Shown piece by piece: positions 1 through 64,000 of a stretch of 64,000 nucleotides of DNA. Source of the DNA: Candidatus Adamsella avium (GTDB lineage Bacteria > Cyanobacteriota > Vampirovibrionia > Gastranaerophilales > CAJFVJ01). How positions within the stretch are numbered: the first letter of the stretch is position 1; each line of letters starts with the position of its first letter. Under the pieces are notes generated by a model. It did no database searches, was not told the origin of the DNA, and was given only the letters and a program-made list of their open reading frames with translations. Made by a program: the position numbers and the translations under genes. The DNA lies in assembly GCA_904420445.1 (NCBI GenBank), contig CAJFVJ010000001.1:767266-831265 (forward strand). The letters run 5' to 3'.

Positions 1-431
1 ATACTTTTGCCATAATTATTTCCATATTGGGCTAAAAGACCACTTATTCCGCATTGAATATATCGACTTCTCATTCTTATTACAGAAGAATAAGACGTTG
101 TAAAATCTGGATTATCATTATTCCACTTATTTATAAAGTCTTTTAATTCTTTCCCTCTAATATTTAAGCTTTTTCTTACAATTTTAATATATTTATCAGC
201 TTGTATTTTAGACCATTTGGGTGCATCTGAATATTTTTTATCGTCTATCTCTGATATTTTTTTTAATTTAATAGAGGAACTATGAATAAAAAATTGTTTA
301 ACATTATTTTTTAATTGAATTTTATATATAAAATTGCCTTTATAACAACGATTTTTGACAGTTTTAGGTGTAATATGTAATAACTCACATACTTGTTCTA
401 GTGTAAACCAAGTTTGAGACTTTATTGACAT
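1..431 (-). CDS. Mu-type transposase-like protein, N-terminal part (runs off the left edge)
   Basis: An open frame starts at the ATG complementary to 429-431 and runs off the window after about 143 codons. It begins with a helix-turn-helix-like stretch (WFTLEQVCELLHITPKTVKN). About residues 110-140 contain SVIRMRSRYIQCGISGLLAQ, which resembles the second DNA-binding helix region of Mu A-type transposases, where the pattern is S-x-x-x-x-R-x-x-x-Y-x-x-x-G-x-x-G-L. The catalytic domain would lie outside the window. The start overlaps the end of the upstream HTH gene by 10 bp, so the two are probably co-transcribed. A complete, different DDE transposase already sits at 2323-4320. This would therefore be a second transposase-like protein in the same element, or the beginning of another nested element. 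Assignment is by motif resemblance only. Confidence 0.55.
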   Translation of the reverse strand, partial: MSIKSQTWFTLEQVCELLHITPKTVKNRCYKGNFIYKIQLKNNVKQFFIHSSSIKLKKISEIDDKKYSDAPKWSKIQADKYIKIVRKSLNIRGKELKDFINKWNNDNPDFTTSYSSVIRMRSRYIQCGISGLLAQYGNNYGKS

Positions 432-640
432 ATTCTACGATACCCCTCAATTTTTATATTGAAAACTTTCTCAATTAGAAAAATGTCACAAGGATAATAA
501 GTCTTTTCTCCTGATAAATGTTTGCTGATAACGCTATTTGATACATTTAGCATCTTTGCAACTTTTGTTGGTGTTAGATTTAAAAATACTAACAGAATCC
601 TTAAAATTTTTGATTTGTCATTCTGCTCTTTAATTGTCAT
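422..640 (-). CDS. Small HTH DNA-binding protein (XRE/Ner-like)
   Basis: This is a 72-residue protein. Residues about 22-46 (LTPTKVAKMLNVSNSVISKHLSG) form a clear helix-turn-helix of the XRE/lambda repressor type, and little else is present. Proteins of this size and fold act as repressors or early regulators (Ner, Cro-like) in Mu-like elements. A ribosome binding site (AAAAGGA) precedes the start, and an inverted repeat overlaps the presumed promoter at 655-683, consistent with autoregulation. It overlaps the following transposase-like gene by 10 bp. The role as element regulator is inferred from size, fold and position. Confidence 0.7.
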   Translation of the reverse strand: MTIKEQNDKSKILRILLVFLNLTPTKVAKMLNVSNSVISKHLSGEKTYYPCDIFLIEKVFNIKIEGYRRICQ

Positions 641-654
641 TAAGTTTTCCTTTT

Positions 655-683
655 CTTGAAATTAGTTACATATATATTTCAAG
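655..683. promoter_or_regulatory. Inverted repeat upstream of the HTH gene, candidate operator
   Basis: Arms CTTGAAAT (655-662) and ATTTCAAG (676-683) are perfect inverted repeats separated by 13 bp. They sit 15-43 bp ahead of the HTH start codon, where its promoter must be. This is the expected position for an autoregulatory operator. The binding protein is inferred. Confidence 0.45.
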
Positions 684-829
684 TTGTGGCTGTTAATCTC
701 TTTTATTAGGTTATATGGCTAATTTTTGCACGACAAAATAGCCTAACACGGCTTCTCCATCAGGGAAAAATAGCTTATAACTTAATTATATTTGTATAGT
801 TTTTTTTGAAAATGTCCCCTAAAAAATGG

Positions 830-849
830 AAGGTCAAATATTTGACCTT
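830..849. promoter_or_regulatory. 20-bp perfect palindrome, operator or terminator stem
   Basis: AAGGTCAAATATTTGACCTT is a perfect palindrome in the 325-bp gap between the 225-aa gene and the HTH gene. On the minus strand it is followed three bases later by a short T-run, so it may end transcription after the 225-aa gene. Its half-site GGTCAAA also occurs as an inverted pair at 6836-6857 near the element end, which favours a protein-binding site. The rest of the gap (641-965) shows only AT-rich DNA and an imperfect GGCTA/TAGCC inverted repeat around 716-755. Confidence 0.5.
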
Positions 850-965
850 TTGAAAAATTAGAACCCAGTAATAATAAGATTTTATTTTTATGCGATTTTG
901 AAAAATGGTTTCAAAGCAAATAATCAAGAGTATTTTAAAATTAACAAATATTTTATTAAGAAATG

Positions 966-1643
966 TTAAGAAAATAACATTCTATTTATTAGTGAAAATT
1001 CTTCTTCGTAAGACTTTCCGTACTTCCAAATCTCTTCAGCCAAGTGAAGATGAAATTTATTTATAAAAGAACGATTTAAGACTTTTCTATAACTTCTTAG
1101 GTATATATTTTTAATTTCCAGTCGTTCTTGTTCTTTGTGTTTGCGAGCATCCTTATTTACAAGATACTTTTCCGATACATATAAATTATGATTATATAAG
1201 TATAAATAAACTTTCGTATTCATGTAAACTCTCTCTTGGGGGATTTTAGGATATTTATCAAACTGCTTTAATAGTTCTTTGTACTGTCTATCATAAATTA
1301 ATGTTCTTAAATATACATAAAAATTATTCATAGTGTGTTTGGAATATCCAAATAAATCAATCATTTTTAGAACTTCAATATCAGCACAAAAACCTCTAAT
1401 TATATAATCAATATCTTGTTTTTTATGAAAATCAAAAAATAATGGAAGTTTACTTATTTGTTGTTTTTTACAAACTCTTTTATTGTAATAATAACTTCCA
1501 TCACAATATGTGAGCCGTTCTTCTTGAATTAAACCATCAATTATGGGCTTAAGTTCTTCCGAATCAATTTCAGATATTGTCTCAATTTCATCCAACGAGA
1601 ACTTGTTTAAACGTTTGCATAGTTTTAATATTCGTTCTTTCAT
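966..1643 (-). CDS. Unknown protein of the Mu-like element, possible winged-helix N-terminus
   Basis: This is a 225-residue basic protein that I do not recognise with certainty. Residues 1-45 (LNKFSLDEIETISEIDSEELKPIIDGLIQEERL) have the helical pattern of a small winged-helix domain. The middle part has a TMNNFYVYLRTLIYDRQYKELL stretch that faintly recalls the N-terminal half of IS1595-type transposases. The start at 1643 lies 56 bp inside the upstream ATPase gene, and a methionine codon with a poor ribosome binding site is the only support for it. Its place directly after the transposase-ATPase pair suggests an element function such as target choice or regulation. No catalytic motif is visible. 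Confidence 0.6.
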   Translation of the reverse strand: MKERILKLCKRLNKFSLDEIETISEIDSEELKPIIDGLIQEERLTYCDGSYYYNKRVCKKQQISKLPLFFDFHKKQDIDYIIRGFCADIEVLKMIDLFGYSKHTMNNFYVYLRTLIYDRQYKELLKQFDKYPKIPQERVYMNTKVYLYLYNHNLYVSEKYLVNKDARKHKEQERLEIKNIYLRSYRKVLNRSFINKFHLHLAEEIWKYGKSYEEEFSLINRMLFS

Positions 1644-2319
1644 TTAATAATCCTTTCATTGTGTATTCGTCTAATTCTTCAATTTGATTGGTTTTCATTA
1701 ATTTTTCAATTCTATTGATAAGTTTAACTAATTGTCTGAATTGGTTTGTACGAGTCGCAAGGTATTCAATAGCATCATCCTTGAACTTCAAATCCGTTAA
1801 TTCTGTGAGAATTTCTTTAATATCATCTGAATTAAATTTTTCAAATTTCAGCTTTTTATAAATCCGATCCATTAAATGAGGATAACGTGCAAGTTTTTTA
1901 TCTACAGCTCCCATTCCAACAAGAACTACAGGACAACCCGTTTTATCGTGTAAATCTCTTAGGGTTTCAATAATACTTTTATCGATTAAATAATCAACCT
2001 CATCAACAATAATTACCTTGTTATTAAGCCTTAAATTATTCTCAATTAATGCAAAAGTTTCTTGGGAATGATAAAAAGCCTCTTCTCCAAGCTCTTCTGC
2101 GATTTCAGATAAAAGCCATCTGCTTGTCATTCCTTGTGTTGCTCTTACATACACTGAATCATTTTTATCAGCCCACCACTGAATCGTCTGCGATTTGCCT
2201 AACCCATGTTCTCCATAAACTAATGCCATCTTAGGAATATTAGGTGGCACTTTTTGCAATTCGTCCATCAACGATACAAATTGCTTGACATTTTTTGTCC
2301 TAATAAAAGTTTTTTTCAT
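1588..2319 (-). CDS. MuB/TnsC-like AAA ATPase, transposition target protein
   Basis: This 243-residue AAA+ protein has a Walker A motif near residues 35-46 (YGEHGLGKSQT) and a Walker B motif near 97-106 (VIIVDEVDYL). The conserved ATRTNQFRQLVKLINRIEKL segment near the C-terminus is a sensor 2-type region. In the Mu and Tn7 families such proteins bind target DNA as ATP filaments and activate the DDE transposase. It starts 3 bp after the transposase stop, the A-B gene order of Mu. Length is below that of phage Mu B (about 310 residues) but usual for small element-borne versions. I am confident in the family and less so in which element class it belongs to. Confidence 0.85.
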   Translation of the reverse strand: MKKTFIRTKNVKQFVSLMDELQKVPPNIPKMALVYGEHGLGKSQTIQWWADKNDSVYVRATQGMTSRWLLSEIAEELGEEAFYHSQETFALIENNLRLNNKVIIVDEVDYLIDKSIIETLRDLHDKTGCPVVLVGMGAVDKKLARYPHLMDRIYKKLKFEKFNSDDIKEILTELTDLKFKDDAIEYLATRTNQFRQLVKLINRIEKLMKTNQIEELDEYTMKGLLNERTNIKTMQTFKQVLVG

Positions 2320-2322
2320 AAT

Positions 2323-4320
2323 TTAATCTCCATATAGATTGTAGTATTCATCACTTCTAATGTAGTTTGTAAGCCATTTTCTATCTTCAGGATTAGTGCA
2401 TCCATTTGCCATTAACCACTCGTATTTTTCATAGTCTGTATTGAAAATAGGTCTGTTCATTTGTTGTTCACGAGGAGTTAATTTTCGTTCTCGTTTAGGT
2501 TTTTCTATAATTGTTTCTTCTGCACATTCGAAGTCTTCTTGTTGAATTTCTAAAAGTTGAATTTCTTCTTTTTGAAAAGTTTTTTTGACTTGTTTGATTA
2601 ATTTATTTTTTAATTGCTGTTGTTTTTTATATTGTTGTTTATACTCTTCCATATCCTTAACAGAACCGAGGATTTTTGCCATTGGATGCACTTTTTGAAC
2701 TCTATGAGCAATACATAGGAATTCTCCTTTAGTTGAATAAACGTGTATTTTAGATAAATCAAATAAACTATATCGTATATTTACTTTATCTCTTATTCCT
2801 ATAATTGCCTCGCTCCTATAATGCATATTTAAAAATGTAATTCCATGTTTATTTATTGTTCTGCACTCTGTTTTCATCATTAAATCATCTAAGATTTGAA
2901 CATTAATTTTCTGTTTTGGAACTTCATTTAATACTTCTTGAATAGTTTTTGAACGGTTATTGGGGCAAATATTTTTGTTATGAAATTCTATCCAAGCATT
3001 AATATATTTTATTGTTTCTTGTAAAGTCGGAATATGATTATTAGTTAAATTTTTATGCCATTCCTGGTGTAATAATTCTCCTCGTTTTAGCCAAGCAGGT
3101 TTATTTTCAATACTTGTTCCGATATAACTTGGCATCATTTTTTCAAACTCTTCTTGAAATTCTTTAAAAAATCTTTCAATAACTTTTGCTCTAGCATTGT
3201 ATGGTTTTGCAAAGACAGAGTGGATGTTTAAATTTGCATATACACCATTAAACCCTTCTTCTTCAAAATCAACATTCTGAAAAAATCTTGATTTAAAAGC
3301 CTTGCCATTATCTTGATAAACTACCTTCGGAATCATACCTAAATTAATAATTGCATTTCTTAGGGCTGAAGCTATGCATTGTGTATTTTCTGTCATCATA
3401 ATTTCGTAACCAACAAGTGCTGTTGATTTCCAATCTAAAAAGCCGACCAAAGTTGCTCTGGTCGGCTTACCTGTAAATGGATTAATAACTTGAAAGTTTA
3501 GAACGTGTCCGTCTGCAACTAGAATATCCCCAACTTCTATTTTAGAGATATCTCTTTCAATATACGGTTCAACTTTATCGTGGTATGCTTTCATACCTTC
3601 TCTTTTTAAAACCCATTCTGCATAATTATTTTTTCTAAAGTGCTCCGTAAACCTTTTAAAACTTATATCGCTTGGAAGATTTTCATATCCTCTTTTTATT
3701 AATATCTCTTTTGTTAGTTTTATAGCTTTTCCATAATTATACTTACTGGGATGAAGTAGAAGTGTTAATAGAATATTCTTCATTTCATCATTTAAGATAG
3801 AATTATATTCACCTTGTTTTGACCATTTATATTTCGGTTGTAAACACTCTGTTGACTCGTGTTTTTCAAAAGCTCTAATCCATCGATGCAGAGTACCAAT
3901 CGATATACTTCCTATAAATTTATATGCTTTAGGGAGATATAATCCTGAATTATATAAATCTAAAAAAACTGTATCTGCTTCTTTTTTAGTTGAATACTTT
4001 TTACGAAGTTTTTGTAATGCAACGACAATATTAGCCCGATAATTTGCTGTCATTTTTGTTTTATCTGAGATAAATCCAGCTTGCTTGTTATTATTTAAAG
4101 GGACTAATGCTGTTGTTTTATTCTCGGCATTTCTGAGTTTTTGCTGAATTTCCGGTTCAAGGCTTGAGAATAAAATTTCATATGATGTGCCACCATTGAC
4201 TTTAACTTCTTTTGCAATATATTTACTTTCCGTTTTGTTTATTTCCAAGCGAAGTGAGCGTGTGCTGCTTAAACCTTTTACCTTTGCTATTTCTTTTATA
4301 TTAATATATCTATCTTCCAT
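2323..4320 (-). CDS. Mu-type DDE transposase
   Basis: The protein is 665 residues, matching the Mu A family (about 660). An N-terminal Mu-type DNA-binding domain (residues about 1-65, INIKEIAKVKGLSSTRSLRL) is followed by a second helical DNA-binding region (about 95-240). The integrase-like catalytic core has D270 (LVADGHV), D337 (VYQDNGKAF) and E382 (VIERFFKEF), a complete DDE triad. A Mu-type C-terminal beta-barrel (around 470-520, HGITFLNMHYRSEAI) and a lysine/glutamine-rich tail follow. It would nick and join element ends to target DNA, with the ATPase encoded immediately downstream as partner. It appears intact. Codon usage is strongly AT-biased compared with genes right of 7 kb. Confidence 0.9.
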   Translation of the reverse strand: MEDRYINIKEIAKVKGLSSTRSLRLEINKTESKYIAKEVKVNGGTSYEILFSSLEPEIQQKLRNAENKTTALVPLNNNKQAGFISDKTKMTANYRANIVVALQKLRKKYSTKKEADTVFLDLYNSGLYLPKAYKFIGSISIGTLHRWIRAFEKHESTECLQPKYKWSKQGEYNSILNDEMKNILLTLLLHPSKYNYGKAIKLTKEILIKRGYENLPSDISFKRFTEHFRKNNYAEWVLKREGMKAYHDKVEPYIERDISKIEVGDILVADGHVLNFQVINPFTGKPTRATLVGFLDWKSTALVGYEIMMTENTQCIASALRNAIINLGMIPKVVYQDNGKAFKSRFFQNVDFEEEGFNGVYANLNIHSVFAKPYNARAKVIERFFKEFQEEFEKMMPSYIGTSIENKPAWLKRGELLHQEWHKNLTNNHIPTLQETIKYINAWIEFHNKNICPNNRSKTIQEVLNEVPKQKINVQILDDLMMKTECRTINKHGITFLNMHYRSEAIIGIRDKVNIRYSLFDLSKIHVYSTKGEFLCIAHRVQKVHPMAKILGSVKDMEEYKQQYKKQQQLKNKLIKQVKKTFQKEEIQLLEIQQEDFECAEETIIEKPKRERKLTPREQQMNRPIFNTDYEKYEWLMANGCTNPEDRKWLTNYIRSDEYYNLYGD

Positions 4321-4390
4321 GTCAGAAACACATTAACTCTAATTGTAAAAAATTAGAACACCACTTCCGACCTTTGTGTCTTTTCTGTAT

Positions 4391-4454
4391 CAATATTTTT
4401 TTATATGTTTAATTTTATATTTTATTTTGCCCAAAATAACTATAAATATTGAAC
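4391..4454. repeat. 64-bp imperfect direct repeat, copy near the transposase gene
   Basis: This stretch aligns without gaps to 6687-6750 with 54 of 64 identical bases by eye, including a TTTTGCCC-AAATAA block. The two copies bracket the GHKL-nuclease cargo gene. The 234-bp gap it lies in (4321-4554) must also hold the transposase promoter. Nothing else stands out there. Confidence 0.7.
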
Positions 4455-4554
4455 CATTACTCATAGTAATCCGAAATACAAAAATAGTATATTATAGATA
4501 ATTATGTTTTAAAAACATTAAAGAGCAAATTGAGGAGCAAAATAAAAAGTGACT

Positions 4555-6531
4555 TTATTTGTTCTTAATTATATCCAAGAAAGTTCTATTTCTTAACTCA
4601 GCATCTTTACATATTGTATCTATAGACATAATATACAAATGAACAGGAATTTTATTGTGATTTTTATCTTCAATATTATCATTATAAATATAGAAAATAG
4701 GACAATCTCCAAATGAAATCGTTTTGACCCCTGGTTGTTTACTTAAGTTTTTTGCCATTTGTTCGTTTATGTTTAATACAACATATCCAAATGCCATTCT
4801 CACATTATCCATTACTTCTATAACTGGATATATATTTCTAGATAATTCATATACACCAACTCCATTTTGTAGTTCTTTTGCATTTGGACTTTTGAATTCA
4901 ATAACAACAACGTCCTTTGTGTTATTGCTTACATTATTATAAAAAATTGCAATATCTGGCTCAAAATTATCGTTATCAGTGCTACGTTTTTCTTCTTTTG
5001 AAATATATTCCTTAATTGTTTTTAATTTTTTATCACTAAATGCACAATTATATGTCAGAAATTTGTCATCAAATAGCCATAAATTAGTATCATATATTCC
5101 AAAATCTACTTCTTCTGAATTACTTATGATTCCCATTTTCATAAATAAATTATGCAAATCTGCTTCTGTTGTTTCTTTATCATCCTTTACCTTTTGTATT
5201 GCTTTAATAATTTGTTCTCTATATAAAAAATATTGAGCAAGTTCTCTAGCAGAAAGATCATTAATCTTTGCTATATTATCTATAAAAACTTTTTTATTTG
5301 TATACTTATTATTTTCAAGCATTTTTATGAAATTTGCTTTGACTTTTTCTTTTTCATCAATAAATTTTTTCTGAGCAGACTTGATAACATCGGGTTTTAC
5401 TTTAATTTGCGATTCATCTTCTTTTATATATTTTGCTAAATATGGATATTCATCTATACTTTCTTCAATGATTTTTTGATTGTCATTCGCAAGTGCAGGA
5501 TATTTCTCAAGTAAAATAGTTTCTATAACATTTCTTAAATGCTCATTAATATAAGGTATTGGCAAAGGATTTGTTATTGTTTTATTATTATCACTCATAC
5601 TAAAAATGAATTCATTCCATTCATTGTTTGTTCGTTCATTAAAATATTCTGATGTCAATAACATTATAGAAGAATCATTATTGGGTAAAAGTTTTGGTAC
5701 TATTGATTTTGTAAAAGGTTTTACTGTTCTCCCATGAGCGCAATAAAAATGTTTGTGCATATTTTTCCCATTATTTTCAAAGGTATAATATAGAGAAAAA
5801 TCATATTTTATCGGCTGTTCTTCATTAAGATTACTATATATCGAAAAATTTTTTTCATTAAACTTAACAATATTTTCATTATTGAGATTTGTTGTATATT
5901 TACCTAATTTTAGAGTTATATCAAATTTAGATCCTGAATTATTGAGTAAAAACAATTTTACAGATAAATAATCACTAATAATTTCTTTTATTTGCTCAAT
6001 ATCTGTTATTAAACTATCATCAGAATTGATTAATTTTTCATTATGATATTTTTTATAATAATCAGTGTTAATATTATTAAAATTCACAACTGTTTTACAC
6101 TGATTATTATTATATTCAATTTTGATATTATTTTCTGAAAAATTCCTGTTGAAATTAAATGAAACTTTTTCGGTTCCTGTATAACTGACTATATCAATAT
6201 TATCAAATATTTTTAACCAAGTAAATCTACCAATTCCTTTACACCCGATTTTCTGTTTGTAAGAAGATAAATATTTTGAAAACGAATCTCTATTTTCTTT
6301 ATTAAAGCCAACTCCGTTATCAGTCACAGAATATCCGATAATGGACAATCTTTCGATATTATCAAAAAAAGTTTTTTGAATATCAGTTTTAATATCTATC
6401 TCAATTTTTGTTGCCTGTGCATCTAGGGAATTAATTATTGCTTCAAATAAAGGTTGGAAAAAAGTTATATTCTCATTTATTTGTCCAAGAATACTTGAAA
6501 TATCAACTTTCATAAAAGATTGATTATGCAT
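4555..6531 (-). CDS. GHKL ATPase fused to probable PD-(D/E)XK nuclease, element cargo
   Basis: This is a 658-residue protein (a start at 6513, MKVDISSI, is also possible). The N-terminal part is a GHKL (Hsp90/MutL/histidine-kinase type) ATP-binding domain: the N-box is FEAIINSLDAQA (29-40), G1 is DNGVGF (71-76) and G2 is GCKGIGRF (96-103). A long middle region is mostly helical. The C-terminal part has D526 (EPDIAIFY) and E545-F-K547 (VVVIEFKSP), the spacing and strand pattern of a PD-(D/E)XK nuclease. MutL/MORC-like ATPases joined to nucleases are known from restriction-like and anti-phage systems. A defence role for this one is inferred from architecture and from its position as cargo in a mobile element. 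No methylase or other partner is adjacent. The gene runs with the transposase and is extremely AT-rich. Confidence 0.75.
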   Translation of the reverse strand: MHNQSFMKVDISSILGQINENITFFQPLFEAIINSLDAQATKIEIDIKTDIQKTFFDNIERLSIIGYSVTDNGVGFNKENRDSFSKYLSSYKQKIGCKGIGRFTWLKIFDNIDIVSYTGTEKVSFNFNRNFSENNIKIEYNNNQCKTVVNFNNINTDYYKKYHNEKLINSDDSLITDIEQIKEIISDYLSVKLFLLNNSGSKFDITLKLGKYTTNLNNENIVKFNEKNFSIYSNLNEEQPIKYDFSLYYTFENNGKNMHKHFYCAHGRTVKPFTKSIVPKLLPNNDSSIMLLTSEYFNERTNNEWNEFIFSMSDNNKTITNPLPIPYINEHLRNVIETILLEKYPALANDNQKIIEESIDEYPYLAKYIKEDESQIKVKPDVIKSAQKKFIDEKEKVKANFIKMLENNKYTNKKVFIDNIAKINDLSARELAQYFLYREQIIKAIQKVKDDKETTEADLHNLFMKMGIISNSEEVDFGIYDTNLWLFDDKFLTYNCAFSDKKLKTIKEYISKEEKRSTDNDNFEPDIAIFYNNVSNNTKDVVVIEFKSPNAKELQNGVGVYELSRNIYPVIEVMDNVRMAFGYVVLNINEQMAKNLSKQPGVKTISFGDCPIFYIYNDNIEDKNHNKIPVHLYIMSIDTICKDAELRNRTFLDIIKNK

Positions 6532-6686
6532 AGGAGCCTCTTTTCGTTAATATTTTATCATAAATATAAATGAGCATTTCAAAAGTTAGGTTTTATTGGG
6601 TTTAGAAAATGTTTTGTTAAGGAACAGATTTTTTTCGAGAACTTCTGTTAATTTTTTAATTCTTTAGACATATAAATGATAATCAT

Positions 6687-6750
6687 CAATATATTTTTAT
6701 ATGTTTAATTTTAAATCTTGTTTTGCCCGAAATAATCATACCATTTGAAC
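6687..6750. repeat. 64-bp imperfect direct repeat, copy ahead of the cargo gene
   Basis: This is the partner of 4391-4454, with 10 mismatches by eye and no gaps. It ends in the first copy of the AAATAATCAYACCA motif that recurs at 6789 and 6902. It lies about 155 bp upstream of the cargo gene start. Confidence 0.7.
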
Positions 6751-6930
6751 TAGTACAAAAATAGGTTAAAAGCATTGTCTTGAAATTGTTTGCCCAAAAT
6801 AATCACACCATCTGCCCTGACCAGCAAAAGAGTAATTTGACCGGTTGCTGGGTCAAATGGTTTGCTTGTTTCCTACCCCTCAAACCCACACCAAATGCCG
6901 ATTGCCCCAAATAATCACACCAGTTGAGCT
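6721..6930. repeat. Array of GCCC-AAATAATCAYACCA motifs, candidate transposase-binding sites at the element end
   Basis: Three copies are seen in direct orientation: around 6724-6742 (GCCCGAAATAATCATACCA), at 6789-6810 (TTTGCCCAAAATAATCACACCA) and around 6905-6922 (GCCCCAAATAATCACACCA). A diverged fourth copy is at 4427-4440. Several short sites near an end are typical of Mu, Tn7 and Tn552-type transposons. The gap from 6532 to 7025 has no gene. Besides these motifs and the inverted repeats at 6821-6857, I see nothing in it. Confidence 0.6.
6821..6857. promoter_or_regulatory. Nested inverted repeats near the element end, candidate operator
   Basis: CCAGCAA (6821-6827) pairs with TTGCTGG (6845-6851), and TTTGACC (6836-6842) pairs with GGTCAAA (6851-6857). 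The second pair uses the same half-site as the 20-bp palindrome at 830-849. A shared regulator acting at both ends of the transcribed region is possible but inferred. Confidence 0.4.
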
Positions 6931-7025
6931 ACTCACACCACTCAAATAAATACACTCAAAATATGCAAAAAATACTATTGAATGTGTAGCAAAAGAACCA
7001 AGCCATATTATTTACGCACAAAAAA

Positions 7026-7098
7026 TGCCGCGTCTCGGAATTGAACCAAGGACACAGGGATTTTCAGTCCCTTGCTCTACCAACTGAGCTAACGCGGC
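7026..7098 (-). tRNA. tRNA-Phe (GAA)
   Basis: The minus-strand sequence folds as a standard 73-nt cloverleaf. The acceptor GCCGCGT pairs with ACGCGGC and the discriminator is A. The D-arm is GCTC/GAGC, the anticodon stem GGGAC/ATCCC carries a CTGAAAA loop with anticodon GAA, and the T-arm has TTCAATT. No CCA is encoded. Its 3' end faces the end of the Mu-like element about 100 bp away. Confidence 0.95.
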
Positions 7099-7195
7099 AT
7101 CTCTTGAATATGTCTATAATACTAAGCTCAAAAATTTTCGTCAACTGTTTTTTGCATGCTAAAATAATATTACAAATATTTATAGGAGCGAGTTT

Positions 7196-9442
7196 ATGCA
7201 AATAACCACAAATCACAAGACTTTTGAAACAGATGCACTGAACAATATCTGGAACAGGCTGAAAGAATTTTTCAACACTGATACTATCCCTTATGAAAGG
7301 AAAGAATATCTTTCTTCACTGATATCACAAAAAGGTTATTTGCCATACACTCAGGTTCAGGCGCTCGAAGAGCTTTCTGATGCCGAGGTTATTTTTGCTG
7401 TTGAAGAAAAACTCAAGAAAAATTCGACTTATAATGGTTCTGAGTTTAGTTTCTCCTCACAGAGCGCACTTGAAAGAAGAGGCATCAAAAATTCGGCGTG
7501 GATAAAGACTGAACAGCATAACATAAAACTTGTCGGGCTCGCTGCTTTGGGGAATGGGAACAGGTCAGAAACTCCAGGGAAATTTATGGACTGGCTTCGT
7601 GAGCTGTTGATTTTGCCATCAGGTGATGATAAGAACAATGTAATGCCTGCAACGCTTTATCTTTTGCCTTTTCATCCGAGGGAATTCGGGTGTGCTTATC
7701 TCCCCGCAAGTTCTGAGGTCAGCCCTGCGCTTGAAGATGCTCGTTTGAAAGATTTGACGGGGCTTGACGCAAAAGGACAGGTAAAGCTCTTTATCGCTCT
7801 CACACAGCTCTGCGGGCATCCTGTTATGTATGATATTTTGCCTCAGACTGCACGTTTTTCGAAGATTATTTTATCTCATCCGTTTGCAGCAAGATGGTTT
7901 GATGTCAAACAGCTGATGAGCAACATAGAAGCTGAGATTGATTCGCTTAGCGATAACTATGACGCAAAAGCCTTTCTCAAAGATAAATTGAAGGGGAAAT
8001 ACTATGATGCAAACGAGTCAATCCAGGATATTATCTCTGAGATTGAAGAACAGCTTTTGCCGAAGAAGAAAGAATTATCAGAAAATATGATGAAGAAAGA
8101 ATCCCAGCAAATTCTTTCACAAAGAGCAAAAAAAATTATCAACGACCATCTCGGTTTTGATGAGTTTGCTCAAATCAGCGAGGAGGATATCCCGACCGAT
8201 AAACAGGGCGAGATTATCGGAAAGCTGATTAACGAGGGGTTGTGGCCTGCTCCGGGCGGAGCGTGGTGTTCTTCAGGCGTGCCGGTATTTGATATTATGA
8301 GCAAAGGGGCAGGATACCCGACGTTTAAGCACTTTGACTATGAAGGGAATGATGTGAGCGCTTTTGCGAACCTCGATTGTCAGACACCGTATTATTTTGT
8401 CTACCTTGAAGACGGCAGTATCAACGAGGCTGTAGTTGAGTTCTTTGTTGATTATATGAAAAAACTTCAGATAGAGTATAACTTTGACGCCTATCGTGTT
8501 GACCATATTGACCATATTGTCGATAAATTTTCTGAAGACGAAAACGGTTTGCCAATCAGCTATCGTGCTCCGAGGATGGTGTTAGGCAAGCTTAATGCTT
8601 CGATGAAAGAACAGGTCTGCTATTTCGGCACTCTTGCTGAGTATATGCTGTGGGATGGTTATTTGAAGGAGTACCATCAGGATATGAATTTTGACTTGCT
8701 CTGGGGGAATGATATCGTTTCTCAGATGGCAAAAACAGTTCCTGCAATTGTTGAAGATAATGAAACTCTTGAGAAATACAACTCCTCACTGCCTTCTGAG
8801 AGAAGCAGACTGTCTATTTTGAAGGCTTATAACAATCAGGACGGAGAGTTCAGAGAAATTGACCAGTACCCTGGGCAGCTCGGAGAAGCAGGCGCTTTGT
8901 TTAAATGGCTGAAATTCAAATTTCTCCCCGGCGGCAAATTTGCTCAACGTCCGGTTCTGTTCATCGATGGTGATGAAAGTTTTAACAAAACAGGAATAGA
9001 GAAAGTTATCGGGGCGGAAATCTCAATGAAACGAGATGACAATCGTGATTTCTTCAATAAATTTACGGCAATAAACGACTTTGCAAAATCAAACACAATC
9101 ACCCGTTACGGGAAAGCGGAAATTCTTATCAGTGATGAGGATAAGTTTACCGCATGGGTCATCAGGGAAGAGAATAACAACTCCTCTCTGCTTGTTGTTG
9201 CAAATGCTCAGGCGCCTACAGAGAAAATCTGCAAAGAAACGGAAGACGGTTCAACCCAAAGAGTTGTTGAAAAGGGAGTTGATATCTTCAACAAAACTCT
9301 TCAGCTGCCTGAGGGGATGAATATTGTTGGAAGATATGAGTTCAGAGGATTTGAACTTGAGGAAACACAATGTGAAGGGAATTCTCTGTCTTTCGAAAAA
9401 CTTGCTCCAGGTGAGTTTTATATTTATAGAGTATCAAAATAA
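7196..9442 (+). CDS. GH13-like (alpha-amylase superfamily) glycosidase or glucanotransferase
   Basis: This 748-residue cytoplasmic protein lacks a signal peptide. After a helical N-terminus of about 140 residues it shows a TIM-barrel glycosidase pattern. A region I-like strand VMYDILPQTARFS lies near residue 220. A region II-like AYRVDHIDH has a candidate nucleophile Asp near 436. A region III-like GTLAEYMLW has a candidate acid/base Glu near 482. The usual His-Asp of region IV is not clear, so the reaction cannot be named. A role in alpha-glucan or glycogen metabolism is the family expectation. The start has a good ribosome binding site (AGGAGCG). The prenyltransferase gene follows after 2 bp, so they are co-transcribed although functionally unrelated in appearance. 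4-alpha-glucanotransferase was considered, but its motifs were not evident. Confidence 0.6.
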   Translation: MQITTNHKTFETDALNNIWNRLKEFFNTDTIPYERKEYLSSLISQKGYLPYTQVQALEELSDAEVIFAVEEKLKKNSTYNGSEFSFSSQSALERRGIKNSAWIKTEQHNIKLVGLAALGNGNRSETPGKFMDWLRELLILPSGDDKNNVMPATLYLLPFHPREFGCAYLPASSEVSPALEDARLKDLTGLDAKGQVKLFIALTQLCGHPVMYDILPQTARFSKIILSHPFAARWFDVKQLMSNIEAEIDSLSDNYDAKAFLKDKLKGKYYDANESIQDIISEIEEQLLPKKKELSENMMKKESQQILSQRAKKIINDHLGFDEFAQISEEDIPTDKQGEIIGKLINEGLWPAPGGAWCSSGVPVFDIMSKGAGYPTFKHFDYEGNDVSAFANLDCQTPYYFVYLEDGSINEAVVEFFVDYMKKLQIEYNFDAYRVDHIDHIVDKFSEDENGLPISYRAPRMVLGKLNASMKEQVCYFGTLAEYMLWDGYLKEYHQDMNFDLLWGNDIVSQMAKTVPAIVEDNETLEKYNSSLPSERSRLSILKAYNNQDGEFREIDQYPGQLGEAGALFKWLKFKFLPGGKFAQRPVLFIDGDESFNKTGIEKVIGAEISMKRDDNRDFFNKFTAINDFAKSNTITRYGKAEILISDEDKFTAWVIREENNNSSLLVVANAQAPTEKICKETEDGSTQRVVEKGVDIFNKTLQLPEGMNIVGRYEFRGFELEETQCEGNSLSFEKLAPGEFYIYRVSK

Positions 9443-9444
9443 GG

Positions 9445-10404
9445 ATGCAAAACATTTTTGATAGAATAATTTTTTGGCTGAAAGCATCAAGAGTGCACTC
9501 TTTGCCGATGGCGCTGATGTCGTGGTCAGTCGTGTTTTGTTTTGCGCTTGAAGACGGGGGGAACATTCTGAACGGATTGCTTGCGCTTGCCGGTGTGTTA
9601 TTTGCCCAGCTCGGAGTAAACCTCGGGGATGACTATGTTGATTATATTTCTGAGGCAGGGACAATTCAGGCAAGACAGAAAGGGAAGTGCGAGTATATTC
9701 TTGATGGCAGTGTCAGTATCAATCAGGTTCTTGGAGTTGTTGTGTTTTATTTTGCTGCGGCGTTTGTTATCGGGCTTTATCTTACGTTTGTATGCGGTTG
9801 GCAGCCTGCTGCGATAGCTTTTGCTGCGGGCGTGATTTGCCTGCTTTATCCTCGGCTTACGTACTTTGGTCTTGGCGAGCTTGCTGTCGGGATAACTTTT
9901 GCCCCGCTTTTGTTTATGGGAACTTATTTCGTGATGTGCGGGGAGTTTGCGCTTGTTCCCGTTCTAGTATCAGTGTCCACAGGCTTGTTGACGGTTGTTC
10001 TTCTGCATGTGCACACGCTTATGGATTATGACTTTGATGTGAAAGAAAATAAAAAAACTCTCTGTGCAATACTTGGCTCGAAGAAGAAAGCGTTTTATGC
10101 CCTTGTTGTTATGCTTGTTTTAGCTTATGCAAACATATTTGCTTTGATGTGTTCAGGGGTTCTTCCTCTCAAATTTTTGATAACTTTTCTCACTCTTCCG
10201 ATGAGCATCGGGCTTGTTGTGTTGATGAAAAAATTTGTTGAAGGAGATACCTCGCTTCTCTTAAGAAAGTGGTGGATGGGACCGATTGAGCAGTGGGAAG
10301 ATATAGAAAAAAAGAATGCGCAGAATTTCATGATAAGATTTTATCTCGCACGAAATTTGATGGGCGCATTCTCTTTTTTAGTATGTGTTGCGATACTTAT
10401 CTAG
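9445..10404 (+). CDS. UbiA/MenA-family membrane prenyltransferase
   Basis: This 319-residue protein is very hydrophobic, with eight or nine predicted membrane segments. The first Asp-rich motif is NLGDDYVDY (about residues 52-60) and the second is DYDFDVKENKK (about 193-203). Both are the Mg-diphosphate-binding sites of UbiA-type prenyltransferases. The overall pattern is closest to 1,4-dihydroxy-2-naphthoate polyprenyltransferase (MenA), which makes demethylmenaquinone. No other quinone gene is in the window, so the substrate is not established. It begins 2 bp after the glycosidase stop. Its end overlaps the convergent DUF378-like gene by 4 bp. Confidence 0.8.
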   Translation: MQNIFDRIIFWLKASRVHSLPMALMSWSVVFCFALEDGGNILNGLLALAGVLFAQLGVNLGDDYVDYISEAGTIQARQKGKCEYILDGSVSINQVLGVVVFYFAAAFVIGLYLTFVCGWQPAAIAFAAGVICLLYPRLTYFGLGELAVGITFAPLLFMGTYFVMCGEFALVPVLVSVSTGLLTVVLLHVHTLMDYDFDVKENKKTLCAILGSKKKAFYALVVMLVLAYANIFALMCSGVLPLKFLITFLTLPMSIGLVVLMKKFVEGDTSLLLRKWWMGPIEQWEDIEKKNAQNFMIRFYLARNLMGAFSFLVCVAILI

Positions 10405-10625
10405 CAATAATCACGGTTGTGGCAGGGACTTGTCGTGCAGTGGCGGAAGGCTGATATCAGCGAGAATATACCGCTAAGACCAACAAGAGCATAAATTACT
10501 CTTGAAACGGCACTCATCTCGCCAAATATGGCAGCAACAAGATCCAACCCGAGAAAACCGACCAGCCCCCAGTTCAGGGCACCGATAATTACCAGAGCAA
10601 AAGAGATATAAGTAAGAGCTTTCAT
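10401..10625 (-). CDS. DUF378-family small membrane protein
   Basis: This 74-residue protein has two membrane segments (about residues 4-24 and 40-62) and the conserved GALNWGLVGFLG motif of the DUF378/YuzA family. The cysteine-containing tail (HCTTSPCHNRDYC) is unusual for the family. Function is unknown. A GGAGG-like ribosome binding site precedes the start. Confidence 0.85.
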   Translation of the reverse strand: MKALTYISFALVIIGALNWGLVGFLGLDLVAAIFGEMSAVSRVIYALVGLSGIFSLISAFRHCTTSPCHNRDYC

Positions 10626-10774
10626 ACTTCGACCTCCATATTGTGGTACATAGTCAGTATGAGAGATTTTTCACTTTTTTTCATTGTCATAAATGATAAT
10701 TTTTTTTAACTTAAGTAGCAATTTTTTAAAGGTATATGTTTTATATAAAGTATATATAAAAGAGGAGGAATGTA

Positions 10775-11416
10775 ATGACATCTATTTCTTTTGATCCTAA
10801 GGTAAATAATACGACTTCTGTTTCGACATCATCAAAAGCAGAGAACAGAGGTGATACAGATATTATAAAAACATCAAATAATCTTTACTCTGATAAGGTA
10901 GAAACCGGCTCATCCCAGGATAGCTGTGATATGGAGATTGACGGTGATTTCAGAAAAGCAAAAGGCGAAGTCAACGGGAAAGAGTTTTCTTATGAGATGA
11001 AAACAGGCATTACCTGGGGGCTTGGCAATATCAAGAAAATCAATATGGATTTTGATGGAAATGAAACTGAACTCAAGATGAAGAAGAAAGGATTCTTTGG
11101 CGGCAATCTCAATCTTTCAGGAACAACCGGTTCACAGGATGTTGATTTGGATATAAAAAACAAAAACAGCAAAGTTTCTATAAACGGAAACTTTGGCAAT
11201 GACCAGATAAATTTATCCTTTGATGAAGACGGAAAAGTTACGGGATTGATTAACGGCAAAGAAGTTTCCATAAAAATAGATAACGAACTCGGCTCTGACT
11301 TCGGAGATATAGATACAGACGGAGATTTCAACGGAGCTGAAGAGTTTATGCCGATTTTGTCCATGTTGTATCATACAAAGAAGATGGATGATTGGAACCC
11401 TGAAGCTTGGGGATAG
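10775..11416 (+). CDS. Unknown acidic, beta-rich repeat protein
   Basis: This is a 213-residue protein without signal peptide or membrane segment. After a Ser/Thr/Asn-rich, probably disordered N-terminus (1-50) it consists of short alternating strands with repeated K/D/N-G turns (IDGDFRKAKGEVNGKEFSY, FDEDGKVTGLINGKEVSI), suggesting a beta-sheet repeat fold. Asp-rich D-x-D-x-D stretches near the C-terminus (GDIDTDGDFNGAEEF) could bind calcium. I do not recognise the family. The start has a perfect AGAGGAGG ribosome binding site, and a strong hairpin terminator follows. Confidence 0.75.
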   Translation: MTSISFDPKVNNTTSVSTSSKAENRGDTDIIKTSNNLYSDKVETGSSQDSCDMEIDGDFRKAKGEVNGKEFSYEMKTGITWGLGNIKKINMDFDGNETELKMKKKGFFGGNLNLSGTTGSQDVDLDIKNKNSKVSINGNFGNDQINLSFDEDGKVTGLINGKEVSIKIDNELGSDFGDIDTDGDFNGAEEFMPILSMLYHTKKMDDWNPEAWG

Positions 11417-11430
11417 AAATATTTTTTCAA

Positions 11431-11467
11431 TAAACAAGCCATTATCTAAAAGATAATGGCTTGTTTA
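11431..11467. terminator. Bidirectional intrinsic terminator between unknown gene and pheT
   Basis: A perfect 17-bp stem (11431-11447 with 11451-11467) has an AAA loop and T-rich flanks. It sits between two convergent genes and can serve both. Confidence 0.85.
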
Positions 11468-11484
11468 TATGAGTTTATTATTCC

Positions 11485-13947
11485 TTATTCTCTGAATTTT
11501 GAGTCAGACCATTCCGCTTTGATAGCGTTTTTGATTTTTTTCATTTCTTCTTCGACTCTTTCATCAGTAAGGGTTGCGTTCAAATCTTGCAGATATATTC
11601 TGTAAGCAACGCTCTTGTAACCGTCTTTGATGTGCTCGCCTTTGTAAACATCGAACAAATCTGTTTTCTGGAACAGGTGAGAGGAGGCTTTTTTGATTAC
11701 TCTGACTATGTCCTGATGAGGGACATCATCTCTTATTATGAAAGCCATATCCCTGCTGACGGCAGGATAAACCGGAAGTTCTTTGAACTTCGGCGTTGAG
11801 AAGTTCATAAGCTTCATAATATCTTCGAAGTAAATTTCAAAGAGATAAACATCCTGACTCAATCTGCAGTTGTTGATTACATCAGGGTGAAGTTCTCCGA
11901 ATACGGCAAGACGTTGAGGAGTTTTTCCGAGGAGAACAACTTCTGCCGCTTTCCCGGGGTGATAATAGGGAACATCCTTGAGAGGTCTGTATTGTATTCT
12001 TGAGTCAAGTTTCAAAATTTGCAGAATATTTTCGACAACCCCTTTGACATCATAGAAATCAACGGAGTTACCTTCGCAAGACCATTTTGAAGAAGCGACG
12101 TTTCCTGTCATTGCGCCTGCCAGGACTCTTGTTTCTTTGACTCCTGAGTCAGTGTTGGTTGCAGGTTGTTCTATGAAATATGTTTTGCCGATTTCATACA
12201 GCCACAAATCTTTTTGTCCGTTGTCAAAATTGCGTTTAACAACATTCAGAATGCTGGGTATAAGCGATTGTCTGAGCATTGTATAGTCTTCTGACTGAGG
12301 GTTTGCAACTTTCAGAGCTTTTTCAGGGTCATAAGAAACGCCTGCCCATTTGTAGATACCGTCGCCAACAAGAGAAGAGGTCATTATTTCGTAGAAGCCT
12401 CTTGCCACAAATAGTTTGTTGAGTTCGTTTGTAAGGCGTGTTTCATCAGTGATAACGGGAGAAACTGTTTTTGAAGGCAGTGTCGGTTCTATTTTGTCGT
12501 AGCCGTAAATTCTTGCTATTTCTTCAATAAGGTCAATTTCTCTTGTGACATCATTTTGTCGGTAAGACGGAACTCTGAATCTTGCAGCGATTTCGTTTTT
12601 GCCGCAGAGTTCAAATCCGAGGTTTTCGAGAATTTCGATGCATTTAGCCTGAGGGACGTCTATTCCCAAAATTCTCTTCATCTGGTTAAATCTCAAGGTA
12701 ATGATTATTTCATCGAGAATATCATCGCCTGCTGCTGTCATACCGATGAATTTTGCTCCTGCGTATTCTTTCAGGAGTTCAACGGCACGCATAAGCGACG
12801 GTCTGACGTTTTCGATATCAACACCTCTTTCAAAGCGGGCGCAGGCTTCTGTTCTGACTCCTGCCGCTCTTGATGAACGTCTGTTTGTTTTTGGCGTGAA
12901 ATAAGCAGACTCAAGAGCGATATCTGTTGTTGTTTCATCTATCTCCGAGTTTGCTCCGCCCATAACACCTGCTAAGCCTACGGCGTGGTCTTTTGTCGCA
13001 TTGACAACAACGTCTTTCACTAGTTTGTGTTCATTACCGTCGAGAGTCGTAACTGTTTCTCCCGGTTGTGCTCTTCTTACGCAGAGGTAGTTATCAAGTT
13101 TGTTAAGGTCAAAAGCGTGCAATGGCTGACCGTATTCGAGCATTACGTAGTTTGTAATGTCTACGATGTTGTTGATACTTCTAACCCCTGCTGATTCAAG
13201 ACGTCTTTTCATCCACTGCGGTGAATCTGCCGTTTTGAGGTCTTTCAAGACAGCTATAGAATAATATTTGCAGGTATCTTCGTCTTTTATTTCGACTTCA
13301 AATTTGAAATCAGGTGTATTAGCTTCGGTTATTACTTTAGCTTTTTTCATTTCACGGTTAAAGATAGCAGAAAGCTCACGGGCGATGCCGATTACAGACA
13401 TCTGATCGCCCCTGTTTGCAGTTGGAGCTGTGTGGAAGGCAACATCATCATGGATGCCGAAGACTTCTTTCAGGTCTTTTCCGACTTCGATATCTGGGAA
13501 GAAGTTCTGGAGGATAAGTATTCCGTCTTCTTCCTGTTTGTAAATATCGCTGACACCGAGTTCATCAGCTGAGCAGAGCATACCTTCAGATTCAATGCCT
13601 CTGATTTTTACGGGTTTGAGCTCAAATTGTTCTCCTGTTTTACGGTCGAGAACTTTTGACCCGACGCTTGCGTAGGGGATTATTTGGTTTGGTTTTATGT
13701 TTTGAGCACCGCAGACAACTTCTTTGTTTGTTTCGCCGTTGAAGACGGTTACAAGATGCAGGTGATCAGAGTTTGGATGGTCTTTTATTTCGAGGATTCT
13801 TGCTGTTTTGATGTTGGAGAATTTTGCCGTAATTTTTTCTGTTTCTTCAACTTCCAGTCCGCTCATAGTAAGAGCGTGTGCAATTTCTTCTTCGCTTATG
13901 CCTGAAAGGTCAACAAATTCGTTTAACCACTCTAGTGATACAATCAT
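11485..13947 (-). CDS. pheT: Phenylalanine-tRNA ligase beta subunit
   Basis: At 820 residues it has the usual bacterial PheT length. The order of domains is an N-terminal EMAP-like tRNA-binding domain (about 40-150), the B3/B4 editing domain (about 210-380), B5 (about 405-475), a core catalytic-like domain and a C-terminal ferredoxin-fold anticodon-binding domain (about 725-815, FDX-ACB). It pairs with PheS as an alpha2-beta2 enzyme that charges tRNA-Phe. It lies 26 bp downstream of pheS in one operon. Confidence 0.97.
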   Translation of the reverse strand: MIVSLEWLNEFVDLSGISEEEIAHALTMSGLEVEETEKITAKFSNIKTARILEIKDHPNSDHLHLVTVFNGETNKEVVCGAQNIKPNQIIPYASVGSKVLDRKTGEQFELKPVKIRGIESEGMLCSADELGVSDIYKQEEDGILILQNFFPDIEVGKDLKEVFGIHDDVAFHTAPTANRGDQMSVIGIARELSAIFNREMKKAKVITEANTPDFKFEVEIKDEDTCKYYSIAVLKDLKTADSPQWMKRRLESAGVRSINNIVDITNYVMLEYGQPLHAFDLNKLDNYLCVRRAQPGETVTTLDGNEHKLVKDVVVNATKDHAVGLAGVMGGANSEIDETTTDIALESAYFTPKTNRRSSRAAGVRTEACARFERGVDIENVRPSLMRAVELLKEYAGAKFIGMTAAGDDILDEIIITLRFNQMKRILGIDVPQAKCIEILENLGFELCGKNEIAARFRVPSYRQNDVTREIDLIEEIARIYGYDKIEPTLPSKTVSPVITDETRLTNELNKLFVARGFYEIMTSSLVGDGIYKWAGVSYDPEKALKVANPQSEDYTMLRQSLIPSILNVVKRNFDNGQKDLWLYEIGKTYFIEQPATNTDSGVKETRVLAGAMTGNVASSKWSCEGNSVDFYDVKGVVENILQILKLDSRIQYRPLKDVPYYHPGKAAEVVLLGKTPQRLAVFGELHPDVINNCRLSQDVYLFEIYFEDIMKLMNFSTPKFKELPVYPAVSRDMAFIIRDDVPHQDIVRVIKKASSHLFQKTDLFDVYKGEHIKDGYKSVAYRIYLQDLNATLTDERVEEEMKKIKNAIKAEWSDSKFRE

Positions 13948-13973
13948 TATTTTTAATTCCTATTTATTAAATA

Positions 13974-15008
13974 CTAAAACTGTTTCAAAAATCTGATATC
14001 GTTGTTGAAGAACAATCTGATATCGTTTATTGCGTATTTGAGCATGGCAAGTCTTTCAACGCCCATCCCAAACGCAAACCCGCTGTAAACATCAGGGTCG
14101 ATACCTGCGTTTTTCAACACATTCGGGTCAATCATTCCTGCTCCGAGAATTTCTAACCAGCCTGATTGTGAGCAGACACGGCATCCTTTCCCTTTGCACA
14201 TAATGCATTGAACATCAATTTCGGCGCTTGGTTCCGTGAAGGGGAAGAAGCTGCTTCTGAATCTTGTGGGTCTTGATTGACCGAAGTAGAGTCTGATGAA
14301 CTCGTTCAACACGCCTTTCATATCTCCGAAGGTGATGTCTTTGTCAACCATAAAACCTTCTACCTGATGGAAGAGGTTGTTTTTTCTGCTGCTGACATCT
14401 TCTGCACGGTAAACTCTACCTGGGATAACGACTCTCAGCGGAGGTTTTTTTGTCTGCATTTCTCTGACCTGAGAGTTTGATGTGTGGCTTCTCAGGATTA
14501 CATTTGAGGCAAGCTGTGTGTAGAAGGTGTCTTGCATATCTCTTGCCGGATGGTCAGGCGGGAAGTTCAGCATATCGAAGTTGTAGTGTTCTGTTTCGAC
14601 TTCTGGCGAGTGTTGTGATTCAACAAGCGAGAAACCCATACCCTGAAAGATTTCGACTATTTCATCAATTGTTGTTGTAAGCGGGTGTTTTTTGCCTGAA
14701 TAAATACCTCTCCCCGGCATTGTTATGTCGATTTTTTCGCTTTCAATTCTTTTCAGAATTTCTTCTCTTTGCAGAATGTAGAGTTTGTCATTCAGTTTTT
14801 GTTCGAGTTCCTGAGCGATTTCATTGGCAAGTGCTCCGATAATCGGTTTCTGGTCAGCAGGAAGGTCTTTGATTTTCTTTTTGAAAGAGTTCAATTCGCC
14901 TTTTCTGCTGAGGAATTTCAGTTTTACGTCTTCTATGTCTTCGAGTGTTTGAGCATTGTCTATCAAGACGAGTGCGTCTATTTTTATTTGCTGAAGTTTA
15001 TCTCTCAT
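13974..15008 (-). CDS. pheS: Phenylalanine-tRNA ligase alpha subunit
   Basis: This 344-residue class II aminoacyl-tRNA synthetase subunit has an N-terminal coiled coil (1-85). The class II motifs include motif 2 (RVYRAEDVSSRKNNLFHQVEG) and the C-terminal motif 3 (GFAFGMGVERLAMLKYAI). A Cys-rich insertion (CIMCKGKGCRVC) is as in bacterial PheS. The start has a GAGGAAG ribosome binding site. It heads the pheS-pheT operon. Confidence 0.97.
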   Translation of the reverse strand: MRDKLQQIKIDALVLIDNAQTLEDIEDVKLKFLSRKGELNSFKKKIKDLPADQKPIIGALANEIAQELEQKLNDKLYILQREEILKRIESEKIDITMPGRGIYSGKKHPLTTTIDEIVEIFQGMGFSLVESQHSPEVETEHYNFDMLNFPPDHPARDMQDTFYTQLASNVILRSHTSNSQVREMQTKKPPLRVVIPGRVYRAEDVSSRKNNLFHQVEGFMVDKDITFGDMKGVLNEFIRLYFGQSRPTRFRSSFFPFTEPSAEIDVQCIMCKGKGCRVCSQSGWLEILGAGMIDPNVLKNAGIDPDVYSGFAFGMGVERLAMLKYAINDIRLFFNNDIRFLKQF

Positions 15009-15045
15009 ATCTTCCTCTTTTTTTAACCCTGTAATTAATACTACA

Positions 15046-15076
15046 ATTATAAGACAAAAAATCTTTTTGGTTGCAA
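15046..15076 (-). promoter_or_regulatory. Possible pheST promoter
   Basis: On the minus strand a perfect TATAAT (15046-15051) lies 38 bp from the pheS start, with TTGCAA (15071-15076) 19 bp upstream. The spacing is long, so confidence is limited. Confidence 0.4.
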
Positions 15077-15143
15077 TGTTTGAAAGAAATTTGAGAATTA
15101 TTTCAGATGATGTAACAAAATGTTAAGATTTCAATAAAAATCC

Positions 15144-15170
15144 TAAAGTTTTCATTGAAGGAGTCGATAA
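15144..15170 (+). promoter_or_regulatory. Sigma28 (FliA)-type promoter of a short RNA
   Basis: TAAAGTTT (15144-15151), 11 bp, then GTCGATAA (15163-15170) matches the FliA consensus TAAAGTTT-N11-GCCGATAA at 15 of 16 positions. A TATAAT (15172-15177) with TTTTCA 17 bp upstream overlaps it, so housekeeping sigma could also use the site. No plus-strand gene follows. Confidence 0.7.
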
Positions 15171-15177
15171 ATATAAT

Positions 15178-15243
15178 ATACCAAAACCTCCTCCCCTTTA
15201 AGTCTTGCCGTCGTTTCTAAAATAAAGCTGACGGCTTTTTTTT
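15178..15243 (+). ncRNA. Candidate sigma28-dependent small RNA with anti-Shine-Dalgarno C-rich stretch
   Basis: The sigma28-type promoter would start transcription near 15178, and an intrinsic terminator ends it at 15243, giving about 65 nt. Before the terminator lies an unpaired-looking CCTCCTCCCC (15187-15196), the complement of ribosome binding sites. No start codon with a plausible frame is present. The next gene on either side is on the minus strand, so this is not a leader. The layout resembles C-rich regulatory RNAs in general, such as cyanobacterial Yfr1 with its ACUCCUCAC core, but the sequence is not the same. The RNA is predicted, not demonstrated. Confidence 0.6.
15207..15243 (+). 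terminator. Intrinsic terminator of the candidate small RNA
   Basis: GCCGTC (15207-15212) pairs with GACGGC (15230-15235), followed by eight Ts. On the minus strand the same hairpin has no T-run, so it works only for a plus-strand transcript. Confidence 0.8.
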
Positions 15244-15252
15244 GTGTTTATA

Positions 15253-16125
15253 TCAGGATATTTTCACTCTTGTTTTTACACCCCAGAGGCATATATGCAG
15301 GTATTTTCTATCTCTTGAAATATTCGGGAAATATCTTGAGAAGTATTGTTCGTAGATATTATTCCAGGGGGTAAGTTTTAGGTTTTTGAAATATTCTTTG
15401 TTGTAACCTCTACGGGAACCTGTTCTCCAAGGTTTGTAAGCTGTGATGAAGTGTATCAGATTCGGATATTTTTCTCCTTTTGGATAATATTTTGCTTTCC
15501 CCTGCCAGTTCCATTTGGGTTCGAGAGTTTTGATTTTTCCTTTCATTGCGATGTTCAGAATATCCTGATCATCGAGTCCTTCATCTATTGTGCTGAAGAG
15601 GGTTTGTTCAAGGTTATCCTCTCTCCATTTTTTGAGGTTCATCAGAATTACGCCTGAGTTGTAGTATATCTCATCGTTTTTGAATTGAAGTCTTTCACAG
15701 TTTTCTTCTGAGGAGGTATCTTTGACCATGGCGGCATAAAAGTCTTCTATATCAGTATTATACAGTTCTTCAAGACTTGTCGTTGCGATGACGTCGCAGT
15801 CGAGGTACAAAATTTTGTCTATTCCCCTGAATAAAGAGCTGATTACGAAACGCAAATAGGCCGCTATGCTTAGATAGCCTTTTTTCTCAGGAAGGTATAG
15901 ATTTTTGAACCTTTCATCATCTATCTTGAAGAAGTTGATATCGCAGTCTTTTATTTTTTTGAGGTGTTCAAATTTTGCTTTGTTTTTTTCTGAGATGTGA
16001 TAATCCAATATATAAAAATTCAAGTCATCACTGTCTTTTGCTCTGTTGAGTATTGATGCAATAGACACCCCGCATAATTTTGCATAGTTATCGTCACATG
16101 CAAAACAGATATTTATCCTTGACAT
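15253..16125 (-). CDS. Glycosyltransferase family 8 (LPS-type)
   Basis: This 290-residue protein starts with the GT8 signature region (NICFACDDNYAKLCGVSIAS) and carries the metal-binding DXD motif as LYLDCDV near residue 101. A second conserved region, YYNSGVILMNLKKWRE, follows near 154. Such enzymes transfer glucose or galactose to LPS core or to other surface glycans in the cytoplasm. It is the last gene of the rml operon, so a role in surface polysaccharide is likely. The acceptor is unknown. Confidence 0.88.
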   Translation of the reverse strand: MSRINICFACDDNYAKLCGVSIASILNRAKDSDDLNFYILDYHISEKNKAKFEHLKKIKDCDINFFKIDDERFKNLYLPEKKGYLSIAAYLRFVISSLFRGIDKILYLDCDVIATTSLEELYNTDIEDFYAAMVKDTSSEENCERLQFKNDEIYYNSGVILMNLKKWREDNLEQTLFSTIDEGLDDQDILNIAMKGKIKTLEPKWNWQGKAKYYPKGEKYPNLIHFITAYKPWRTGSRRGYNKEYFKNLKLTPWNNIYEQYFSRYFPNISRDRKYLHICLWGVKTRVKIS

Positions 16126-16179
16126 ACCACTAAGATTCCATTTTTTTATCTGTTACATATATAAGCATAAACATAAAAA

Positions 16180-16989
16180 TTAATCGATACACGTACTGTT
16201 TATATATTCTATATTGTATTTTTTCTTTATATAATCAGCCGAGTTGTAGAAGTTTTCATCCAGGTTATCTAAGTTACCCGTACTGGTATGGAAGCAGTCG
16301 AGCTGGACAACTTTTGTGAGAATACCGTAATTCCTGCGTGCGTTGATGCAGAAGTCTTCTGCATACATGTGCCATTTGAGATTTTCATCAAATCTCAGGT
16401 TATGCTCAAAAATTAAAGATGAGTGGACGATGATGCAGCAGCAGTCAACAGTTGATACGGTAGTAGGCTCTTTCAAAAAGATACCGTTTTTTTGAAAATC
16501 AAAGTTGTTATTTCCCTGATTTATCTGTCCGAGCAGTTCTCTTGTGAGTTTTCTGCATCTTTTCGGTTTTTTGTGAATATCGATGAATTTATGTTTCGAA
16601 AAAGGAATCAGCCCTCTTATATCAATTTTTATCGACGGATAGTAGTCCATGTTAGCAACTAGTTTTGATTTCAGAATTCTGATCAGGTTTATTCCGTTTT
16701 TGGGGGCGATAACTCCATATACACAATTTTTATCCAAATCTTTCAGCTTGTCATAAGGGTCTTCAAAAAAACCGAAGTCCTGATGGCAGAAAATTACCCA
16801 GAAATCGCTGTCTGCTGCGATGTTTTTTGTTATAAAGTCGTTGTATCTCTCTGATATTCCTATGTTTTCTTTTGTGTTGTCATACACACAGACCTGATAT
16901 GTTTTCAGGCATGGACTCAGGTTGACGACTTTTTTGTAGAAGTCAAAATCATTTACCACACTGACTATATGAATTTTTTCGGATTCCAT
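16180..16989 (-). CDS. Glycosyltransferase, GT2-like
   Basis: This 269-residue protein has an N-terminal Rossmann-like start (KIHIVSVVNDFDFY), a Y-N-D/DSDFWVIFCHQD segment near residues 45-72 and a C-terminal HMYAEDFCINARRNYG segment. These resemble the D-x-D and E-D-x-D regions of GT-A family 2 enzymes. It lies 9 bp after rmlA and ahead of the GT8 gene. A rhamnosyltransferase role is plausible from context but not shown by sequence. Confidence 0.7.
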   Translation of the reverse strand: MESEKIHIVSVVNDFDFYKKVVNLSPCLKTYQVCVYDNTKENIGISERYNDFITKNIAADSDFWVIFCHQDFGFFEDPYDKLKDLDKNCVYGVIAPKNGINLIRILKSKLVANMDYYPSIKIDIRGLIPFSKHKFIDIHKKPKRCRKLTRELLGQINQGNNNFDFQKNGIFLKEPTTVSTVDCCCIIVHSSLIFEHNLRFDENLKWHMYAEDFCINARRNYGILTKVVQLDCFHTSTGNLDNLDENFYNSADYIKKKYNIEYINSTCID

Positions 16990-16998
16990 TTTTCTGTC

Positions 16999-17871
16999 CT
17001 ATTTTATTAAACTTTTTATATAACCGTAGTACTCATTATTTTTATACTGTGAAGAGATTTTTTCAATATCTTCTTTTTTCAAAAAGCCCATGTTGTAGGC
17101 AATTTCTTCGAGGCAGGCGATTTTTATGCCCTGATTGTTTTCTACTGTTTGGACATATTGACCTGCTTGCAGCAGGGATTCATGCGTTCCTGTATCAAGC
17201 CAGGCAAATCCTCGTCCGAGGAGTTCAACATGCAGTTTGTCATTTTTGAGATAGATATTGTTGAGGTCAGTAATCTCGAGTTCACCACGGGAAGATGGTT
17301 TTAGGTTTTTTGCATATTCAACAACTTTGTTGTCATAGAAATACAGTCCTGTTACCGCATAGTTTGATTTTGGATTTTTGGGTTTTTCTTCGATTGAGAG
17401 GGCTTTTCCTCTTTCGTCAAATTCGACGACACCAAAACGCTGAGGGTCTCGCACTCTGTATCCAAAGACTGTTGCGCCGCCTGATGCTTCGACTCTGTTT
17501 ACCGCATTTTGCAGTGTCTTTGAAAAGCTCTGTCCGTAGAAAACATTATCCCCGAGAACAAGTGCAGCTGTGTCATTTCCGATAAAATCTTCTCCAAGAA
17601 TGAATGCCTGAGCAAGCCCGTCAGGAGAAGGCTGTATTTTATAGCTGAAGTTGACACCAAACTGTGAGCCGTCAGAGAGCAGGTTTTCGAACTTTGATAT
17701 GTCTTCAGGCGTGGAGATTATGAGAATATCTCTGATTCCTGCGAGCATAAGCACTGAAATCGGGTAGTAAACCATTGGTTTATCATATATCGGCAGCAGC
17801 TGCTTTGAGATGGCTTTTGTTACGGGATAGAGGCGTGTTCCTGAACCTCCTGCAAGAACAATTCCTTTCAT
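16999..17871 (-). CDS. rmlA: Glucose-1-phosphate thymidylyltransferase
   Basis: This 290-residue enzyme of normal length carries the nucleotidyltransferase signature [22 protein letters not shown] at its N-terminus, followed by [11 protein letters not shown]. It makes dTDP-glucose from dTTP and glucose-1-phosphate, the first step to dTDP-L-rhamnose. Its ATG overlaps the rmlD stop by one base. Confidence 0.96.
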
Positions 17872-18704
17872 TATTTCAGGCTCCTAAGTTGTAAATAATT
17901 TTTCAGAGAGTCTTCCCAGGCAGGAAGCATTCCATGGTTGTCCATGACGGAGTATTTCGGTCTTGATGCGGGACGGGGAAATTCTTCTGTTGAGCATGGG
18001 GTTACGGTTTTGTCTATGTTTGAGAGTTCAAAGATTTTTTCTGCAAATCCATGCCATGAGGTATAACCGCTACCGCAGAGGTGATAGATACCATAGGGCA
18101 TCTCCTGCCTAATCAGGTTCAAGATGCCGTAAGAGAGTGCGACGGTCCAGGTAGGACAGCCGACTTGGTCGTTGACAACTTTCAGCTGAGGTAATTTTTC
18201 TGCCAGAGAGAGCATTGTTTCGACAAAGTTTTTGCCATGGATTCCGTACAGCCAGCTTGTTCTTGCTATGTAGTGCATCGGGTTATATTTCCTGATTGCA
18301 AGCTCTCCTGCAAGTTTTGAAGCCCCGTAGACATTAATCGGATTTGTTTTGTCTTCTGGCGTATACGGTTTGTTTGCCGTCCCGTCGAAAACGTAGTCCG
18401 TGCTGATTGCAATAATCGGTATGCTTTTTTCTCCTGAAATTTTTGCGAGATTTTCGCTTCCTTTTTCGTTAATCAAAAAAGCATTATCTTTATCTTCTTC
18501 GGCTTTATCGACGTTTGTGTACGCTGCGCAGTGGATTATCATCCCCGGGGTATTTGTATCAATAAAAGATTCTACCTGTTTCAGATCAGTGATATCCATC
18601 TCCTGATAGTCAGAAGGGATTACTTCAAATCCGTTTTGGTCGAGCATCGGGCATAAATCCTGCCCGAGCATTCCTTTTGCGCCTGTAACGAGAATTCGCC
18701 TCAT
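17871..18704 (-). CDS. rmlD: dTDP-4-dehydrorhamnose reductase
   Basis: This 277-residue short-chain dehydrogenase-type protein has the NAD(P)-binding [10 protein letters not shown] (7-16), the STDYVFDG motif and the YGASKLAGE catalytic Tyr-Lys pair. It reduces dTDP-4-keto-L-rhamnose in the last step of the pathway. It overlaps rmlB by 4 bp. Confidence 0.95.
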
Positions 18705-19678
18705 ACTGCTACCTCTCTGTTTTCAAGGCGTTTAATCCAGTCCTGATTATTCAGGTACCAGTCGATTGTAATTTTTATGCCTTCTTCGAAGGTTACTGAA
18801 GGATGCCAGCCGAGTTCATTCTGGATTTTTGAACTGTCGATGGCATAACGTCTGTCATGTCCAAGTCTGTCTTCGACGTATTTGATTGATGATTCGTCTT
18901 TTCCGAGTTCTTTTATGAGGAGTTTTGTGATTTCGATGTTTGCTTTTTCGTTGTTGCCGCCGATGTTGTAAACTTCTCCTATTCTCCCTTTATGCAGTAC
19001 TGTATCAATTGCGCTGCAGTGGTCATAGACATATAACCAATCTCTGATGTTCATTCCGTCGCCATAGACAGGGACTTTCTCTCCTTTGAGAAGGTTTGAT
19101 ATAAACAGAGGTATGAGTTTTTCAGGGAACTGGTAAGGTCCGTAGTTGTTTGAGCATCTTGTTGTCAGAACAGGCATTTTGTAGGTTTCATAGTATGCTC
19201 TGACAAGCATATCTGCGCTTGCCTTTGATGCTGAATAAGGACTATTCGGGGCAAGAGGAGTTGTTTCCGTGAAATAACCCGTTTTACCGAGAGTTCCGTA
19301 GACTTCATCCGTTGACACCTGCAGGTAACGGCTTATTTTATGTTTTTTTGCCATCTCAAGAAGGTTCAGAGTTCCTCCTACGTTTGTTTGTATAAAAATC
19401 TCAGGTCCTGTGATGCTTCTGTCAACGTGTGATTCCGCAGCAAAGTTGACGCATGCGTCAACCTGTGACATAAGCGAATCAACAAGCTGTTTATCACATA
19501 TATTGCCATGGACAAATGAGTAGTTAGCGTTTGATTCTACCTCTTTCAGGTTGTCAAGGTTGCCTGCATAGGTGAGTGCATCGAGGTTTATGATTTTATA
19601 ATCCGGGTGATTTTTGAGCATATATCTGACAAAACAGCTGCCGATAAAACCCGCCCCTCCTGTTACCAATAAATTCAT
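18701..19678 (-). CDS. rmlB: dTDP-glucose 4,6-dehydratase
   Basis: This 325-residue protein has the N-terminal GGAGFIGSCFVRY nucleotide-binding motif, STDEVYG with the catalytic Thr-Asp-Glu, and YSASKASAD with the Tyr-Lys pair. It converts dTDP-glucose to dTDP-4-keto-6-deoxyglucose. It follows rmlC by 15 bp in the same operon. Confidence 0.96.
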   Translation of the reverse strand: MNLLVTGGAGFIGSCFVRYMLKNHPDYKIINLDALTYAGNLDNLKEVESNANYSFVHGNICDKQLVDSLMSQVDACVNFAAESHVDRSITGPEIFIQTNVGGTLNLLEMAKKHKISRYLQVSTDEVYGTLGKTGYFTETTPLAPNSPYSASKASADMLVRAYYETYKMPVLTTRCSNNYGPYQFPEKLIPLFISNLLKGEKVPVYGDGMNIRDWLYVYDHCSAIDTVLHKGRIGEVYNIGGNNEKANIEITKLLIKELGKDESSIKYVEDRLGHDRRYAIDSSKIQNELGWHPSVTFEEGIKITIDWYLNNQDWIKRLENREVAV

Positions 19679-19693
19679 TTTCAGTTCCTTATA

Positions 19694-20260
19694 TCAGTTT
19701 TGTTTGTATACAAAATTTATTTCCGCATCTTTCAACATAGGTTGTTTTTTGTCTTTTTCTGACAATAGAGGTTCAAAGTCTATGTTCCATTTGATGTTTA
19801 TATCAGGGTCATTCCATCTTATGCCTCTGTCGTTCTCGGGGGAATATTCCTCGGTTGCTTTATAAAGCAGCTGTACTTTATCCGAGAGAGCGACAAAACC
19901 ATGGGCAAAACCTGCGGGAATATAAAACATGTGCTTGTTTTCTTCTGAGAGTTCAACACCGACCCATTTCCCGAAAGTCGGCGAGCCTTTTCTAATATCA
20001 ACAGCAACATCAAAAATCTTTCCTTCGGTGCATCTCAGAAGTTTTCCCTGTGCTTTCGGATTAAGCTGGTAGTGGAGTCCTCGAAGGACGCCAAGGGAAG
20101 ATTTTGAGTGATTATCCTGTATGAAAACTTCTTTTATTCCGTTGTTGCAAAATTCTGAATATTTATAGCTTTCGAGGAAAAAACCTCTTGAGTCTTCGAA
20201 TACTTTCGGCTTGATTAGAACAACATCCTCTATACTCTGTTTTTCAAAAATAAACGGCAT
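19694..20260 (-). CDS. rmlC: dTDP-4-dehydrorhamnose 3,5-epimerase
   Basis: This 188-residue cupin-fold enzyme has FFLESYKYSEF, the catalytic His region VLRGLHYQ and the FAHGF motif typical of RmlC. It is the first gene of the rmlC-B-D-A operon. The 90-bp gap to the divergent 20351 gene must hold both promoters. Confidence 0.95.
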   Translation of the reverse strand: MPFIFEKQSIEDVVLIKPKVFEDSRGFFLESYKYSEFCNNGIKEVFIQDNHSKSSLGVLRGLHYQLNPKAQGKLLRCTEGKIFDVAVDIRKGSPTFGKWVGVELSEENKHMFYIPAGFAHGFVALSDKVQLLYKATEEYSPENDRGIRWNDPDINIKWNIDFEPLLSEKDKKQPMLKDAEINFVYKQN

Positions 20261-20350
20261 TTTTTATGTTTCCCGCATAATACAAATACATCATTTTTTA
20301 TTAAAACAAATAAGATAAAATAAGTAAATAAAAGTAACGGGAATGTAAAA

Positions 20351-21274
20351 ATGGATAAAAATAATTCTAAAGAATTAATACAGAGGATAAACAGCAAAGA
20401 ATTTCGTGAATTTTTCAAAAATAATATAGAAGTTTCTCTCAACAAATTTGAATTTATGCGTCAGATAATCTTATCAATTGCATATTCACTTTTTGTTATA
20501 AGTTTGAGTATAAAATATCTCTCTTATACAGGTATTCTTGAAAATACACTAAAGTTAAATGCAATATTTGCGCTGTTATTTTTGCTTGCTTTTATCCCTT
20601 TTTGCTATAACGAGCGGTATAAATCCATTGCAAAAAACATTTTTTTGAAGAAGATGCTCAACTTTGTCGGAGATTTTTCGACACAGAGCAAAACACGTCC
20701 GAGTTCTGAAAAAGATGAGCTCAACGAAACCGGGTTGTTCAAATATTATAGAAATATTGACTGCAACACTTTGATTTCGGGCAGATTCGGTGATAAAAAA
20801 TTTGAAGTTCAGGATGTTTCTCTTTCTCAACACAAATTATTTGCAAATGACTTCGGGCTTGTCGTCGAAATTTTTCTCGACAAGAGTATAAATTCACATA
20901 TTTTGGTTACTCAGGATGCTGTTATTTTGAATAAAAAACTGAAAGATTTGAAACCAATAAATTTTGAAGATAATCCCAAGCTTAATAACATATTTCATAT
21001 TTTTTCGGATAACAGCGATAGTGTCAAAGAGTTTGTCACTGATGATGTCGTAGACAAGCTTATAAAGCTGCATATCAAAACAAACAAGCAGGTCAGCTTT
21101 GTTTTCAAAAACAAAAAAATGTATTTGTTTATAGCTGACTACAATCTTTTTGATATGCCGTTTTTTAAATCAATTAACAACGTAAAAGACTATCAGGAGA
21201 TGTTATCTGACTTTGTTGAAATATTGGCGATAGCTGATGTTGTCGCAAAAGTTGAAGCAATGTGTGCAAAATAA
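20351..21274 (+). CDS. DUF3137-like membrane protein
   Basis: This 307-residue protein has two adjacent membrane segments (about residues 39-58 and 69-86), followed by a soluble domain with LFKYYRNIDCNTLISGRFGDKKFEVQDV. This is the pattern of the DUF3137 family, whose function is unknown. The C-terminal domain probably faces the cytoplasm. The WG-repeat gene follows after about 20 bp and may be co-transcribed. Confidence 0.65.
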   Translation: MDKNNSKELIQRINSKEFREFFKNNIEVSLNKFEFMRQIILSIAYSLFVISLSIKYLSYTGILENTLKLNAIFALLFLLAFIPFCYNERYKSIAKNIFLKKMLNFVGDFSTQSKTRPSSEKDELNETGLFKYYRNIDCNTLISGRFGDKKFEVQDVSLSQHKLFANDFGLVVEIFLDKSINSHILVTQDAVILNKKLKDLKPINFEDNPKLNNIFHIFSDNSDSVKEFVTDDVVDKLIKLHIKTNKQVSFVFKNKKMYLFIADYNLFDMPFFKSINNVKDYQEMLSDFVEILAIADVVAKVEAMCAK

Positions 21275-21293
21275 TTTTTGAGGGTACTTTGTG

Positions 21294-22607
21294 ATGAAAC
21301 ATCTTGCGGTAATATTTTCTTTCATTTTTGTTATGTTTTTTTGTTCTAGTTCCTACGGGGATGAAATTTTTTCGGAAAGAAGAGGAATTCATACTTATTA
21401 TGGGATAAAAAATTCTTCAGGGAAGATTCTTCTTGAACCGGTATATAAATTTTTGGAAAAACAGGAAAACGGCTATCTCGCACGTTTATATCCGAAATAT
21501 TCAATATATGATTTGAACGGCAAAAAGCTGCTTGAACTTCCCGATTCATCGATAGAATTTTTTTCTGAGAATATGATTATTGCAAAGAATATCAAAGGAT
21601 ATTTTTTTGTTGATAAGAAAGGGAAACAACTTTCAAAGAATTATTATGACTATCTTTCACCGGTGTTCCCCTGGGGATTGTTTGCAACTAATACTTACGA
21701 CTGGTCTGATGATTTGATATACCCGAGTTTTGAGGGGAAAATCTTTAACGGAAGAGGGGAAGAAGTTATTCCCAAAATTTCTTTTTCTACTGAACAGGCT
21801 TTTTCCCAAAAGTTTGATAAAAAACTTTTTTCTTTTGAACAGGATGGAATTATCTGGTATGAATCGGACGGTATTTATTTGATAAAATCTGACGGGAAAA
21901 AGAAGAAGATATCAAAAGATGAAGCTGATGAACTTGAACAACTTACCGATAAAACGCTTGAAAAAATGTATAAATATTTGGCCTGCATGTGCGAAGACGG
22001 CACATGGAGGATAGAAACTCTTGCATCTCACAAAGAGGTTGTTCCCTGCGGGAAATACGAAAAGATATGGTATAATGGATTTTCTAAATATTTTGCATAT
22101 AAAAAGAATAATCTCTGGGGTGTGAAAGATATGGAGGAGAAAGACATTTTACCTCCCGTCTTTAAAGAACAAATTGTAGTGTATGATGATTATATAAAGG
22201 TTAATACGGAGGCGGATTTTGTTTATTTTGACAAGAATTTGAAACCTGTTTTTTTCTCAAATGCGGAATTTTTGGGTAATTTTTCTGAGGGGCTGGTTTC
22301 TGTTGGAATAATCAGCGGTAACAAAATGTTGTATGGCTATATGAATGAACAGGGGCAGATGGTTGTTGATTTTAAATACGACTACGCAGGTGATTTTTCT
22401 GACGGGCTTGCTGTTGTCGGCAAAAGAGAAAACAGACAATGTTTATTTGGTTTTATTGATAAAAAAGGCAGTCAGGCCATAGATTTTCGTTATAATAAGG
22501 CTTTTCCTTTTTCGCAAGGCAAAGCTTATGTATGCATAAAACACTCTGAAAATGATAAGTCCGAGAGATGTTTTTATATTGATAAAACAGGAACGGAAGT
22601 TAAGTAA
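21294..22607 (+). CDS. Secreted WG-repeat protein
   Basis: About 437 residues long, this protein starts with a signal peptide (LAVIFSFIFVMFFCSSSYG). The mature part contains WG-type repeats such as YGIKNSSGKILLEPVY, YGYMNEQGQMVVDFKYDYAGDFSDGLA and FGFIDKKGSQAIDFRYNKAFPFSQGKA. These form beta-rich modules usually thought to mediate binding at the cell surface or in the periplasm. The ATG at 21294 is preferred over the GTG three bases before it. Confidence 0.85.
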   Translation: MKHLAVIFSFIFVMFFCSSSYGDEIFSERRGIHTYYGIKNSSGKILLEPVYKFLEKQENGYLARLYPKYSIYDLNGKKLLELPDSSIEFFSENMIIAKNIKGYFFVDKKGKQLSKNYYDYLSPVFPWGLFATNTYDWSDDLIYPSFEGKIFNGRGEEVIPKISFSTEQAFSQKFDKKLFSFEQDGIIWYESDGIYLIKSDGKKKKISKDEADELEQLTDKTLEKMYKYLACMCEDGTWRIETLASHKEVVPCGKYEKIWYNGFSKYFAYKKNNLWGVKDMEEKDILPPVFKEQIVVYDDYIKVNTEADFVYFDKNLKPVFFSNAEFLGNFSEGLVSVGIISGNKMLYGYMNEQGQMVVDFKYDYAGDFSDGLAVVGKRENRQCLFGFIDKKGSQAIDFRYNKAFPFSQGKAYVCIKHSENDKSERCFYIDKTGTEVK

Positions 22608-22690
22608 AAATTTGTGAAATTTATCGTATTTTCCCTTTTTTGTCAATTCTTCAGGCAAAAAACGGCAGGTTTCTTTCAAAATAAAATTTT

Positions 22691-22736
22691 TTATTGACCA
22701 ATAGTCATTGACTTATGGTCAATAAAATGATATTAT
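22691..22736 (+). promoter_or_regulatory. TetR-gene promoter overlapped by a 35-bp nested palindrome
   Basis: Outer arms TTATTGACCA (22691-22700) and TGGTCAATAA (22716-22725) and inner arms AGTCA/TGACT are centred on T22708, with one AT/TA mismatch pair between them. A promoter TTGACT (22708-22713), 17 bp, TATTAT (22731-22736) overlaps the right half. This is a typical autorepressor arrangement. Confidence 0.75.
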
Positions 22737-22757
22737 TGTTCCTGAAAGGAACAACCT

Positions 22758-23360
22758 ATGAACAAACGTCAGCTCTCTGCTCTTGAAACAAAAAGAAAGC
22801 TTATATCAACCGCTCTTGAACTTATCAAAGAAAACGGCTTTGATTCGATAAACGTCGAGGACATTACAAGAAAGGCAGGAGTGGCAAAGGGAACTTTTTA
22901 TACTTATTTCAAAAGAAAAGAGGATATTGTCCTTGAAATCAGCAGAACTCCTTTCTCTGAGATAGCTGATGAAATCGAAAATATGAAAGATATGGAAATA
23001 ATCCAAAAGCTGGCGCATTATTTTCATCGTTTTATGGAATGTGTGGAAACATGCGGCATCCATATCTGCCGTCAGTGGACAAGGGATGTTCTTGATCCGA
23101 ATAATACCCCTGATAATAAAGACGGTCAAAAATGGGTTTATGATGTTGAGATGCTGAAAGGGATTCTCAACAATGCGGTATCAAACGGTGAGTTGAAAGA
23201 AGAAACACCTGTTGAACTTTTGACATATATAATTATCAGCGAGCTGTACGGGATGATGGTGAGCTGGTGTATGTCTGACGGGAAATTTGAGCCGCTTGAG
23301 TGGACGGATAAATTTTGCGCCTTTCAGCTCAAGGCAATACTTAGCCCTTATATCAACTAA
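22758..23360 (+). CDS. TetR/AcrR-family repressor
   Basis: This 200-residue protein has an N-terminal TetR helix-turn-helix (residues about 10-57, VEDITRKAGVAKGTFYTYFKRKEDI) and a helical ligand-binding domain. A symmetrical operator overlaps its own promoter. It precedes an aldo/keto reductase gene by 31 bp and most likely controls the redox cluster on one or both sides. The ligand is unknown. Confidence 0.92.
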   Translation: MNKRQLSALETKRKLISTALELIKENGFDSINVEDITRKAGVAKGTFYTYFKRKEDIVLEISRTPFSEIADEIENMKDMEIIQKLAHYFHRFMECVETCGIHICRQWTRDVLDPNNTPDNKDGQKWVYDVEMLKGILNNAVSNGELKEETPVELLTYIIISELYGMMVSWCMSDGKFEPLEWTDKFCAFQLKAILSPYIN

Positions 23361-23391
23361 AAGACAATTTGAATAATAAGAGGTGAAAAAT

Positions 23392-24408
23392 ATGAAATAC
23401 AGAAAACTCAGAAACATTGAAGTTTCATCAGTCGGCATCGGCTGCATGGGGTTCAGCCATGGTTACGGCGCAATCCCTCCTGAAGATGAATCAATCAGAT
23501 TGATGCGAAAAGCATATGACCTCGGCTGCACATTGTTTGATACCGCAGAGGCTTATGGTCCTTTCACGAATGAAGAACTTGTCGGGAAGGCTGTCAAGCC
23601 TTTCAGGGATAAAATTATCTTGACGACAAAGTTTGTTCCGGTATTTCAGGCAGGGCAGGAAATTCCTGAGGGGAAACTCAGCAAAAAAGGAATTACAAAC
23701 GCTTTGAATGATTCTCTTAAACGCCTTCAAACAGACTATATTGACATCTACTATGAACACAGAGTTCCTCTTGATAGCAACGTAGAAGAAGTTGCAGGCT
23801 GGATGGGCGAGTTTATTAAAGAGGGTAAAATTCGGGCATGGGGACAGTCGCAGTCTACCGCAGAGCAAATCAAAAAAGCTCATGCAGTTACTCCTTTGAG
23901 CGCTATTCAAAGCGAGTACTCAATGATGGAAAGAATGTTCGAAAAAGATGTTATCCCTCTCTGTCTTGAGTTGAACATCGGGTTTGTCGCTTTCTCTCCG
24001 ATGGCAAGCGGGTTCCTTAGCGGGAAATACAACAAAAATACTCAATATAAAGGGGATGATGTAAGACGTGTTATCACCAGATTTGCTCCTGAAAATGTTG
24101 AGAAAAATCAGCCGTTGCTTGATTTGCTGCATGAGGTCGCTGAGAAAAAAGGCATCACTCCCGCTCAAATCTCTCTTGCCTGGATGCTCAAAAAATATCC
24201 GCATGTTGTCCCGATACCCGGCATGAGGAAAGATGAAAGAGTTGTTGAAAATCTTGGCGCTGCCGATGTTGAACTGACTGATGAAGAGTTTGAAAATATA
24301 GAAAAAGAACTTGATAAAATCACAATCTACGGGAACAGAACGGATGAAGATATCCACAAATTGGGTACGGTAAAGGCAATTGACTATAATGGCAAAATAA
24401 TTTCTTGA
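23392..24408 (+). CDS. Aldo/keto reductase
   Basis: About 338 residues long. A (beta/alpha)8 aldo-keto reductase with GIGCMGFSHGYG at the N-terminus, DTAEAYG with the catalytic Asp and Tyr (near residues 50-55), a Lys near 84 and YEHR in place of the usual YxHR/YxHH. The pattern matches YakC/IolS-like NADPH-dependent reductases. ATG 23392 is chosen because AAGAGGTG lies ahead at good distance, while a GTG lies nine bases upstream. The native substrate is unknown. Confidence 0.93.
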   Translation: MKYRKLRNIEVSSVGIGCMGFSHGYGAIPPEDESIRLMRKAYDLGCTLFDTAEAYGPFTNEELVGKAVKPFRDKIILTTKFVPVFQAGQEIPEGKLSKKGITNALNDSLKRLQTDYIDIYYEHRVPLDSNVEEVAGWMGEFIKEGKIRAWGQSQSTAEQIKKAHAVTPLSAIQSEYSMMERMFEKDVIPLCLELNIGFVAFSPMASGFLSGKYNKNTQYKGDDVRRVITRFAPENVEKNQPLLDLLHEVAEKKGITPAQISLAWMLKKYPHVVPIPGMRKDERVVENLGAADVELTDEEFENIEKELDKITIYGNRTDEDIHKLGTVKAIDYNGKIIS

Positions 24409-24451
24409 CTGAGAGCTGCTCTAAGGGGGTAAAATTGAAAAGAGGTGAAAG

Positions 24452-25102
24452 ATGGACAGACGGAAATTTATCAAAAACACACTGATTGCAGCAGCAGGCG
24501 CTGTCGTTGTCGGCAGTGCAGTTGCAATTGAGAAGAAAACAAATTTGTTTGGAGGAAATAAAAAAATGAAGATACTTGTTATCACTGGAAGCCCGAGGAA
24601 AAACGGGAATTCAAACACGTTGGCGGATAATTTTATAAAAGGCGCACAGGAAGCAGGGCACAGCGTTGTTCGATTTGACTCCGCATTCAAGGATGTTCAC
24701 CCATGCATTGCCTGCAATAAATGCGGTATGAACGGTCAATGCGTCTTCAAAGATGATTTTGAATTTGTCAAAGCAAATATTGTGGATGCGGATGCGGTTG
24801 TTTTTGCAACTCCGATGTATTATTTCGGAATATCTGCTCAAATCAAAGCTGTAATAGACAGGTTTTATGCAATTAATTCACAAATAAGCAAACCTAAAAA
24901 AGCCGTTTTATTGATGACTTATGCTGATACATCGGCAAAAGAAGCTCAGCCGATTATCAGTCATTATGAAGCCTTGTTGAATTATCTCGGGTGGTCTGAC
25001 TCTGGGAAGGTAATAGCTTCAGGAGTGTGGAGCGAGGGTGATATAAAACACACGCAATATCCACAGAAGGCTTATGACCTCGGAAAAAATATATCTCGAT
25101 AA
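24452..25102 (+). CDS. Exported (Tat-type) flavodoxin-like NAD(P)H-FMN reductase
   Basis: This 216-residue protein begins with a twin-arginine-like signal (MDRRKFIKNTLIAAAGAVVVG). It continues with a flavodoxin-fold domain: the FMN phosphate-binding loop is TGSPRKNGNSNT, a Cys cluster is CIACNKCGMNGQC, and the flavin contact is ATPMYYFGISAQIKAVIDR. A methionine at 24566 would give a cytoplasmic version. Family members reduce quinones, nitro compounds or iron-sulfur partners. It follows the aldo/keto reductase in the same direction. Confidence 0.85.
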   Translation: MDRRKFIKNTLIAAAGAVVVGSAVAIEKKTNLFGGNKKMKILVITGSPRKNGNSNTLADNFIKGAQEAGHSVVRFDSAFKDVHPCIACNKCGMNGQCVFKDDFEFVKANIVDADAVVFATPMYYFGISAQIKAVIDRFYAINSQISKPKKAVLLMTYADTSAKEAQPIISHYEALLNYLGWSDSGKVIASGVWSEGDIKHTQYPQKAYDLGKNISR

Positions 25103-25133
25103 AAAAATAAGGTGCCTCGGCACCTTATTTTTT
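25102..25133. terminator. Bidirectional intrinsic terminator
   Basis: A 15-bp stem with a TC loop has six As on the left and six Ts on the right, so it works in both directions between two convergent genes. Confidence 0.9.
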
Positions 25134-25147
25134 GTTGTGTTGTTTTT

Positions 25148-25990
25148 CTATTTTTCGTTCAAAACTTCTTTCATCGTTTTTAGAGCTGCTATAGTATTTG
25201 GAAATCCGACATAAGGCAGACACTGGATTATTGCTGCTGTTATTGTTTCTTTTGAGTTGCCTGCTTTGAGGTTACCTTTGATGTGGCTTTTTAGCGTTGC
25301 GCTGTTGCCTGTTGTGACAAGTGCTGCGATAAAAAGTAATTCTCTTGTTTTAATATCAAGCCCATCTCTTGTATAAAAGTCACCGAAGCAGACTTCAGTC
25401 AGAAAATCAGAAACATCTTTTCCCATATTTTCAGGGAGTCCAGACAGTGATTGTGCGATTTCATCTCCGTAAAGAGGATTTTGTATTGCAAATCCTTTTT
25501 CATAACGTTCATTTTCTTTTACTGCAGCGGTTGATTTGAGAGGAGTTTTGATGCCTCTTTCCTTGAAAACTTCGTTCATTACACCGATAGCATTCAATGT
25601 TTTCGGAAAACCTATGAACGGTGCAAGCTGATAAATTGTTTCCCTCACTTCAATCGGAGTAGCTCCGACATTCAAAGCTGCGTTGATGTGCGCTTTGAGC
25701 TGAGGAAGTGTTTGCTGTACGCTGAGAGAGGTCACTGTAAGCAGCTCTCTTGTTTTGATGTCAAGGTCGCCGACAGTAAAAACTTCTCCAAAAATATATT
25801 TCTGCAAAATTGCCATCATTTCAGGGTCATCGCCCGTTGTTTGGAGCGCTTCCCCTTTGAAGAGCGTTCTGTAGTTATCTTTGCAAATATCTGTTCTTGT
25901 CATATTTTCTCCTTGTTTATCAGCTGCCTGTGCCATACTTCCGTTTTGGATAATCAAAAATGCCAATAGCAGCAGAATCAATTTTTTCAT
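25148..25990 (-). CDS. Secreted carboxymuconolactone-decarboxylase-like protein, two CMD repeats
   Basis: This 280-residue protein has a signal peptide (LILLLLAFLIIQNGSMAQA) and two CMD-type domains (about 55-145 and 180-275). Each shows the DIKTRELL...LKAHI/LKSHI and AxxxxPFIGFP/CLPYVGFP signatures. The CxxC pair of AhpD-type peroxidase partners is missing, so peroxidase reduction is unlikely. It lies downstream of the hydrolase and flavodoxin genes in one minus-strand operon. Substrate unknown. Confidence 0.88.
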   Translation of the reverse strand: MKKLILLLLAFLIIQNGSMAQAADKQGENMTRTDICKDNYRTLFKGEALQTTGDDPEMMAILQKYIFGEVFTVGDLDIKTRELLTVTSLSVQQTLPQLKAHINAALNVGATPIEVRETIYQLAPFIGFPKTLNAIGVMNEVFKERGIKTPLKSTAAVKENERYEKGFAIQNPLYGDEIAQSLSGLPENMGKDVSDFLTEVCFGDFYTRDGLDIKTRELLFIAALVTTGNSATLKSHIKGNLKAGNSKETITAAIIQCLPYVGFPNTIAALKTMKEVLNEK

Positions 25991-26009
25991 TACGTTTTCT
26001 CCTGTTTGC

Positions 26010-27038
26010 CTATTTCAGATAAATTGTGAAGAATTTTTCTATCTTATCAAACGGAATTTTTTCGAGATTGTCATATAAGTCAACATGGTTTGCCCCGGGG
26101 ACAATATACAATTCTTTGTTTTCGCCTTTGAGCTTTTTGAAAGCATCTTCGCTGAAGTAGCGGCTGTGAGCTTTTTCTCCGTGTATCATCAACACAGCGT
26201 TTCTTATTTCACTGCTGTAGGCGAGTATTGGCATATTGATTAAGGACAGAGATGATGTTGTGTTCCAGCCGCCGTTTGAGCCGATTGAACGTTCATGGAA
26301 GCCTCTTTTGGTTTTATAGAAGCCTACATAATCTTTTACAAACTGCGGTTCATTGCCTGTCAATTTATCAGGCAGCCCCTGTGCTTTTGCATAAGTTCCG
26401 TTTTTGAAGTCTTCGGTTCTTTGTTTGTTGAGTTGTTTTTTGAGTTCATAACGAGCGTTTTCATCAACAGAATCATTATAGCCTTTTGCCGTAACACGTG
26501 TCATATCATACATTGTAACGGTGACTGTACCTTTGATTCTTGTATCTATTGCAGCAGCGTTTAATCCAAAACCGCCAAATCCGCAGATACCTATAATCCC
26601 TATTCTCTCAGGGTTAACATCTTTCAGAGTGCTTAAATAGTCAACTGCTGCACTGAAATCTTCCGTGTTTATATCAGGAGAAGCCACATCTCTCGGTTCT
26701 CCACCGCTTTCACCTGTGTAAGATGGGTCAAACGCTAAGGTTATAAAGCCTCGTTCTGCCATGGCTTGAGCATAACGCCCTGAAACCTGTTCTTTGACGG
26801 CTCCAAACGGACCAGATACAGCAATAGCCGGAAGTTTGTCTCCTTTTTTATCCTTCGGCGTGTACAAATCTCCCGTTAATTCTATACCGTATCTATTTTT
26901 GAAGTGAACTTTTTCTACATTAACTTTATCACTTTTCGGGAAAGTTTTATCCCAGTCGTTATTTTTTGCTGTTGCCATAGTTGTTCCTCCGATGATTAAT
27001 AAGAATAGTCCTGCAAAAATTATCAGTTTTTTTAGCAT
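26010..27038 (-). CDS. Exported alpha/beta hydrolase, dienelactone-hydrolase-like
   Basis: This 342-residue protein has an N-terminal signal peptide (LIIFAGLFLLIIGGTTMATA). The nucleophile elbow reads GICGFGG, so the nucleophile is Cys as in dienelactone hydrolases and not the more common Ser. An acid residue and a GANHVDLYD His motif near the C-terminus complete the triad. It is part of the operon with CMD-like and flavodoxin-like genes. The natural substrate is not known. Confidence 0.85.
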   Translation of the reverse strand: MLKKLIIFAGLFLLIIGGTTMATAKNNDWDKTFPKSDKVNVEKVHFKNRYGIELTGDLYTPKDKKGDKLPAIAVSGPFGAVKEQVSGRYAQAMAERGFITLAFDPSYTGESGGEPRDVASPDINTEDFSAAVDYLSTLKDVNPERIGIIGICGFGGFGLNAAAIDTRIKGTVTVTMYDMTRVTAKGYNDSVDENARYELKKQLNKQRTEDFKNGTYAKAQGLPDKLTGNEPQFVKDYVGFYKTKRGFHERSIGSNGGWNTTSSLSLINMPILAYSSEIRNAVLMIHGEKAHSRYFSEDAFKKLKGENKELYIVPGANHVDLYDNLEKIPFDKIEKFFTIYLK

Positions 27039-27053
27039 AAAAAATTCTCCGCC

Positions 27054-27596
27054 TTATACGTTTTGTCCTGCATTGTAGGATTCTTTCAATATTTCCGGAT
27101 GAGATTTGATGTCATCAGGCTGCTCTAGTCCGAAGCCTTTGATTACGCCTTTCAGGTTTGTTTTATCCATACATTCTATCCACCCGCTCAACCCTTTGAT
27201 TGTACCGTCAGCTGAATAATCTCCGCTGTCTGCCGCTGTTGCAATCAGGTAGATATCTCTGAATGAATAGTCATCTGCAAACAGTGAATTTGCCCTGTCA
27301 ATCATTGTCTTCATCTGTCCGCACATTTCATAATAATAAACAGGCGTTGCCCATACAATAACATCAGATGTTTTCATCTTTTCGACGATTTCAGGGGCAT
27401 CGTCATGTATTACACATTTTTTTGTTTTCTGGCAGGCAAGGCAGCCTTTGCAGAAGTTTATGTTTTTATCTGCAAGGTAAATTATTTCGCAGTTGTTTCC
27501 TGCGTCAGAAGCACCTTTTGCAAATTCCTGAGCTATTTGAGATGAGTTGCCGTTTTTTCTCGGACTTGTTGCAATGATTAGAACTTTTTTTGCCAT
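27054..27596 (-). CDS. Flavodoxin-like NAD(P)H-dependent FMN reductase
   Basis: This 180-residue cytoplasmic flavodoxin-fold protein has the loop ATSPRKNGNSSQ and a Cys cluster CKGCLACQKTKKC. The flavin contact is ATPVYYYEMCGQMKTMIDR. It is close in layout to the exported paralogue at 24452. It lies 3 bp after the acetyltransferase gene and 15 bp before the hydrolase. Confidence 0.88.
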   Translation of the reverse strand: MAKKVLIIATSPRKNGNSSQIAQEFAKGASDAGNNCEIIYLADKNINFCKGCLACQKTKKCVIHDDAPEIVEKMKTSDVIVWATPVYYYEMCGQMKTMIDRANSLFADDYSFRDIYLIATAADSGDYSADGTIKGLSGWIECMDKTNLKGVIKGFGLEQPDDIKSHPEILKESYNAGQNV

Positions 27597-27599
27597 TTT

Positions 27600-28175
27600 T
27601 TACTCCTCTGTTATATGTTTGATTACTTTTGCGGGGTTTCCTACAACGACTGTGTTTTTTGGGACATCTTTGACCACAACGCTTCCAGCGCCGATTATAG
27701 CATTATCTCCGACGCTGACTCCGGGGAGTATTGTTACGCTTGCTCCTATCCACACATTTTTGCCTATTTTTACAGGTTTTGGATGCAATGCCTGTCTTTT
27801 TGATGGTGATATGTCGTGATTCAGAGTTGTTATTATGACATTGTGACCTATCAAACAGCCGTCGTCGATGAATATCCCGCCTTGATCCTGAAACTTGCAC
27901 CCGGAGTTGATGAATACGTTCTTACCGACTGTGATGTTTTTTCCGCAGTCAGTATAAAAAGGAGGGAAAAGTCTGAAAGATTTGTCTACGTTTTTGCAGG
28001 TAAGTTTTGAGAAAATTTCGACAATTTCCTGCGGTGAGTGATATTTGTTGTTTAGCTCTGTTGTAATCTTCAAGGCTTGCTGGCTCAGCTCGTCAAAAAA
28101 AGACAGCATAGGAGAGCCTGCTTCAACTGTCTTGCCCGAGTTCATATATTCAAAAAAATCTTCGAGTGTGCTCAT
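27600..28175 (-). CDS. Maltose/galactoside-type O-acetyltransferase
   Basis: This 191-residue protein has a helical N-terminal Mac domain and a left-handed beta-helix of hexapeptide repeats. The repeats include GKNVWIGASVTILPGVSVGDNAIIGAGSVV. The catalytic His lies in TTLNHDI. It transfers acetyl from acetyl-CoA to a sugar or similar hydroxyl. It is the first gene of the minus-strand redox operon. Confidence 0.9.
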   Translation of the reverse strand: MSTLEDFFEYMNSGKTVEAGSPMLSFFDELSQQALKITTELNNKYHSPQEIVEIFSKLTCKNVDKSFRLFPPFYTDCGKNITVGKNVFINSGCKFQDQGGIFIDDGCLIGHNVIITTLNHDISPSKRQALHPKPVKIGKNVWIGASVTILPGVSVGDNAIIGAGSVVVKDVPKNTVVVGNPAKVIKHITEE

Positions 28176-28289
28176 AGTGATATTTTTACCAATTTTTCCA
28201 AGTATATTTATTATTCTTTATATTACATGAAATAGCAAATACTTATATTGTATTATATTTAATGCTTTTTAGGTATATATTATTGAATC

Positions 28290-28318
28290 TTGACATAATC
28301 AAACGTTTGTTTTATAAA
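28290..28318 (+). promoter_or_regulatory. Efflux-operon promoter with a palindromic operator in the spacer
   Basis: A near-consensus promoter has TTGACA (28290-28295), 17 bp and TATAAA (28313-28318). The spacer contains the perfect palindrome CAAACGTTTG (28300-28309). A TetR gene follows 28 bp later, so autoregulation of the whole operon is likely. Confidence 0.75.
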
Positions 28319-28346
28319 TTAATTATAGAAAAACCTGGGTTGTGTT

Positions 28347-28970
28347 ATGGAAAAGAATCGGGACGATAATTCGAAAAACAGAATTTTGGCTGCGGCTACA
28401 ACTCTTTTTGCAAAGAAAGGGTTTGACGGGACAAGCATTCGTGAAATATGCAAGGCAGCCGATGTCAATATCTGCATGATTTCTTACTACTGGGGCGGGA
28501 AACAGGAGCTTTATCAGGGGATTATTGATAACCTGATAGAAAATCAGATTGAATATTCAAAATCTTTTCTTGATTTAAATAAAAACCCTTATGATATGAC
28601 AAAAGAAGAATGCAGAGAACTTTTGTCAGAAGTTATGGACAAGTTTGTTGACTTTTTCTATACAAACATATCTTCTGATTTAATTGTTTTACTATTAAAA
28701 GAACAGCAAAAACCTGATTTTATTATAAATTCTCCTGTTTTTGATTGCATAAGAAGTATGGTTGCAAGGATTCTTGAAGTAGATAAAAATGACAGACTTG
28801 CTGTTTTTAAAATGCTTTTTATGCTATCACAAGTAAATTCACCGAGAATTCTGCCCGCATTTTCTTTGAGATTGTTAGGACAGGATGATTTTTGCGAAGA
28901 AGATATAAGAATTATTAAAGATAACTTAAAATCTTACATAAGCTCATTATCAAACGAAAAAGGGGAATAA
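28347..28970 (+). CDS. TetR/AcrR-family repressor of the efflux operon (CecR-like)
   Basis: This 207-residue protein has an N-terminal TetR HTH (about 10-57, TSIREICKAADVNICMISYYWGGKQELYQ). In E. coli a TetR regulator (CecR/YbiH) precedes the ybhGFSR efflux genes. Here the same order is seen with a TolC-like gene added. Its stop is directly followed by the channel gene start. Confidence 0.9.
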   Translation: MEKNRDDNSKNRILAAATTLFAKKGFDGTSIREICKAADVNICMISYYWGGKQELYQGIIDNLIENQIEYSKSFLDLNKNPYDMTKEECRELLSEVMDKFVDFFYTNISSDLIVLLLKEQQKPDFIINSPVFDCIRSMVARILEVDKNDRLAVFKMLFMLSQVNSPRILPAFSLRLLGQDDFCEEDIRIIKDNLKSYISSLSNEKGE

Positions 28971-30290
28971 ATGAATATTAAGAAAGCAGCCCTCACATTT
29001 ATATTGTTGTTATTCTCTCAAAGCTGTTTTGCAGTTGACGTTCAGGAACTCAACATAGATTTTTTCAACAAATTCAATGATGAACATTTAAGCTTCTATA
29101 TTCAGGAGGCATTGAATAACAATCACGACCTTAAAAAAACTGCACACGTTGTCGAACAATACAGACAGCAGACAAAATATTCACTCGGTCAGGAACTTCC
29201 TTCTTTGAGTGTAGGTGCAAATTATTTGGGGGTAAAAGTTCCCGAGCTTGATAATTTTCAGCTTAAGAAAAATGCATTTGTGCTCCCTTTTATCGCAAGT
29301 TATGAAGCTGATTTGCTCTTGAAAAACCGTGATAAAACAAGAGCAATAAAGAAAAGTTATGAAGCTGCAAAGTTTAATGAAAAAGCGGTTTATCTTGCGC
29401 TATTGAGCGATGTTGCAGCTGTTTATACAAATATTTTGCGCTATGATGATTTGATTGAAAATCAGGAAGAACTTCTGAAAATACAAGAAGAAATTCTAAA
29501 CCGCAACAACAAAAAGTTTGAATACGGTGTCATAAATTTGACAGATTTGAATAACGCAAAAAAGAGTGTTGAAGCATCAAAAAGCACGCTTGAAAATCTG
29601 AAAAAAGAAAGAGAAACAGCAGTTATGCAACTTGCAGTGCTGATAGGAAATTCTGCTGCAAACACTGCAAATATGAAATTCGGCAATTTTGATAGTTTTG
29701 AATACTCGGGAGATATTCCGAAGGAAGTCAGTTCTGATATAATTTTTGCCCGCCCTGATGTCAAGGCTGCTGAGGCAAATCTTGAGAAAGCACAAATTGA
29801 TGTGAGGGTGGCCAAAAAAGAATTTTTCCCGAGATTCAATATTGTAGGTGTTTGGGCGTTTAATACTATTGCTCCCGGGTCATTTTTTTCATGGGAATCT
29901 TCTCTTGCTGCTATTCTTGCAGGTGCAACGCAGGATATATTTAAAGGCGGTATGAAAGTTGCCAGACTGAAAATGCAAAAAGCAAAATATGAAGAACTCT
30001 TTGAAGATTATAACCAAACAAATCTTGAAGCAGTAAAAGAAGTGAATACCTCACTGTGCATAATCAAACATGACAAACAGGTAGAAGCTAACACAAAGTC
30101 TGAACTCGAATATGAACGGCAAAATTTTGGAAATGCAGAAAAGAAACTCAATCAAGGTGTCATTTCTGTTCCTGAATATCTTGTTGCCAAAACAAAATTT
30201 CTTGAGTCGCAGACAAATTTTACGCAAGCAAAAACTCAGAGAATTATTAACTATTTTACACTCTATAAAGCCGTTGGAGGTCAACTATGA
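28971..30290 (+). CDS. TolC-like outer-membrane efflux protein
   Basis: This 439-residue protein has a signal peptide (ALTFILLLFSQSCFA) and two outer-membrane-efflux (OEP) repeats rich in long helices (about 50-210 and 240-435). It has the usual VxxARPDVKAAEANLEKAQ-type segment of RND/ABC channel proteins. It would provide the outer-membrane exit for the ABC-2 pump encoded downstream. It overlaps the adaptor gene by 4 bp. Confidence 0.93.
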   Translation: MNIKKAALTFILLLFSQSCFAVDVQELNIDFFNKFNDEHLSFYIQEALNNNHDLKKTAHVVEQYRQQTKYSLGQELPSLSVGANYLGVKVPELDNFQLKKNAFVLPFIASYEADLLLKNRDKTRAIKKSYEAAKFNEKAVYLALLSDVAAVYTNILRYDDLIENQEELLKIQEEILNRNNKKFEYGVINLTDLNNAKKSVEASKSTLENLKKERETAVMQLAVLIGNSAANTANMKFGNFDSFEYSGDIPKEVSSDIIFARPDVKAAEANLEKAQIDVRVAKKEFFPRFNIVGVWAFNTIAPGSFFSWESSLAAILAGATQDIFKGGMKVARLKMQKAKYEELFEDYNQTNLEAVKEVNTSLCIIKHDKQVEANTKSELEYERQNFGNAEKKLNQGVISVPEYLVAKTKFLESQTNFTQAKTQRIINYFTLYKAVGGQL

Positions 30291-31150
30291 AGAAGAAATC
30301 AGCAGTTATAATATTATTGCTATTGATAATTTTTGCGCTTGCAGGCTTTTGGTATATTAAACAAAGCCGGTTAAATAATGAACTCACACTTTACGGCAAT
30401 ATAGAAATCAGGCAGGTGGATTTGAGTTTTCAGGTCGCAGGCAGGATTGAAAAACTGCTCAAGGAAGAAGGCGATACGGTGAAAGCTGGAGAGCTTCTTG
30501 CGGTTATGGATGATAAGGATTACCGCTCAAATCTTGAAAAAGCGGAAGCTGAGGTTGAAAAAACTCTTGCGATAAAATCGGATGCCGACTCAAAATTTGA
30601 ACGCAACGCACCGCTTGCAGATGATAATACAATATCAAAACAGGATTACGATACCCTTTTAAACAACAAAAACAGGTCAAAAGCTGACTATGATGCGGCG
30701 GTTGCACAGAAAAATTTTGCGAAAAACCAGCTTGATTATACAAGAATTTATGCACCGGAAGAAGGTATTGTTATGATTAGAGTTCAAGAACCCGGAGCAA
30801 ATGTCGCAAAAGGGCAGCCTGTTTATACAATGGCAAAGACAAAACCTGTCTGGGTGAGAGCTTATGTAAACGAAACAGACCTCGGAAACATCAAATACGG
30901 ACAGGAGGTAAAAGTATTTACCGACACTGTTGACCCGAAAACAGGTAAAAAGCGGGAATATAAAGGGCAGGTCGGATATATTTCACCTGTTGCCGAGTTC
31001 ACCCCGAAAACTGTTCAATCAACAGATATTAGAACCAACCTTGTTTATCGCATAAGAGTTTATATCTATGATATTGATGAGTATTTGAGGCAGGGTATGC
31101 CGGTCACAATAAAAGTTGATTTAAGCAGCGAGGGTAAAGCTCTTAAATGA
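30287..31150 (+). CDS. ybhG: HlyD/YbhG-type membrane-fusion protein
   Basis: This 287-residue protein has an N-terminal membrane anchor (AVIILLLLIIFALAGFWYI), a lipoyl-like half (LSFQVAGRIEKLLKEEGDTVKAGE), a helical hairpin (about 80-150) and a beta-barrel domain. It bridges inner-membrane pump and outer-membrane channel. It overlaps the ATPase gene by 4 bp. The symbol rests on gene order and size. Confidence 0.9.
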   Translation: MKKKSAVIILLLLIIFALAGFWYIKQSRLNNELTLYGNIEIRQVDLSFQVAGRIEKLLKEEGDTVKAGELLAVMDDKDYRSNLEKAEAEVEKTLAIKSDADSKFERNAPLADDNTISKQDYDTLLNNKNRSKADYDAAVAQKNFAKNQLDYTRIYAPEEGIVMIRVQEPGANVAKGQPVYTMAKTKPVWVRAYVNETDLGNIKYGQEVKVFTDTVDPKTGKKREYKGQVGYISPVAEFTPKTVQSTDIRTNLVYRIRVYIYDIDEYLRQGMPVTIKVDLSSEGKALK

Positions 31151-32631
31151 ACGCAGTTGAGATAACGAATTTAACGAAAACTTTCGGTTCAACTACTGCT
31201 CTTGATAACCTCTCTTTGAATATTGAAAAAGGTAAAATCACAGGACTAATCGGGGCGGACGGAGCAGGAAAAACAACGTTATTAAGGACAATTATAGGGC
31301 TTTTAGTGCCAAATAACGGCAATATTTCAACGCTCGGTTACAATCCTGTTGTGCAGAAAGAAGAATTGACTCCGTATATCGGATATATGCCGCAAAAGTT
31401 CGGACTTTATGAGGACTTGACGGTTATTGAGAATTTATCGCTTTATGCTGACTTAAAAAATGTTCCTCATGATTTTGAAAAGATGTTAGAGTTTACCAAA
31501 CTCGCACCGTTTCAAGACAGACTTGCAGGTGCATTATCAGGCGGTATGAAACAGAAACTCGGGCTTGCCTGCACACTGCTCGGAAATCCTGAATTTTTGC
31601 TTCTTGATGAACCTTCTGTCGGCGTTGACCCGATTTCACGCAGAGATTTAATGAAGATGGTGCGGGATATGATTAACCCTCAAACTACAGTCCTCTGGTC
31701 AACCGCATATCTTGATGAAGCTCATAGTTTTGACACTGCTGTTGTCATTGATGAAGGCAAAGTAATTTATGCCGGAAATCCGCATGATTTAGCTCCGACA
31801 GCACAAGAATTTGAAAACAAAGTAATAGAGCTTATGGGCGGATATAAACGGGAAGAATCCTTGATTGCAAAAAATTACGATTATAAAGCCTCAGAAGTTG
31901 ACTTAACCGTTGAAGCTGACAACCTCGAAAAGTGTTACGGAAAGTTTTATGCGGTTAAAAATAACACGTTTAAAATCAAAAAAGGAGAGATTTTCGGACT
32001 TTTAGGTCCTAATGGTGCAGGAAAATCAACTTCTTTCAAAATGATGTGCGGACTTGCCCGCCCGACAAATGGAACCGCAAGAATTATGGGAATAGATATA
32101 ACAAAAGAACCAGAAAAAGCCCGCTCAAATCTCGGATATATGGCACAGAAATTCTCGCTTTACGGAAGTCTTACGGTTAGGGAAAATCTTGAATTTTTTG
32201 CCTCTGCTTACGGTATAGGATTTAGAAACAGGATATCTAGAGTTGAAGAGATTATTGATGTGTTTGGTTTGAAGAATTATGCTGACCAGAAAAGCGAGCA
32301 GCTGCCATTGGGCTTAAAACAAAGGCTTTCAATGGCTTGTGCTTTAATTCACAATCCGCCTGTTTTGTTTCTCGATGAGCCGACATCAGGTGTTGATGTG
32401 ATTACAAGACGTGATTTCTGGAATCATATAACATCCCTTGCAAAAAAGGGGGTAACAATACTTGTTACTACACACTTTATGGACGAAGCCGAATACTGTG
32501 ACAGAATAAGCCTTTTTTATAAAGGTGAAACGATTGCTCTTGGAACCCCGCAGGAATTAAAAAACAAAGCTCGAGCTTCTACTATGGAAGAAACCTTTAT
32601 AACTTTGATAAAGGAGAGTGAAAAAGAATGA
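31147..32631 (+). CDS. ybhF: Double ABC ATPase of an ABC-2 exporter (YbhF-like)
   Basis: This 494-residue protein has two ABC domains. The first has Walker A GADGAGKTT, signature LSGGMKQ and Walker B LLDEPSVGVD. The second has GPNGAGKST, a degenerate signature LPLGLKQ and FLDEPTSGVD. The fused arrangement matches YbhF, though E. coli YbhF is longer (about 578). It powers the two permeases that follow, with 4-bp overlaps on both sides. Confidence 0.92.
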   Translation: MNAVEITNLTKTFGSTTALDNLSLNIEKGKITGLIGADGAGKTTLLRTIIGLLVPNNGNISTLGYNPVVQKEELTPYIGYMPQKFGLYEDLTVIENLSLYADLKNVPHDFEKMLEFTKLAPFQDRLAGALSGGMKQKLGLACTLLGNPEFLLLDEPSVGVDPISRRDLMKMVRDMINPQTTVLWSTAYLDEAHSFDTAVVIDEGKVIYAGNPHDLAPTAQEFENKVIELMGGYKREESLIAKNYDYKASEVDLTVEADNLEKCYGKFYAVKNNTFKIKKGEIFGLLGPNGAGKSTSFKMMCGLARPTNGTARIMGIDITKEPEKARSNLGYMAQKFSLYGSLTVRENLEFFASAYGIGFRNRISRVEEIIDVFGLKNYADQKSEQLPLGLKQRLSMACALIHNPPVLFLDEPTSGVDVITRRDFWNHITSLAKKGVTILVTTHFMDEAEYCDRISLFYKGETIALGTPQELKNKARASTMEETFITLIKESEKE

Positions 32632-33797
32632 GAATACTTTTGGCACTCATAAATAAAGAAATCAAACAGATTTTGCGTGACCCGAGCAGTATAATAATCG
32701 CATTCATACTGCCGTTAATCTCAATAACAATTTACATGTACGGGATAAACTTGGACTCTGCTAAAATTACAATGGGAATAAAAAATGATGACCCGAACCC
32801 TGAAGTTTCAACACTTGTAAAATCTTTCGGACACAGCAAGTATGTTAATTCAATCTATTTTGATAATGTAAAAGATATTGAAACAGCCATACTCCGCTCA
32901 AAAATAAAAGGAGCTGTAATAATCCCGAATGACTTTTCAACAAAATTGTCCAGAGGACAAAAAGCTGATTTACTGATTATTACGGATGGTTCAGAGGTTA
33001 ATACGGCAAATTATGTTCAAAGTTATGCAACAGCTATTGCAAATAGCTGGCTTGCTTCAAGCAAATATGCTTCTTCAATCAAACCTCCTGCAATTAATGC
33101 GCAAATCCGCACCTGGTACAATCCTGATTTGGACAGCCATTATTTTATTGTCCCCGGGTCAATCGCAATCACAATGACTTTAATCGGTATTTTATTAACC
33201 TCGCTTGTTGTAGCCCGTGAATGGGAAAGGGGAACTATGGAAGCTATGCTTTCAACCTCCGTAAAAGCAATTCACATAGTTCTTGGGAAATACATACCGT
33301 ATTTTATTCTTGGTATGCTCTCGCTTGCGTTTAATATTTTCCTCTGTGTGGTAGTTTTTCAAATACCGTTTAGAGGAAGTTATCTTGTTTTATTTGGATT
33401 AAGCGGGTTATTTCTTTTTACATCACTCGGTATAGGGTTAAATATTTCGTCAGCTTTGAAAAATCAATTTCTTGCAAGCATGGTCTCATTAGGCGTCGGA
33501 TTTCTGCCTGCATTAATGCTTTCAGGACTAATGTTTCCCATAAATTCCATGCCTGTATTCTTTCAGCACCTGACAAGAGTTTTGCCGCCGAGATATTATG
33601 TTTCATTTATAGAAAGTGAATTTATGGCAGGCGGTGTTGCAAGTATCAGGTTAGAAAATGCGATATATCTTACACTTTTAGGGCTGCTGTTTTTTGCCGT
33701 TGTTTGCAAAAATACATCTATGAGATTGGAAAAAGTTTCTACTCATCCTGTATATGAGGGCAGCATTAAAAGGCAAGGAGCAAATAAAGATGATTAG
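32628..33797 (+). CDS. ybhS: ABC-2 type permease (YbhS-like)
   Basis: This 389-residue protein has one N-terminal membrane segment, a periplasmic domain of about 150 residues, and five C-terminal membrane segments. The REWERGTMEAMLSTSV motif is conserved in this permease family. It forms a heterodimer with the next gene product by analogy to YbhS-YbhR. Confidence 0.9.
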   Translation: MRILLALINKEIKQILRDPSSIIIAFILPLISITIYMYGINLDSAKITMGIKNDDPNPEVSTLVKSFGHSKYVNSIYFDNVKDIETAILRSKIKGAVIIPNDFSTKLSRGQKADLLIITDGSEVNTANYVQSYATAIANSWLASSKYASSIKPPAINAQIRTWYNPDLDSHYFIVPGSIAITMTLIGILLTSLVVAREWERGTMEAMLSTSVKAIHIVLGKYIPYFILGMLSLAFNIFLCVVVFQIPFRGSYLVLFGLSGLFLFTSLGIGLNISSALKNQFLASMVSLGVGFLPALMLSGLMFPINSMPVFFQHLTRVLPPRYYVSFIESEFMAGGVASIRLENAIYLTLLGLLFFAVVCKNTSMRLEKVSTHPVYEGSIKRQGANKDD

Positions 33798-34905
33798 AGA
33801 TTTTCTCAGACGTGTTATGGCGCTTATAAAAAAAGAATTTATAACAATCTGGAATGACCCGAAAACAAAAGGGATAATAATCGGTCTGCCTTTAATGCAA
33901 TTATTGATATTTGCAAACGCAGTTACAATGGAGGTTAAAAACATTGATGTCGTAACGTTTGACCAATCAAAAACCGTTGAATCACGTGAACTGCTATCAA
34001 GATTTGAAAATTCTCCGAGGTTCAGAAAATTCTATTATGTAGATAATATGTCTGACTTTAAAAATAAACTGGACACACAGAAAGTTCAAATCGGTTTGTT
34101 GATAAATAATGACTTTTCAAGAAATATTAAATCTGGCAAAACAGCTTCCGTGCAAGTAGTTGCAGACGGCAGGCAGACAAATTCCGCTTCTATTGCTTCA
34201 GGTTATGCTTCGCAAATCATTACTCAATACGGAGCAGAACTCTCTTCACAAAGTGATGAGGCGGGGATTAAGCCCTCTGTAAGGAACTGGTTTAATCCGA
34301 ATCTTGAATATAAGTGGTTTATTCTAACTGTCATCCTTGCAATGTTATCTCTTGTGACAACACTAATCCTGACTGCATTATCAATAGCACGGGAAAGAGA
34401 ACTCGGAACATTTGACCAGCTTATCGTAAGCCCATTATCTTCGTTTGAAATCCTGCTTGGCAAATCAATTCCGCCGTTAATTATTGCAATGACCTTAACT
34501 ATGGTAATGGCAGGGATAATTATTGCATTTTTCCATATTCCTTTTGCCGGTTCATTTATTCTGTTTATGATATCAATATTTATTTCGCTTCTTGCAATAG
34601 TTGGAGTCGGATTATTTATTTCAGCAATCTGTAACACTCAGCAGCAGGCAATATTAAGTGTAATGACTTTTATGATGCCAGCCGTGCTTTTATCAGGCTT
34701 TATATCTCCGATAGAAGATATGCCTTTATTCTGGCAATTAATAACATGGTTAAACCCTGTGAGGTTTTTCATGCAGCTTACAAGAGGCATTGTATTAAAA
34801 GGAATGGGACTTGAAGATGTAATCGTAAATCTTATCCCGCTTGTTATTATAGCTTCAATCACTCTAACACTTGCAGGCAGAACGTTTAAAAGAAAACTGG
34901 GTTAG
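33790..34905 (+). CDS. ybhR: ABC-2 type permease (YbhR-like)
   Basis: About 371 residues with the same topology as the previous permease: an N-terminal segment, a large periplasmic domain and a C-terminal membrane block. It carries the ARERELGTFDQLIVSPL motif. ATG 33790 is preferred (AAGGAG just upstream) over the in-frame ATG at 33754 inside the previous gene. It is the last gene of the efflux operon. Confidence 0.9.
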   Translation: MIRDFLRRVMALIKKEFITIWNDPKTKGIIIGLPLMQLLIFANAVTMEVKNIDVVTFDQSKTVESRELLSRFENSPRFRKFYYVDNMSDFKNKLDTQKVQIGLLINNDFSRNIKSGKTASVQVVADGRQTNSASIASGYASQIITQYGAELSSQSDEAGIKPSVRNWFNPNLEYKWFILTVILAMLSLVTTLILTALSIARERELGTFDQLIVSPLSSFEILLGKSIPPLIIAMTLTMVMAGIIIAFFHIPFAGSFILFMISIFISLLAIVGVGLFISAICNTQQQAILSVMTFMMPAVLLSGFISPIEDMPLFWQLITWLNPVRFFMQLTRGIVLKGMGLEDVIVNLIPLVIIASITLTLAGRTFKRKLG

Positions 34906-34961
34906 AAAAGAAAATTTGTGATATAGTTCATATATTGATTTTTGAAAACAGGCGGTGCGGT

Positions 34962-35822
34962 ATGGCAAAATCGACGGTGTATTTTACGAAAGAAATTTCT
35001 TCAGATAGTCTTTTAAGAATTTATAGAACTCTAGGCGTGCAGCTGAAAGAGAAAGTTGCCGTAAAACTTTCTACCGGAGAACCTGGAGGACACAATTTTT
35101 TGCAGCCGGGTATGATAAAAGAACTCGTAAAAGAAGTTAACGGAACGATTGTTGAGTGCAACACAGCATATGGCGGTCCGAGAAGCAAAACAAAATCACA
35201 CTGGGAGGTTATGAAAAAACATGGCTTTCTTGAGATAGCTCCCTGTGATATTATGGACGGCGAAAAAGAGATAGCTCTTGAAATCATCGGAGGAAAACAT
35301 CTGAAACAAAATTTTGTCGGAGCGAATTTGCAAAATTATAAGTCTATTTTGATGTTATCGCATTTTAAGGGACATGTTATGGGAGGTTTTGGCGGTGCGC
35401 TCAAAAATATGTCTATCGGAATTGCCTCTGCTCATGGCAAATCACAGATACACAATGCAGGTGGTTTTATAGGAATATCAAAACAAAATGCCTTTCTTGA
35501 AGCAATGGCTGAGGCGTGTAAATCAGTGGTTGATTATATGGGAAGCGAGAATATTGTCTATATCAATGTGGCAAACAGACTGTCCGTTGACTGTGATTGT
35601 GATTCAAATCCGGCAGAACCAAAGATGGCAGATATAGGCATTTTTGCTTCGACTGACCCTGTCGCTGTTGATCAGGCGTGCGTTGATGCTGTTTATCGCT
35701 CGCCTGATGAAGGGAAAAAGGATTTAATCAAACGCATAGAGTCAAGAAACGGCATTCATACTATTGAGGTTGCAGAAACACTCGGTTTAGGCAGCAGAGA
35801 ATATGAAATTGTTGAGATATAA
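34962..35822 (+). CDS. DUF362-domain protein
   Basis: About 286 residues. A DUF362-type domain is seen with VAVKLSTGEPGGHNFL near the start and SHFKGHVMGGFGGALKNMSIGIAS in the middle. Family members are often fused to ferredoxin domains, but no cysteine-rich cluster is visible here. Its function is unknown. The in-frame ATG at 34935 is also possible, but MAKSTVYFTKE looks like the natural start. Confidence 0.88.
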   Translation: MAKSTVYFTKEISSDSLLRIYRTLGVQLKEKVAVKLSTGEPGGHNFLQPGMIKELVKEVNGTIVECNTAYGGPRSKTKSHWEVMKKHGFLEIAPCDIMDGEKEIALEIIGGKHLKQNFVGANLQNYKSILMLSHFKGHVMGGFGGALKNMSIGIASAHGKSQIHNAGGFIGISKQNAFLEAMAEACKSVVDYMGSENIVYINVANRLSVDCDCDSNPAEPKMADIGIFASTDPVAVDQACVDAVYRSPDEGKKDLIKRIESRNGIHTIEVAETLGLGSREYEIVEI

Positions 35823-35852
35823 AATATACGAAGTTTTGTTATAAAAACAAAA

Positions 35853-35873
35853 AACTAAGCATAGAGCTTAGTT
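35853..35873. terminator. Weak hairpin after the DUF362 gene
   Basis: AACTAAGC pairs with GCTTAGTT across a 5-nt loop, but only a short, interrupted T-stretch follows, so termination is uncertain. Confidence 0.4.
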
Positions 35874-35916
35874 CCGTCTTTGATTTATTGATAAATAATC
35901 AATTTTTAGTAAATGG

Positions 35917-35934
35917 CGGGAACGACGAGGCTCG
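35917..35934. repeat. 18-bp duplicate of the tRNA-Asp 3' end, att-like
   Basis: CGGGAACGACGAGGCTCG is identical to 36105-36122, the 3' end of tRNA-Asp, in direct orientation 188 bp away. This is what integration and later loss of an element at a tRNA gene leaves behind. The 170 bp between contain no gene or further recognisable feature. Confidence 0.65.
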
Positions 35935-36070
35935 TGTCTTGCTCGGTCGCTTTTAACGGCAATTACGCATTTTGCTAATGTGTTTTCAACACAAACGCAA
36001 AAACGCTCCAGCCTCAGCTCCCTCGCGCAACTCGCGAATTTGACGAGTCCTCACCATTATCATTCCAATT

Positions 36071-36100
36071 AAAAAAGTCCTACTTTTGTAGGACTTTTTT
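36071..36100. terminator. Terminator of tRNA-Asp
   Basis: A 13-bp perfect stem (36071-36083 with 36088-36100) has a TTTT loop, As on the left and Ts on the right. It directly follows tRNA-Asp on the minus strand. Confidence 0.85.
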
Positions 36101-36104
36101 AATT

Positions 36105-36179
36105 CGGGAACGACGAGGCTCGAACTCGCGACCTCCTGCGTGACAGGCAGGCGCTCTAACCAGACTGAGCTACGCTCCC
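36105..36179 (-). tRNA. tRNA-Asp (GTC)
   Basis: A 75-nt cloverleaf on the minus strand. The acceptor GGGAGCG pairs with CGTTCCC (one G-T pair) and the discriminator is G, as usual for Asp. The anticodon stem CCTGC/GCAGG has a CTGTCAC loop, and the T-arm has TTCGAGC. CCA is not encoded. Confidence 0.95.
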
Positions 36180-36357
36180 ATTGCCTTTGTGAAATGATTA
36201 TAAAATACTCAAAAAATTTTTGCAACAAAATATTTTTTTTATTGAATAAAATCTGCTAATAACGGGTATAACAATAAATATATTAAAAATACATTATTTG
36301 TATGATGCCAAGCCTCTAAACGGGCTGTACACTTTGAATAGGGATATTCATAAATAA

Positions 36358-36388
36358 AAGAAGCTTTTTATAATAGGGATAGCTTCTT
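36358..36388 (+). promoter_or_regulatory. Leader hairpin ahead of the giant flagellin
   Basis: AAGAAGCT (36358-36365) pairs with AGCTTCTT (36381-36388) around an AT-rich loop, 38 bp before the start codon. No T-run follows. The rest of the gap 36180-36426 is AT-rich, with no clear sigma28 promoter. Confidence 0.35.
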
Positions 36389-36426
36389 CATAATCGTCAA
36401 TAAAGGAATATACAGGTGTATCGTCA

Positions 36427-39249
36427 ATGAATCAGATTAATCTGATACTTCAACGGAGTATTAGTCAGGCTAATAACAGAATAGAACAAACTCTTCAACG
36501 ACTTGCCACGGGTATGCGAATAAACTCGCCTGCTGATGACCCGACAGGGCTTGTTTTATCTTCAAATCTGAATTCTGAGATAAGAACACTCGCACAGGCA
36601 ATGCAAAATGCTCAGGACGGCATAAATTTGCTTCATACCGGCATTGACTCACTGCAAACGATGGAGTCAACGCTGCTGAAACTCAAAGAACTGACGGAAA
36701 AGGCTGCTAACGGGACTTATTCAGCTTCTGAACGCCAGGAAATGCAAAAACAGGCAAACGAGCTGCTGAAATCACTTTATACAACAAAAAACTCGACATC
36801 TTTCGGGCAAATAAACATCTTCGGCTCAAAACTCGGTTCTGCATCTGCTCCTTCAACACCATCTGTGGCGTCATATGTTAACTACGCTGCGTTTATGTAT
36901 AATACACCGTCATCAGTCGGCAGCGCCACAAATGACGGCAGCAGCTATGAACGCTATGAAATCAAAACAACCTCATCCTCAAAAACTCTATCTGCTTCAG
37001 CCCCTGCCTATGCCCCTTCAAGCACTCCTGCCTCCGCTCCTGTTTCTGCCACATCGAACACTTCTTCCTCCGAAATAGTTCTTATTAGGTCGGAACAGGA
37101 GTTCATCGACAAAATTGCGCAGGACGGGACGGGCACCGAAGGCAAAACCTATGTCCTCAACAATGACCTTGATTTCTCAACAATTTCAAACTATACAGCA
37201 AAAGAAAACTTCGCAGGAACCATCATCGGCAACGGTCATACCATCAAAAATCTGACCTCAGATCAGGGGCTTTTTGCATCAACAGCGGAATCCTCATCAA
37301 TCAGCGGTTTGACCCTGGACAACTTTATCATCACGGCATCAGGAGATTACACCGGCGCTCTGGTAGGTAACAACAGAGGTGATATCGACGATGTCCATGT
37401 CATCAACTCAACAATCAACGGCGGAAGCTATCAAAACATCGGAGGACTTGCCGGATATAGCTATAATGCATCAATCTCAAACAGCTCGTCTTCGGCAACG
37501 GTTTCTGGCGGTAATCATGTCGGCGGACTTGTCGGTTCAAACGATGCAACAATCACAAACAGCTACTCAACAGGAGATGTTACAGGAACGGAAGATGTTG
37601 GCGGTCTTGTCGGTTCCACTTCAGGAGATATTTCAAACAGCTACTCAACAGGAAATGTCAGCGGTACTGATAAAGTCGGAGGACTTGTCGGTAACCATAC
37701 CACAGGAAGTACTATTTCAAACAGCTATGCAACAGGAGATGTAACTGGAACTTCCTCAGTCGGCGGTCTTACAGGCGTGACTCTTCCATATGCGGTTATT
37801 GAAAACAGCTATGCAACAGGTACGGTAACAGGTACTGAATACGTAGGTGCTCTTGCCGGTCTTTATGGCGGTGTGATTACAAACTCTTTCTTCAATAAAG
37901 AAACAGCAGGTGTTTCATCTGCTGTCGGTTCAGGCTCATCTTACGGCGTAACAGGTCTGACAGGCTCGCAGTTCGCAACCTCAACTCCGTTTGTTAATGC
38001 AGGATGGGACGAAACAATCTGGGATTTCACGGTCGACGGTCCTCACCTCGCCTTGGAAAACTATGAACCTGCTCCGACAGAAATCCATATCACCTCAGCA
38101 CAGGAATTCATCGACAAAATTGCTCAGGATGGGACAGGCACAGCCGGAAGAACCTACATTCTCGACAATGACATTGATTTCTCAACAATCTCAAACTATG
38201 TTGCAAAAGAAAACTTCTCAGGAACCATCATCGGCAACGGTCATACCATCAAAAATTTGACCTCAGATCAGGTCAGTGATTTGACCCTCGAAAACTTTAC
38301 CATCACTGCGTCAGAAAATAATACCGGCGCACTCGTCGGAGTGAACAGAGGTGATATTGACGATGTCCATATCATCAACTCAACAATCGACGGCGGAAGT
38401 TATCAAAACATCGGAGGTCTTGCAGGTTCAAGCTCATCTGGAACAATCTCGAACAGCTCGTCTTCCGCAACGGTTTCCGGCGGTAATCGGGTCGGCGGTC
38501 TTGTCGGTTCAAGCTATGCAACAATCACAAACAGCTACTCAACAGGAGATGTTACAGGAACGGAAAAGGTCGGCGGTCTTGCCGGTTCCACTTCAGGAGA
38601 TATTTCAAACAGCTATTCAACGGGAGATGTTACTGGAGATGCATCTGTTGGCGGACTTGTCGGCATAGCAGGCTCAAGTTCAATTTCAAACAGTTATTCG
38701 ACAGGAACTGTTACAGGAACGACAGATGTTGGAGGTCTTGTCGGTCAATCTCAATATACGAATATAGTTGACAGCTATACAACATCGAATGTCAAAGGTT
38801 CTTCGTATACAGGTGCTTTTGTCGGCAGGCAAAACTACGGAACTATTACAAACTCTTTCTACAATAAAGAAACAGCAGGTGTTTCATCTGCTCTCGGCTC
38901 AGGCTCATCTTACGGCGTAACAGGTCTGACAGGCTCGCAGTTCGCAACCTCAACACCGTTTGTTAATGCAGGGTGGAGTGAAGCTGACTGGGATTTCACC
39001 GTCGACGGTCCTCACCTCGTCTGGGAAAACTATGAACCTGCAAGCTCTACAATCCACATCTCATCAGCACAGGAGTTCATCGACAAAATAGCTCAGGATG
39101 GGACAGGCACCGAAGGCAAAACCTATGTCCTCAACAATGACCTTGATTTCTCAACAATCTCAAACTATGTTGCAAAAGAAAACTTCTCAGGAACCATCAT
39201 CGGCAACGGTCATACCATCAAAAATTTGACCTCAGATCAGGGAAAATAA
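36427..39249 (+). CDS. Giant GLUG-repeat flagellin, N-terminal part (frame broken at 39246)
   Basis: This frame encodes 940 residues. Residues 1-140 are a typical flagellin N-terminal D0/D1 domain (ILQRSISQANNRIEQTLQRLATGMRINSPADDPTGLVLSSNL). After a Ser/Pro-rich linker (about 140-215) follow modules of a FIDKIAQDGTGT...IIGNGHTIKNLTS lead and GLUG-type repeats (VGGLVG...ISNSYSTGDVTGT), about 12 in this part. GLUG repeats occur in secreted adhesins. The frame ends at TAA 39247-39249. Reading continues correctly one frame over at 39246 as ENNTGALVGVNRGDIDD. Relative to the matching place in the second module (about 38272), 41 nt are missing. The broken gene may be real, phase-variable, or an assembly collapse of near-identical repeats. 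Confidence 0.9.
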   Translation: MNQINLILQRSISQANNRIEQTLQRLATGMRINSPADDPTGLVLSSNLNSEIRTLAQAMQNAQDGINLLHTGIDSLQTMESTLLKLKELTEKAANGTYSASERQEMQKQANELLKSLYTTKNSTSFGQINIFGSKLGSASAPSTPSVASYVNYAAFMYNTPSSVGSATNDGSSYERYEIKTTSSSKTLSASAPAYAPSSTPASAPVSATSNTSSSEIVLIRSEQEFIDKIAQDGTGTEGKTYVLNNDLDFSTISNYTAKENFAGTIIGNGHTIKNLTSDQGLFASTAESSSISGLTLDNFIITASGDYTGALVGNNRGDIDDVHVINSTINGGSYQNIGGLAGYSYNASISNSSSSATVSGGNHVGGLVGSNDATITNSYSTGDVTGTEDVGGLVGSTSGDISNSYSTGNVSGTDKVGGLVGNHTTGSTISNSYATGDVTGTSSVGGLTGVTLPYAVIENSYATGTVTGTEYVGALAGLYGGVITNSFFNKETAGVSSAVGSGSSYGVTGLTGSQFATSTPFVNAGWDETIWDFTVDGPHLALENYEPAPTEIHITSAQEFIDKIAQDGTGTAGRTYILDNDIDFSTISNYVAKENFSGTIIGNGHTIKNLTSDQVSDLTLENFTITASENNTGALVGVNRGDIDDVHIINSTIDGGSYQNIGGLAGSSSSGTISNSSSSATVSGGNRVGGLVGSSYATITNSYSTGDVTGTEKVGGLAGSTSGDISNSYSTGDVTGDASVGGLVGIAGSSSISNSYSTGTVTGTTDVGGLVGQSQYTNIVDSYTTSNVKGSSYTGAFVGRQNYGTITNSFYNKETAGVSSALGSGSSYGVTGLTGSQFATSTPFVNAGWSEADWDFTVDGPHLVWENYEPASSTIHISSAQEFIDKIAQDGTGTEGKTYVLNNDLDFSTISNYVAKENFSGTIIGNGHTIKNLTSDQGK

Positions 39250-41800
39250 TACCGGCGCACTCGTCGGAGTGAACAGAGGTGATATCGACGATGTCCATGT
39301 CATCAACGCAACAATCAACGGCGGAAGTTATCAAGACATCGGAGGACTCATCGGAAACAATCAATCAGGGGATATTTCAAATTCATCTGCTGATGTAACC
39401 ATTACCGGAGATGGAGGAATGTACGGCGGTCTTGTAGGACAGGTTGTTAACGGAACAATCACAAACAGCAGTTCATCAGGCAGTATATCAGGTAATAGCG
39501 TCGTTGGCGGGCTAATCGGCGACTTCTCATCAGGAGGATCCGCATCAATTACAAATTCTTATTCAACGGCAGATGTGACAGGTAATACTGCTGTCGGCGG
39601 ATTTATCGGTTATATGAGTATCGGCGGCGGAAGCGTTTCGGATTCTTATTCATCAGGTAATGTCAACGGAAATTCTTCTGCAGAAAACATCGGCGGTTTT
39701 GTCGGAGATATGAACTCAGGAACCCTCACGAATGTCTATGCCTATGGAGAAGTGAATACTGACAGCACCAATAACGTCGGAGGTTTTGCAGGAAAAATAA
39801 CAAGCGGAAACATTACAAACAGCTTCTGGAACACGACGGCAGCAGGAACAACAGCTGTCGGAAACGGCTCATCATCAGGTATGACAGGGCTGAGCGAAAA
39901 AGAATTCTCTGCTCATAATTTTGCTGCTGACGGATGGGACACTTCCATCTGGGACTTCAATGAAGACAGACCTCATTTGAAAACCGAAAACTACCTCCCC
40001 CCGACGGCAGGCGGAACAGGTGTCGGTCAAATTAGCGCAGAAGAAGCCGAACAGCTCGGATATATTTTGATATGGAATTTCAATGATTTTATCGATAAAA
40101 TAGCTCAGGACGGATCTGGCACTGCAGGCAAGACATATATTCTTATGAATGATATAAATATGTCTTCGTTGTCGGATTATAAGGCAAAAGAAAACTTCGC
40201 AGGAACTTTCCTCGGCAACGGCTATACAATCAAAAATCTTACATCAGGCGGAGGGTTGTTCTCCTCGACAACCGCTGACGCCGAGATAAAAGATGTTACC
40301 CTTGATAATTTCAATGTTGAAGCAAATGCCTCAAATACAGGTATTTTGGTTAATACAAACGCAGGAAATATCGAGAATGTTAAGATTACAAACTCAAATA
40401 TCACAACCGGTAATGCTGCTATTCTTTTTTCATCTGTCGGAGGTCTTGCAGGCACAAGCTCTGGAACAATCTCGAACAGCTCTGTTGATGTTGATATAGA
40501 CGGCGCTTTTGATGCAGTAGGCGGTCTTATCGGACATAATACCGGAACAATCACAGACAGCTTGACTTCTGGGACTATAACAGGAGTAAAAAATTATCAG
40601 GTCGGAGGTCTTGTCGGCGAAAACGACGGAACTATCTCAGGAAGCTCTTCAACAGTTGATGTAGAAGGACATACAAATATCGGCGGTCTTGTCGGTTTGA
40701 ACAACTCGGGTACAATTTCTGACAGTCATGCAGAGGGCAGTGTCAGCGGAAACAGCGCAGGCGGCTTAATCGGAAATAACAACGGCGGCACAATCGACAA
40801 CAGTTATGCAACCGGAAATGTCGAAGGCAACGATAAAACAGGTGGTCTTATCGGTGTGAACTCAGGAACAATCACTGACAGCCATGCGGAAGGAGATGTC
40901 ACAGGAACTGAAAACACCGGAGGACTGATAGGTCAAAACAGTGGAAGCACTTCAACAATTACAAACAGCTATGCAACAGGAAATGTTGAAGGAACTGAAA
41001 ACACTGGAGGACTTATAGGTCTGAACAACTATGCAACAATCACCGGAAGTTATGCTGAAGGCAGTGTCAACGGCAAAACCAATACGGGCGGTCTGATAGG
41101 AAGAAACATCGCAGGTACAATCTCAAACAGCCATGCAACAGGCAGAGTTGAATCCAGCGGAGAGAACACAGGCGGGCTTGTCGGATGGAACAACGGAGCA
41201 GGAATTATCACAAACAGTTATGCCGCAGGAAATGTCGAAGGTCGTGATAAGTCAGGCGGTCTTGTCGGCAGCAATGAAGGCAGCACAATCGAAAACAGCT
41301 ACGCAACAGGAAATGTCAACCAGACAAATGTTATGACATCTATCATCGGCGGACTTGTCGGTTATAACTCTGGGACAATCACAGGCAGCCATGCAGAAGG
41401 CAATGTTTCTGGACAAATCGGTGTCGGCGGTCTTGTCGGTCAACACAGCAGCGGAAGTATCACAGGAAGTTATGCGACAGGTGATATTTTTGGTCAAACA
41501 AATGTCGGAGGTTTTGCAGGATATAACAACGGAATAATTGAAAACGGCTATGCCACCGGTGATGTTGAAGGAAGTGACAACGCAGGCGGATTTGCAGGCG
41601 TAAATTACGGTACAATCACCGGCAGCTATGCAGAAGGCGCTGTTTCCGGTTATAGCGCTATCGGCGGATTTGTCGGAGTTAATTCAACAACAGCCAGCGG
41701 CAACGGAGAAATATCTGACAGCTATTCAATCGGAACCGTTACTGGAATTGCCGGCGGCAGCGGAAATATCGGCGGATTTGTCGGTAATATGACATACGGT
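37093..41800 (+). repeat. Four tandem ~1-kb adhesin modules within the giant flagellin
   Basis: The module-start sequence encoding FIDKIAQDG recurs at about 37102, 38107, 39076 and 40088, at spacings of 1005, 969 and 1012 bp. Modules 1-3 share long stretches of near-identical DNA, such as the segment coding for GTIIGNGHTIKNLTSDQ. Module 4 is more diverged and carries a longer GLUG stretch. Within modules, short units of about 60-100 bp code for single GLUG repeats. Confidence 0.85.
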
Positions 41801-42784
41801 ACCTTTACAAACGTCTATTCCTACGGTGCGGTGAACTCAAGTGCTACAAACACCGGAGGATTTGCAGGAACAATAACCGGCGGAAGCGTTGCAAACAGCT
41901 TCTGGAATACGACGACAGCAGGAATGACCGGTGTTAGCAGCGGAGCATCAACAGGTCTGACCGGACTTACGACACAAGATTTTATGAATATGAACAATTT
42001 TGTCGGAGCAGGCTGGAATGACACAATTTGGAATTTGACACAGGGGAACCCGAGACCTCATCTTGAATGGGAAAATTATGTCGGTCCCGGAGTTGACCCG
42101 GGAGATGAAGGCGACCCTGACTTTGACGGATATCCTGACACCCCTGGCAGCGGAGGTCAAAGCGGTTCTTATCCGACAGACCCCGGGAATAATGATGCTA
42201 AAACGGAAGTCGTGCTGCAAATAGGCACTGATAATGATGAATCTTCACGGTGGACAATTGATACAAGTCTTGATTTTGACGATATCTGGATAAATTTATC
42301 AAACAGCGATACAGCAAGAATAAGTCTTGAGTCGATTGATAATGCGCTTGCAACTGTCCGTGAGAAAATAGCTTCTTTCTCTACAACAGCAGATATTCTT
42401 AAGTCTTCTATCGAAACAAGCGAGGCGAAGTCTGAAAATCTTGAGGCTGCAAAGTCAACAATTCTTGATGCGGATATTGCAGCTGAAATGGTTGAGCTGA
42501 TGAAGGCAAAACGGCAATTTGAATTGAGCAACACTATGCTGATACAGGCAGGGAATATTCAATATAATCAGGCTATGGCGTTGATAGAAGGATTGAATTT
42601 TGCTTCATCAGGACAGGAAGTTCAGAATTCGCTGAATAATATTCAACGCAACGGAAGAGAACATCAATCAATTTTGAATTCAATACAAAATAACAATATT
42701 TATCACCAGAGTATTCTTGATGTTGTTGCCGATAACAACGCAAAAAACAATATTATGCTGAAAATGATTAATAAGTATAAATAA
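39246..42784 (+). CDS. Giant GLUG-repeat flagellin, C-terminal part (continues the broken frame)
   Basis: From the frameshift onward about 1,175 residues are coded. The first possible start is GTG 39269, without ribosome binding site, so independent translation is doubtful. About 24 further GLUG-type repeats (GGLIG, GGLVG, GGFVG cores) run to near codon 900. An Asp/Pro/Gly linker (GVDPGDEGDPDFDGYPD) and a flagellin C-terminal D1/D0 domain (KSENLEAAKSTILDADIAAEMVELMKAKRQFELSNTMLIQAGNIQYNQAMALI) follow. About 65 residues (FASSGQEVQNSLNNIQRNGREHQ...NKYK) extend beyond the point where flagellins normally end. If joined with the first part the protein would have about 2,115 residues. The next flagellin starts 16 bp later. 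Confidence 0.85.
42728..42735 (+). promoter_or_regulatory. Possible internal sigma28 -10 element for the second flagellin
   Basis: GCCGATAA is a perfect FliA -10 sequence, 65 bp ahead of the next flagellin start and inside the 3' end of the giant gene. The matching -35 is poor (CAGAGTAT, 13 bp upstream). Confidence 0.45.
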
Positions 42785-42800
42785 TAAGGATGGTCGTCGT

Positions 42801-43616
42801 ATGAGTAATATAAATATTGATTCTATTTTGCAGAGAAGTTTGTCGAAAGCGAACAAACAGATTAATACATCGCTTGAGCGTCTTGCAACGGGATTGAAGA
42901 TAAACAATGCAGGTGATGATGCAGCCGGGCTTGCTCTGTCAACTGGAATGAATACCAGAATACGCGGATTAAATCAAGCAAACAGCAATATTCAAACAGG
43001 AATAAATGTCCTGTCTATAGCAGGTGATTCCCTCAATTCCATCAGCTCATCATTGCAGAAACTCAAAGACCTGTCTGTTCAGGCTGCGAACGGTCTTTAT
43101 TCTGATTCTGAAAGAGCTGTTTTGCAGGCAGAAGCTGACCAGATAATCGAACATATAAAACAAACCAAAGATTCGACAAAATTTAATGACATAAAGCTTT
43201 TGGGCGATTCCACCTCTCAAAGTGCGGAGATAGTCCTTCAAATAGGCGACTCAACGGAGTCATCGTCGAGCATTACACTTGATACATCTCTTGATATTAC
43301 TGATATAAGTGTTGATTTGTCATCAGGTGAAGCCTCAAGAGAGAGTATAGACAAAATTGAAGCTCTCTTAGGCGAGGTTAATGATAAAATAGCTTACGTC
43401 GGAGCAAATTCGAATATCCTCGAGTCAATTGTCGGGTCGAATGAAATAAAAATAGAAAATCTATCCGATGCAAAGTCAATAATCATGGATACCGATATCG
43501 CAAAAGAAACGTCAAATCTCGTGCATAATCAAATTCTTGCAGATGCAACAACTGCTTTGATGACACAGAACAGCAATAATGAATATCAGCTTATGCGCAT
43601 ATTGATAGGTTTTTAA
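42801..43616 (+). CDS. Flagellin, short
   Basis: This 271-residue protein has a complete N-terminal domain (ILQRSLSKANKQINTSLERLATGLKINNAGDDAAGLALS), a short variable part (about 140-185) and a C-terminal domain (SDAKSIIMDTDIAKETSNLVHNQILADATTALMTQNSN). The two ends resemble those of the giant flagellin more than those of the minus-strand flagellin, including the EIVLQIG and TLDTSLDITDI segments. It probably arose by duplication of the giant gene's end domains, or the reverse. It forms filament subunits outside the cell. Confidence 0.95.
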   Translation: MSNINIDSILQRSLSKANKQINTSLERLATGLKINNAGDDAAGLALSTGMNTRIRGLNQANSNIQTGINVLSIAGDSLNSISSSLQKLKDLSVQAANGLYSDSERAVLQAEADQIIEHIKQTKDSTKFNDIKLLGDSTSQSAEIVLQIGDSTESSSSITLDTSLDITDISVDLSSGEASRESIDKIEALLGEVNDKIAYVGANSNILESIVGSNEIKIENLSDAKSIIMDTDIAKETSNLVHNQILADATTALMTQNSNNEYQLMRILIGF

Positions 43617-43627
43617 AAAAACAAAAT

Positions 43628-43648
43628 AAAAAGCCGGCATAAGCCGGC
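43628..43648 (-). terminator. Terminator of the minus-strand flagellin
   Basis: GCCGGC (43633-43638 and 43643-43648) forms a 6-bp GC stem with a 4-nt loop. On the minus strand TTTTTATTTT follows, so it mainly ends the minus-strand flagellin transcript. Confidence 0.7.
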
Positions 43649-43695
43649 GTAATATAAGGAGAGTATATGTAGGGGGTTAAGGATTAATTAACCGC

Positions 43696-44547
43696 CTATT
43701 GTAATAATGTTAGAGCTATTGCTGGAAGTTGATTTACCTGTGCAAGTACTGAGGCTGCTGCCTGTTGACGAACCTGCTGGGTTGTCATATTTGCCGTTTC
43801 TTCAGCAATATCCGTATCTATAATTCTTGAGTTAGCTTCTGTTATGTTTTGAGTCATAACATCCAGATTTTGGAGGTTAGCTTCCAATCTGTTTTGCATA
43901 GCACCGATTTGGGCGCCTGCTGTAGTCAATTTTGTGAGGGCTTCATCAAGAGTGTCAAGGTAGTTTCTGATGATATCAGGTGTCCAGTTACCGCCGCTTA
44001 CGGTGTTTTTATCGAGTGCAATGCCAAGTACTGTTGCATTTACTGTCGGCAAAGCACGTCCTAAGTCGATAGTGTTTGTGCTCAATTCGCTGTTTGCACC
44101 GATTTGAAGAATCAAGTGTTCTGTTTCCCCTGTCAAAAGAGGAGTATCATTGAATTTTGTGATTTTTGCCTGCTGGTTGATGTCTTCCAATCTTTCAAAA
44201 ATTTCTGTCAGAATCATACTTCTTTCTGAACTAGAATAAACGCCGTTAGCAGCCTGAACGCAGAGTTCTCTGATACGTTGGATGTGGTCGCTTATACCAC
44301 CGAGTGAGTCTGCTGCAATGTTGATAGCATTCAATCCGTCCTGACAGTTTCTTTCAGCCATGGAATAACCGCTGATTTGACCTTGCAATGCTTCTGAAAT
44401 TGATAAGCCTGCCGCATCATCGCCGGCTCTGTTAATTCTTAATCCTGTTGACAAACGTTCATAGGTTTTCGTCAAAAGATTTGTACTGTTAGTCAAATGC
44501 CTTTGAGAAACCAGAGATGCTGTGTTTGAATTGATAGTAATTGGCAT
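43696..44547 (-). CDS. fliC: Flagellin, canonical
   Basis: This 283-residue flagellin has the normal start MPITINSNTASLVSQRHLTNSTNLLTKTYERLSTGLRINRAGDDAAGLSIS and ends ITEANSRIIDTDIAEETANMTTQQVRQQAAASVLAQVNQLPAIALTLLQ. It lacks a large variable D2/D3 region. A strong ribosome binding site (AAGGAGAG) and a sigma28-type promoter precede it, suggesting it is the main filament protein. Confidence 0.95.
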   Translation of the reverse strand: MPITINSNTASLVSQRHLTNSTNLLTKTYERLSTGLRINRAGDDAAGLSISEALQGQISGYSMAERNCQDGLNAINIAADSLGGISDHIQRIRELCVQAANGVYSSSERSMILTEIFERLEDINQQAKITKFNDTPLLTGETEHLILQIGANSELSTNTIDLGRALPTVNATVLGIALDKNTVSGGNWTPDIIRNYLDTLDEALTKLTTAGAQIGAMQNRLEANLQNLDVMTQNITEANSRIIDTDIAEETANMTTQQVRQQAAASVLAQVNQLPAIALTLLQ

Positions 44548-44632
44548 GTTTCTACTCTCCTTAATTTTTATTACTTATCTAAATTCTGATTTCAGAGTTG
44601 ATGTTTCTCTTTTAATCAACTCACATATTTTT

Positions 44633-44659
44633 TTATCGAACCAAAGTTTACATTCTTTA
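44633..44659 (-). promoter_or_regulatory. Sigma28-type promoter of the canonical flagellin
   Basis: On the minus strand TAAAGAAT (44652-44659), 11 bp, then TTCGATAA (44633-44640) matches TAAAGTTT-N11-GCCGATAA at 12 of 16 positions. It lies about 85 bp from the flagellin start. Confidence 0.7.
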
Positions 44660-44813
44660 ATACTTTAGTTTTACAAAAACAAATTTTTAGATGACAAAAA
44701 GTCAATAATAACAAACTTTTTGGGTGTATTTAATTCTGTTTTTTCAAATCATCCGAATGGAGTAGACAATCTTTTTTTAATTTATAATTAAAAAAGATAA
44801 AGAAGGAGAAAAG

Positions 44814-45518
44814 ATGAAGAAAATCGGTATTATCGGGGGGATGTCCTGGGAGTCGACAATTGAATATTATCGGATTATAAACAGCGAGGTAAACAAACGT
44901 CTCGGCGGAGTGCATTCTGCCTCTATGTTTATTGAAAGTTATGATTTTCAAGAAATAGAAGAACTCCAGCATAATGGTGAGTGGACAAAGATGGCAGAAA
45001 TCCTCTCTCAAACTGCTGTAAAACTTGAAAAATGCGGTGCTGATTTTCTTCTCATTGCGACAAATACAATGCATAAGGTTGCACCGCAGGTTGCAGCCTC
45101 AGTAAACATTCCTCTTTTGCATATTGCTGATGCCACGGCTCAGGCAATTTTGCGGGGAGGCTATTCAAGGGTTGCACTCTTAGGAACAAAGTTTACCATG
45201 CAAAGGGATGGTTTTTATCTTGAAAAGCTTACTGATGAATACAATTTGGATGTGATAGTTCCTGATGAAACTTCTCAGGATGAAGTTCACAGGATTATAT
45301 TTGATGAGTTATGCAAAGGAGTTATACTTGATAACTCAAGGAATAAGCTGCTTGAAATTATAGACGAATGCAGGCTGAACGGAGCAGAGGCAGTGGTCCT
45401 CGGATGCACCGAACTTCCGAATATAATCAAAACTTCATCTCTTCCGATAATAAACACAACGGAAATTCACTGTCTTGCTGCTGTAAATAGAACGCTTGAA
45501 GGGGAGATAAAAGAGTAG
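44814..45518 (+). CDS. Aspartate/glutamate racemase-family protein (YgeA-like amino-acid racemase)
   Basis: This 234-residue protein begins KKIGIIGGMSWESTIEYY. It carries the two active-site regions TNTMHKVA (Thr in place of the first Cys) and LGCTELP (second Cys). The Thr/Cys pair is known for the broad-specificity racemase YgeA. It probably makes D-amino acids in the cytoplasm. It has a GAAGGAG ribosome binding site and leads an operon with rsmE and cca. Confidence 0.88.
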   Translation: MKKIGIIGGMSWESTIEYYRIINSEVNKRLGGVHSASMFIESYDFQEIEELQHNGEWTKMAEILSQTAVKLEKCGADFLLIATNTMHKVAPQVAASVNIPLLHIADATAQAILRGGYSRVALLGTKFTMQRDGFYLEKLTDEYNLDVIVPDETSQDEVHRIIFDELCKGVILDNSRNKLLEIIDECRLNGAEAVVLGCTELPNIIKTSSLPIINTTEIHCLAAVNRTLEGEIKE

Positions 45519-45520
45519 TT

Positions 45521-46261
45521 ATGCCGCAGTTTTTTGTGAAAAAATCACAGATAAATTCTTCTGAAATTCTTGTAGATAACCCTGATGATTTGAAGCATCT
45601 TGTCAGTGTTTTGAGGATAAAAAAAGGTGATATTTTGAATTTTATTGATGAAGAAGAGTTTGTTTATGAAACAGAGGTTTCTGAGGTGTCAAAACGTTTG
45701 GTGAAAGCGCAGATTATCAGAAAAGAGAAGTCAAAAAGAAAGTTATCTTTGAATCTTACGCTCGCTCAGAGTGTTTTGAAAAACAACGCTCAGGATATAG
45801 CAATCCAGAAGGCTGTGGAACTCGGGACGCCGAGAATTATTCCGGTGTTGACAAAACGTACCGTGCCGAAGTTTTTGAGCGAAAAAGAAATAAGTTCGAA
45901 AATTGAAAAATGGAATAAGATTGCTTTTGAAACCTGCAAGCAGTGCGAGCGCTCTTCAATGCCTGTTATAGAAAGGATTGTCCCTTTGGAGGAGTTAAAT
46001 CTAGATGAGTATGACATAAAAATTGCCTGCTTGGAGCGCAGCACAACTCTCCCCCTGAAAAAGCTGCTGAGGTCGATTGAGCATACAAAAGAGTCAAAAA
46101 TTCTTGTTGTTATCGGTCCTGAGGGCGGATTTTGCGATGAAGAACTTGATTTTTTTGAGAAGAATAATTTCTGCGGAGTTACTCTCGGTAATTTGATTTT
46201 ACGGGCTGAGACTGCTGTTATTAGTGCATTGAGCTGTGTGATTTATGAATATGAAGATTGA
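45521..46261 (+). CDS. rsmE: 16S rRNA (uracil-1498-N3) methyltransferase
   Basis: This 246-residue SPOUT methyltransferase has an N-terminal PUA-like domain. The C-terminal knot motifs include VVIGPEGGFCDEEL and the LGNLILRAETAVISAL signature. It methylates U1498 of 16S rRNA. It starts 2 bp after the racemase stop and overlaps cca by 17 bp. Confidence 0.95.
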   Translation: MPQFFVKKSQINSSEILVDNPDDLKHLVSVLRIKKGDILNFIDEEEFVYETEVSEVSKRLVKAQIIRKEKSKRKLSLNLTLAQSVLKNNAQDIAIQKAVELGTPRIIPVLTKRTVPKFLSEKEISSKIEKWNKIAFETCKQCERSSMPVIERIVPLEELNLDEYDIKIACLERSTTLPLKKLLRSIEHTKESKILVVIGPEGGFCDEELDFFEKNNFCGVTLGNLILRAETAVISALSCVIYEYED

Positions 46262-47633
46262 TGATGAAATATCAAAAAAAGTACTTTCTCTTATTCCAGA
46301 AGATATGAATATATTTTTGGTCGGCGGTTTTTTGCGGGACAAATTTCTGCAAAACGAGTCTTATGACAGGGATTATGTGCTGATTGGAAAAAATATCATT
46401 CCAGCTGTTCGGAAACTATCTGAGAGTCTTGATGCGCATTTTGTTATGCTTGATGAAGAAAGAGAAATAGTCAGAGTTGTTCTTGATGATAAGATTAACT
46501 GCCTTGATTTTGCAAAATGCAGCGGGGAAAATATTTTTGATGATTTGAAAAATCGGGATTTTACGATAAATGCGCTTGCATACAATCTCCGAGAAAATGT
46601 TTTGATTGATACCGAAAATTCTCTTGATGATTTGAAACGGGGAATTATACGTGCTGTTGATGAAAAAAACATGAAAGACGACCCACTGAGAGTTTTGAGA
46701 GCGTACCGTTTTTCTTCCCAGCTCGGATATGAAATAAGCAATGAAACTATTAATATGCTTGTAAAGTACAAACATTTGCTTAAGCATGTCTCGCATGAGC
46801 GTATTAACGCTGAATTTATGAAGCTGCTTGAGGGAGAAAAATCTGCTGATGTTATCTCTGAGATGAAAGACAGCGGGGTGTTATTTGAGATTTTTCCGGA
46901 GCTGAAAGCTCAGATGTCAGTTCCACCGAATTTGCATCATCATCTGTGGTTGATAGACCATTCGATAGAAACAATCAGACAGATTGAAGAAAATTTTTCT
47001 TCTCAGCCCGATTTTGTGAAAGCTCATCTTCTTGAGGCTTTTGGGAGTACGAGCAGATATTCTTATCTCAAACTCTCAGCCCTTCTTCATGATTTGGGCA
47101 AACCTTCGACATGGACAATTGAAGAAGAAACGGGAAGACATCGTTTTATAAAACATGATGAAGTCGGAGCGCAGATGGCAAAGCCGATTTTGCGCCGTTT
47201 AAAATTCGGGAATGCGCAGATTGCTTATGTTCAAAAATTGATAAAACATCATATCTATCCTTCTCAGCTCATAAAATCAGATACATCAGAGAGAGCGATA
47301 AACAGGATGTATAGACGTCTTGATAATGAAGCGATTGATGTGATACTTCTTGCAGAAGCGGACAGACTCAGCGCAAGAGGTGTTGAGATTACTCAGGATA
47401 TAGTTGATAACAATATATCAGGACTGAAAAAGCTTTTGGAGGGGTATTATGAGTTCAAGAAAAATCAGAAACCTCTTGAGAAACTTTTATCTGGAACGGA
47501 GATTATAGAAATATTCGGAGTTCCTCAGTCGCCAAAACTCGGTGAGTTGATAAATTCCCTGAAAGAGGCTCAACTTGACGGCGATGTAGTTACAAAGGAC
47601 GATGCACTTGAGTATATAAAGAGTCTTTTATAA
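46245..47633 (+). CDS. cca: CCA tRNA nucleotidyltransferase / polyA polymerase-family with HD domain
   Basis: This 462-residue protein has a nucleotidyltransferase head (LVGGFLRDKFLQNESYDRDYVL, DFTINALAYN). The RNA-binding neck includes DPLRVLRAYRFSSQLG, and the C-terminal HD domain includes SALLHDLGKP. It adds or repairs the CCA end of tRNAs, which fits with tRNA genes here that do not encode CCA. Start 46245 or 46251 is possible; neither has a clear ribosome binding site, suggesting translational coupling. Confidence 0.92.
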   Translation: MNMKIDDEISKKVLSLIPEDMNIFLVGGFLRDKFLQNESYDRDYVLIGKNIIPAVRKLSESLDAHFVMLDEEREIVRVVLDDKINCLDFAKCSGENIFDDLKNRDFTINALAYNLRENVLIDTENSLDDLKRGIIRAVDEKNMKDDPLRVLRAYRFSSQLGYEISNETINMLVKYKHLLKHVSHERINAEFMKLLEGEKSADVISEMKDSGVLFEIFPELKAQMSVPPNLHHHLWLIDHSIETIRQIEENFSSQPDFVKAHLLEAFGSTSRYSYLKLSALLHDLGKPSTWTIEEETGRHRFIKHDEVGAQMAKPILRRLKFGNAQIAYVQKLIKHHIYPSQLIKSDTSERAINRMYRRLDNEAIDVILLAEADRLSARGVEITQDIVDNNISGLKKLLEGYYEFKKNQKPLEKLLSGTEIIEIFGVPQSPKLGELINSLKEAQLDGDVVTKDDALEYIKSLL

Positions 47634-47687
47634 ATTGTATGTTCCGGTGATGAAGGATTTCTAAAAAAAGGTTATAGTAATAATACG

Positions 47688-47743
47688 AAAAATGCCTCCG
47701 ACTAGTTTGGATAGAAAAACTATAAGTTTGAGAGGCATTTTTT
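47688..47743. terminator. Intrinsic terminator after cca
   Basis: AAAAATGCCTC (47688-47698) pairs with GAGGCATTTTT (47732-47742) with a long loop that can form an inner TAGTTT/AAACTA stem. The A- and T-runs allow use from both sides. Confidence 0.8.
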
Positions 47744-47755
47744 GTGAAAAATTTT

Positions 47756-48184
47756 TTATTCTACAGATACAGCAGGGTCTTTTATGTTGACTCCCATTTT
47801 TTGGAGTTCTCTTTTTGCTTTCGGAGCGAATGCTGTATCAGGGAAGTTTTCGAGTATTATTTGGAAGCAGTCGATAGCGTCATCTTTGAGTTCTCTTGCT
47901 TTGTAAATAATCCCGAGCTGGTAATAAATCGGGGCAAACTGAGGGTCTATGCTTATAAGCATTGAGTTATCAAGCTGCATTTTTATGTTAATTAATTTTT
48001 CGTTATCCTGCGGAGAGAACAGACCATGGGCATAGATTTTTTTTCTCAGGTATTCTGTTTCTTCTCTTGCCTGCATAATTTGTTCTGCCGTCATTTTCTT
48101 TTGTTTTTTTGCAGCGAATGCATCGTTTGATATTCCTGCAAAAACACAGAGAGAAAGACACAATATTAAAAATCTTTTCAACAT
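47756..48184 (-). CDS. Small exported TPR-like protein
   Basis: This 142-residue protein has a signal peptide (FLILCLSLCVFAGISNDAFA), then a basic helical stretch and one or two tetratricopeptide-like repeats (FAPIYYQLGIIYKARELKDDAIDCFQIILENFPDT). Such proteins scaffold periplasmic complexes. The partner is unknown. Confidence 0.8.
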   Translation of the reverse strand: MLKRFLILCLSLCVFAGISNDAFAAKKQKKMTAEQIMQAREETEYLRKKIYAHGLFSPQDNEKLINIKMQLDNSMLISIDPQFAPIYYQLGIIYKARELKDDAIDCFQIILENFPDTAFAPKAKRELQKMGVNIKDPAVSVE

Positions 48185-48274
48185 TACCCTCGACCCCGCC
48201 TAAAGTTTTTTGTTTATTTTTTATCTGATATTTTATAAAATAATTTGAGTTATTATCTTTCAACTTAGCATAAA

Positions 48275-49738
48275 ATGGACGCTCATTCAATAAAAAAACT
48301 CTTAAATAATATGTTTATAGCAGGCTTTCAGGGAGAAGAACCTTCTTGTGAAATCAAAAATGCCATCAAAAACGGTTTGGGCGGAGTTATTTTTTTCAGC
48401 GACAACATTCAAGAACGAGAGAAATTCAAAAATACCGTTGGTGAGCTCAAGTCTTTATCTGGCGGGGCGTTGATTGTATCGATTGATCAGGAGGGAGGAT
48501 TGGTTGAGAGGACAATCAATCTTGATGATAAGGTTGATTATATTTCTCCTATGGGGATTGCGCAGAGTGATGATAAGAGTCTTGTGAAGTCGCATTATGA
48601 TATTCTTTCAAGAGAGCTGTCGAGTTTTGGAATAAACATGAATTTTGCACCGGTTTGTGATGTGAATACGGAGGAAAAAAATTCGATAATCGGCATCAGG
48701 AGTTTTTCTCAAAATCCTCAAAGGGTTGGAGAACTTGCGGGAGAGGTTGTTGATGTTTTTCGCTCAAACGGAATTTTTTCTACAGCCAAGCACTTCCCGG
48801 GGCATGGTGGTTCATGCGATGATTCGCACAGAGGTATGGTTGTTATGGATTTGGATGTTGATGAACTCAAAAGAACGCACATAGCTCCATTCAAAGAGGC
48901 AATAAAACACGGTGTTGACGCCGTTATGGTCGCACATGCGATTTATCCTGCGCTTGATGAAAAGAATCCTGCATCTTTATCACCTGTGGTTATTTCATAT
49001 TTGAGAGAACAACTCGGGTTTGAGGGTGTTGTTATTTCGGATGATATGGTTATGGGGGCGATTGCAAAGTATTATTCTCCTGAAGAAGCATGTATCAAAG
49101 CGATAGATGCCGGTGTTAACATGCTGATTTTCAGGAATTACACAAAAGACAGTGATAAGCTTATTGAATTTCTAGCCGGATATGCTCTTGAACATCCGGA
49201 ATTTTTTGAGAAAATAGAATATTCAAACGAAAAAATACTTGGGTTGAAATCAAGAATAACTGATAGGGATATCAAGTTTGATGTTGAAGATGCAAGGAAA
49301 AAAGTTTTTGAAATGTCGAAAAAGACTTTTGTTGTTTTAAGAAACAATATAAGTCTTTCAAAAACGGACAGGGTGTTGATATTGCGGCCGAGGAGAGAAA
49401 ATATCCACAGTTATAAAACAGATAAATTTTTGGTTTCTGATTTGTGGGGGCTGAAAAATCCCTGCGAGATGGAATATTCTCTGAATCCTGAAGAAGAAGA
49501 AATACTCTCTCTTTGTAAACTGGCTGAAGGGTATGAGAGGGTGGTTTTTGTTTCTTATAACGCTGTATTGTTCGAGGGGCAGAGGAAGTTAATCTCAAGA
49601 TTGAAGATTGATGCCGCTCTATGTGCAGGAGTGCCTTATGATAATAAATTTTTTGAGAAAATCCCCTTTCTCTCTGATATCTTCGGGTATAAGAAATACG
49701 GCTTTTTGAACCTTAGAGATAGTTTAATAAATTCGTAA
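48275..49738 (+). CDS. nagZ: Glycoside hydrolase family 3, NagZ-like beta-N-acetylhexosaminidase
   Basis: This 487-residue protein has an N-terminal GH3 barrel: SIDQEGG, the NagZ loop motif KHFPGHGGSCDDSH and the nucleophile Asp in ISDDMVMGAI. A C-terminal extension (about 345-487) has no clear family. No signal peptide is seen, so it probably acts in the cytoplasm on peptidoglycan turnover products. The symbol is based on the catalytic motif. Confidence 0.9.
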   Translation: MDAHSIKKLLNNMFIAGFQGEEPSCEIKNAIKNGLGGVIFFSDNIQEREKFKNTVGELKSLSGGALIVSIDQEGGLVERTINLDDKVDYISPMGIAQSDDKSLVKSHYDILSRELSSFGINMNFAPVCDVNTEEKNSIIGIRSFSQNPQRVGELAGEVVDVFRSNGIFSTAKHFPGHGGSCDDSHRGMVVMDLDVDELKRTHIAPFKEAIKHGVDAVMVAHAIYPALDEKNPASLSPVVISYLREQLGFEGVVISDDMVMGAIAKYYSPEEACIKAIDAGVNMLIFRNYTKDSDKLIEFLAGYALEHPEFFEKIEYSNEKILGLKSRITDRDIKFDVEDARKKVFEMSKKTFVVLRNNISLSKTDRVLILRPRRENIHSYKTDKFLVSDLWGLKNPCEMEYSLNPEEEEILSLCKLAEGYERVVFVSYNAVLFEGQRKLISRLKIDAALCAGVPYDNKFFEKIPFLSDIFGYKKYGFLNLRDSLINS

Positions 49739-49872
49739 AACGATTTAGCAATATATAACTGATTTGTGCAATAAAAATTTTTCTTGATAGAGTCATAATA
49801 CAATACATAAAAAGCTATAATATACCAGAATGAAAGCCTTTTTGTGCGCTTTGGCGAAGGCGGTTTTTGATT

Positions 49873-50055
49873 ATGAACATTGTGGAAGTTTTGAAAAAAT
49901 TTGTTTATGATGTATGGGATTTTGACAAAAAAATTGATGCGACAAATCCTTTCAGCTCTGTGAATTATTGTAACAAAAAATATGTTGATTTCTTTAGCTA
50001 TTATTCTCCTGAAAGGCGCTCTGTGATGGTGTGGGTCGAGGATATTGATGAGTAA
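49873..50055 (+). CDS. Unknown 60-aa protein
   Basis: Starting at ATG 49873 it codes about 60 residues (MNIVEVLKKFVYDVWDFDKK...), acidic and aromatic. An upstream in-frame ATG at 49867 is possible. Ahead lie a TATAAT around 49813 and an imperfect GCCTT/AAGGC stem just before the start. No family is recognised. It stands alone between nagZ and another small gene. Confidence 0.55.
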   Translation: MNIVEVLKKFVYDVWDFDKKIDATNPFSSVNYCNKKYVDFFSYYSPERRSVMVWVEDIDE

Positions 50056-50082
50056 TTTGCGAAATTGTTTACAAATGTTTAC

Positions 50083-50109
50083 TCAAGATTTGTGGAATAT
50101 AACCGATAG
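50083..50109 (+). promoter_or_regulatory. Sigma28-type promoter of the 56-aa gene
   Basis: TCAAGATT (50083-50090), 11 bp, ACCGATAG (50102-50109) matches TAAAGTTT-N11-GCCGATAA at 12 of 16 positions with exact spacing. Confidence 0.6.
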
Positions 50110-50159
50110 AGAATAAAGTAATCAAAATGCTCGTCAAGTTTATTTATTTTGGAGGACAA

Positions 50160-50330
50160 ATGCAGAACAGTAACATCTTAAGTAATCTCTCAAACAAAGT
50201 CGACATGAACGAATTTTATGATGAGTTAGAAGGTGACATCGAGATGGTAAGCGGAGTTTATTATTCTCTTGCGAAGGTTTACAAAAAAGGAGGCAGCCGC
50301 AAATTTAAACATAATAAATGTTTTGAATAA
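50160..50330 (+). CDS. Unknown 56-aa protein, probably co-regulated with flagella
   Basis: ATG 50160 follows a GGAGGA ribosome binding site and codes 56 residues (MQNSNILSNLSNKVDMNEFYDEL...KHNKCFE). The middle is acidic and the end basic. A longer start at 50127 lacks a ribosome binding site. A sigma28-like promoter is 50 bp upstream and a strong terminator lies 32 bp downstream, making a complete single-gene unit. No family is recognised. Confidence 0.7.
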   Translation: MQNSNILSNLSNKVDMNEFYDELEGDIEMVSGVYYSLAKVYKKGGSRKFKHNKCFE

Positions 50331-50361
50331 AAATTTTTTGAAAATTGAATATGCACAAGAT

Positions 50362-50394
50362 AACGGAAGACTTCTAGAAGTCTTCCGTTTTTTT
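50362..50394 (+). terminator. Intrinsic terminator after the 56-aa gene
   Basis: A 28-bp perfect palindrome (50362-50389, arms AACGGAAGACTTCT) overlaps a run of seven Ts. It directly abuts the end of the convergent gene at 50393. Confidence 0.9.
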
Positions 50395-51163
50395 ATTTGA
50401 CATTTCTGTTTTCAACCCCGAATCCAAAGAGGGCAAAGTCATATTTTGCAGGGTCAGAAGGGTCGCATTCTTTGAGGATGTCTGTAATCATCTCAGCTTT
50501 TTGCCAGTCATTTGATTTTCGGGAACAAATGCCAAGAACCTGAGAAATTCTTGCAACATGGGTATCAAGAGGAATGATGAGTTTTGCAGGGTCAACAGAT
50601 GTCCATAGCCCAAGGTCAACAGGGGGCTTTCTGACCATCCATTTTAAAAATAAATTAAGTCGTTTGCACGCACTGTTGTTAACAGGTGAAGGCAAAAGGA
50701 AATTCAGACCTCTCATTTGAGGGCAAAAGGATTTTATTTCTCCCGAAAAACCTATCAGCGCATTTTTTATGTTTTTGTCGTCTTTTTGGTAGTATTTAAC
50801 GAACATATCCTCGAAGCAGTCGTATTTTTTCAGGCTTTCTGAGAGGCAGTGGAAAAAAGCTACCAAATCTTGAGATGATGTATAGCGGTAGTTCACTCCA
50901 TCAAAAATTTTTTCTCCTTTTTCGACAGTATATTTTTTGCAGAATTCATACGGTTCATATTCCATAAGTTCATGGATTTTATTTACTATTGCGATGATGT
51001 GTTTTCTGTTTCCATAGGCAAGCGAAGATGCCACAAGTCCTGAGATTTCTGCGTCCTGTTTTTTTGAAAAGCGGTGTATGAACTGTATCGGGTCATGAGA
51101 GATAAACTCTTCCGTTTCATATTTTTTGACAAGGTCATCAAGATGTTCTTTCAGGTTTTCCAT
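50393..51163 (-). CDS. TIGR02757/DUF2400-family protein
   Basis: This 256-residue protein has the family signatures HDPIQFIHRFSKKQDAEISGLVASSLAYGNR near the start and PLDTHVARISQVLG near the C-terminus. The latter resembles a helix-hairpin-helix base-excision glycosylase region. Function is unknown. Its start lies 26 bp inside tadA, with a GAGAGGAAG ribosome binding site. Confidence 0.9.
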   Translation of the reverse strand: MENLKEHLDDLVKKYETEEFISHDPIQFIHRFSKKQDAEISGLVASSLAYGNRKHIIAIVNKIHELMEYEPYEFCKKYTVEKGEKIFDGVNYRYTSSQDLVAFFHCLSESLKKYDCFEDMFVKYYQKDDKNIKNALIGFSGEIKSFCPQMRGLNFLLPSPVNNSACKRLNLFLKWMVRKPPVDLGLWTSVDPAKLIIPLDTHVARISQVLGICSRKSNDWQKAEMITDILKECDPSDPAKYDFALFGFGVENRNVK

Positions 51164-51605
51164 ATTCTTCCTCTCTGAGTTGTTTGAAATAATTTGTCAG
51201 TATTTTTGAACATTCATTTTCGAGTATGCCGCCTTGGATTTTTATTTTTGAATTCATTATGCGGCTCATGTTGATTTTAGACCCGAATGCTCCGTATAAC
51301 AAGTCGTAAGCACCAAAGTATACTTCGTTTATTCTGCTTAAAATTATTGCTGCAGCGCACATAGGGCAGGGTTCGAGGGTGACATAGAGTTTGATGTTTT
51401 TTCCTCTGAAGTCGCCTATTTTTTTGAGCCCTTCTTCTATAACAATTTTTTCCGCATGGTTGAGAGGGTTTGATGTGCGCTCTTTTTGATTTGAGGCAGC
51501 TGCAATCACCCTGTCATCGCACACGAGTACAGCTCCTATAGGGAGGTCATTTTGTGATGTTGAAGCTTCCTTAAGAGCCAGTGTCATAAACTGTTCGTTA
51601 TTCAT
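51138..51605 (-). CDS. tadA: tRNA-specific adenosine deaminase
   Basis: About 155 residues. A zinc deaminase with HAE (NHAEKIVIEEG) and PCPMCAAAI motifs, the TadA arrangement that converts A34 to inosine in tRNA-Arg. The start MNNEQFMTLALKEA (51605) is chosen over a long upstream in-frame extension, because it matches usual TadA length and overlaps the kinase stop by 8 bp. Confidence 0.92.
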   Translation of the reverse strand: MNNEQFMTLALKEASTSQNDLPIGAVLVCDDRVIAAASNQKERTSNPLNHAEKIVIEEGLKKIGDFRGKNIKLYVTLEPCPMCAAAIILSRINEVYFGAYDLLYGAFGSKINMSRIMNSKIKIQGGILENECSKILTNYFKQLREEEYGKPERTS

Positions 51606-53268
51606 CGTTGTCAGCAAGAGGAAGAGTGAATGTAACGGAAAAATCATTATGAGAAGAAAGCATAATTTTTCCGCCCATTGCTTCCACAAGTCCTTTCACA
51701 ATAAACAATCCCAGCCCTGTGCCTCTTGTTGTTCTTGTTGTCGAGTCATCCATTCTTGTAAATTTATCGAAGAGTTTGTTGAGTTTCTCTTCTTCTATTT
51801 GCTGGCATTCATTTTGTATCACAACTTTGGCAAACTGGCTGTCTGATGAGATATGGACATTTATCTCTGTATCAGGAATTGCATATTTGGCGGCATTTTC
51901 GAGCAGGTTTATTATAATCTGCTCGACCCTGTCTTCATCAGCATAAACAAGCGGGCATTCTTCAGGCATGAATATATTTATTACCCTGCCTGTGTTGTGG
52001 CGCATAAACAGTGCTACATTATCAATAATCGAGGCGATGTTTATGTTCTCAGGGAACACTCGCAGGACTGAGGTTTCGATATCAGGGATGACAAGCAAAT
52101 CTTCGACCATTCTGCTGAGGCGTTCCGTCTGGCGTTTGATGGTTTTGAGCGATTTAATTCTCATATCCTCGGTGATAGTGACATCATTTCTTAGAAGTCT
52201 TGAGGTATAACCTTTTATGCTTGTAAGCGGTGTTCTGAATTCATGGCTGACAGTGTCTATGAGGTTTGATTTGAAACTATCGAGTTGTTTGAGTCTTTCA
52301 TTTTTGTCGTTGATTTCCTTATAGGAGTGGCGTATTTTATCGACCATTTTGTTGAATTCATGTGCGAGGAACATAACTTCATAAGGCGTCATGTAGTTGA
52401 CAATCAATCTTATGCGTCTGTCGTAGTTTCCTTCAGATACTGCTTTGATTGCTTTGAAGAGCTGGCGTAAGTTTGTATAAAGTGAAATCATATAAGTAAG
52501 GCATATAACAATTATTGCGGCTGCCGCAGCAAGAGTCGCAACGATAATTTTGTATCTTGCTTCTTTTATGCCGTATTTGGTCACTTTGACTGGCGTTGTG
52601 ACAACTACTTTCCAATTCGGGTTCTGGGTTTGGATTACCATATTCGGCTGGTTTTTGATTTCGAAGAAAAACTGAGGTTCGTCATTTTCAATTTTTGAGG
52701 GCATCATCTCAAGCAGCTGTTTTGTCAGCTCATCGTTGTAAATTGATGCAAAGACAAGGTCGTTGTCTTCATCAAAAACATAAAGACGGCGCTCTTTGTC
52801 GTTGAAGTGTTCGAGGACGTCCTGTCTGAACTTTTCAGTGTCGATAATTTCTTCAATATATTTTTTGTCGTTTATTTTGTAGGTAATTCTTATAAGCTTT
52901 TGTTTATTATCGTAGCTGACAGAGGGATTAAACTCCGTATCTTCAAGATGACTATGGTGTAGTTTGAGGGATTTTATTGAAGGGTCTTCATCTATTATGC
53001 TTTTTATAAATTGTTTTTTCTTCGTTTGTGTCGGGAGATAGTCGAGAAAACCTGCAATTCTAATCAAAAGATTTTTCTTTGATTCAAGATTATTCTGGAT
53101 GTATTGATATGAGTTCAGGGTGTTTATCTGAACAGAAGATTGCAGTTCTCTTCTGATTGCCTGTTGATTAACGTTTGCGATAATTAGCGTGCTGACAACA
53201 AGCGGTACTATTACCGCAAAAATCAGTACGATAATTATCTGCTCGACTATACGAAGACGTCTTCTCAT
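51598..53268 (-). CDS. Sensor histidine kinase
   Basis: This 556-residue protein has TM1 near residues 11-33, a periplasmic sensor of about 205 residues, TM2 near 244-266 and HAMP near 270-325. A HisKA domain has the phospho-accepting His in DTVSHEFRTPLTS. The HATPase domain has NLLENAAKYA and GTGLGLFIVKGLVEAMGG. It partners with the response regulator just upstream (4-bp overlap). The signal is unknown. The sequence resembles VicK/PhoR-type kinases. Confidence 0.93.
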   Translation of the reverse strand: MRRRLRIVEQIIIVLIFAVIVPLVVSTLIIANVNQQAIRRELQSSVQINTLNSYQYIQNNLESKKNLLIRIAGFLDYLPTQTKKKQFIKSIIDEDPSIKSLKLHHSHLEDTEFNPSVSYDNKQKLIRITYKINDKKYIEEIIDTEKFRQDVLEHFNDKERRLYVFDEDNDLVFASIYNDELTKQLLEMMPSKIENDEPQFFFEIKNQPNMVIQTQNPNWKVVVTTPVKVTKYGIKEARYKIIVATLAAAAAIIVICLTYMISLYTNLRQLFKAIKAVSEGNYDRRIRLIVNYMTPYEVMFLAHEFNKMVDKIRHSYKEINDKNERLKQLDSFKSNLIDTVSHEFRTPLTSIKGYTSRLLRNDVTITEDMRIKSLKTIKRQTERLSRMVEDLLVIPDIETSVLRVFPENINIASIIDNVALFMRHNTGRVINIFMPEECPLVYADEDRVEQIIINLLENAAKYAIPDTEINVHISSDSQFAKVVIQNECQQIEEEKLNKLFDKFTRMDDSTTRTTRGTGLGLFIVKGLVEAMGGKIMLSSHNDFSVTFTLPLADNDE

Positions 53269-53963
53269 AGTTCACCAAACGGAGTCAGCTTATAACCGAC
53301 GCCTGTTACCGTATGCAAAAATTCGGGATGTTTCGGATTAGTTTCTATTTTCTGTCTCAGTCCGCCTACGTGGACTCTGACCATTCTGACATCCTCATCT
53401 TCGTCATATCCCCACACCTCATTCAACAGTGTTGTAAGGCTTACTGCTTTGTTTGCATATTGCATAAGACAGTAGAGAATTTCGAACTCCGTAGGTGTGA
53501 GTTTGATTATTTGTCCCTTGATTGATGTTTCGAGTGATTCCGGAAATAGTTTGATTTCTCCGAGTGAAAGTGTTTCATTTGTTGAGGTATTGCCTGCCGG
53601 GGCGTTTCTGCGCAACAATGCTCTGACTCTGACAAGGAGTTCCTGAATATCAAACGGTTTGACAAGATAGTCATCGGCACCGCAGTTAAATCCCTTAACT
53701 TTATCTTCGATTGCGCCTTTTGCCGTAAGCAGAAGAATAGGCACTTTTTTATTCACTTTTCTGATGTTTTGACAGACTTCAAACCCGTCCATTTTTGGCA
53801 TCATGACATCAAGGATTATCAGTTCGTAGTCTGATTTGAGTGCCATATTCAACCCCATCTGTCCGTCAGTTGCCGTATCGATACTGAAACCGCTCATTTC
53901 AAGGTCGGTTTTTATGAAGTCACGTATTTCTGCGTCATCATCAACTATTAAAAACCTGCTCAT
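53265..53963 (-). CDS. OmpR/PhoB-family response regulator
   Basis: This 232-residue protein has a receiver domain with DDD at 8-10, the phosphorylated Asp in LIILDVMMPKMDGF (near residue 53) and LLTAKG. A C-terminal winged-helix DNA-binding domain (about 132-228) follows. It is the first gene of the unit RR-HK-tadA-TIGR02757. Confidence 0.95.
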   Translation of the reverse strand: MSRFLIVDDDAEIRDFIKTDLEMSGFSIDTATDGQMGLNMALKSDYELIILDVMMPKMDGFEVCQNIRKVNKKVPILLLTAKGAIEDKVKGFNCGADDYLVKPFDIQELLVRVRALLRRNAPAGNTSTNETLSLGEIKLFPESLETSIKGQIIKLTPTEFEILYCLMQYANKAVSLTTLLNEVWGYDEDEDVRMVRVHVGGLRQKIETNPKHPEFLHTVTGVGYKLTPFGEL

Positions 53964-54051
53964 AGAAAAATCCCTCTTTGTGTATGTCTTATTTTCTCAC
54001 ACTAGAGGGGTTTTTCTCAATAATATGTAAAATTATGTTATGGTTCGTTCT

Positions 54052-54750
54052 TTAGTCTCTGTTTGAACCAAACAGCTGCCATGCCCAGTAAACAAGTTCT
54101 ATAATAGAATACAGTGCTGCGGCTACATAGGTCAAAGCTGCAGCAAGGAGAACTTTTTGGCTTCCATCAAGCTCTTGAGACCCTGTAATGTATCCTCCGT
54201 TTGCAAGTTCCGCAACGGCTCTTTTGCTTGCGTTGAACTCAACAGGGAGTGTGATTATCTGGAATAAAGCGGCACCTGCAAAAGCCAGGAAACCGATAAT
54301 AGCTATCAATAAACCGAATTCACCTCCGACAAATGCTCTCAGCGCTAACCCTCCGAACATCAACAAAGGACCGATAGAAGATCCGAAAGAAGCAATCGGG
54401 AAAACGCCTGCCCTTGCACGCATAGGCATATAATTGTAAGCATCCTGCAGCGCATGACCTGTTTCATGAGCGGCAACGCTGATAGATGAAATGCTTTTTC
54501 CGTAGTAGTTGTCTTCCGATAATCTCAAAACTTTTGCAGACGGGTCATAATGGTCGCTAAGTTCGCCTTTTATTGCTTCAATCCCGACTTGAGATAATCC
54601 GTGTTTATCAAGAATTTCACGGGCAACCTCAGCGCCTGTCAGTCCGCTTTGAGAGTTGAATTTGAGATATTCTCTGTAGGTGTTTTTGACAAACATCTGA
54701 GGCATAAATATCAGAAACAACGCCAGTATCAAGAATAATATCATATACAT
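54052..54750 (-). CDS. YugP-type neutral zinc metallopeptidase, membrane-bound
   Basis: This 232-residue protein has an N-terminal membrane segment and the zinc motif AAHETGHALQ near residues 93-102. Two or three C-terminal membrane segments follow. It fits the YugP/DUF (zinc_peptidase_2) family. Substrate unknown. It lies 13 bp after fmt in the def-fmt operon. Confidence 0.9.
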   Translation of the reverse strand: MYMILFLILALFLIFMPQMFVKNTYREYLKFNSQSGLTGAEVAREILDKHGLSQVGIEAIKGELSDHYDPSAKVLRLSEDNYYGKSISSISVAAHETGHALQDAYNYMPMRARAGVFPIASFGSSIGPLLMFGGLALRAFVGGEFGLLIAIIGFLAFAGAALFQIITLPVEFNASKRAVAELANGGYITGSQELDGSQKVLLAAALTYVAAALYSIIELVYWAWQLFGSNRD

Positions 54751-54763
54751 ATTTTTTCTCCTT

Positions 54764-55702
54764 TTATTTGAAAAAATCCCCCGTAGTCAGTTTTACCCCA
54801 TGGCTCCAGTCATAAGCTTTCATGACTTTTTTCCCCTGAGGCTGAAGTTCTTCTATTAATATTGTACCTTTTGTTGTCGAAATTGTAATCCCTTTTTTTT
54901 CTATGCTCAAAATGATTCCTGTTTTATCAGAGATTTTGTTTTCATCGGCAACCGAGGTTTTCATAATCTTCAAAGGTGTACCTTTGAATTCGACATAAGC
55001 GCATGGCCAGTCACGAAGTCCTCTTACGAGGTTGTGTATTGTTTGTGCACCGGCAGAAAAGTCAATGAGTCCGTCTTGTTTTTGGAATTTATTTGCTTTT
55101 GTTGCAAGAGAGTCATCTTGTTTTTGTCTTTTTACGCTGCCGTCAATCAGTCCAATCATTGTTCTATAGAGTATATCGCCGCCTATATCGCTTATTTTTT
55201 GAGCAAGTTCAGGAGATGTCATATCTGGTGTAATAGCTATTTCTTCAACCAGAAGGATATCTCCCGTATCTAGTCCTATGTCAGTCATCATGGTGGTAAC
55301 GCCTGTTTTTGTTTCTCCGTTTGTTATTGCTCGCTGGATAGGGTTTGCTCCTCTATATTTAGGCAGTAGCGAGGCATGGAGGTTGATGACTCCTGATTTC
55401 GGGATATCGATTACTTCCTGACTCAAGATTTGCCCGAAGGCTACTGTTATGAAAAAATCAGCGTTCAGAGATTTAAGTTTTTCTATCAAATCTGAGTCTT
55501 TTCTTATTGATACGGTTTGAAAAACGTTTATTCCAAGTTCTTCAGCTTTCACTTTAACGGGCGGAGGAGTGAGTTTGTGACCACGTCCTGATGGTCTGTC
55601 AGGCTGGGTAACAATGGCGCAGATTTCAACATCGTTTTTTGCACATAGATATTCAAGCGGTTTGACCGCTATTTCAGGAGTGCCAAGGAATACGGCTTTC
55701 AT
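54764..55702 (-). CDS. fmt: Methionyl-tRNA formyltransferase
   Basis: This 312-residue enzyme of normal size has an N-terminal formyltransferase domain (VFLGTPEIAVKPLEYL, the SLLPKYRGANPIQRAI motif with catalytic His/Asn nearby, TGVTTMMTDIGLDTGDIL) and a C-terminal OB-like domain. It uses 10-formyl-THF to formylate initiator Met-tRNA. It starts 6 bp after def. Confidence 0.97.
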   Translation of the reverse strand: MKAVFLGTPEIAVKPLEYLCAKNDVEICAIVTQPDRPSGRGHKLTPPPVKVKAEELGINVFQTVSIRKDSDLIEKLKSLNADFFITVAFGQILSQEVIDIPKSGVINLHASLLPKYRGANPIQRAITNGETKTGVTTMMTDIGLDTGDILLVEEIAITPDMTSPELAQKISDIGGDILYRTMIGLIDGSVKRQKQDDSLATKANKFQKQDGLIDFSAGAQTIHNLVRGLRDWPCAYVEFKGTPLKIMKTSVADENKISDKTGIILSIEKKGITISTTKGTILIEELQPQGKKVMKAYDWSHGVKLTTGDFFK

Positions 55703-55708
55703 AAATTT

Positions 55709-56281
55709 TTATTTCCCCTCTTCTTTTGCAAGTTCTTCACAAAGTTCTTTTTCTTCGAGCAGATATTCAGGGTCGATGCAGGGGAGCCCTTTTGCTTCCA
55801 GCTCTACATCTGCCGCAAAGCGGTTTACTGCATGGTCGACAAACAAAATTCCTTCGAGGTGGTCAAATTCATGTTGTATTGCAAAAGAGAGGAGTTCTCC
55901 GTCTTTTGCTTCAAGGACAAAAGGTTTGCCTTTTTTGTCGAGGGCTTTTACTTTAACGTTTTTGTATCTTCTTACATCAGAATAAAAATCAGGGAAACTC
56001 AAACATCCTTCGTAGTGGATAGCTGCCCCGCTTTTTGAGATTATCTTCGGATTAATGAATACAATCGGGTGGAGAGGTTCTTTATTTGTTGATACATCGA
56101 TTACGAATATTCTCAAATTTTCTCCGACCTGAGGCGCTGCAAGTCCTACACCGTTGTTTGCATACATGGTATCAAGCATATCCTGAATGAGCCGTTGAAT
56201 TTTTGATGAGATTTTGCTGACTTCTTTGCAGGGTTTTCTCAAAACTTCGTTTCCGTATGTTTTTATTTGTAATATAGCCAT
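55709..56281 (-). CDS. def: Peptide deformylase
   Basis: About 190 residues from MAILQIKTYG. The three PDF motifs are present: GVGLAAPQVG, EGCLSFPD and QHEFDHLEG. It removes the N-formyl group from new proteins. The longer in-frame upstream extension is rejected, since the family begins here and the extra segment lies in the divergent promoter region. Confidence 0.96.
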   Translation of the reverse strand: MAILQIKTYGNEVLRKPCKEVSKISSKIQRLIQDMLDTMYANNGVGLAAPQVGENLRIFVIDVSTNKEPLHPIVFINPKIISKSGAAIHYEGCLSFPDFYSDVRRYKNVKVKALDKKGKPFVLEAKDGELLSFAIQHEFDHLEGILFVDHAVNRFAADVELEAKGLPCIDPEYLLEEKELCEELAKEEGK

Positions 56282-56366
56282 TTTCTTTTTTTTGTCTCTC
56301 TGTTGTAGTATTATTATTCTATATTTTATATTAAAAATAGAGTTCTGACTATAAGAGATTGGAAAA

Positions 56367-57692
56367 ATGGGCGAATTATCCACTGATATAATTAAAAATG
56401 CATTAAAAAAACTTATTGTCAGGACAAATGTCTCTGTAGGCAGTGATGTTTATGCTGCAATTCTTGAAAAATACAGCAAATCTTCAGATAGAAAGTATGC
56501 TCAAATTTTGAAAAATCTTTCCATTGCAAGAAAGACAAATCGTCCGATTTGTCAGGATACAGGGGTATGTATTTTTTTTATTGAGATAGGTCGTGAGTTT
56601 CCGCTGTGTTCTTTTGACATAAAAAGAATTGTTGAGGAGTCTGTTTCTGAGGCGTACAAAGAAAATCATTTCAGAAAGTCGATGGCTGAAAATATTTTCG
56701 AGAGAGTGAATACAGGCGATAATACTCCTCCCGTTATTTATATTGATATTGTTGAAGGAAACAGCATCAAGTTTTCTCTTGAAGTCAAAGGCGGTGGCAG
56801 CGAGAATGTCAGTGCAATAAAGATGATGCCCCCATCAGCCGGTGAAGAGGGAGTTTTTGAGTTTATCAAAGAAACTCTCTCAAATGCAAAAGACAAGGGA
56901 TGTCCGCCTTATATCATCGGAGTAGGCCTCGGAGGAACGCTTGAGAAGGCTGCAATGTTATCGAAGAAGGCTTTGACTCTGCATCTTGATTCTGAGAAAA
57001 ATGATTTTGAGAAAAAGATTGAAGACGCTTTGAAGGATTTTGATATTCTCGGCGTAAGGGTGTTAGATTATCCGACGCATATTGCCTCGATGGCTGTCAG
57101 TGTGAACCTGTGCTGTCATTGCAGCAGGCATGGCGGGGTTGAGATATTTTCTGATGGAGAAGTTCGATTCTGTGATGATTTTGATTATGAAATGATGGAA
57201 GAGGTTGAAATACCTTCTGATGATATTGTTGAATTGAACACTTATCAGTGTGATGAAATAAAAAAACTCTCAAAGGGAACGCATGTTTTGTTGTCAGGAG
57301 AAATTTATACCGCACGGGATATGGCGCATAAGCGTATGTTTGACTCTTTGAACAGAGGGGAAGAACTTCCGTTTGATTTGAAGAATAAGATTATTTTTTA
57401 TGCTGGACCGTGTCCGAATGCTCCGGGTGAAGTTATCGGGCCTGTAGGTCCTACAACATCGGCAAGAATGGATAAATATCTTGATATGTGCGAGAAACAA
57501 GAGGTTCTTGCAACTATAGGCAAAGGGGCACGTGGTGTTGAATCGGGGCTTGTTTATTTTACGACAACAGGCGGAGTTGCTTGCCTTTTGCAGCAGTGTA
57601 TAAAGAAATCAGAGCTTGTTGCTTACGGTGATTTGGGACCTGAGGCAATCTATCGTCTTGAGGTTGAAAACTTTCCGGTTGTTGTTTCTTAG
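56367..57692 (+). CDS. Class I fumarate hydratase (or tartrate dehydratase), alpha and beta parts fused
   Basis: This 441-residue iron-sulfur hydro-lyase has an alpha part (about 1-270) carrying the cluster cysteines in CQDTGV, GCPP and CHCSRH regions. The beta part (about 280-441) has KGTHVLLSGEIYTARDMAHKR and YAGPCPNAPGEVIGPVGPTTSARMD. It converts fumarate and malate. Tartrate dehydratases share this family and cannot be ruled out by eye. It is divergent from def and ends 2 bp from ftsQ on the opposite strand. Confidence 0.9.
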   Translation: MGELSTDIIKNALKKLIVRTNVSVGSDVYAAILEKYSKSSDRKYAQILKNLSIARKTNRPICQDTGVCIFFIEIGREFPLCSFDIKRIVEESVSEAYKENHFRKSMAENIFERVNTGDNTPPVIYIDIVEGNSIKFSLEVKGGGSENVSAIKMMPPSAGEEGVFEFIKETLSNAKDKGCPPYIIGVGLGGTLEKAAMLSKKALTLHLDSEKNDFEKKIEDALKDFDILGVRVLDYPTHIASMAVSVNLCCHCSRHGGVEIFSDGEVRFCDDFDYEMMEEVEIPSDDIVELNTYQCDEIKKLSKGTHVLLSGEIYTARDMAHKRMFDSLNRGEELPFDLKNKIIFYAGPCPNAPGEVIGPVGPTTSARMDKYLDMCEKQEVLATIGKGARGVESGLVYFTTTGGVACLLQQCIKKSELVAYGDLGPEAIYRLEVENFPVVVS

Positions 57693-57694
57693 TT

Positions 57695-58552
57695 TTATTT
57701 TTTGAGTTTGATAAAGGCAGAGTCTTCCCATCTCAGGTCGATATATTTTACGTCTTCTTTGAGGGTTTTCATCTGAGGGAGGACAGCTTCGATTTTTGCA
57801 AGTCTGTCGAATGCTCCTTTATCAAGTTCTCCTATTCTTACGGATACTGTTTGCAGCTGGATATAAACATCATCTGGATTTTTCATATCGATATATTGAA
57901 TTTTTTCGCCTGAGTAAGCTTCCGCCATTTTGGCAAGATAGATAAGGTATTTTATATTCTTTTTTGACCATTTTTCGTAGTCATCATAGGTCAGAACACG
58001 ATAAGTTTTGTCCATGCCTTCAAATGGGAGATATTTATTCGGGATAATTGTTCCATCCATTGTAAATACTGCAAGAGGCGGAACATCAGGTTTTGGAGCA
58101 ACCGAGAAAATCGGTTCATGTTCTTCCACGATGACTTTTATGCGTGCAGGGAAAGCAAACCTTTTGACATAAACCATTTTGATAGGTTCTAGTTTCATTA
58201 TTTCTTTTTTGAAAGGTTCGACATCTATCAGGTAGATTGCTTTATTCGGATATTTTACACGTTTCATCATATTCAGAATTTGCTGGTTTGTGGCAATTTT
58301 GTTGCCTTCAAATTCTACCCTGCTTGAATTGTAGGTGTCGAAGGCTTTTGGCGGAAGATACCATTGTGGCAGATGCATGAATTTCCATATTCCGACGCAT
58401 AGAAAGTAGATGCAGGCGAGTCTGATAAGCATTCTGACTCTTCCCCAGAAAATTCTCATGGCACGGACTTTGCGTCGTCTTTTCAAATAAGCATAACGAC
58501 GTCTTATTGAGTCTGATAGAATTTGTTTTTGGGTTATGTCTTCGTCTGTCAT
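57695..58552 (-). CDS. ftsQ: Cell-division protein FtsQ
   Basis: This 285-residue protein has a cytoplasmic N-terminus rich in basic residues and one membrane segment (LIRLACIYFLCVGIWKF, about 37-60). A POTRA domain (VEFEGNKIATNQQILNMMK...) and a beta-rich region follow. It belongs to the divisome. Gene order murC-murB-ddl-ftsQ is typical of the dcw cluster. Confidence 0.9.
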   Translation of the reverse strand: MTDEDITQKQILSDSIRRRYAYLKRRRKVRAMRIFWGRVRMLIRLACIYFLCVGIWKFMHLPQWYLPPKAFDTYNSSRVEFEGNKIATNQQILNMMKRVKYPNKAIYLIDVEPFKKEIMKLEPIKMVYVKRFAFPARIKVIVEEHEPIFSVAPKPDVPPLAVFTMDGTIIPNKYLPFEGMDKTYRVLTYDDYEKWSKKNIKYLIYLAKMAEAYSGEKIQYIDMKNPDDVYIQLQTVSVRIGELDKGAFDRLAKIEAVLPQMKTLKEDVKYIDLRWEDSAFIKLKK

Positions 58553-58581
58553 TCCAATTCCTTTTGCGTCGGATTGATAAA

Positions 58582-59535
58582 CTACTTCTTAGGCATTGTA
58601 GCACTTTGAAGAATAATATTTACCAACTCATCATATGATATTCCGATATCTTTGCTCTGTGCAGGCAGATCGCTAAGGTCAGTCATGCCGGGGATTGTAT
58701 TAATTTCGAGAACATAAGGCGTATCTTTTGTTACGAGAAAATCTACCCTGCTCATGCCTGTAGCACCGACTGTTTTATGTGCTTTGATTGCGAGTGATTT
58801 TATTTTTTCGGTCATTTCTTTATCAAGTTCTGCCGGGAGAACAAACTCGGTAAGCCCTTTTGTGTATTTCGCTTCGAAATCATACCATTCTGTCTTTGTT
58901 CTGAATTCGAGGATTGAGGTTGCTATTGTTTTATCTTGCAAGTCAAGAACTCCGACTGTTGTTGATTTTCCGATGAGATATTCTTCTATCATTACTTCAG
59001 GAGAATATTTGAATGCTTCATTAACTGATTTTTTCAGTTCTTCTGCGTCAGATGCCTTGCTCATTCCGATGCTTGAGCCTTCCCACAGCGGTTTTACCAT
59101 AAACGGGTAAGAAAGACCTTTTATTTTTTCGAAGATATCATCTTCTTTTTTGATTGTTACTGATTTTATCAGCGGGATATCCGAGTCTTTGAGAACTTTT
59201 TTTGTGGTTTCTTTGTTCATGCAAACGGCGCTTGCTTCAACCCCGCATCCTGTGTAAGGAATTCCCAATATTTCGAGCAATCCTTGAATGCATCCGTCTT
59301 CTCCGTATTTGCCATGCAGGGCGATGTAAGCTAGTTCTATATTCTTATCGATAAGCTTTGAGGCGATGTGTTTATCGACGTCGATGAGTTCAGCATTTTT
59401 GTAACCAAGGCGTAAAAGAGCTTCGTAGCAGTTTTTGCCTGATCTCAGGGATACATCTCTTTCGCTTGACATGCCTCCATATAGCACGCCGATTTTGGTG
59501 TCGTATGATATTAATGGCTTTTTATCAGTGTCCAT
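58582..59535 (-). CDS. ddl: D-alanine--D-alanine ligase
   Basis: This 317-residue ATP-grasp enzyme has GGMSSERDVSLRSG, the HGKYGEDGCIQGLLE substrate loop, and the C-terminal EINTIPGMTDLS motif. It joins two D-alanines for peptidoglycan. It overlaps murB by 25 bp. Confidence 0.97.
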   Translation of the reverse strand: MDTDKKPLISYDTKIGVLYGGMSSERDVSLRSGKNCYEALLRLGYKNAELIDVDKHIASKLIDKNIELAYIALHGKYGEDGCIQGLLEILGIPYTGCGVEASAVCMNKETTKKVLKDSDIPLIKSVTIKKEDDIFEKIKGLSYPFMVKPLWEGSSIGMSKASDAEELKKSVNEAFKYSPEVMIEEYLIGKSTTVGVLDLQDKTIATSILEFRTKTEWYDFEAKYTKGLTEFVLPAELDKEMTEKIKSLAIKAHKTVGATGMSRVDFLVTKDTPYVLEINTIPGMTDLSDLPAQSKDIGISYDELVNIILQSATMPKK

Positions 59536-60416
59536 ATCTTTTTTTCTTCCTCTGTCATGTTTCCTATGAAAATAACTTCTGTTTTTATTTCGTATCCGAA
59601 TTTTTGTTTAACCGCATTATACATCTTAAACATCAACCTGAGCACGTCTGTTGAGGTTGCCTGTTTTGAATAATTCACAATAAAATTTCCGTGAATTTCA
59701 GAAATTTTTGCTCCGCCTTCAACTGTGCCCTTGAGTCCCAATTCTTCTATCATTTTTCCGACAGCAGCTCCTTGAGGGTTTCTGAAAGTACTGCCAAAGT
59801 TCGGTTCTGTGAGAGCTGGTTGTTTTTCTTTTCTGTAGTCGAGGTTTTCCTGCATTCTTTTGTCTATCAGTTCTTTGTTTTGTTTTTCGAGGTTAAAGAC
59901 AGCTTCAAGGAGGATTAATGGTTTTTTTTGCAGAATTGAAGTTCGATAAGACAACTCAAGTTCGTCGTTTGAGAGATTAAGTACTTTTTTTTGTTCCATA
60001 TCAAAAACTTCTGCGCTGATGAGGATGTCTTTTATGCTCTGAGAGTGCGCTGATGAATTCATCTTGACGACTCCGCCGACTGTTGCAGGGATTACAAAGA
60101 GAAACTCCATGCCTGATAGATTATTGTCTGCTGCTGTTTTTGAGAGAACTCCGGTTTTGACCCCGCATTGAGCTTTTATGGTGTTGTTGTTGATTGTTAT
60201 GTCTCTTAAATTTGTTGTTAGTATAACGGGTGTATCTACACCATGAGAAGATAGCAGCACATTTGAGCCGCCGCCGATTATCACGGGCATTGAGTCAAAT
60301 GTTTTGAGCAGGTTAACAAATTCTTCTTTTGATTCAGGTATATATACAACTTTGGCGACGGAAGATATTTTTGATGTTGTGTTGTTTTTCAGGTCGTAGT
60401 TTTCGTATTTTTTCAT
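59511..60416 (-). CDS. murB: UDP-N-acetylenolpyruvoylglucosamine reductase
   Basis: This 301-residue FAD enzyme has the binding loop IGGGSNVLLS and the GSTFRNP catalytic Ser region. Further motifs are KISEIHGNFIVN and IPATVGGVVKMNSSAH. It completes UDP-MurNAc synthesis. It overlaps murC by 4 bp. Confidence 0.96.
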   Translation of the reverse strand: MKKYENYDLKNNTTSKISSVAKVVYIPESKEEFVNLLKTFDSMPVIIGGGSNVLLSSHGVDTPVILTTNLRDITINNNTIKAQCGVKTGVLSKTAADNNLSGMEFLFVIPATVGGVVKMNSSAHSQSIKDILISAEVFDMEQKKVLNLSNDELELSYRTSILQKKPLILLEAVFNLEKQNKELIDKRMQENLDYRKEKQPALTEPNFGSTFRNPQGAAVGKMIEELGLKGTVEGGAKISEIHGNFIVNYSKQATSTDVLRLMFKMYNAVKQKFGYEIKTEVIFIGNMTEEEKKIWTLIKSH

Positions 60417-61852
60417 TTTTGGCAGATATTCCTCCCTAAGTTTGTTATGTCGCCTGCGCCCATTGTAATCACAATATCTTGCGGTTGTATCATTTTTTTT
60501 ACATCTTCAGTGAGGTCGTTTATTTTACCGCTGAGATGAGTAGTGGGTACGTTTTTTATTTGTTTTGCAAATTCTTCCGGAGTATGTTTTGAAGATGGTT
60601 CTTCGCCTGCTGCATAAACATCGCAGATATAAAGTTTATCGACTCCATCGAAAGCTGTCAGAAATTCGTTCCACAATCCTTCAAAACGGGAGTATCTATG
60701 AGGCTGGAAAATTACTACCAGTCGTCCGTTTTCCCGGCTTTTTAAAACGCTTTGGGCACTTTTTATTGTGGCTTTAATTTCAGTCGGGTGATGAGCATAG
60801 TCGTCAATAATTTTTGCTCCGTTGTAGTCGCCTATTATTTCAAATCTTCTGCCCATGCCTGAGAAGTGAATGATGTTTGATGTTATGTCTTCGAATTTTA
60901 TATTTTGTTCCATTAGGGAAGCAATTACCCCAAGTGCATTTGCAATATTGTGTTCGCCGGGAACATTCAAATTGAGCTTTCCGATTAGATTATTGTTCAG
61001 ATATATTTCACTTGATGAAGAGAAACCATTGAGTTTGATATTTTGTGCAGAGTAGATTTTTTCATACCCGTTTAGTTTATTTTCTTTTGTTGTATAGATG
61101 ATTACCCTGTTTTTGTCTATTCTGTCGAGTAATTTACGGTTTCCTTCGCTATCAGTGTTTATAACAAGTTTGCTGTTTTGTTTCAGATTTGATGAAAATT
61201 TTTCAAAAGTTTCAAGCAATTGCTCAAATCCTCTTGTGTAGAAGTCGACATGGTCTAACTCCAGATTTGTGACAATTGTCACATCAGGAGAGTACATAAG
61301 AATTGTACCGTCGCTTTCATCCAATTCTGATACGAAAAATTCTCCATGTCCGTATTTAGCATTTGTTTTGAGCTCGGGGATAATTCCGCCTATTGCAAAA
61401 GAGGTTCCATCTTTCAAACTGTTCAGAACAAATGCAGCCATTCCGCTTGTAGTTGTTTTTCCATGGGTACCTGATGCGCCGATAGAAGTTTTTTTGCTCA
61501 TAAGATAAGCAAGAGCCTGAGAACGGTGGAATATAGGGAGGTTCAGTTTTTTTGCTTCGATAATTTCAGGGTTATCCGGATGTATTGCCGAGCTTGCTAT
61601 GATTATATCCGTTGATTGTACGTTTTGAGGTTTGTGCCCGATAAAAATTTCAGCTCCCAGTTCTTTGAGCATTGTTATGTTTTTATTTTCTTTTATATCG
61701 CTTCCGGAAACATGATAGCCAGCCTGCAGGAAAATTTTTGCAACAGCGCTGACTCCTATACCGCCAATTGCGATGAAGTGCAGTTTTGAGTTTTTGTTGA
61801 TAACTTCATCCAGTTTTTTGTTCATATCGAGTTCTGATTTTAGTGTAGGCAT
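60413..61852 (-). CDS. murC: UDP-N-acetylmuramate--L-alanine ligase
   Basis: About 479 residues. The N-terminal Rossmann part is FIAIGGIGVSAVAKIFL, the ATP loop GASGTHGKTTTSG, and the later motifs include VPGEHNIANALG and DDYAHHPTEIKAT. The start at 61852 follows AGAGGA at good distance and is preferred over an upstream in-frame ATG (61891). It is the first gene of the murC-murB-ddl-ftsQ unit. Confidence 0.97.
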   Translation of the reverse strand: MPTLKSELDMNKKLDEVINKNSKLHFIAIGGIGVSAVAKIFLQAGYHVSGSDIKENKNITMLKELGAEIFIGHKPQNVQSTDIIIASSAIHPDNPEIIEAKKLNLPIFHRSQALAYLMSKKTSIGASGTHGKTTTSGMAAFVLNSLKDGTSFAIGGIIPELKTNAKYGHGEFFVSELDESDGTILMYSPDVTIVTNLELDHVDFYTRGFEQLLETFEKFSSNLKQNSKLVINTDSEGNRKLLDRIDKNRVIIYTTKENKLNGYEKIYSAQNIKLNGFSSSSEIYLNNNLIGKLNLNVPGEHNIANALGVIASLMEQNIKFEDITSNIIHFSGMGRRFEIIGDYNGAKIIDDYAHHPTEIKATIKSAQSVLKSRENGRLVVIFQPHRYSRFEGLWNEFLTAFDGVDKLYICDVYAAGEEPSSKHTPEEFAKQIKNVPTTHLSGKINDLTEDVKKMIQPQDIVITMGAGDITNLGRNICQK

Positions 61853-61993
61853 GGAAAATCCTCTTTGAAAAAACTTTACCCATTTAATCATATCGTAAAA
61901 ACTTATTTCAAGCGATATTTTTTGTTGAAAAAATACGTTGTTTTGTGAGTTTTTCGGAAGTGTTATTAAATATTACAGACTTAGCAAATAATA

Positions 61994-62021
61994 TTGAATT
62001 TAATACTCTTTTTGATACAAT
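61994..62021 (+). promoter_or_regulatory. Likely promoter of the right-edge gene pair
   Basis: TTGAAT (61994-61999), 16 bp, TACAAT (62016-62021). It would give a leader of about 120 nt. The remainder of the 294-bp gap after murC holds only AT-rich DNA. Confidence 0.6.
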
Positions 62022-62146
62022 AATAATTGTACCCCTTACACTTTTAAAAATTATTAAATTTTGTAGAAAAACAGGCAATTTATTTTATTCACAGTTGTTG
62101 TGAGAGTAGAAGAAGGTCTGAAACAAACAGGTTAGTCGGTAGATAG

Positions 62147-63202
62147 ATGAAAGTAAACAGTATAAATAATACCAGTGTAAGTGTTTATAGAAAGCGCAAT
62201 CAGCAGAAACAGGGCACACCGTCATTCAGAGGTGTATCAGCGTCTAATGTCGCAGCAGGTGCCGCATCGTTGGGTGCTGCGTCATCTTTTCTCGTTAATT
62301 TGATGGGAGCTATAGACAGAGGAGGATTGTTTGCTTCGTTTACGATTACTGATAATTTGGGAACAAATGTTCCAAGAACGGTCAAAGGGCTGTTCAGGAA
62401 CAAAGAAGAAATCGGCGGGCTGAATTATAAGGCAGCTCTTGAGGAAGCCCTCAGAGAGTATATAACAGGACCGAGCATGTTTTTGATTCCTGCTGCTATT
62501 TTCTATGGAACAAAGAAAAAGTGGGGACCGTCTACATCTGTTGATTTTAATTTGTTGAATTCTTTCAAAAATAATTTGAAAGATGTTGATGTTGAGAAGG
62601 TTTCAGACAAAGCAGGTTTGAAGAGAGGATTTTTTGAGAATGTTGCGAAATCTGTTACGGATGATGAAAAGACAATTGCCTCCGTTACAGATTCAATGAT
62701 GAAGATTTCTGAGTTGAAGAAAACCGATTATGCTACCAAAAAAGAGTATAAGGCAGCTGTTTCAGGACTTTATGAAAAAATAGCCGATGCATTTGCTGTT
62801 GCAAATAAGAAAGATGCCGCTTCAGCTATAAATCCTTCGATTATTGTGGTTAAATCAGGCGGTGAGGTTTTATCAAAAGATTCTCAGGCATTTGCAAAGC
62901 AGGCTGTTACTTTTGCAAATGATGTAGTTGATAAATCTGCTTCGGTGTTTGATGGAGTAAAAAAATCTGTCACAAACTCTTCTTTGGGTGATATGGTAGA
63001 AAAATCAGTGAAGAAAGTAAAAGGCGCCAAGTTTGCATCCTCTTTGGTAGCGATAGCTTCTATATTCTCATTTATGACGGTGATACCGAAAATTTATTCA
63101 AGAAGCAAGACTTATCCGGGGTCTGAGGGGCTGATTAAAAACACAAACAATACCCAGCCGGCAGCCGCAGCGGAGAAAGGAGCTCAAGATGCAGGTAAAT
63201 AG
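62147..63202 (+). CDS. Unknown protein with FRG-type N-terminus and membrane segments
   Basis: This 351-residue protein starts with a short, basic, Asn-rich tail ending in TPSFRG (residues 20-29). An Ala/Gly-rich hydrophobic segment (about 33-55), a middle helical part rich in Lys/Ala/Asp, and a hydrophobic segment near the C-terminus (FASSLVAIASIFSFMTVIPKIYS) follow. I recognise no domain. The next gene overlaps its end and encodes a similarly built protein, so the two likely work together. Confidence 0.75.
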   Translation: MKVNSINNTSVSVYRKRNQQKQGTPSFRGVSASNVAAGAASLGAASSFLVNLMGAIDRGGLFASFTITDNLGTNVPRTVKGLFRNKEEIGGLNYKAALEEALREYITGPSMFLIPAAIFYGTKKKWGPSTSVDFNLLNSFKNNLKDVDVEKVSDKAGLKRGFFENVAKSVTDDEKTIASVTDSMMKISELKKTDYATKKEYKAAVSGLYEKIADAFAVANKKDAASAINPSIIVVKSGGEVLSKDSQAFAKQAVTFANDVVDKSASVFDGVKKSVTNSSLGDMVEKSVKKVKGAKFASSLVAIASIFSFMTVIPKIYSRSKTYPGSEGLIKNTNNTQPAAAAEKGAQDAGK

Positions 63203-64000
63203 AGTTTCTTTTGACGGAATGAAAAAAAATGGACGTTTGGGAACAAAGAAAGCCCAAGCACAAACATTCGGAAGTGTATCGACTATTATTTCCAAGGCCG
63301 GTGATGCTGTTGATAAATTTTCAAAAAGCTCTTCAGGCAAAAAGTTTTTGGATGTTGTTCAATTTGACAGTTTGAATATGTCTTTCCCTATATTGTTTAC
63401 GACAACTTACGGTTTTGTGCTTTTCCCCCGTATTATTCAGGCTCAAAAACGTGATAAAGCCAAAACTCAGGGAGCTAAGAATGTTGAGTTGAAGGATATT
63501 TTGAGAAGAGATATTCCTTCAATAGGTGCTGTGTTATTTTCTGTTCCTTTGTTGAATAAGACGATGGCAAAGATTTGTCAGGAAAAATCAGGATTAATTT
63601 TGTCAACAAATCCAAACAGAAAAAATCAGGGATTTTTGAAGAATGTTTTTGATACGATAAGACCTGAAAAAGGTGACAGGGTTTTGAATGCTTTTGATGC
63701 AAAACATCTTTACTCGGGGATTGATGATTATATTTCTGCGGGCAGACCGGCAACGGATTTCTTTAAAGTGCTGACAGATAACGGAGCAAACCTCGGCAAG
63801 ATGCTCAAAAACCTGAAAGAAGATGCTCCTGTTCTAGAGAATATGTATAAAGAAGCAGGCAAGTCAGGTTCTATTTTTGCGGCATCAAATGATGATATTC
63901 TGGATGTTGTAGGACGTGCATTCAAAGAAGATGCCCCAGAGGCGATGAAAAAAGGCGCCGAGTCTTTGAAGAAAGTTTTCGGGAATGCTGATAATATTTT
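63189..64000 (+). CDS. Unknown protein related in layout to its neighbour, runs off the right edge
   Basis: The ATG at 63189 follows AAAGGAG and overlaps the previous gene by 14 bp. The frame stays open to the end of the window (about 270 codons). The N-terminus (MQVNRVSFDGMKKNG) again has a short basic tail with a VSFDG motif. Hydrophobic segments lie near residues 67-85 (MSFPILFTTTYGFVLFP) and 112-122. No domain is recognised. Confidence 0.8.
   Translation, partial: MQVNRVSFDGMKKNGRLGTKKAQAQTFGSVSTIISKAGDAVDKFSKSSSGKKFLDVVQFDSLNMSFPILFTTTYGFVLFPRIIQAQKRDKAKTQGAKNVELKDILRRDIPSIGAVLFSVPLLNKTMAKICQEKSGLILSTNPNRKNQGFLKNVFDTIRPEKGDRVLNAFDAKHLYSGIDDYISAGRPATDFFKVLTDNGANLGKMLKNLKEDAPVLENMYKEAGKSGSIFAASNDDILDVVGRAFKEDAPEAMKKGAESLKKVFGNADNI

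Follow-up and report, generated by a model that had tools for sequence, protein, structure and literature searches.

Small RNAs under sigma28 that control flagellar genes are an already known kind. In Campylobacter, CjNC1 and CjNC4 (CJnc10/CJnc170, FlmR) are short sigma28-dependent non-coding RNA paralogs (PMC4626219, PMC11187230). They are predicted to base-pair at the ribosome-binding sites of middle flagellar genes, flaB and flgE2 among them (PMC4626219). Overexpression of CJnc170 gives shorter flagella and less motility, which partly supports this logic for Campylobacter (PMC11187230). In E. coli, the sigma28-controlled sRNAs UhpU, MotR, FliX and FlgO tune flagella synthesis (PMC10578931). 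Here, we analysed the window, a 64,000-nucleotide stretch of the Candidatus Adamsella avium genome, and describe an RNA family of the Candidatus Gastranaerophilales to which one of its loci belongs. As far as we searched, novelty lies in the family and its target rule, in the lineage that hosts it and in its persistence where flagellin is absent.

The locus has three sequence features of the sigma28 flagellar sRNA class, namely a sigma28 promoter, a FliA gene in the genome and a seed that is complementary to flagellar mRNAs close to their start codons. Like CjNC1 and CjNC4, it would be a sigma28-type RNA with paralogs that pairs with ribosome-binding sites of middle flagellar genes, a likeness drawn from the described logic only. 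The Campylobacter RNAs, in contrast, come from an unrelated organism, are identical to each other at 37 of 44 nt and have no reported order-wide family, whereas the new family has a covarying 5' hairpin in its canonical copies, a CCUCCUCCCC seed, predicted targets that include flgB, flgE, flgG and flgD, and is retained without flagellin. The E. coli set differs in being UTR-derived and studied in the context of Hfq, and MotR and FliX pair inside coding sequences; the window sRNA is a free-standing gene with an anti-Shine-Dalgarno seed. Its features are as follows.

15144-15170, + strand: sigma28 (FliA)-type promoter, -35 element TAAAGTTT (15144-15151), spacer of 11, -10 element GTCGATAA (15163-15170); 15 of 16 consensus positions
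15149-15177, + strand: overlapping sigma70-like TTTTCA-N17-TATAAT, a possible alternative promoter by consensus match only
15178-15243, + strand: predicted sRNA of ~66 nt, hairpin-less paralog of the family, from sequence, fold and conservation in the sister species G001
15187-15196, + strand: seed CCUCCUCCCC (DNA CCTCCTCCCC), predicted to be unpaired, anti-Shine-Dalgarno; near-invariant in 175 family copies
15200-15205, + strand: conserved AAGUCU after the seed, near-invariant across the family
15207-15243, + strand: intrinsic terminator, hairpin 15207-15235 followed by U8 (T8) at 15236-15243; terminator hairpin family-wide

The best explanation of these features is a compact stand-alone sRNA gene that would be transcribed from a sigma28-type promoter, with a start at ~15178, placed ~7 nt past the -10 box. 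Its flanking genes are pheS (13974-15008) and a glycosyltransferase gene (15253-16125), both on the - strand, and no + strand gene is found between the two. A sigma28 site of the 15/16 grade has an expected count of 0 in the shuffled window, and the whole genome holds just three sites with at most one mismatch, this one among them. With up to three mismatches allowed, the genome holds 66 sites, fewer than the 86 of the reversed control; because such loose sites are no commoner than the control, weak sigma28 matches are uninformative. In the sister species, the element is 94% identical, the promoter is perfect (16/16) and the final ~80 nt are the same except for one T in the U-run. Folding of the window RNA gives the seed a mean unpaired probability of 0.99 and the terminator hairpin a z of -3.2, and the T-run follows the hairpin on the + strand only. 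Thus, the near-perfect sigma28 promoter and the one-directional terminator on a strand without a gene, both reported in the first-pass annotation, are borne out. The sigma70-like site that overlaps the promoter, an addition to the first-pass annotation, counts against this explanation; sigma70-like sites in this region are no commoner than in shuffled sequence. Evidence on this genome comes from searches and sampled stretches.

A homologous element with the core CYTCCCCAAGTCTNGTAGCC is present in 180 of 192 sampled genomes of the order, and the reversed-pattern control gives almost no matches. We built a covariance model from a hand-checked subset of canonical copies, an early MAFFT alignment having misaligned the hairpins and proved unusable. 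The model matches in 188 listed genomes of the order; five listed genomes lack a match, and 80 more matchless genomes are not listed by name. Outside the order but within the class, it finds a single marginal match (G217, E=0.007). In Rfam scans of the window and the loci, tRNAs alone reach the gathering score and sub-threshold matches are at chance level. Our literature search for small RNAs, non-coding RNAs or FliA in Melainabacteria or Gastranaerophilales found nothing relevant. The family is therefore new in that it is missing from Rfam and undescribed as far as searched.

In canonical copies, the covarying 5' hairpin and the terminator hairpin flank an unpaired, almost invariant ACCUCCUCCCCAAGUCURGUA. 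When each copy is folded singly, a 5' hairpin with 6 bp or more forms in 161 of 175, and its stem occurs in 76 distinct sequences; the near-invariant stretch 3' of the hairpin is unpaired. Two-sided compensatory changes occur in 14 of 18 pairs (166 cells versus 43 in shuffles) in an alignment that was fitted to the model and is biased toward it. A canonical copy lies elsewhere in the window's genome (L010, G000:C1:611392). In the window copy, the seed, AAGTCT and the terminator are retained, whereas the 5' hairpin and the GTAGCC portion of the core are missing; judged by sequence, this copy is a second, divergent, hairpin-less paralog of the order-wide family. The first-pass proposals of a compact small-RNA gene and of a C-rich anti-Shine-Dalgarno stretch are supported. 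Non-conservation in relatives, which would have spoken against the gene, was not what we found, with the family widespread and sigma28-like promoters far above chance.

Neighbouring genes and their strands vary across the family, and the largest neighbour cluster comprises 31 members. Cis-regulation as the leader of one neighbour gene is ruled out by this variation; since the neighbours are not conserved, the element is a free-standing gene. Flagellated genomes carry more copies; several per genome are common in flagellated families, some of them in tandem. Three tandem genes with a spacing of 362 nt occur in G018 (L241/L275, G018:C16), and pairs occur in G015, G029, G004 and G010 (loci L270, L268, L262 and L260).

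In layout, the family resembles cyanobacterial Yfr1, which shares the 5' hairpin, an unpaired C/U-rich ultraconserved motif, the terminator, a lineage-wide distribution and a similar size (PMC2190773). The two-stem-loop arrangement of Yfr1 is found in the canonical copies, and the window copy is without the 5' hairpin. Such a hairpin-less copy recalls Yfr10, a second RNA that carries the motif in another structural context (PMC6778093). However, the Yfr1 motif is ACUCCUCACAC, versus CCUCCUCCCCAAGUCU in the new family, and the unpaired region contains the family core and no ACUCCUCACAC; there is also no Rfam match. Because the defining motif is missing, the family is not assigned as Yfr1 although its layout is that of a Yfr1-type RNA, in agreement with the earlier view of it as Yfr1-like but distinct. 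On genomic position, Yfr1 is characterised by a place next to guaB; the window copy has pheS and a glycosyltransferase gene as neighbours, and the neighbours of the other copies vary. To our knowledge, Yfr1 is not a FliA-driven flagellar RNA.

The reverse complement of the seed, GGGGAGG before an ATG, was first noticed at flgE-like and flgB genes of two genomes (G006, G015). The Shine-Dalgarno (SD) sequence of flgE is GGGGAG in 13 of 20 flagellated genomes; a background sample of 323 genes, drawn from five of them, has it in 4 (Fisher p=1.5e-15; the tests overstate independence because the genomes share ancestry, and start sites were chosen by rule). The difference holds among GGAG-core genes only, a control for SD strength (13/20 versus 4/101, p=1.5e-9), and GGGGAG is still found in 11 of 18 flgE genes without the two discovery genomes. 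GGGGAG or GGGAGG precedes flgB in 10 of 19 and flgG in 10 of 19 genomes versus 7 of 323 background genes, and flgD has a site similar to that of flgE. In class relatives without the sRNA, by contrast, none of 20 flgE genes has GGGGAG (p=6e-6), one further match with a wrong start having been set aside. AAGGAG is almost missing at hook and rod genes and common in other genes.

In the window's genome, the flgB SD gggaggagg would form nine perfect pairs with CCUCCUCCC. Only eight of 424 genes, in a sample enriched for flagellar regions, have such SDs, and flgB, flgG and flgD are three of these eight. The flgE gene of the window's genome has AGGAGG, which gives only 6 pairs. When sampled genes of this genome were ranked by duplex energy, flgB came first, yet shuffled seeds reach similar energies; we dropped the ranking for the SD-motif test, as it had no significance within this genome alone. 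The invariant CCUCCCC of the sRNA is the complement of the unusual SD GGGGAG(G) of hook and rod genes, a match suggesting that the RNA shuts off hook building when the filament phase starts. The first-pass annotation had proposed a possible block of mRNAs with GAGGAGG sites; the anti-SD seed of that proposal stands, and the best-supported target is GGGGAG(G) at hook and rod genes, not GAGGAGG in general.

Therefore, we consider it probable, with moderate confidence, that the family comprises stand-alone, trans-acting sRNAs with FliA promoters that repress hook and rod mRNAs. In flagellated members, FliA would turn active after hook completion, and the sRNA, transcribed by FliA, would then accumulate. 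Its unpaired CCUCCUCCCC would pair with the G-extended SDs GGGGAG(G) and GGGAGG(AGG) of flgB, flgE, flgG and flgD mRNAs, barring the ribosome and stopping translation. The outcome would be negative feedback from late to middle flagellar genes. As the best model, hook repression is drawn by analogy with the proposal for CjNC1/CjNC4. Our computations establish that the RNA structure is conserved, that the promoters are of the sigma28 class, that FliA is present and that complementary SDs are enriched at hook and rod genes in genomes with the sRNA and not in class relatives without it; what we infer is that the RNA is transcribed, depends on FliA, pairs with its targets and represses them at the proposed time.

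The distribution of FliA and flagellin bears on how far this hook-directed role extends. A sigma28-like promoter of at least 13/16 (best upstream match) precedes 75% of copies in flagellated families and 42% of copies in family f2, which lacks flagellin, taken with unassigned relatives, versus 0.2% in Markov-resampled sequence. FliA is found above the TIGR02479 cut-off in 56 of 60 genomes, the protein of the window's genome scoring 252.5 bits against a cut-off of 189.6. Flagellin, however, is present in only 21 of 60 and in no member of f2, and the sRNA and FliA are kept also in genomes without it. That flagella are missing in some members of the order has been published (PMC4040986). The earlier suggestion that the RNA is made when flagella are built fits the sigma28-type promoter and cannot be its full role because FliA and the RNA persist where flagellin is gone.

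This persistence speaks for a rival reading in which the main role of the RNA lies in a non-flagellar FliA regulon, in the form of a second FlhA/FliF-type export system or its substrates, and hook targeting has become a side function or disappeared in most species. Nearly all sampled genomes, f2 included, encode a second full-length FlhA-like protein, whose gene clusters with FliF-like genes and, in the window's genome, with rod-like genes in the stretches read. In the stretches that we inspected, though, the second system shows no consistent GGGGAG sites, and sRNA copy number is greater in flagellated genomes, so we regard this reading as rather unlikely. Distinctly less credible is a general anti-SD RNA that damps many mRNAs with strong SDs, the flagellar genes being incidental. 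ACCUCCU is the anti-SD core of 16S rRNA, which the RNA would mimic; AGGAGG SDs would also pair, and the retention in flagellin-less genomes fits such a role. The strongest constraint, however, reaches past the 16S-like part (CCCCAAGUCU), the G extension at hook and rod SDs matches CCCC of the sRNA and not UUU of 16S rRNA, and AAGGAG, common in other genes, is almost missing at those SDs.

The G-rich SDs could also be kept for translation strength or for another regulator, with the sRNA match coincidental. In other bacteria, for example, CsrA acts on flagellar mRNAs by way of GGA sites (PMC4894983); inheritance of the SD trait as a single block is also conceivable. GGA suffices for CsrA, however, and GGGGAG is not required; the enrichment holds among GGAG-core genes, GGGGAG is missing at flgE of relatives without the sRNA, and a motif scan limited to the sampled stretches found no csrA-like ORF. 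We judge this account quite improbable. The proposal that the RNA is the Yfr1 ortholog of a non-photosynthetic cyanobacterial lineage is the least probable of all, even with the common layout, like size, sister lineage and CUCCUC in both RNAs (PMC2190773): ACUCCUCACAC is missing, the Rfam search gave no Yfr1 match at E up to 5, and there are no intermediates linking the two because other orders of the class lack the family.

Given late-to-middle feedback on hook and rod genes as the preferred reading, the flagellin-less gut lineages present a further, tentative possibility, namely that the sRNA outlived the flagellum and that FliA and the anti-SD RNA, after rewiring, now serve a non-flagellar function. 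We raise it because flagellin was lost and FliA, the second export apparatus and the sRNA with its sigma28-type promoter were kept. The family would offer a handle on why non-flagellated gut bacteria retain FliA. If the assignment is true, this would be the first sRNA family for the non-photosynthetic sister lineage of cyanobacteria, none having been found in the literature or Rfam as searched, with a specific target rule of CCUCCCC versus GGGGAG. With CjNC1/CjNC4 as the counterpart, the family suggests independent origins, in Campylobacter and in Melainabacteria, of late-to-middle feedback through sigma28 sRNAs on hook synthesis.

Several minor observations were made along the way. In one subgroup, the sRNA has a DNA methylase gene (N6_N4_Mtase) nearby, and all five loci (L097 6700, L101, L108, L124 and L159 4161) carry a GGGGAG SD before it; three of these loci are near-identical. 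The methylase mRNA is a possible target in flagellin-less species, as a lead only. A second flagellum-like export cluster with FliF-like, FlhA-like and rod-like proteins lies at L426 8473-18865 (G000:C1 ~28.5-38.9 kb). Other strong sigma28-like sites of the window's genome (L040, L042, L048, L058 and L059) precede genes of unknown function, some of which start with MGLAASQA.. and possibly encode exported proteins of the FliA regulon. Finally, the window contains a giant flagellin with a repeat-rich insert (36427-42784, + strand) in two ORFs of 940 and 1171 aa, with a break near 39250 that may be real, phase variation or an assembly error; the sister species has a single 1557-aa frame at this position.
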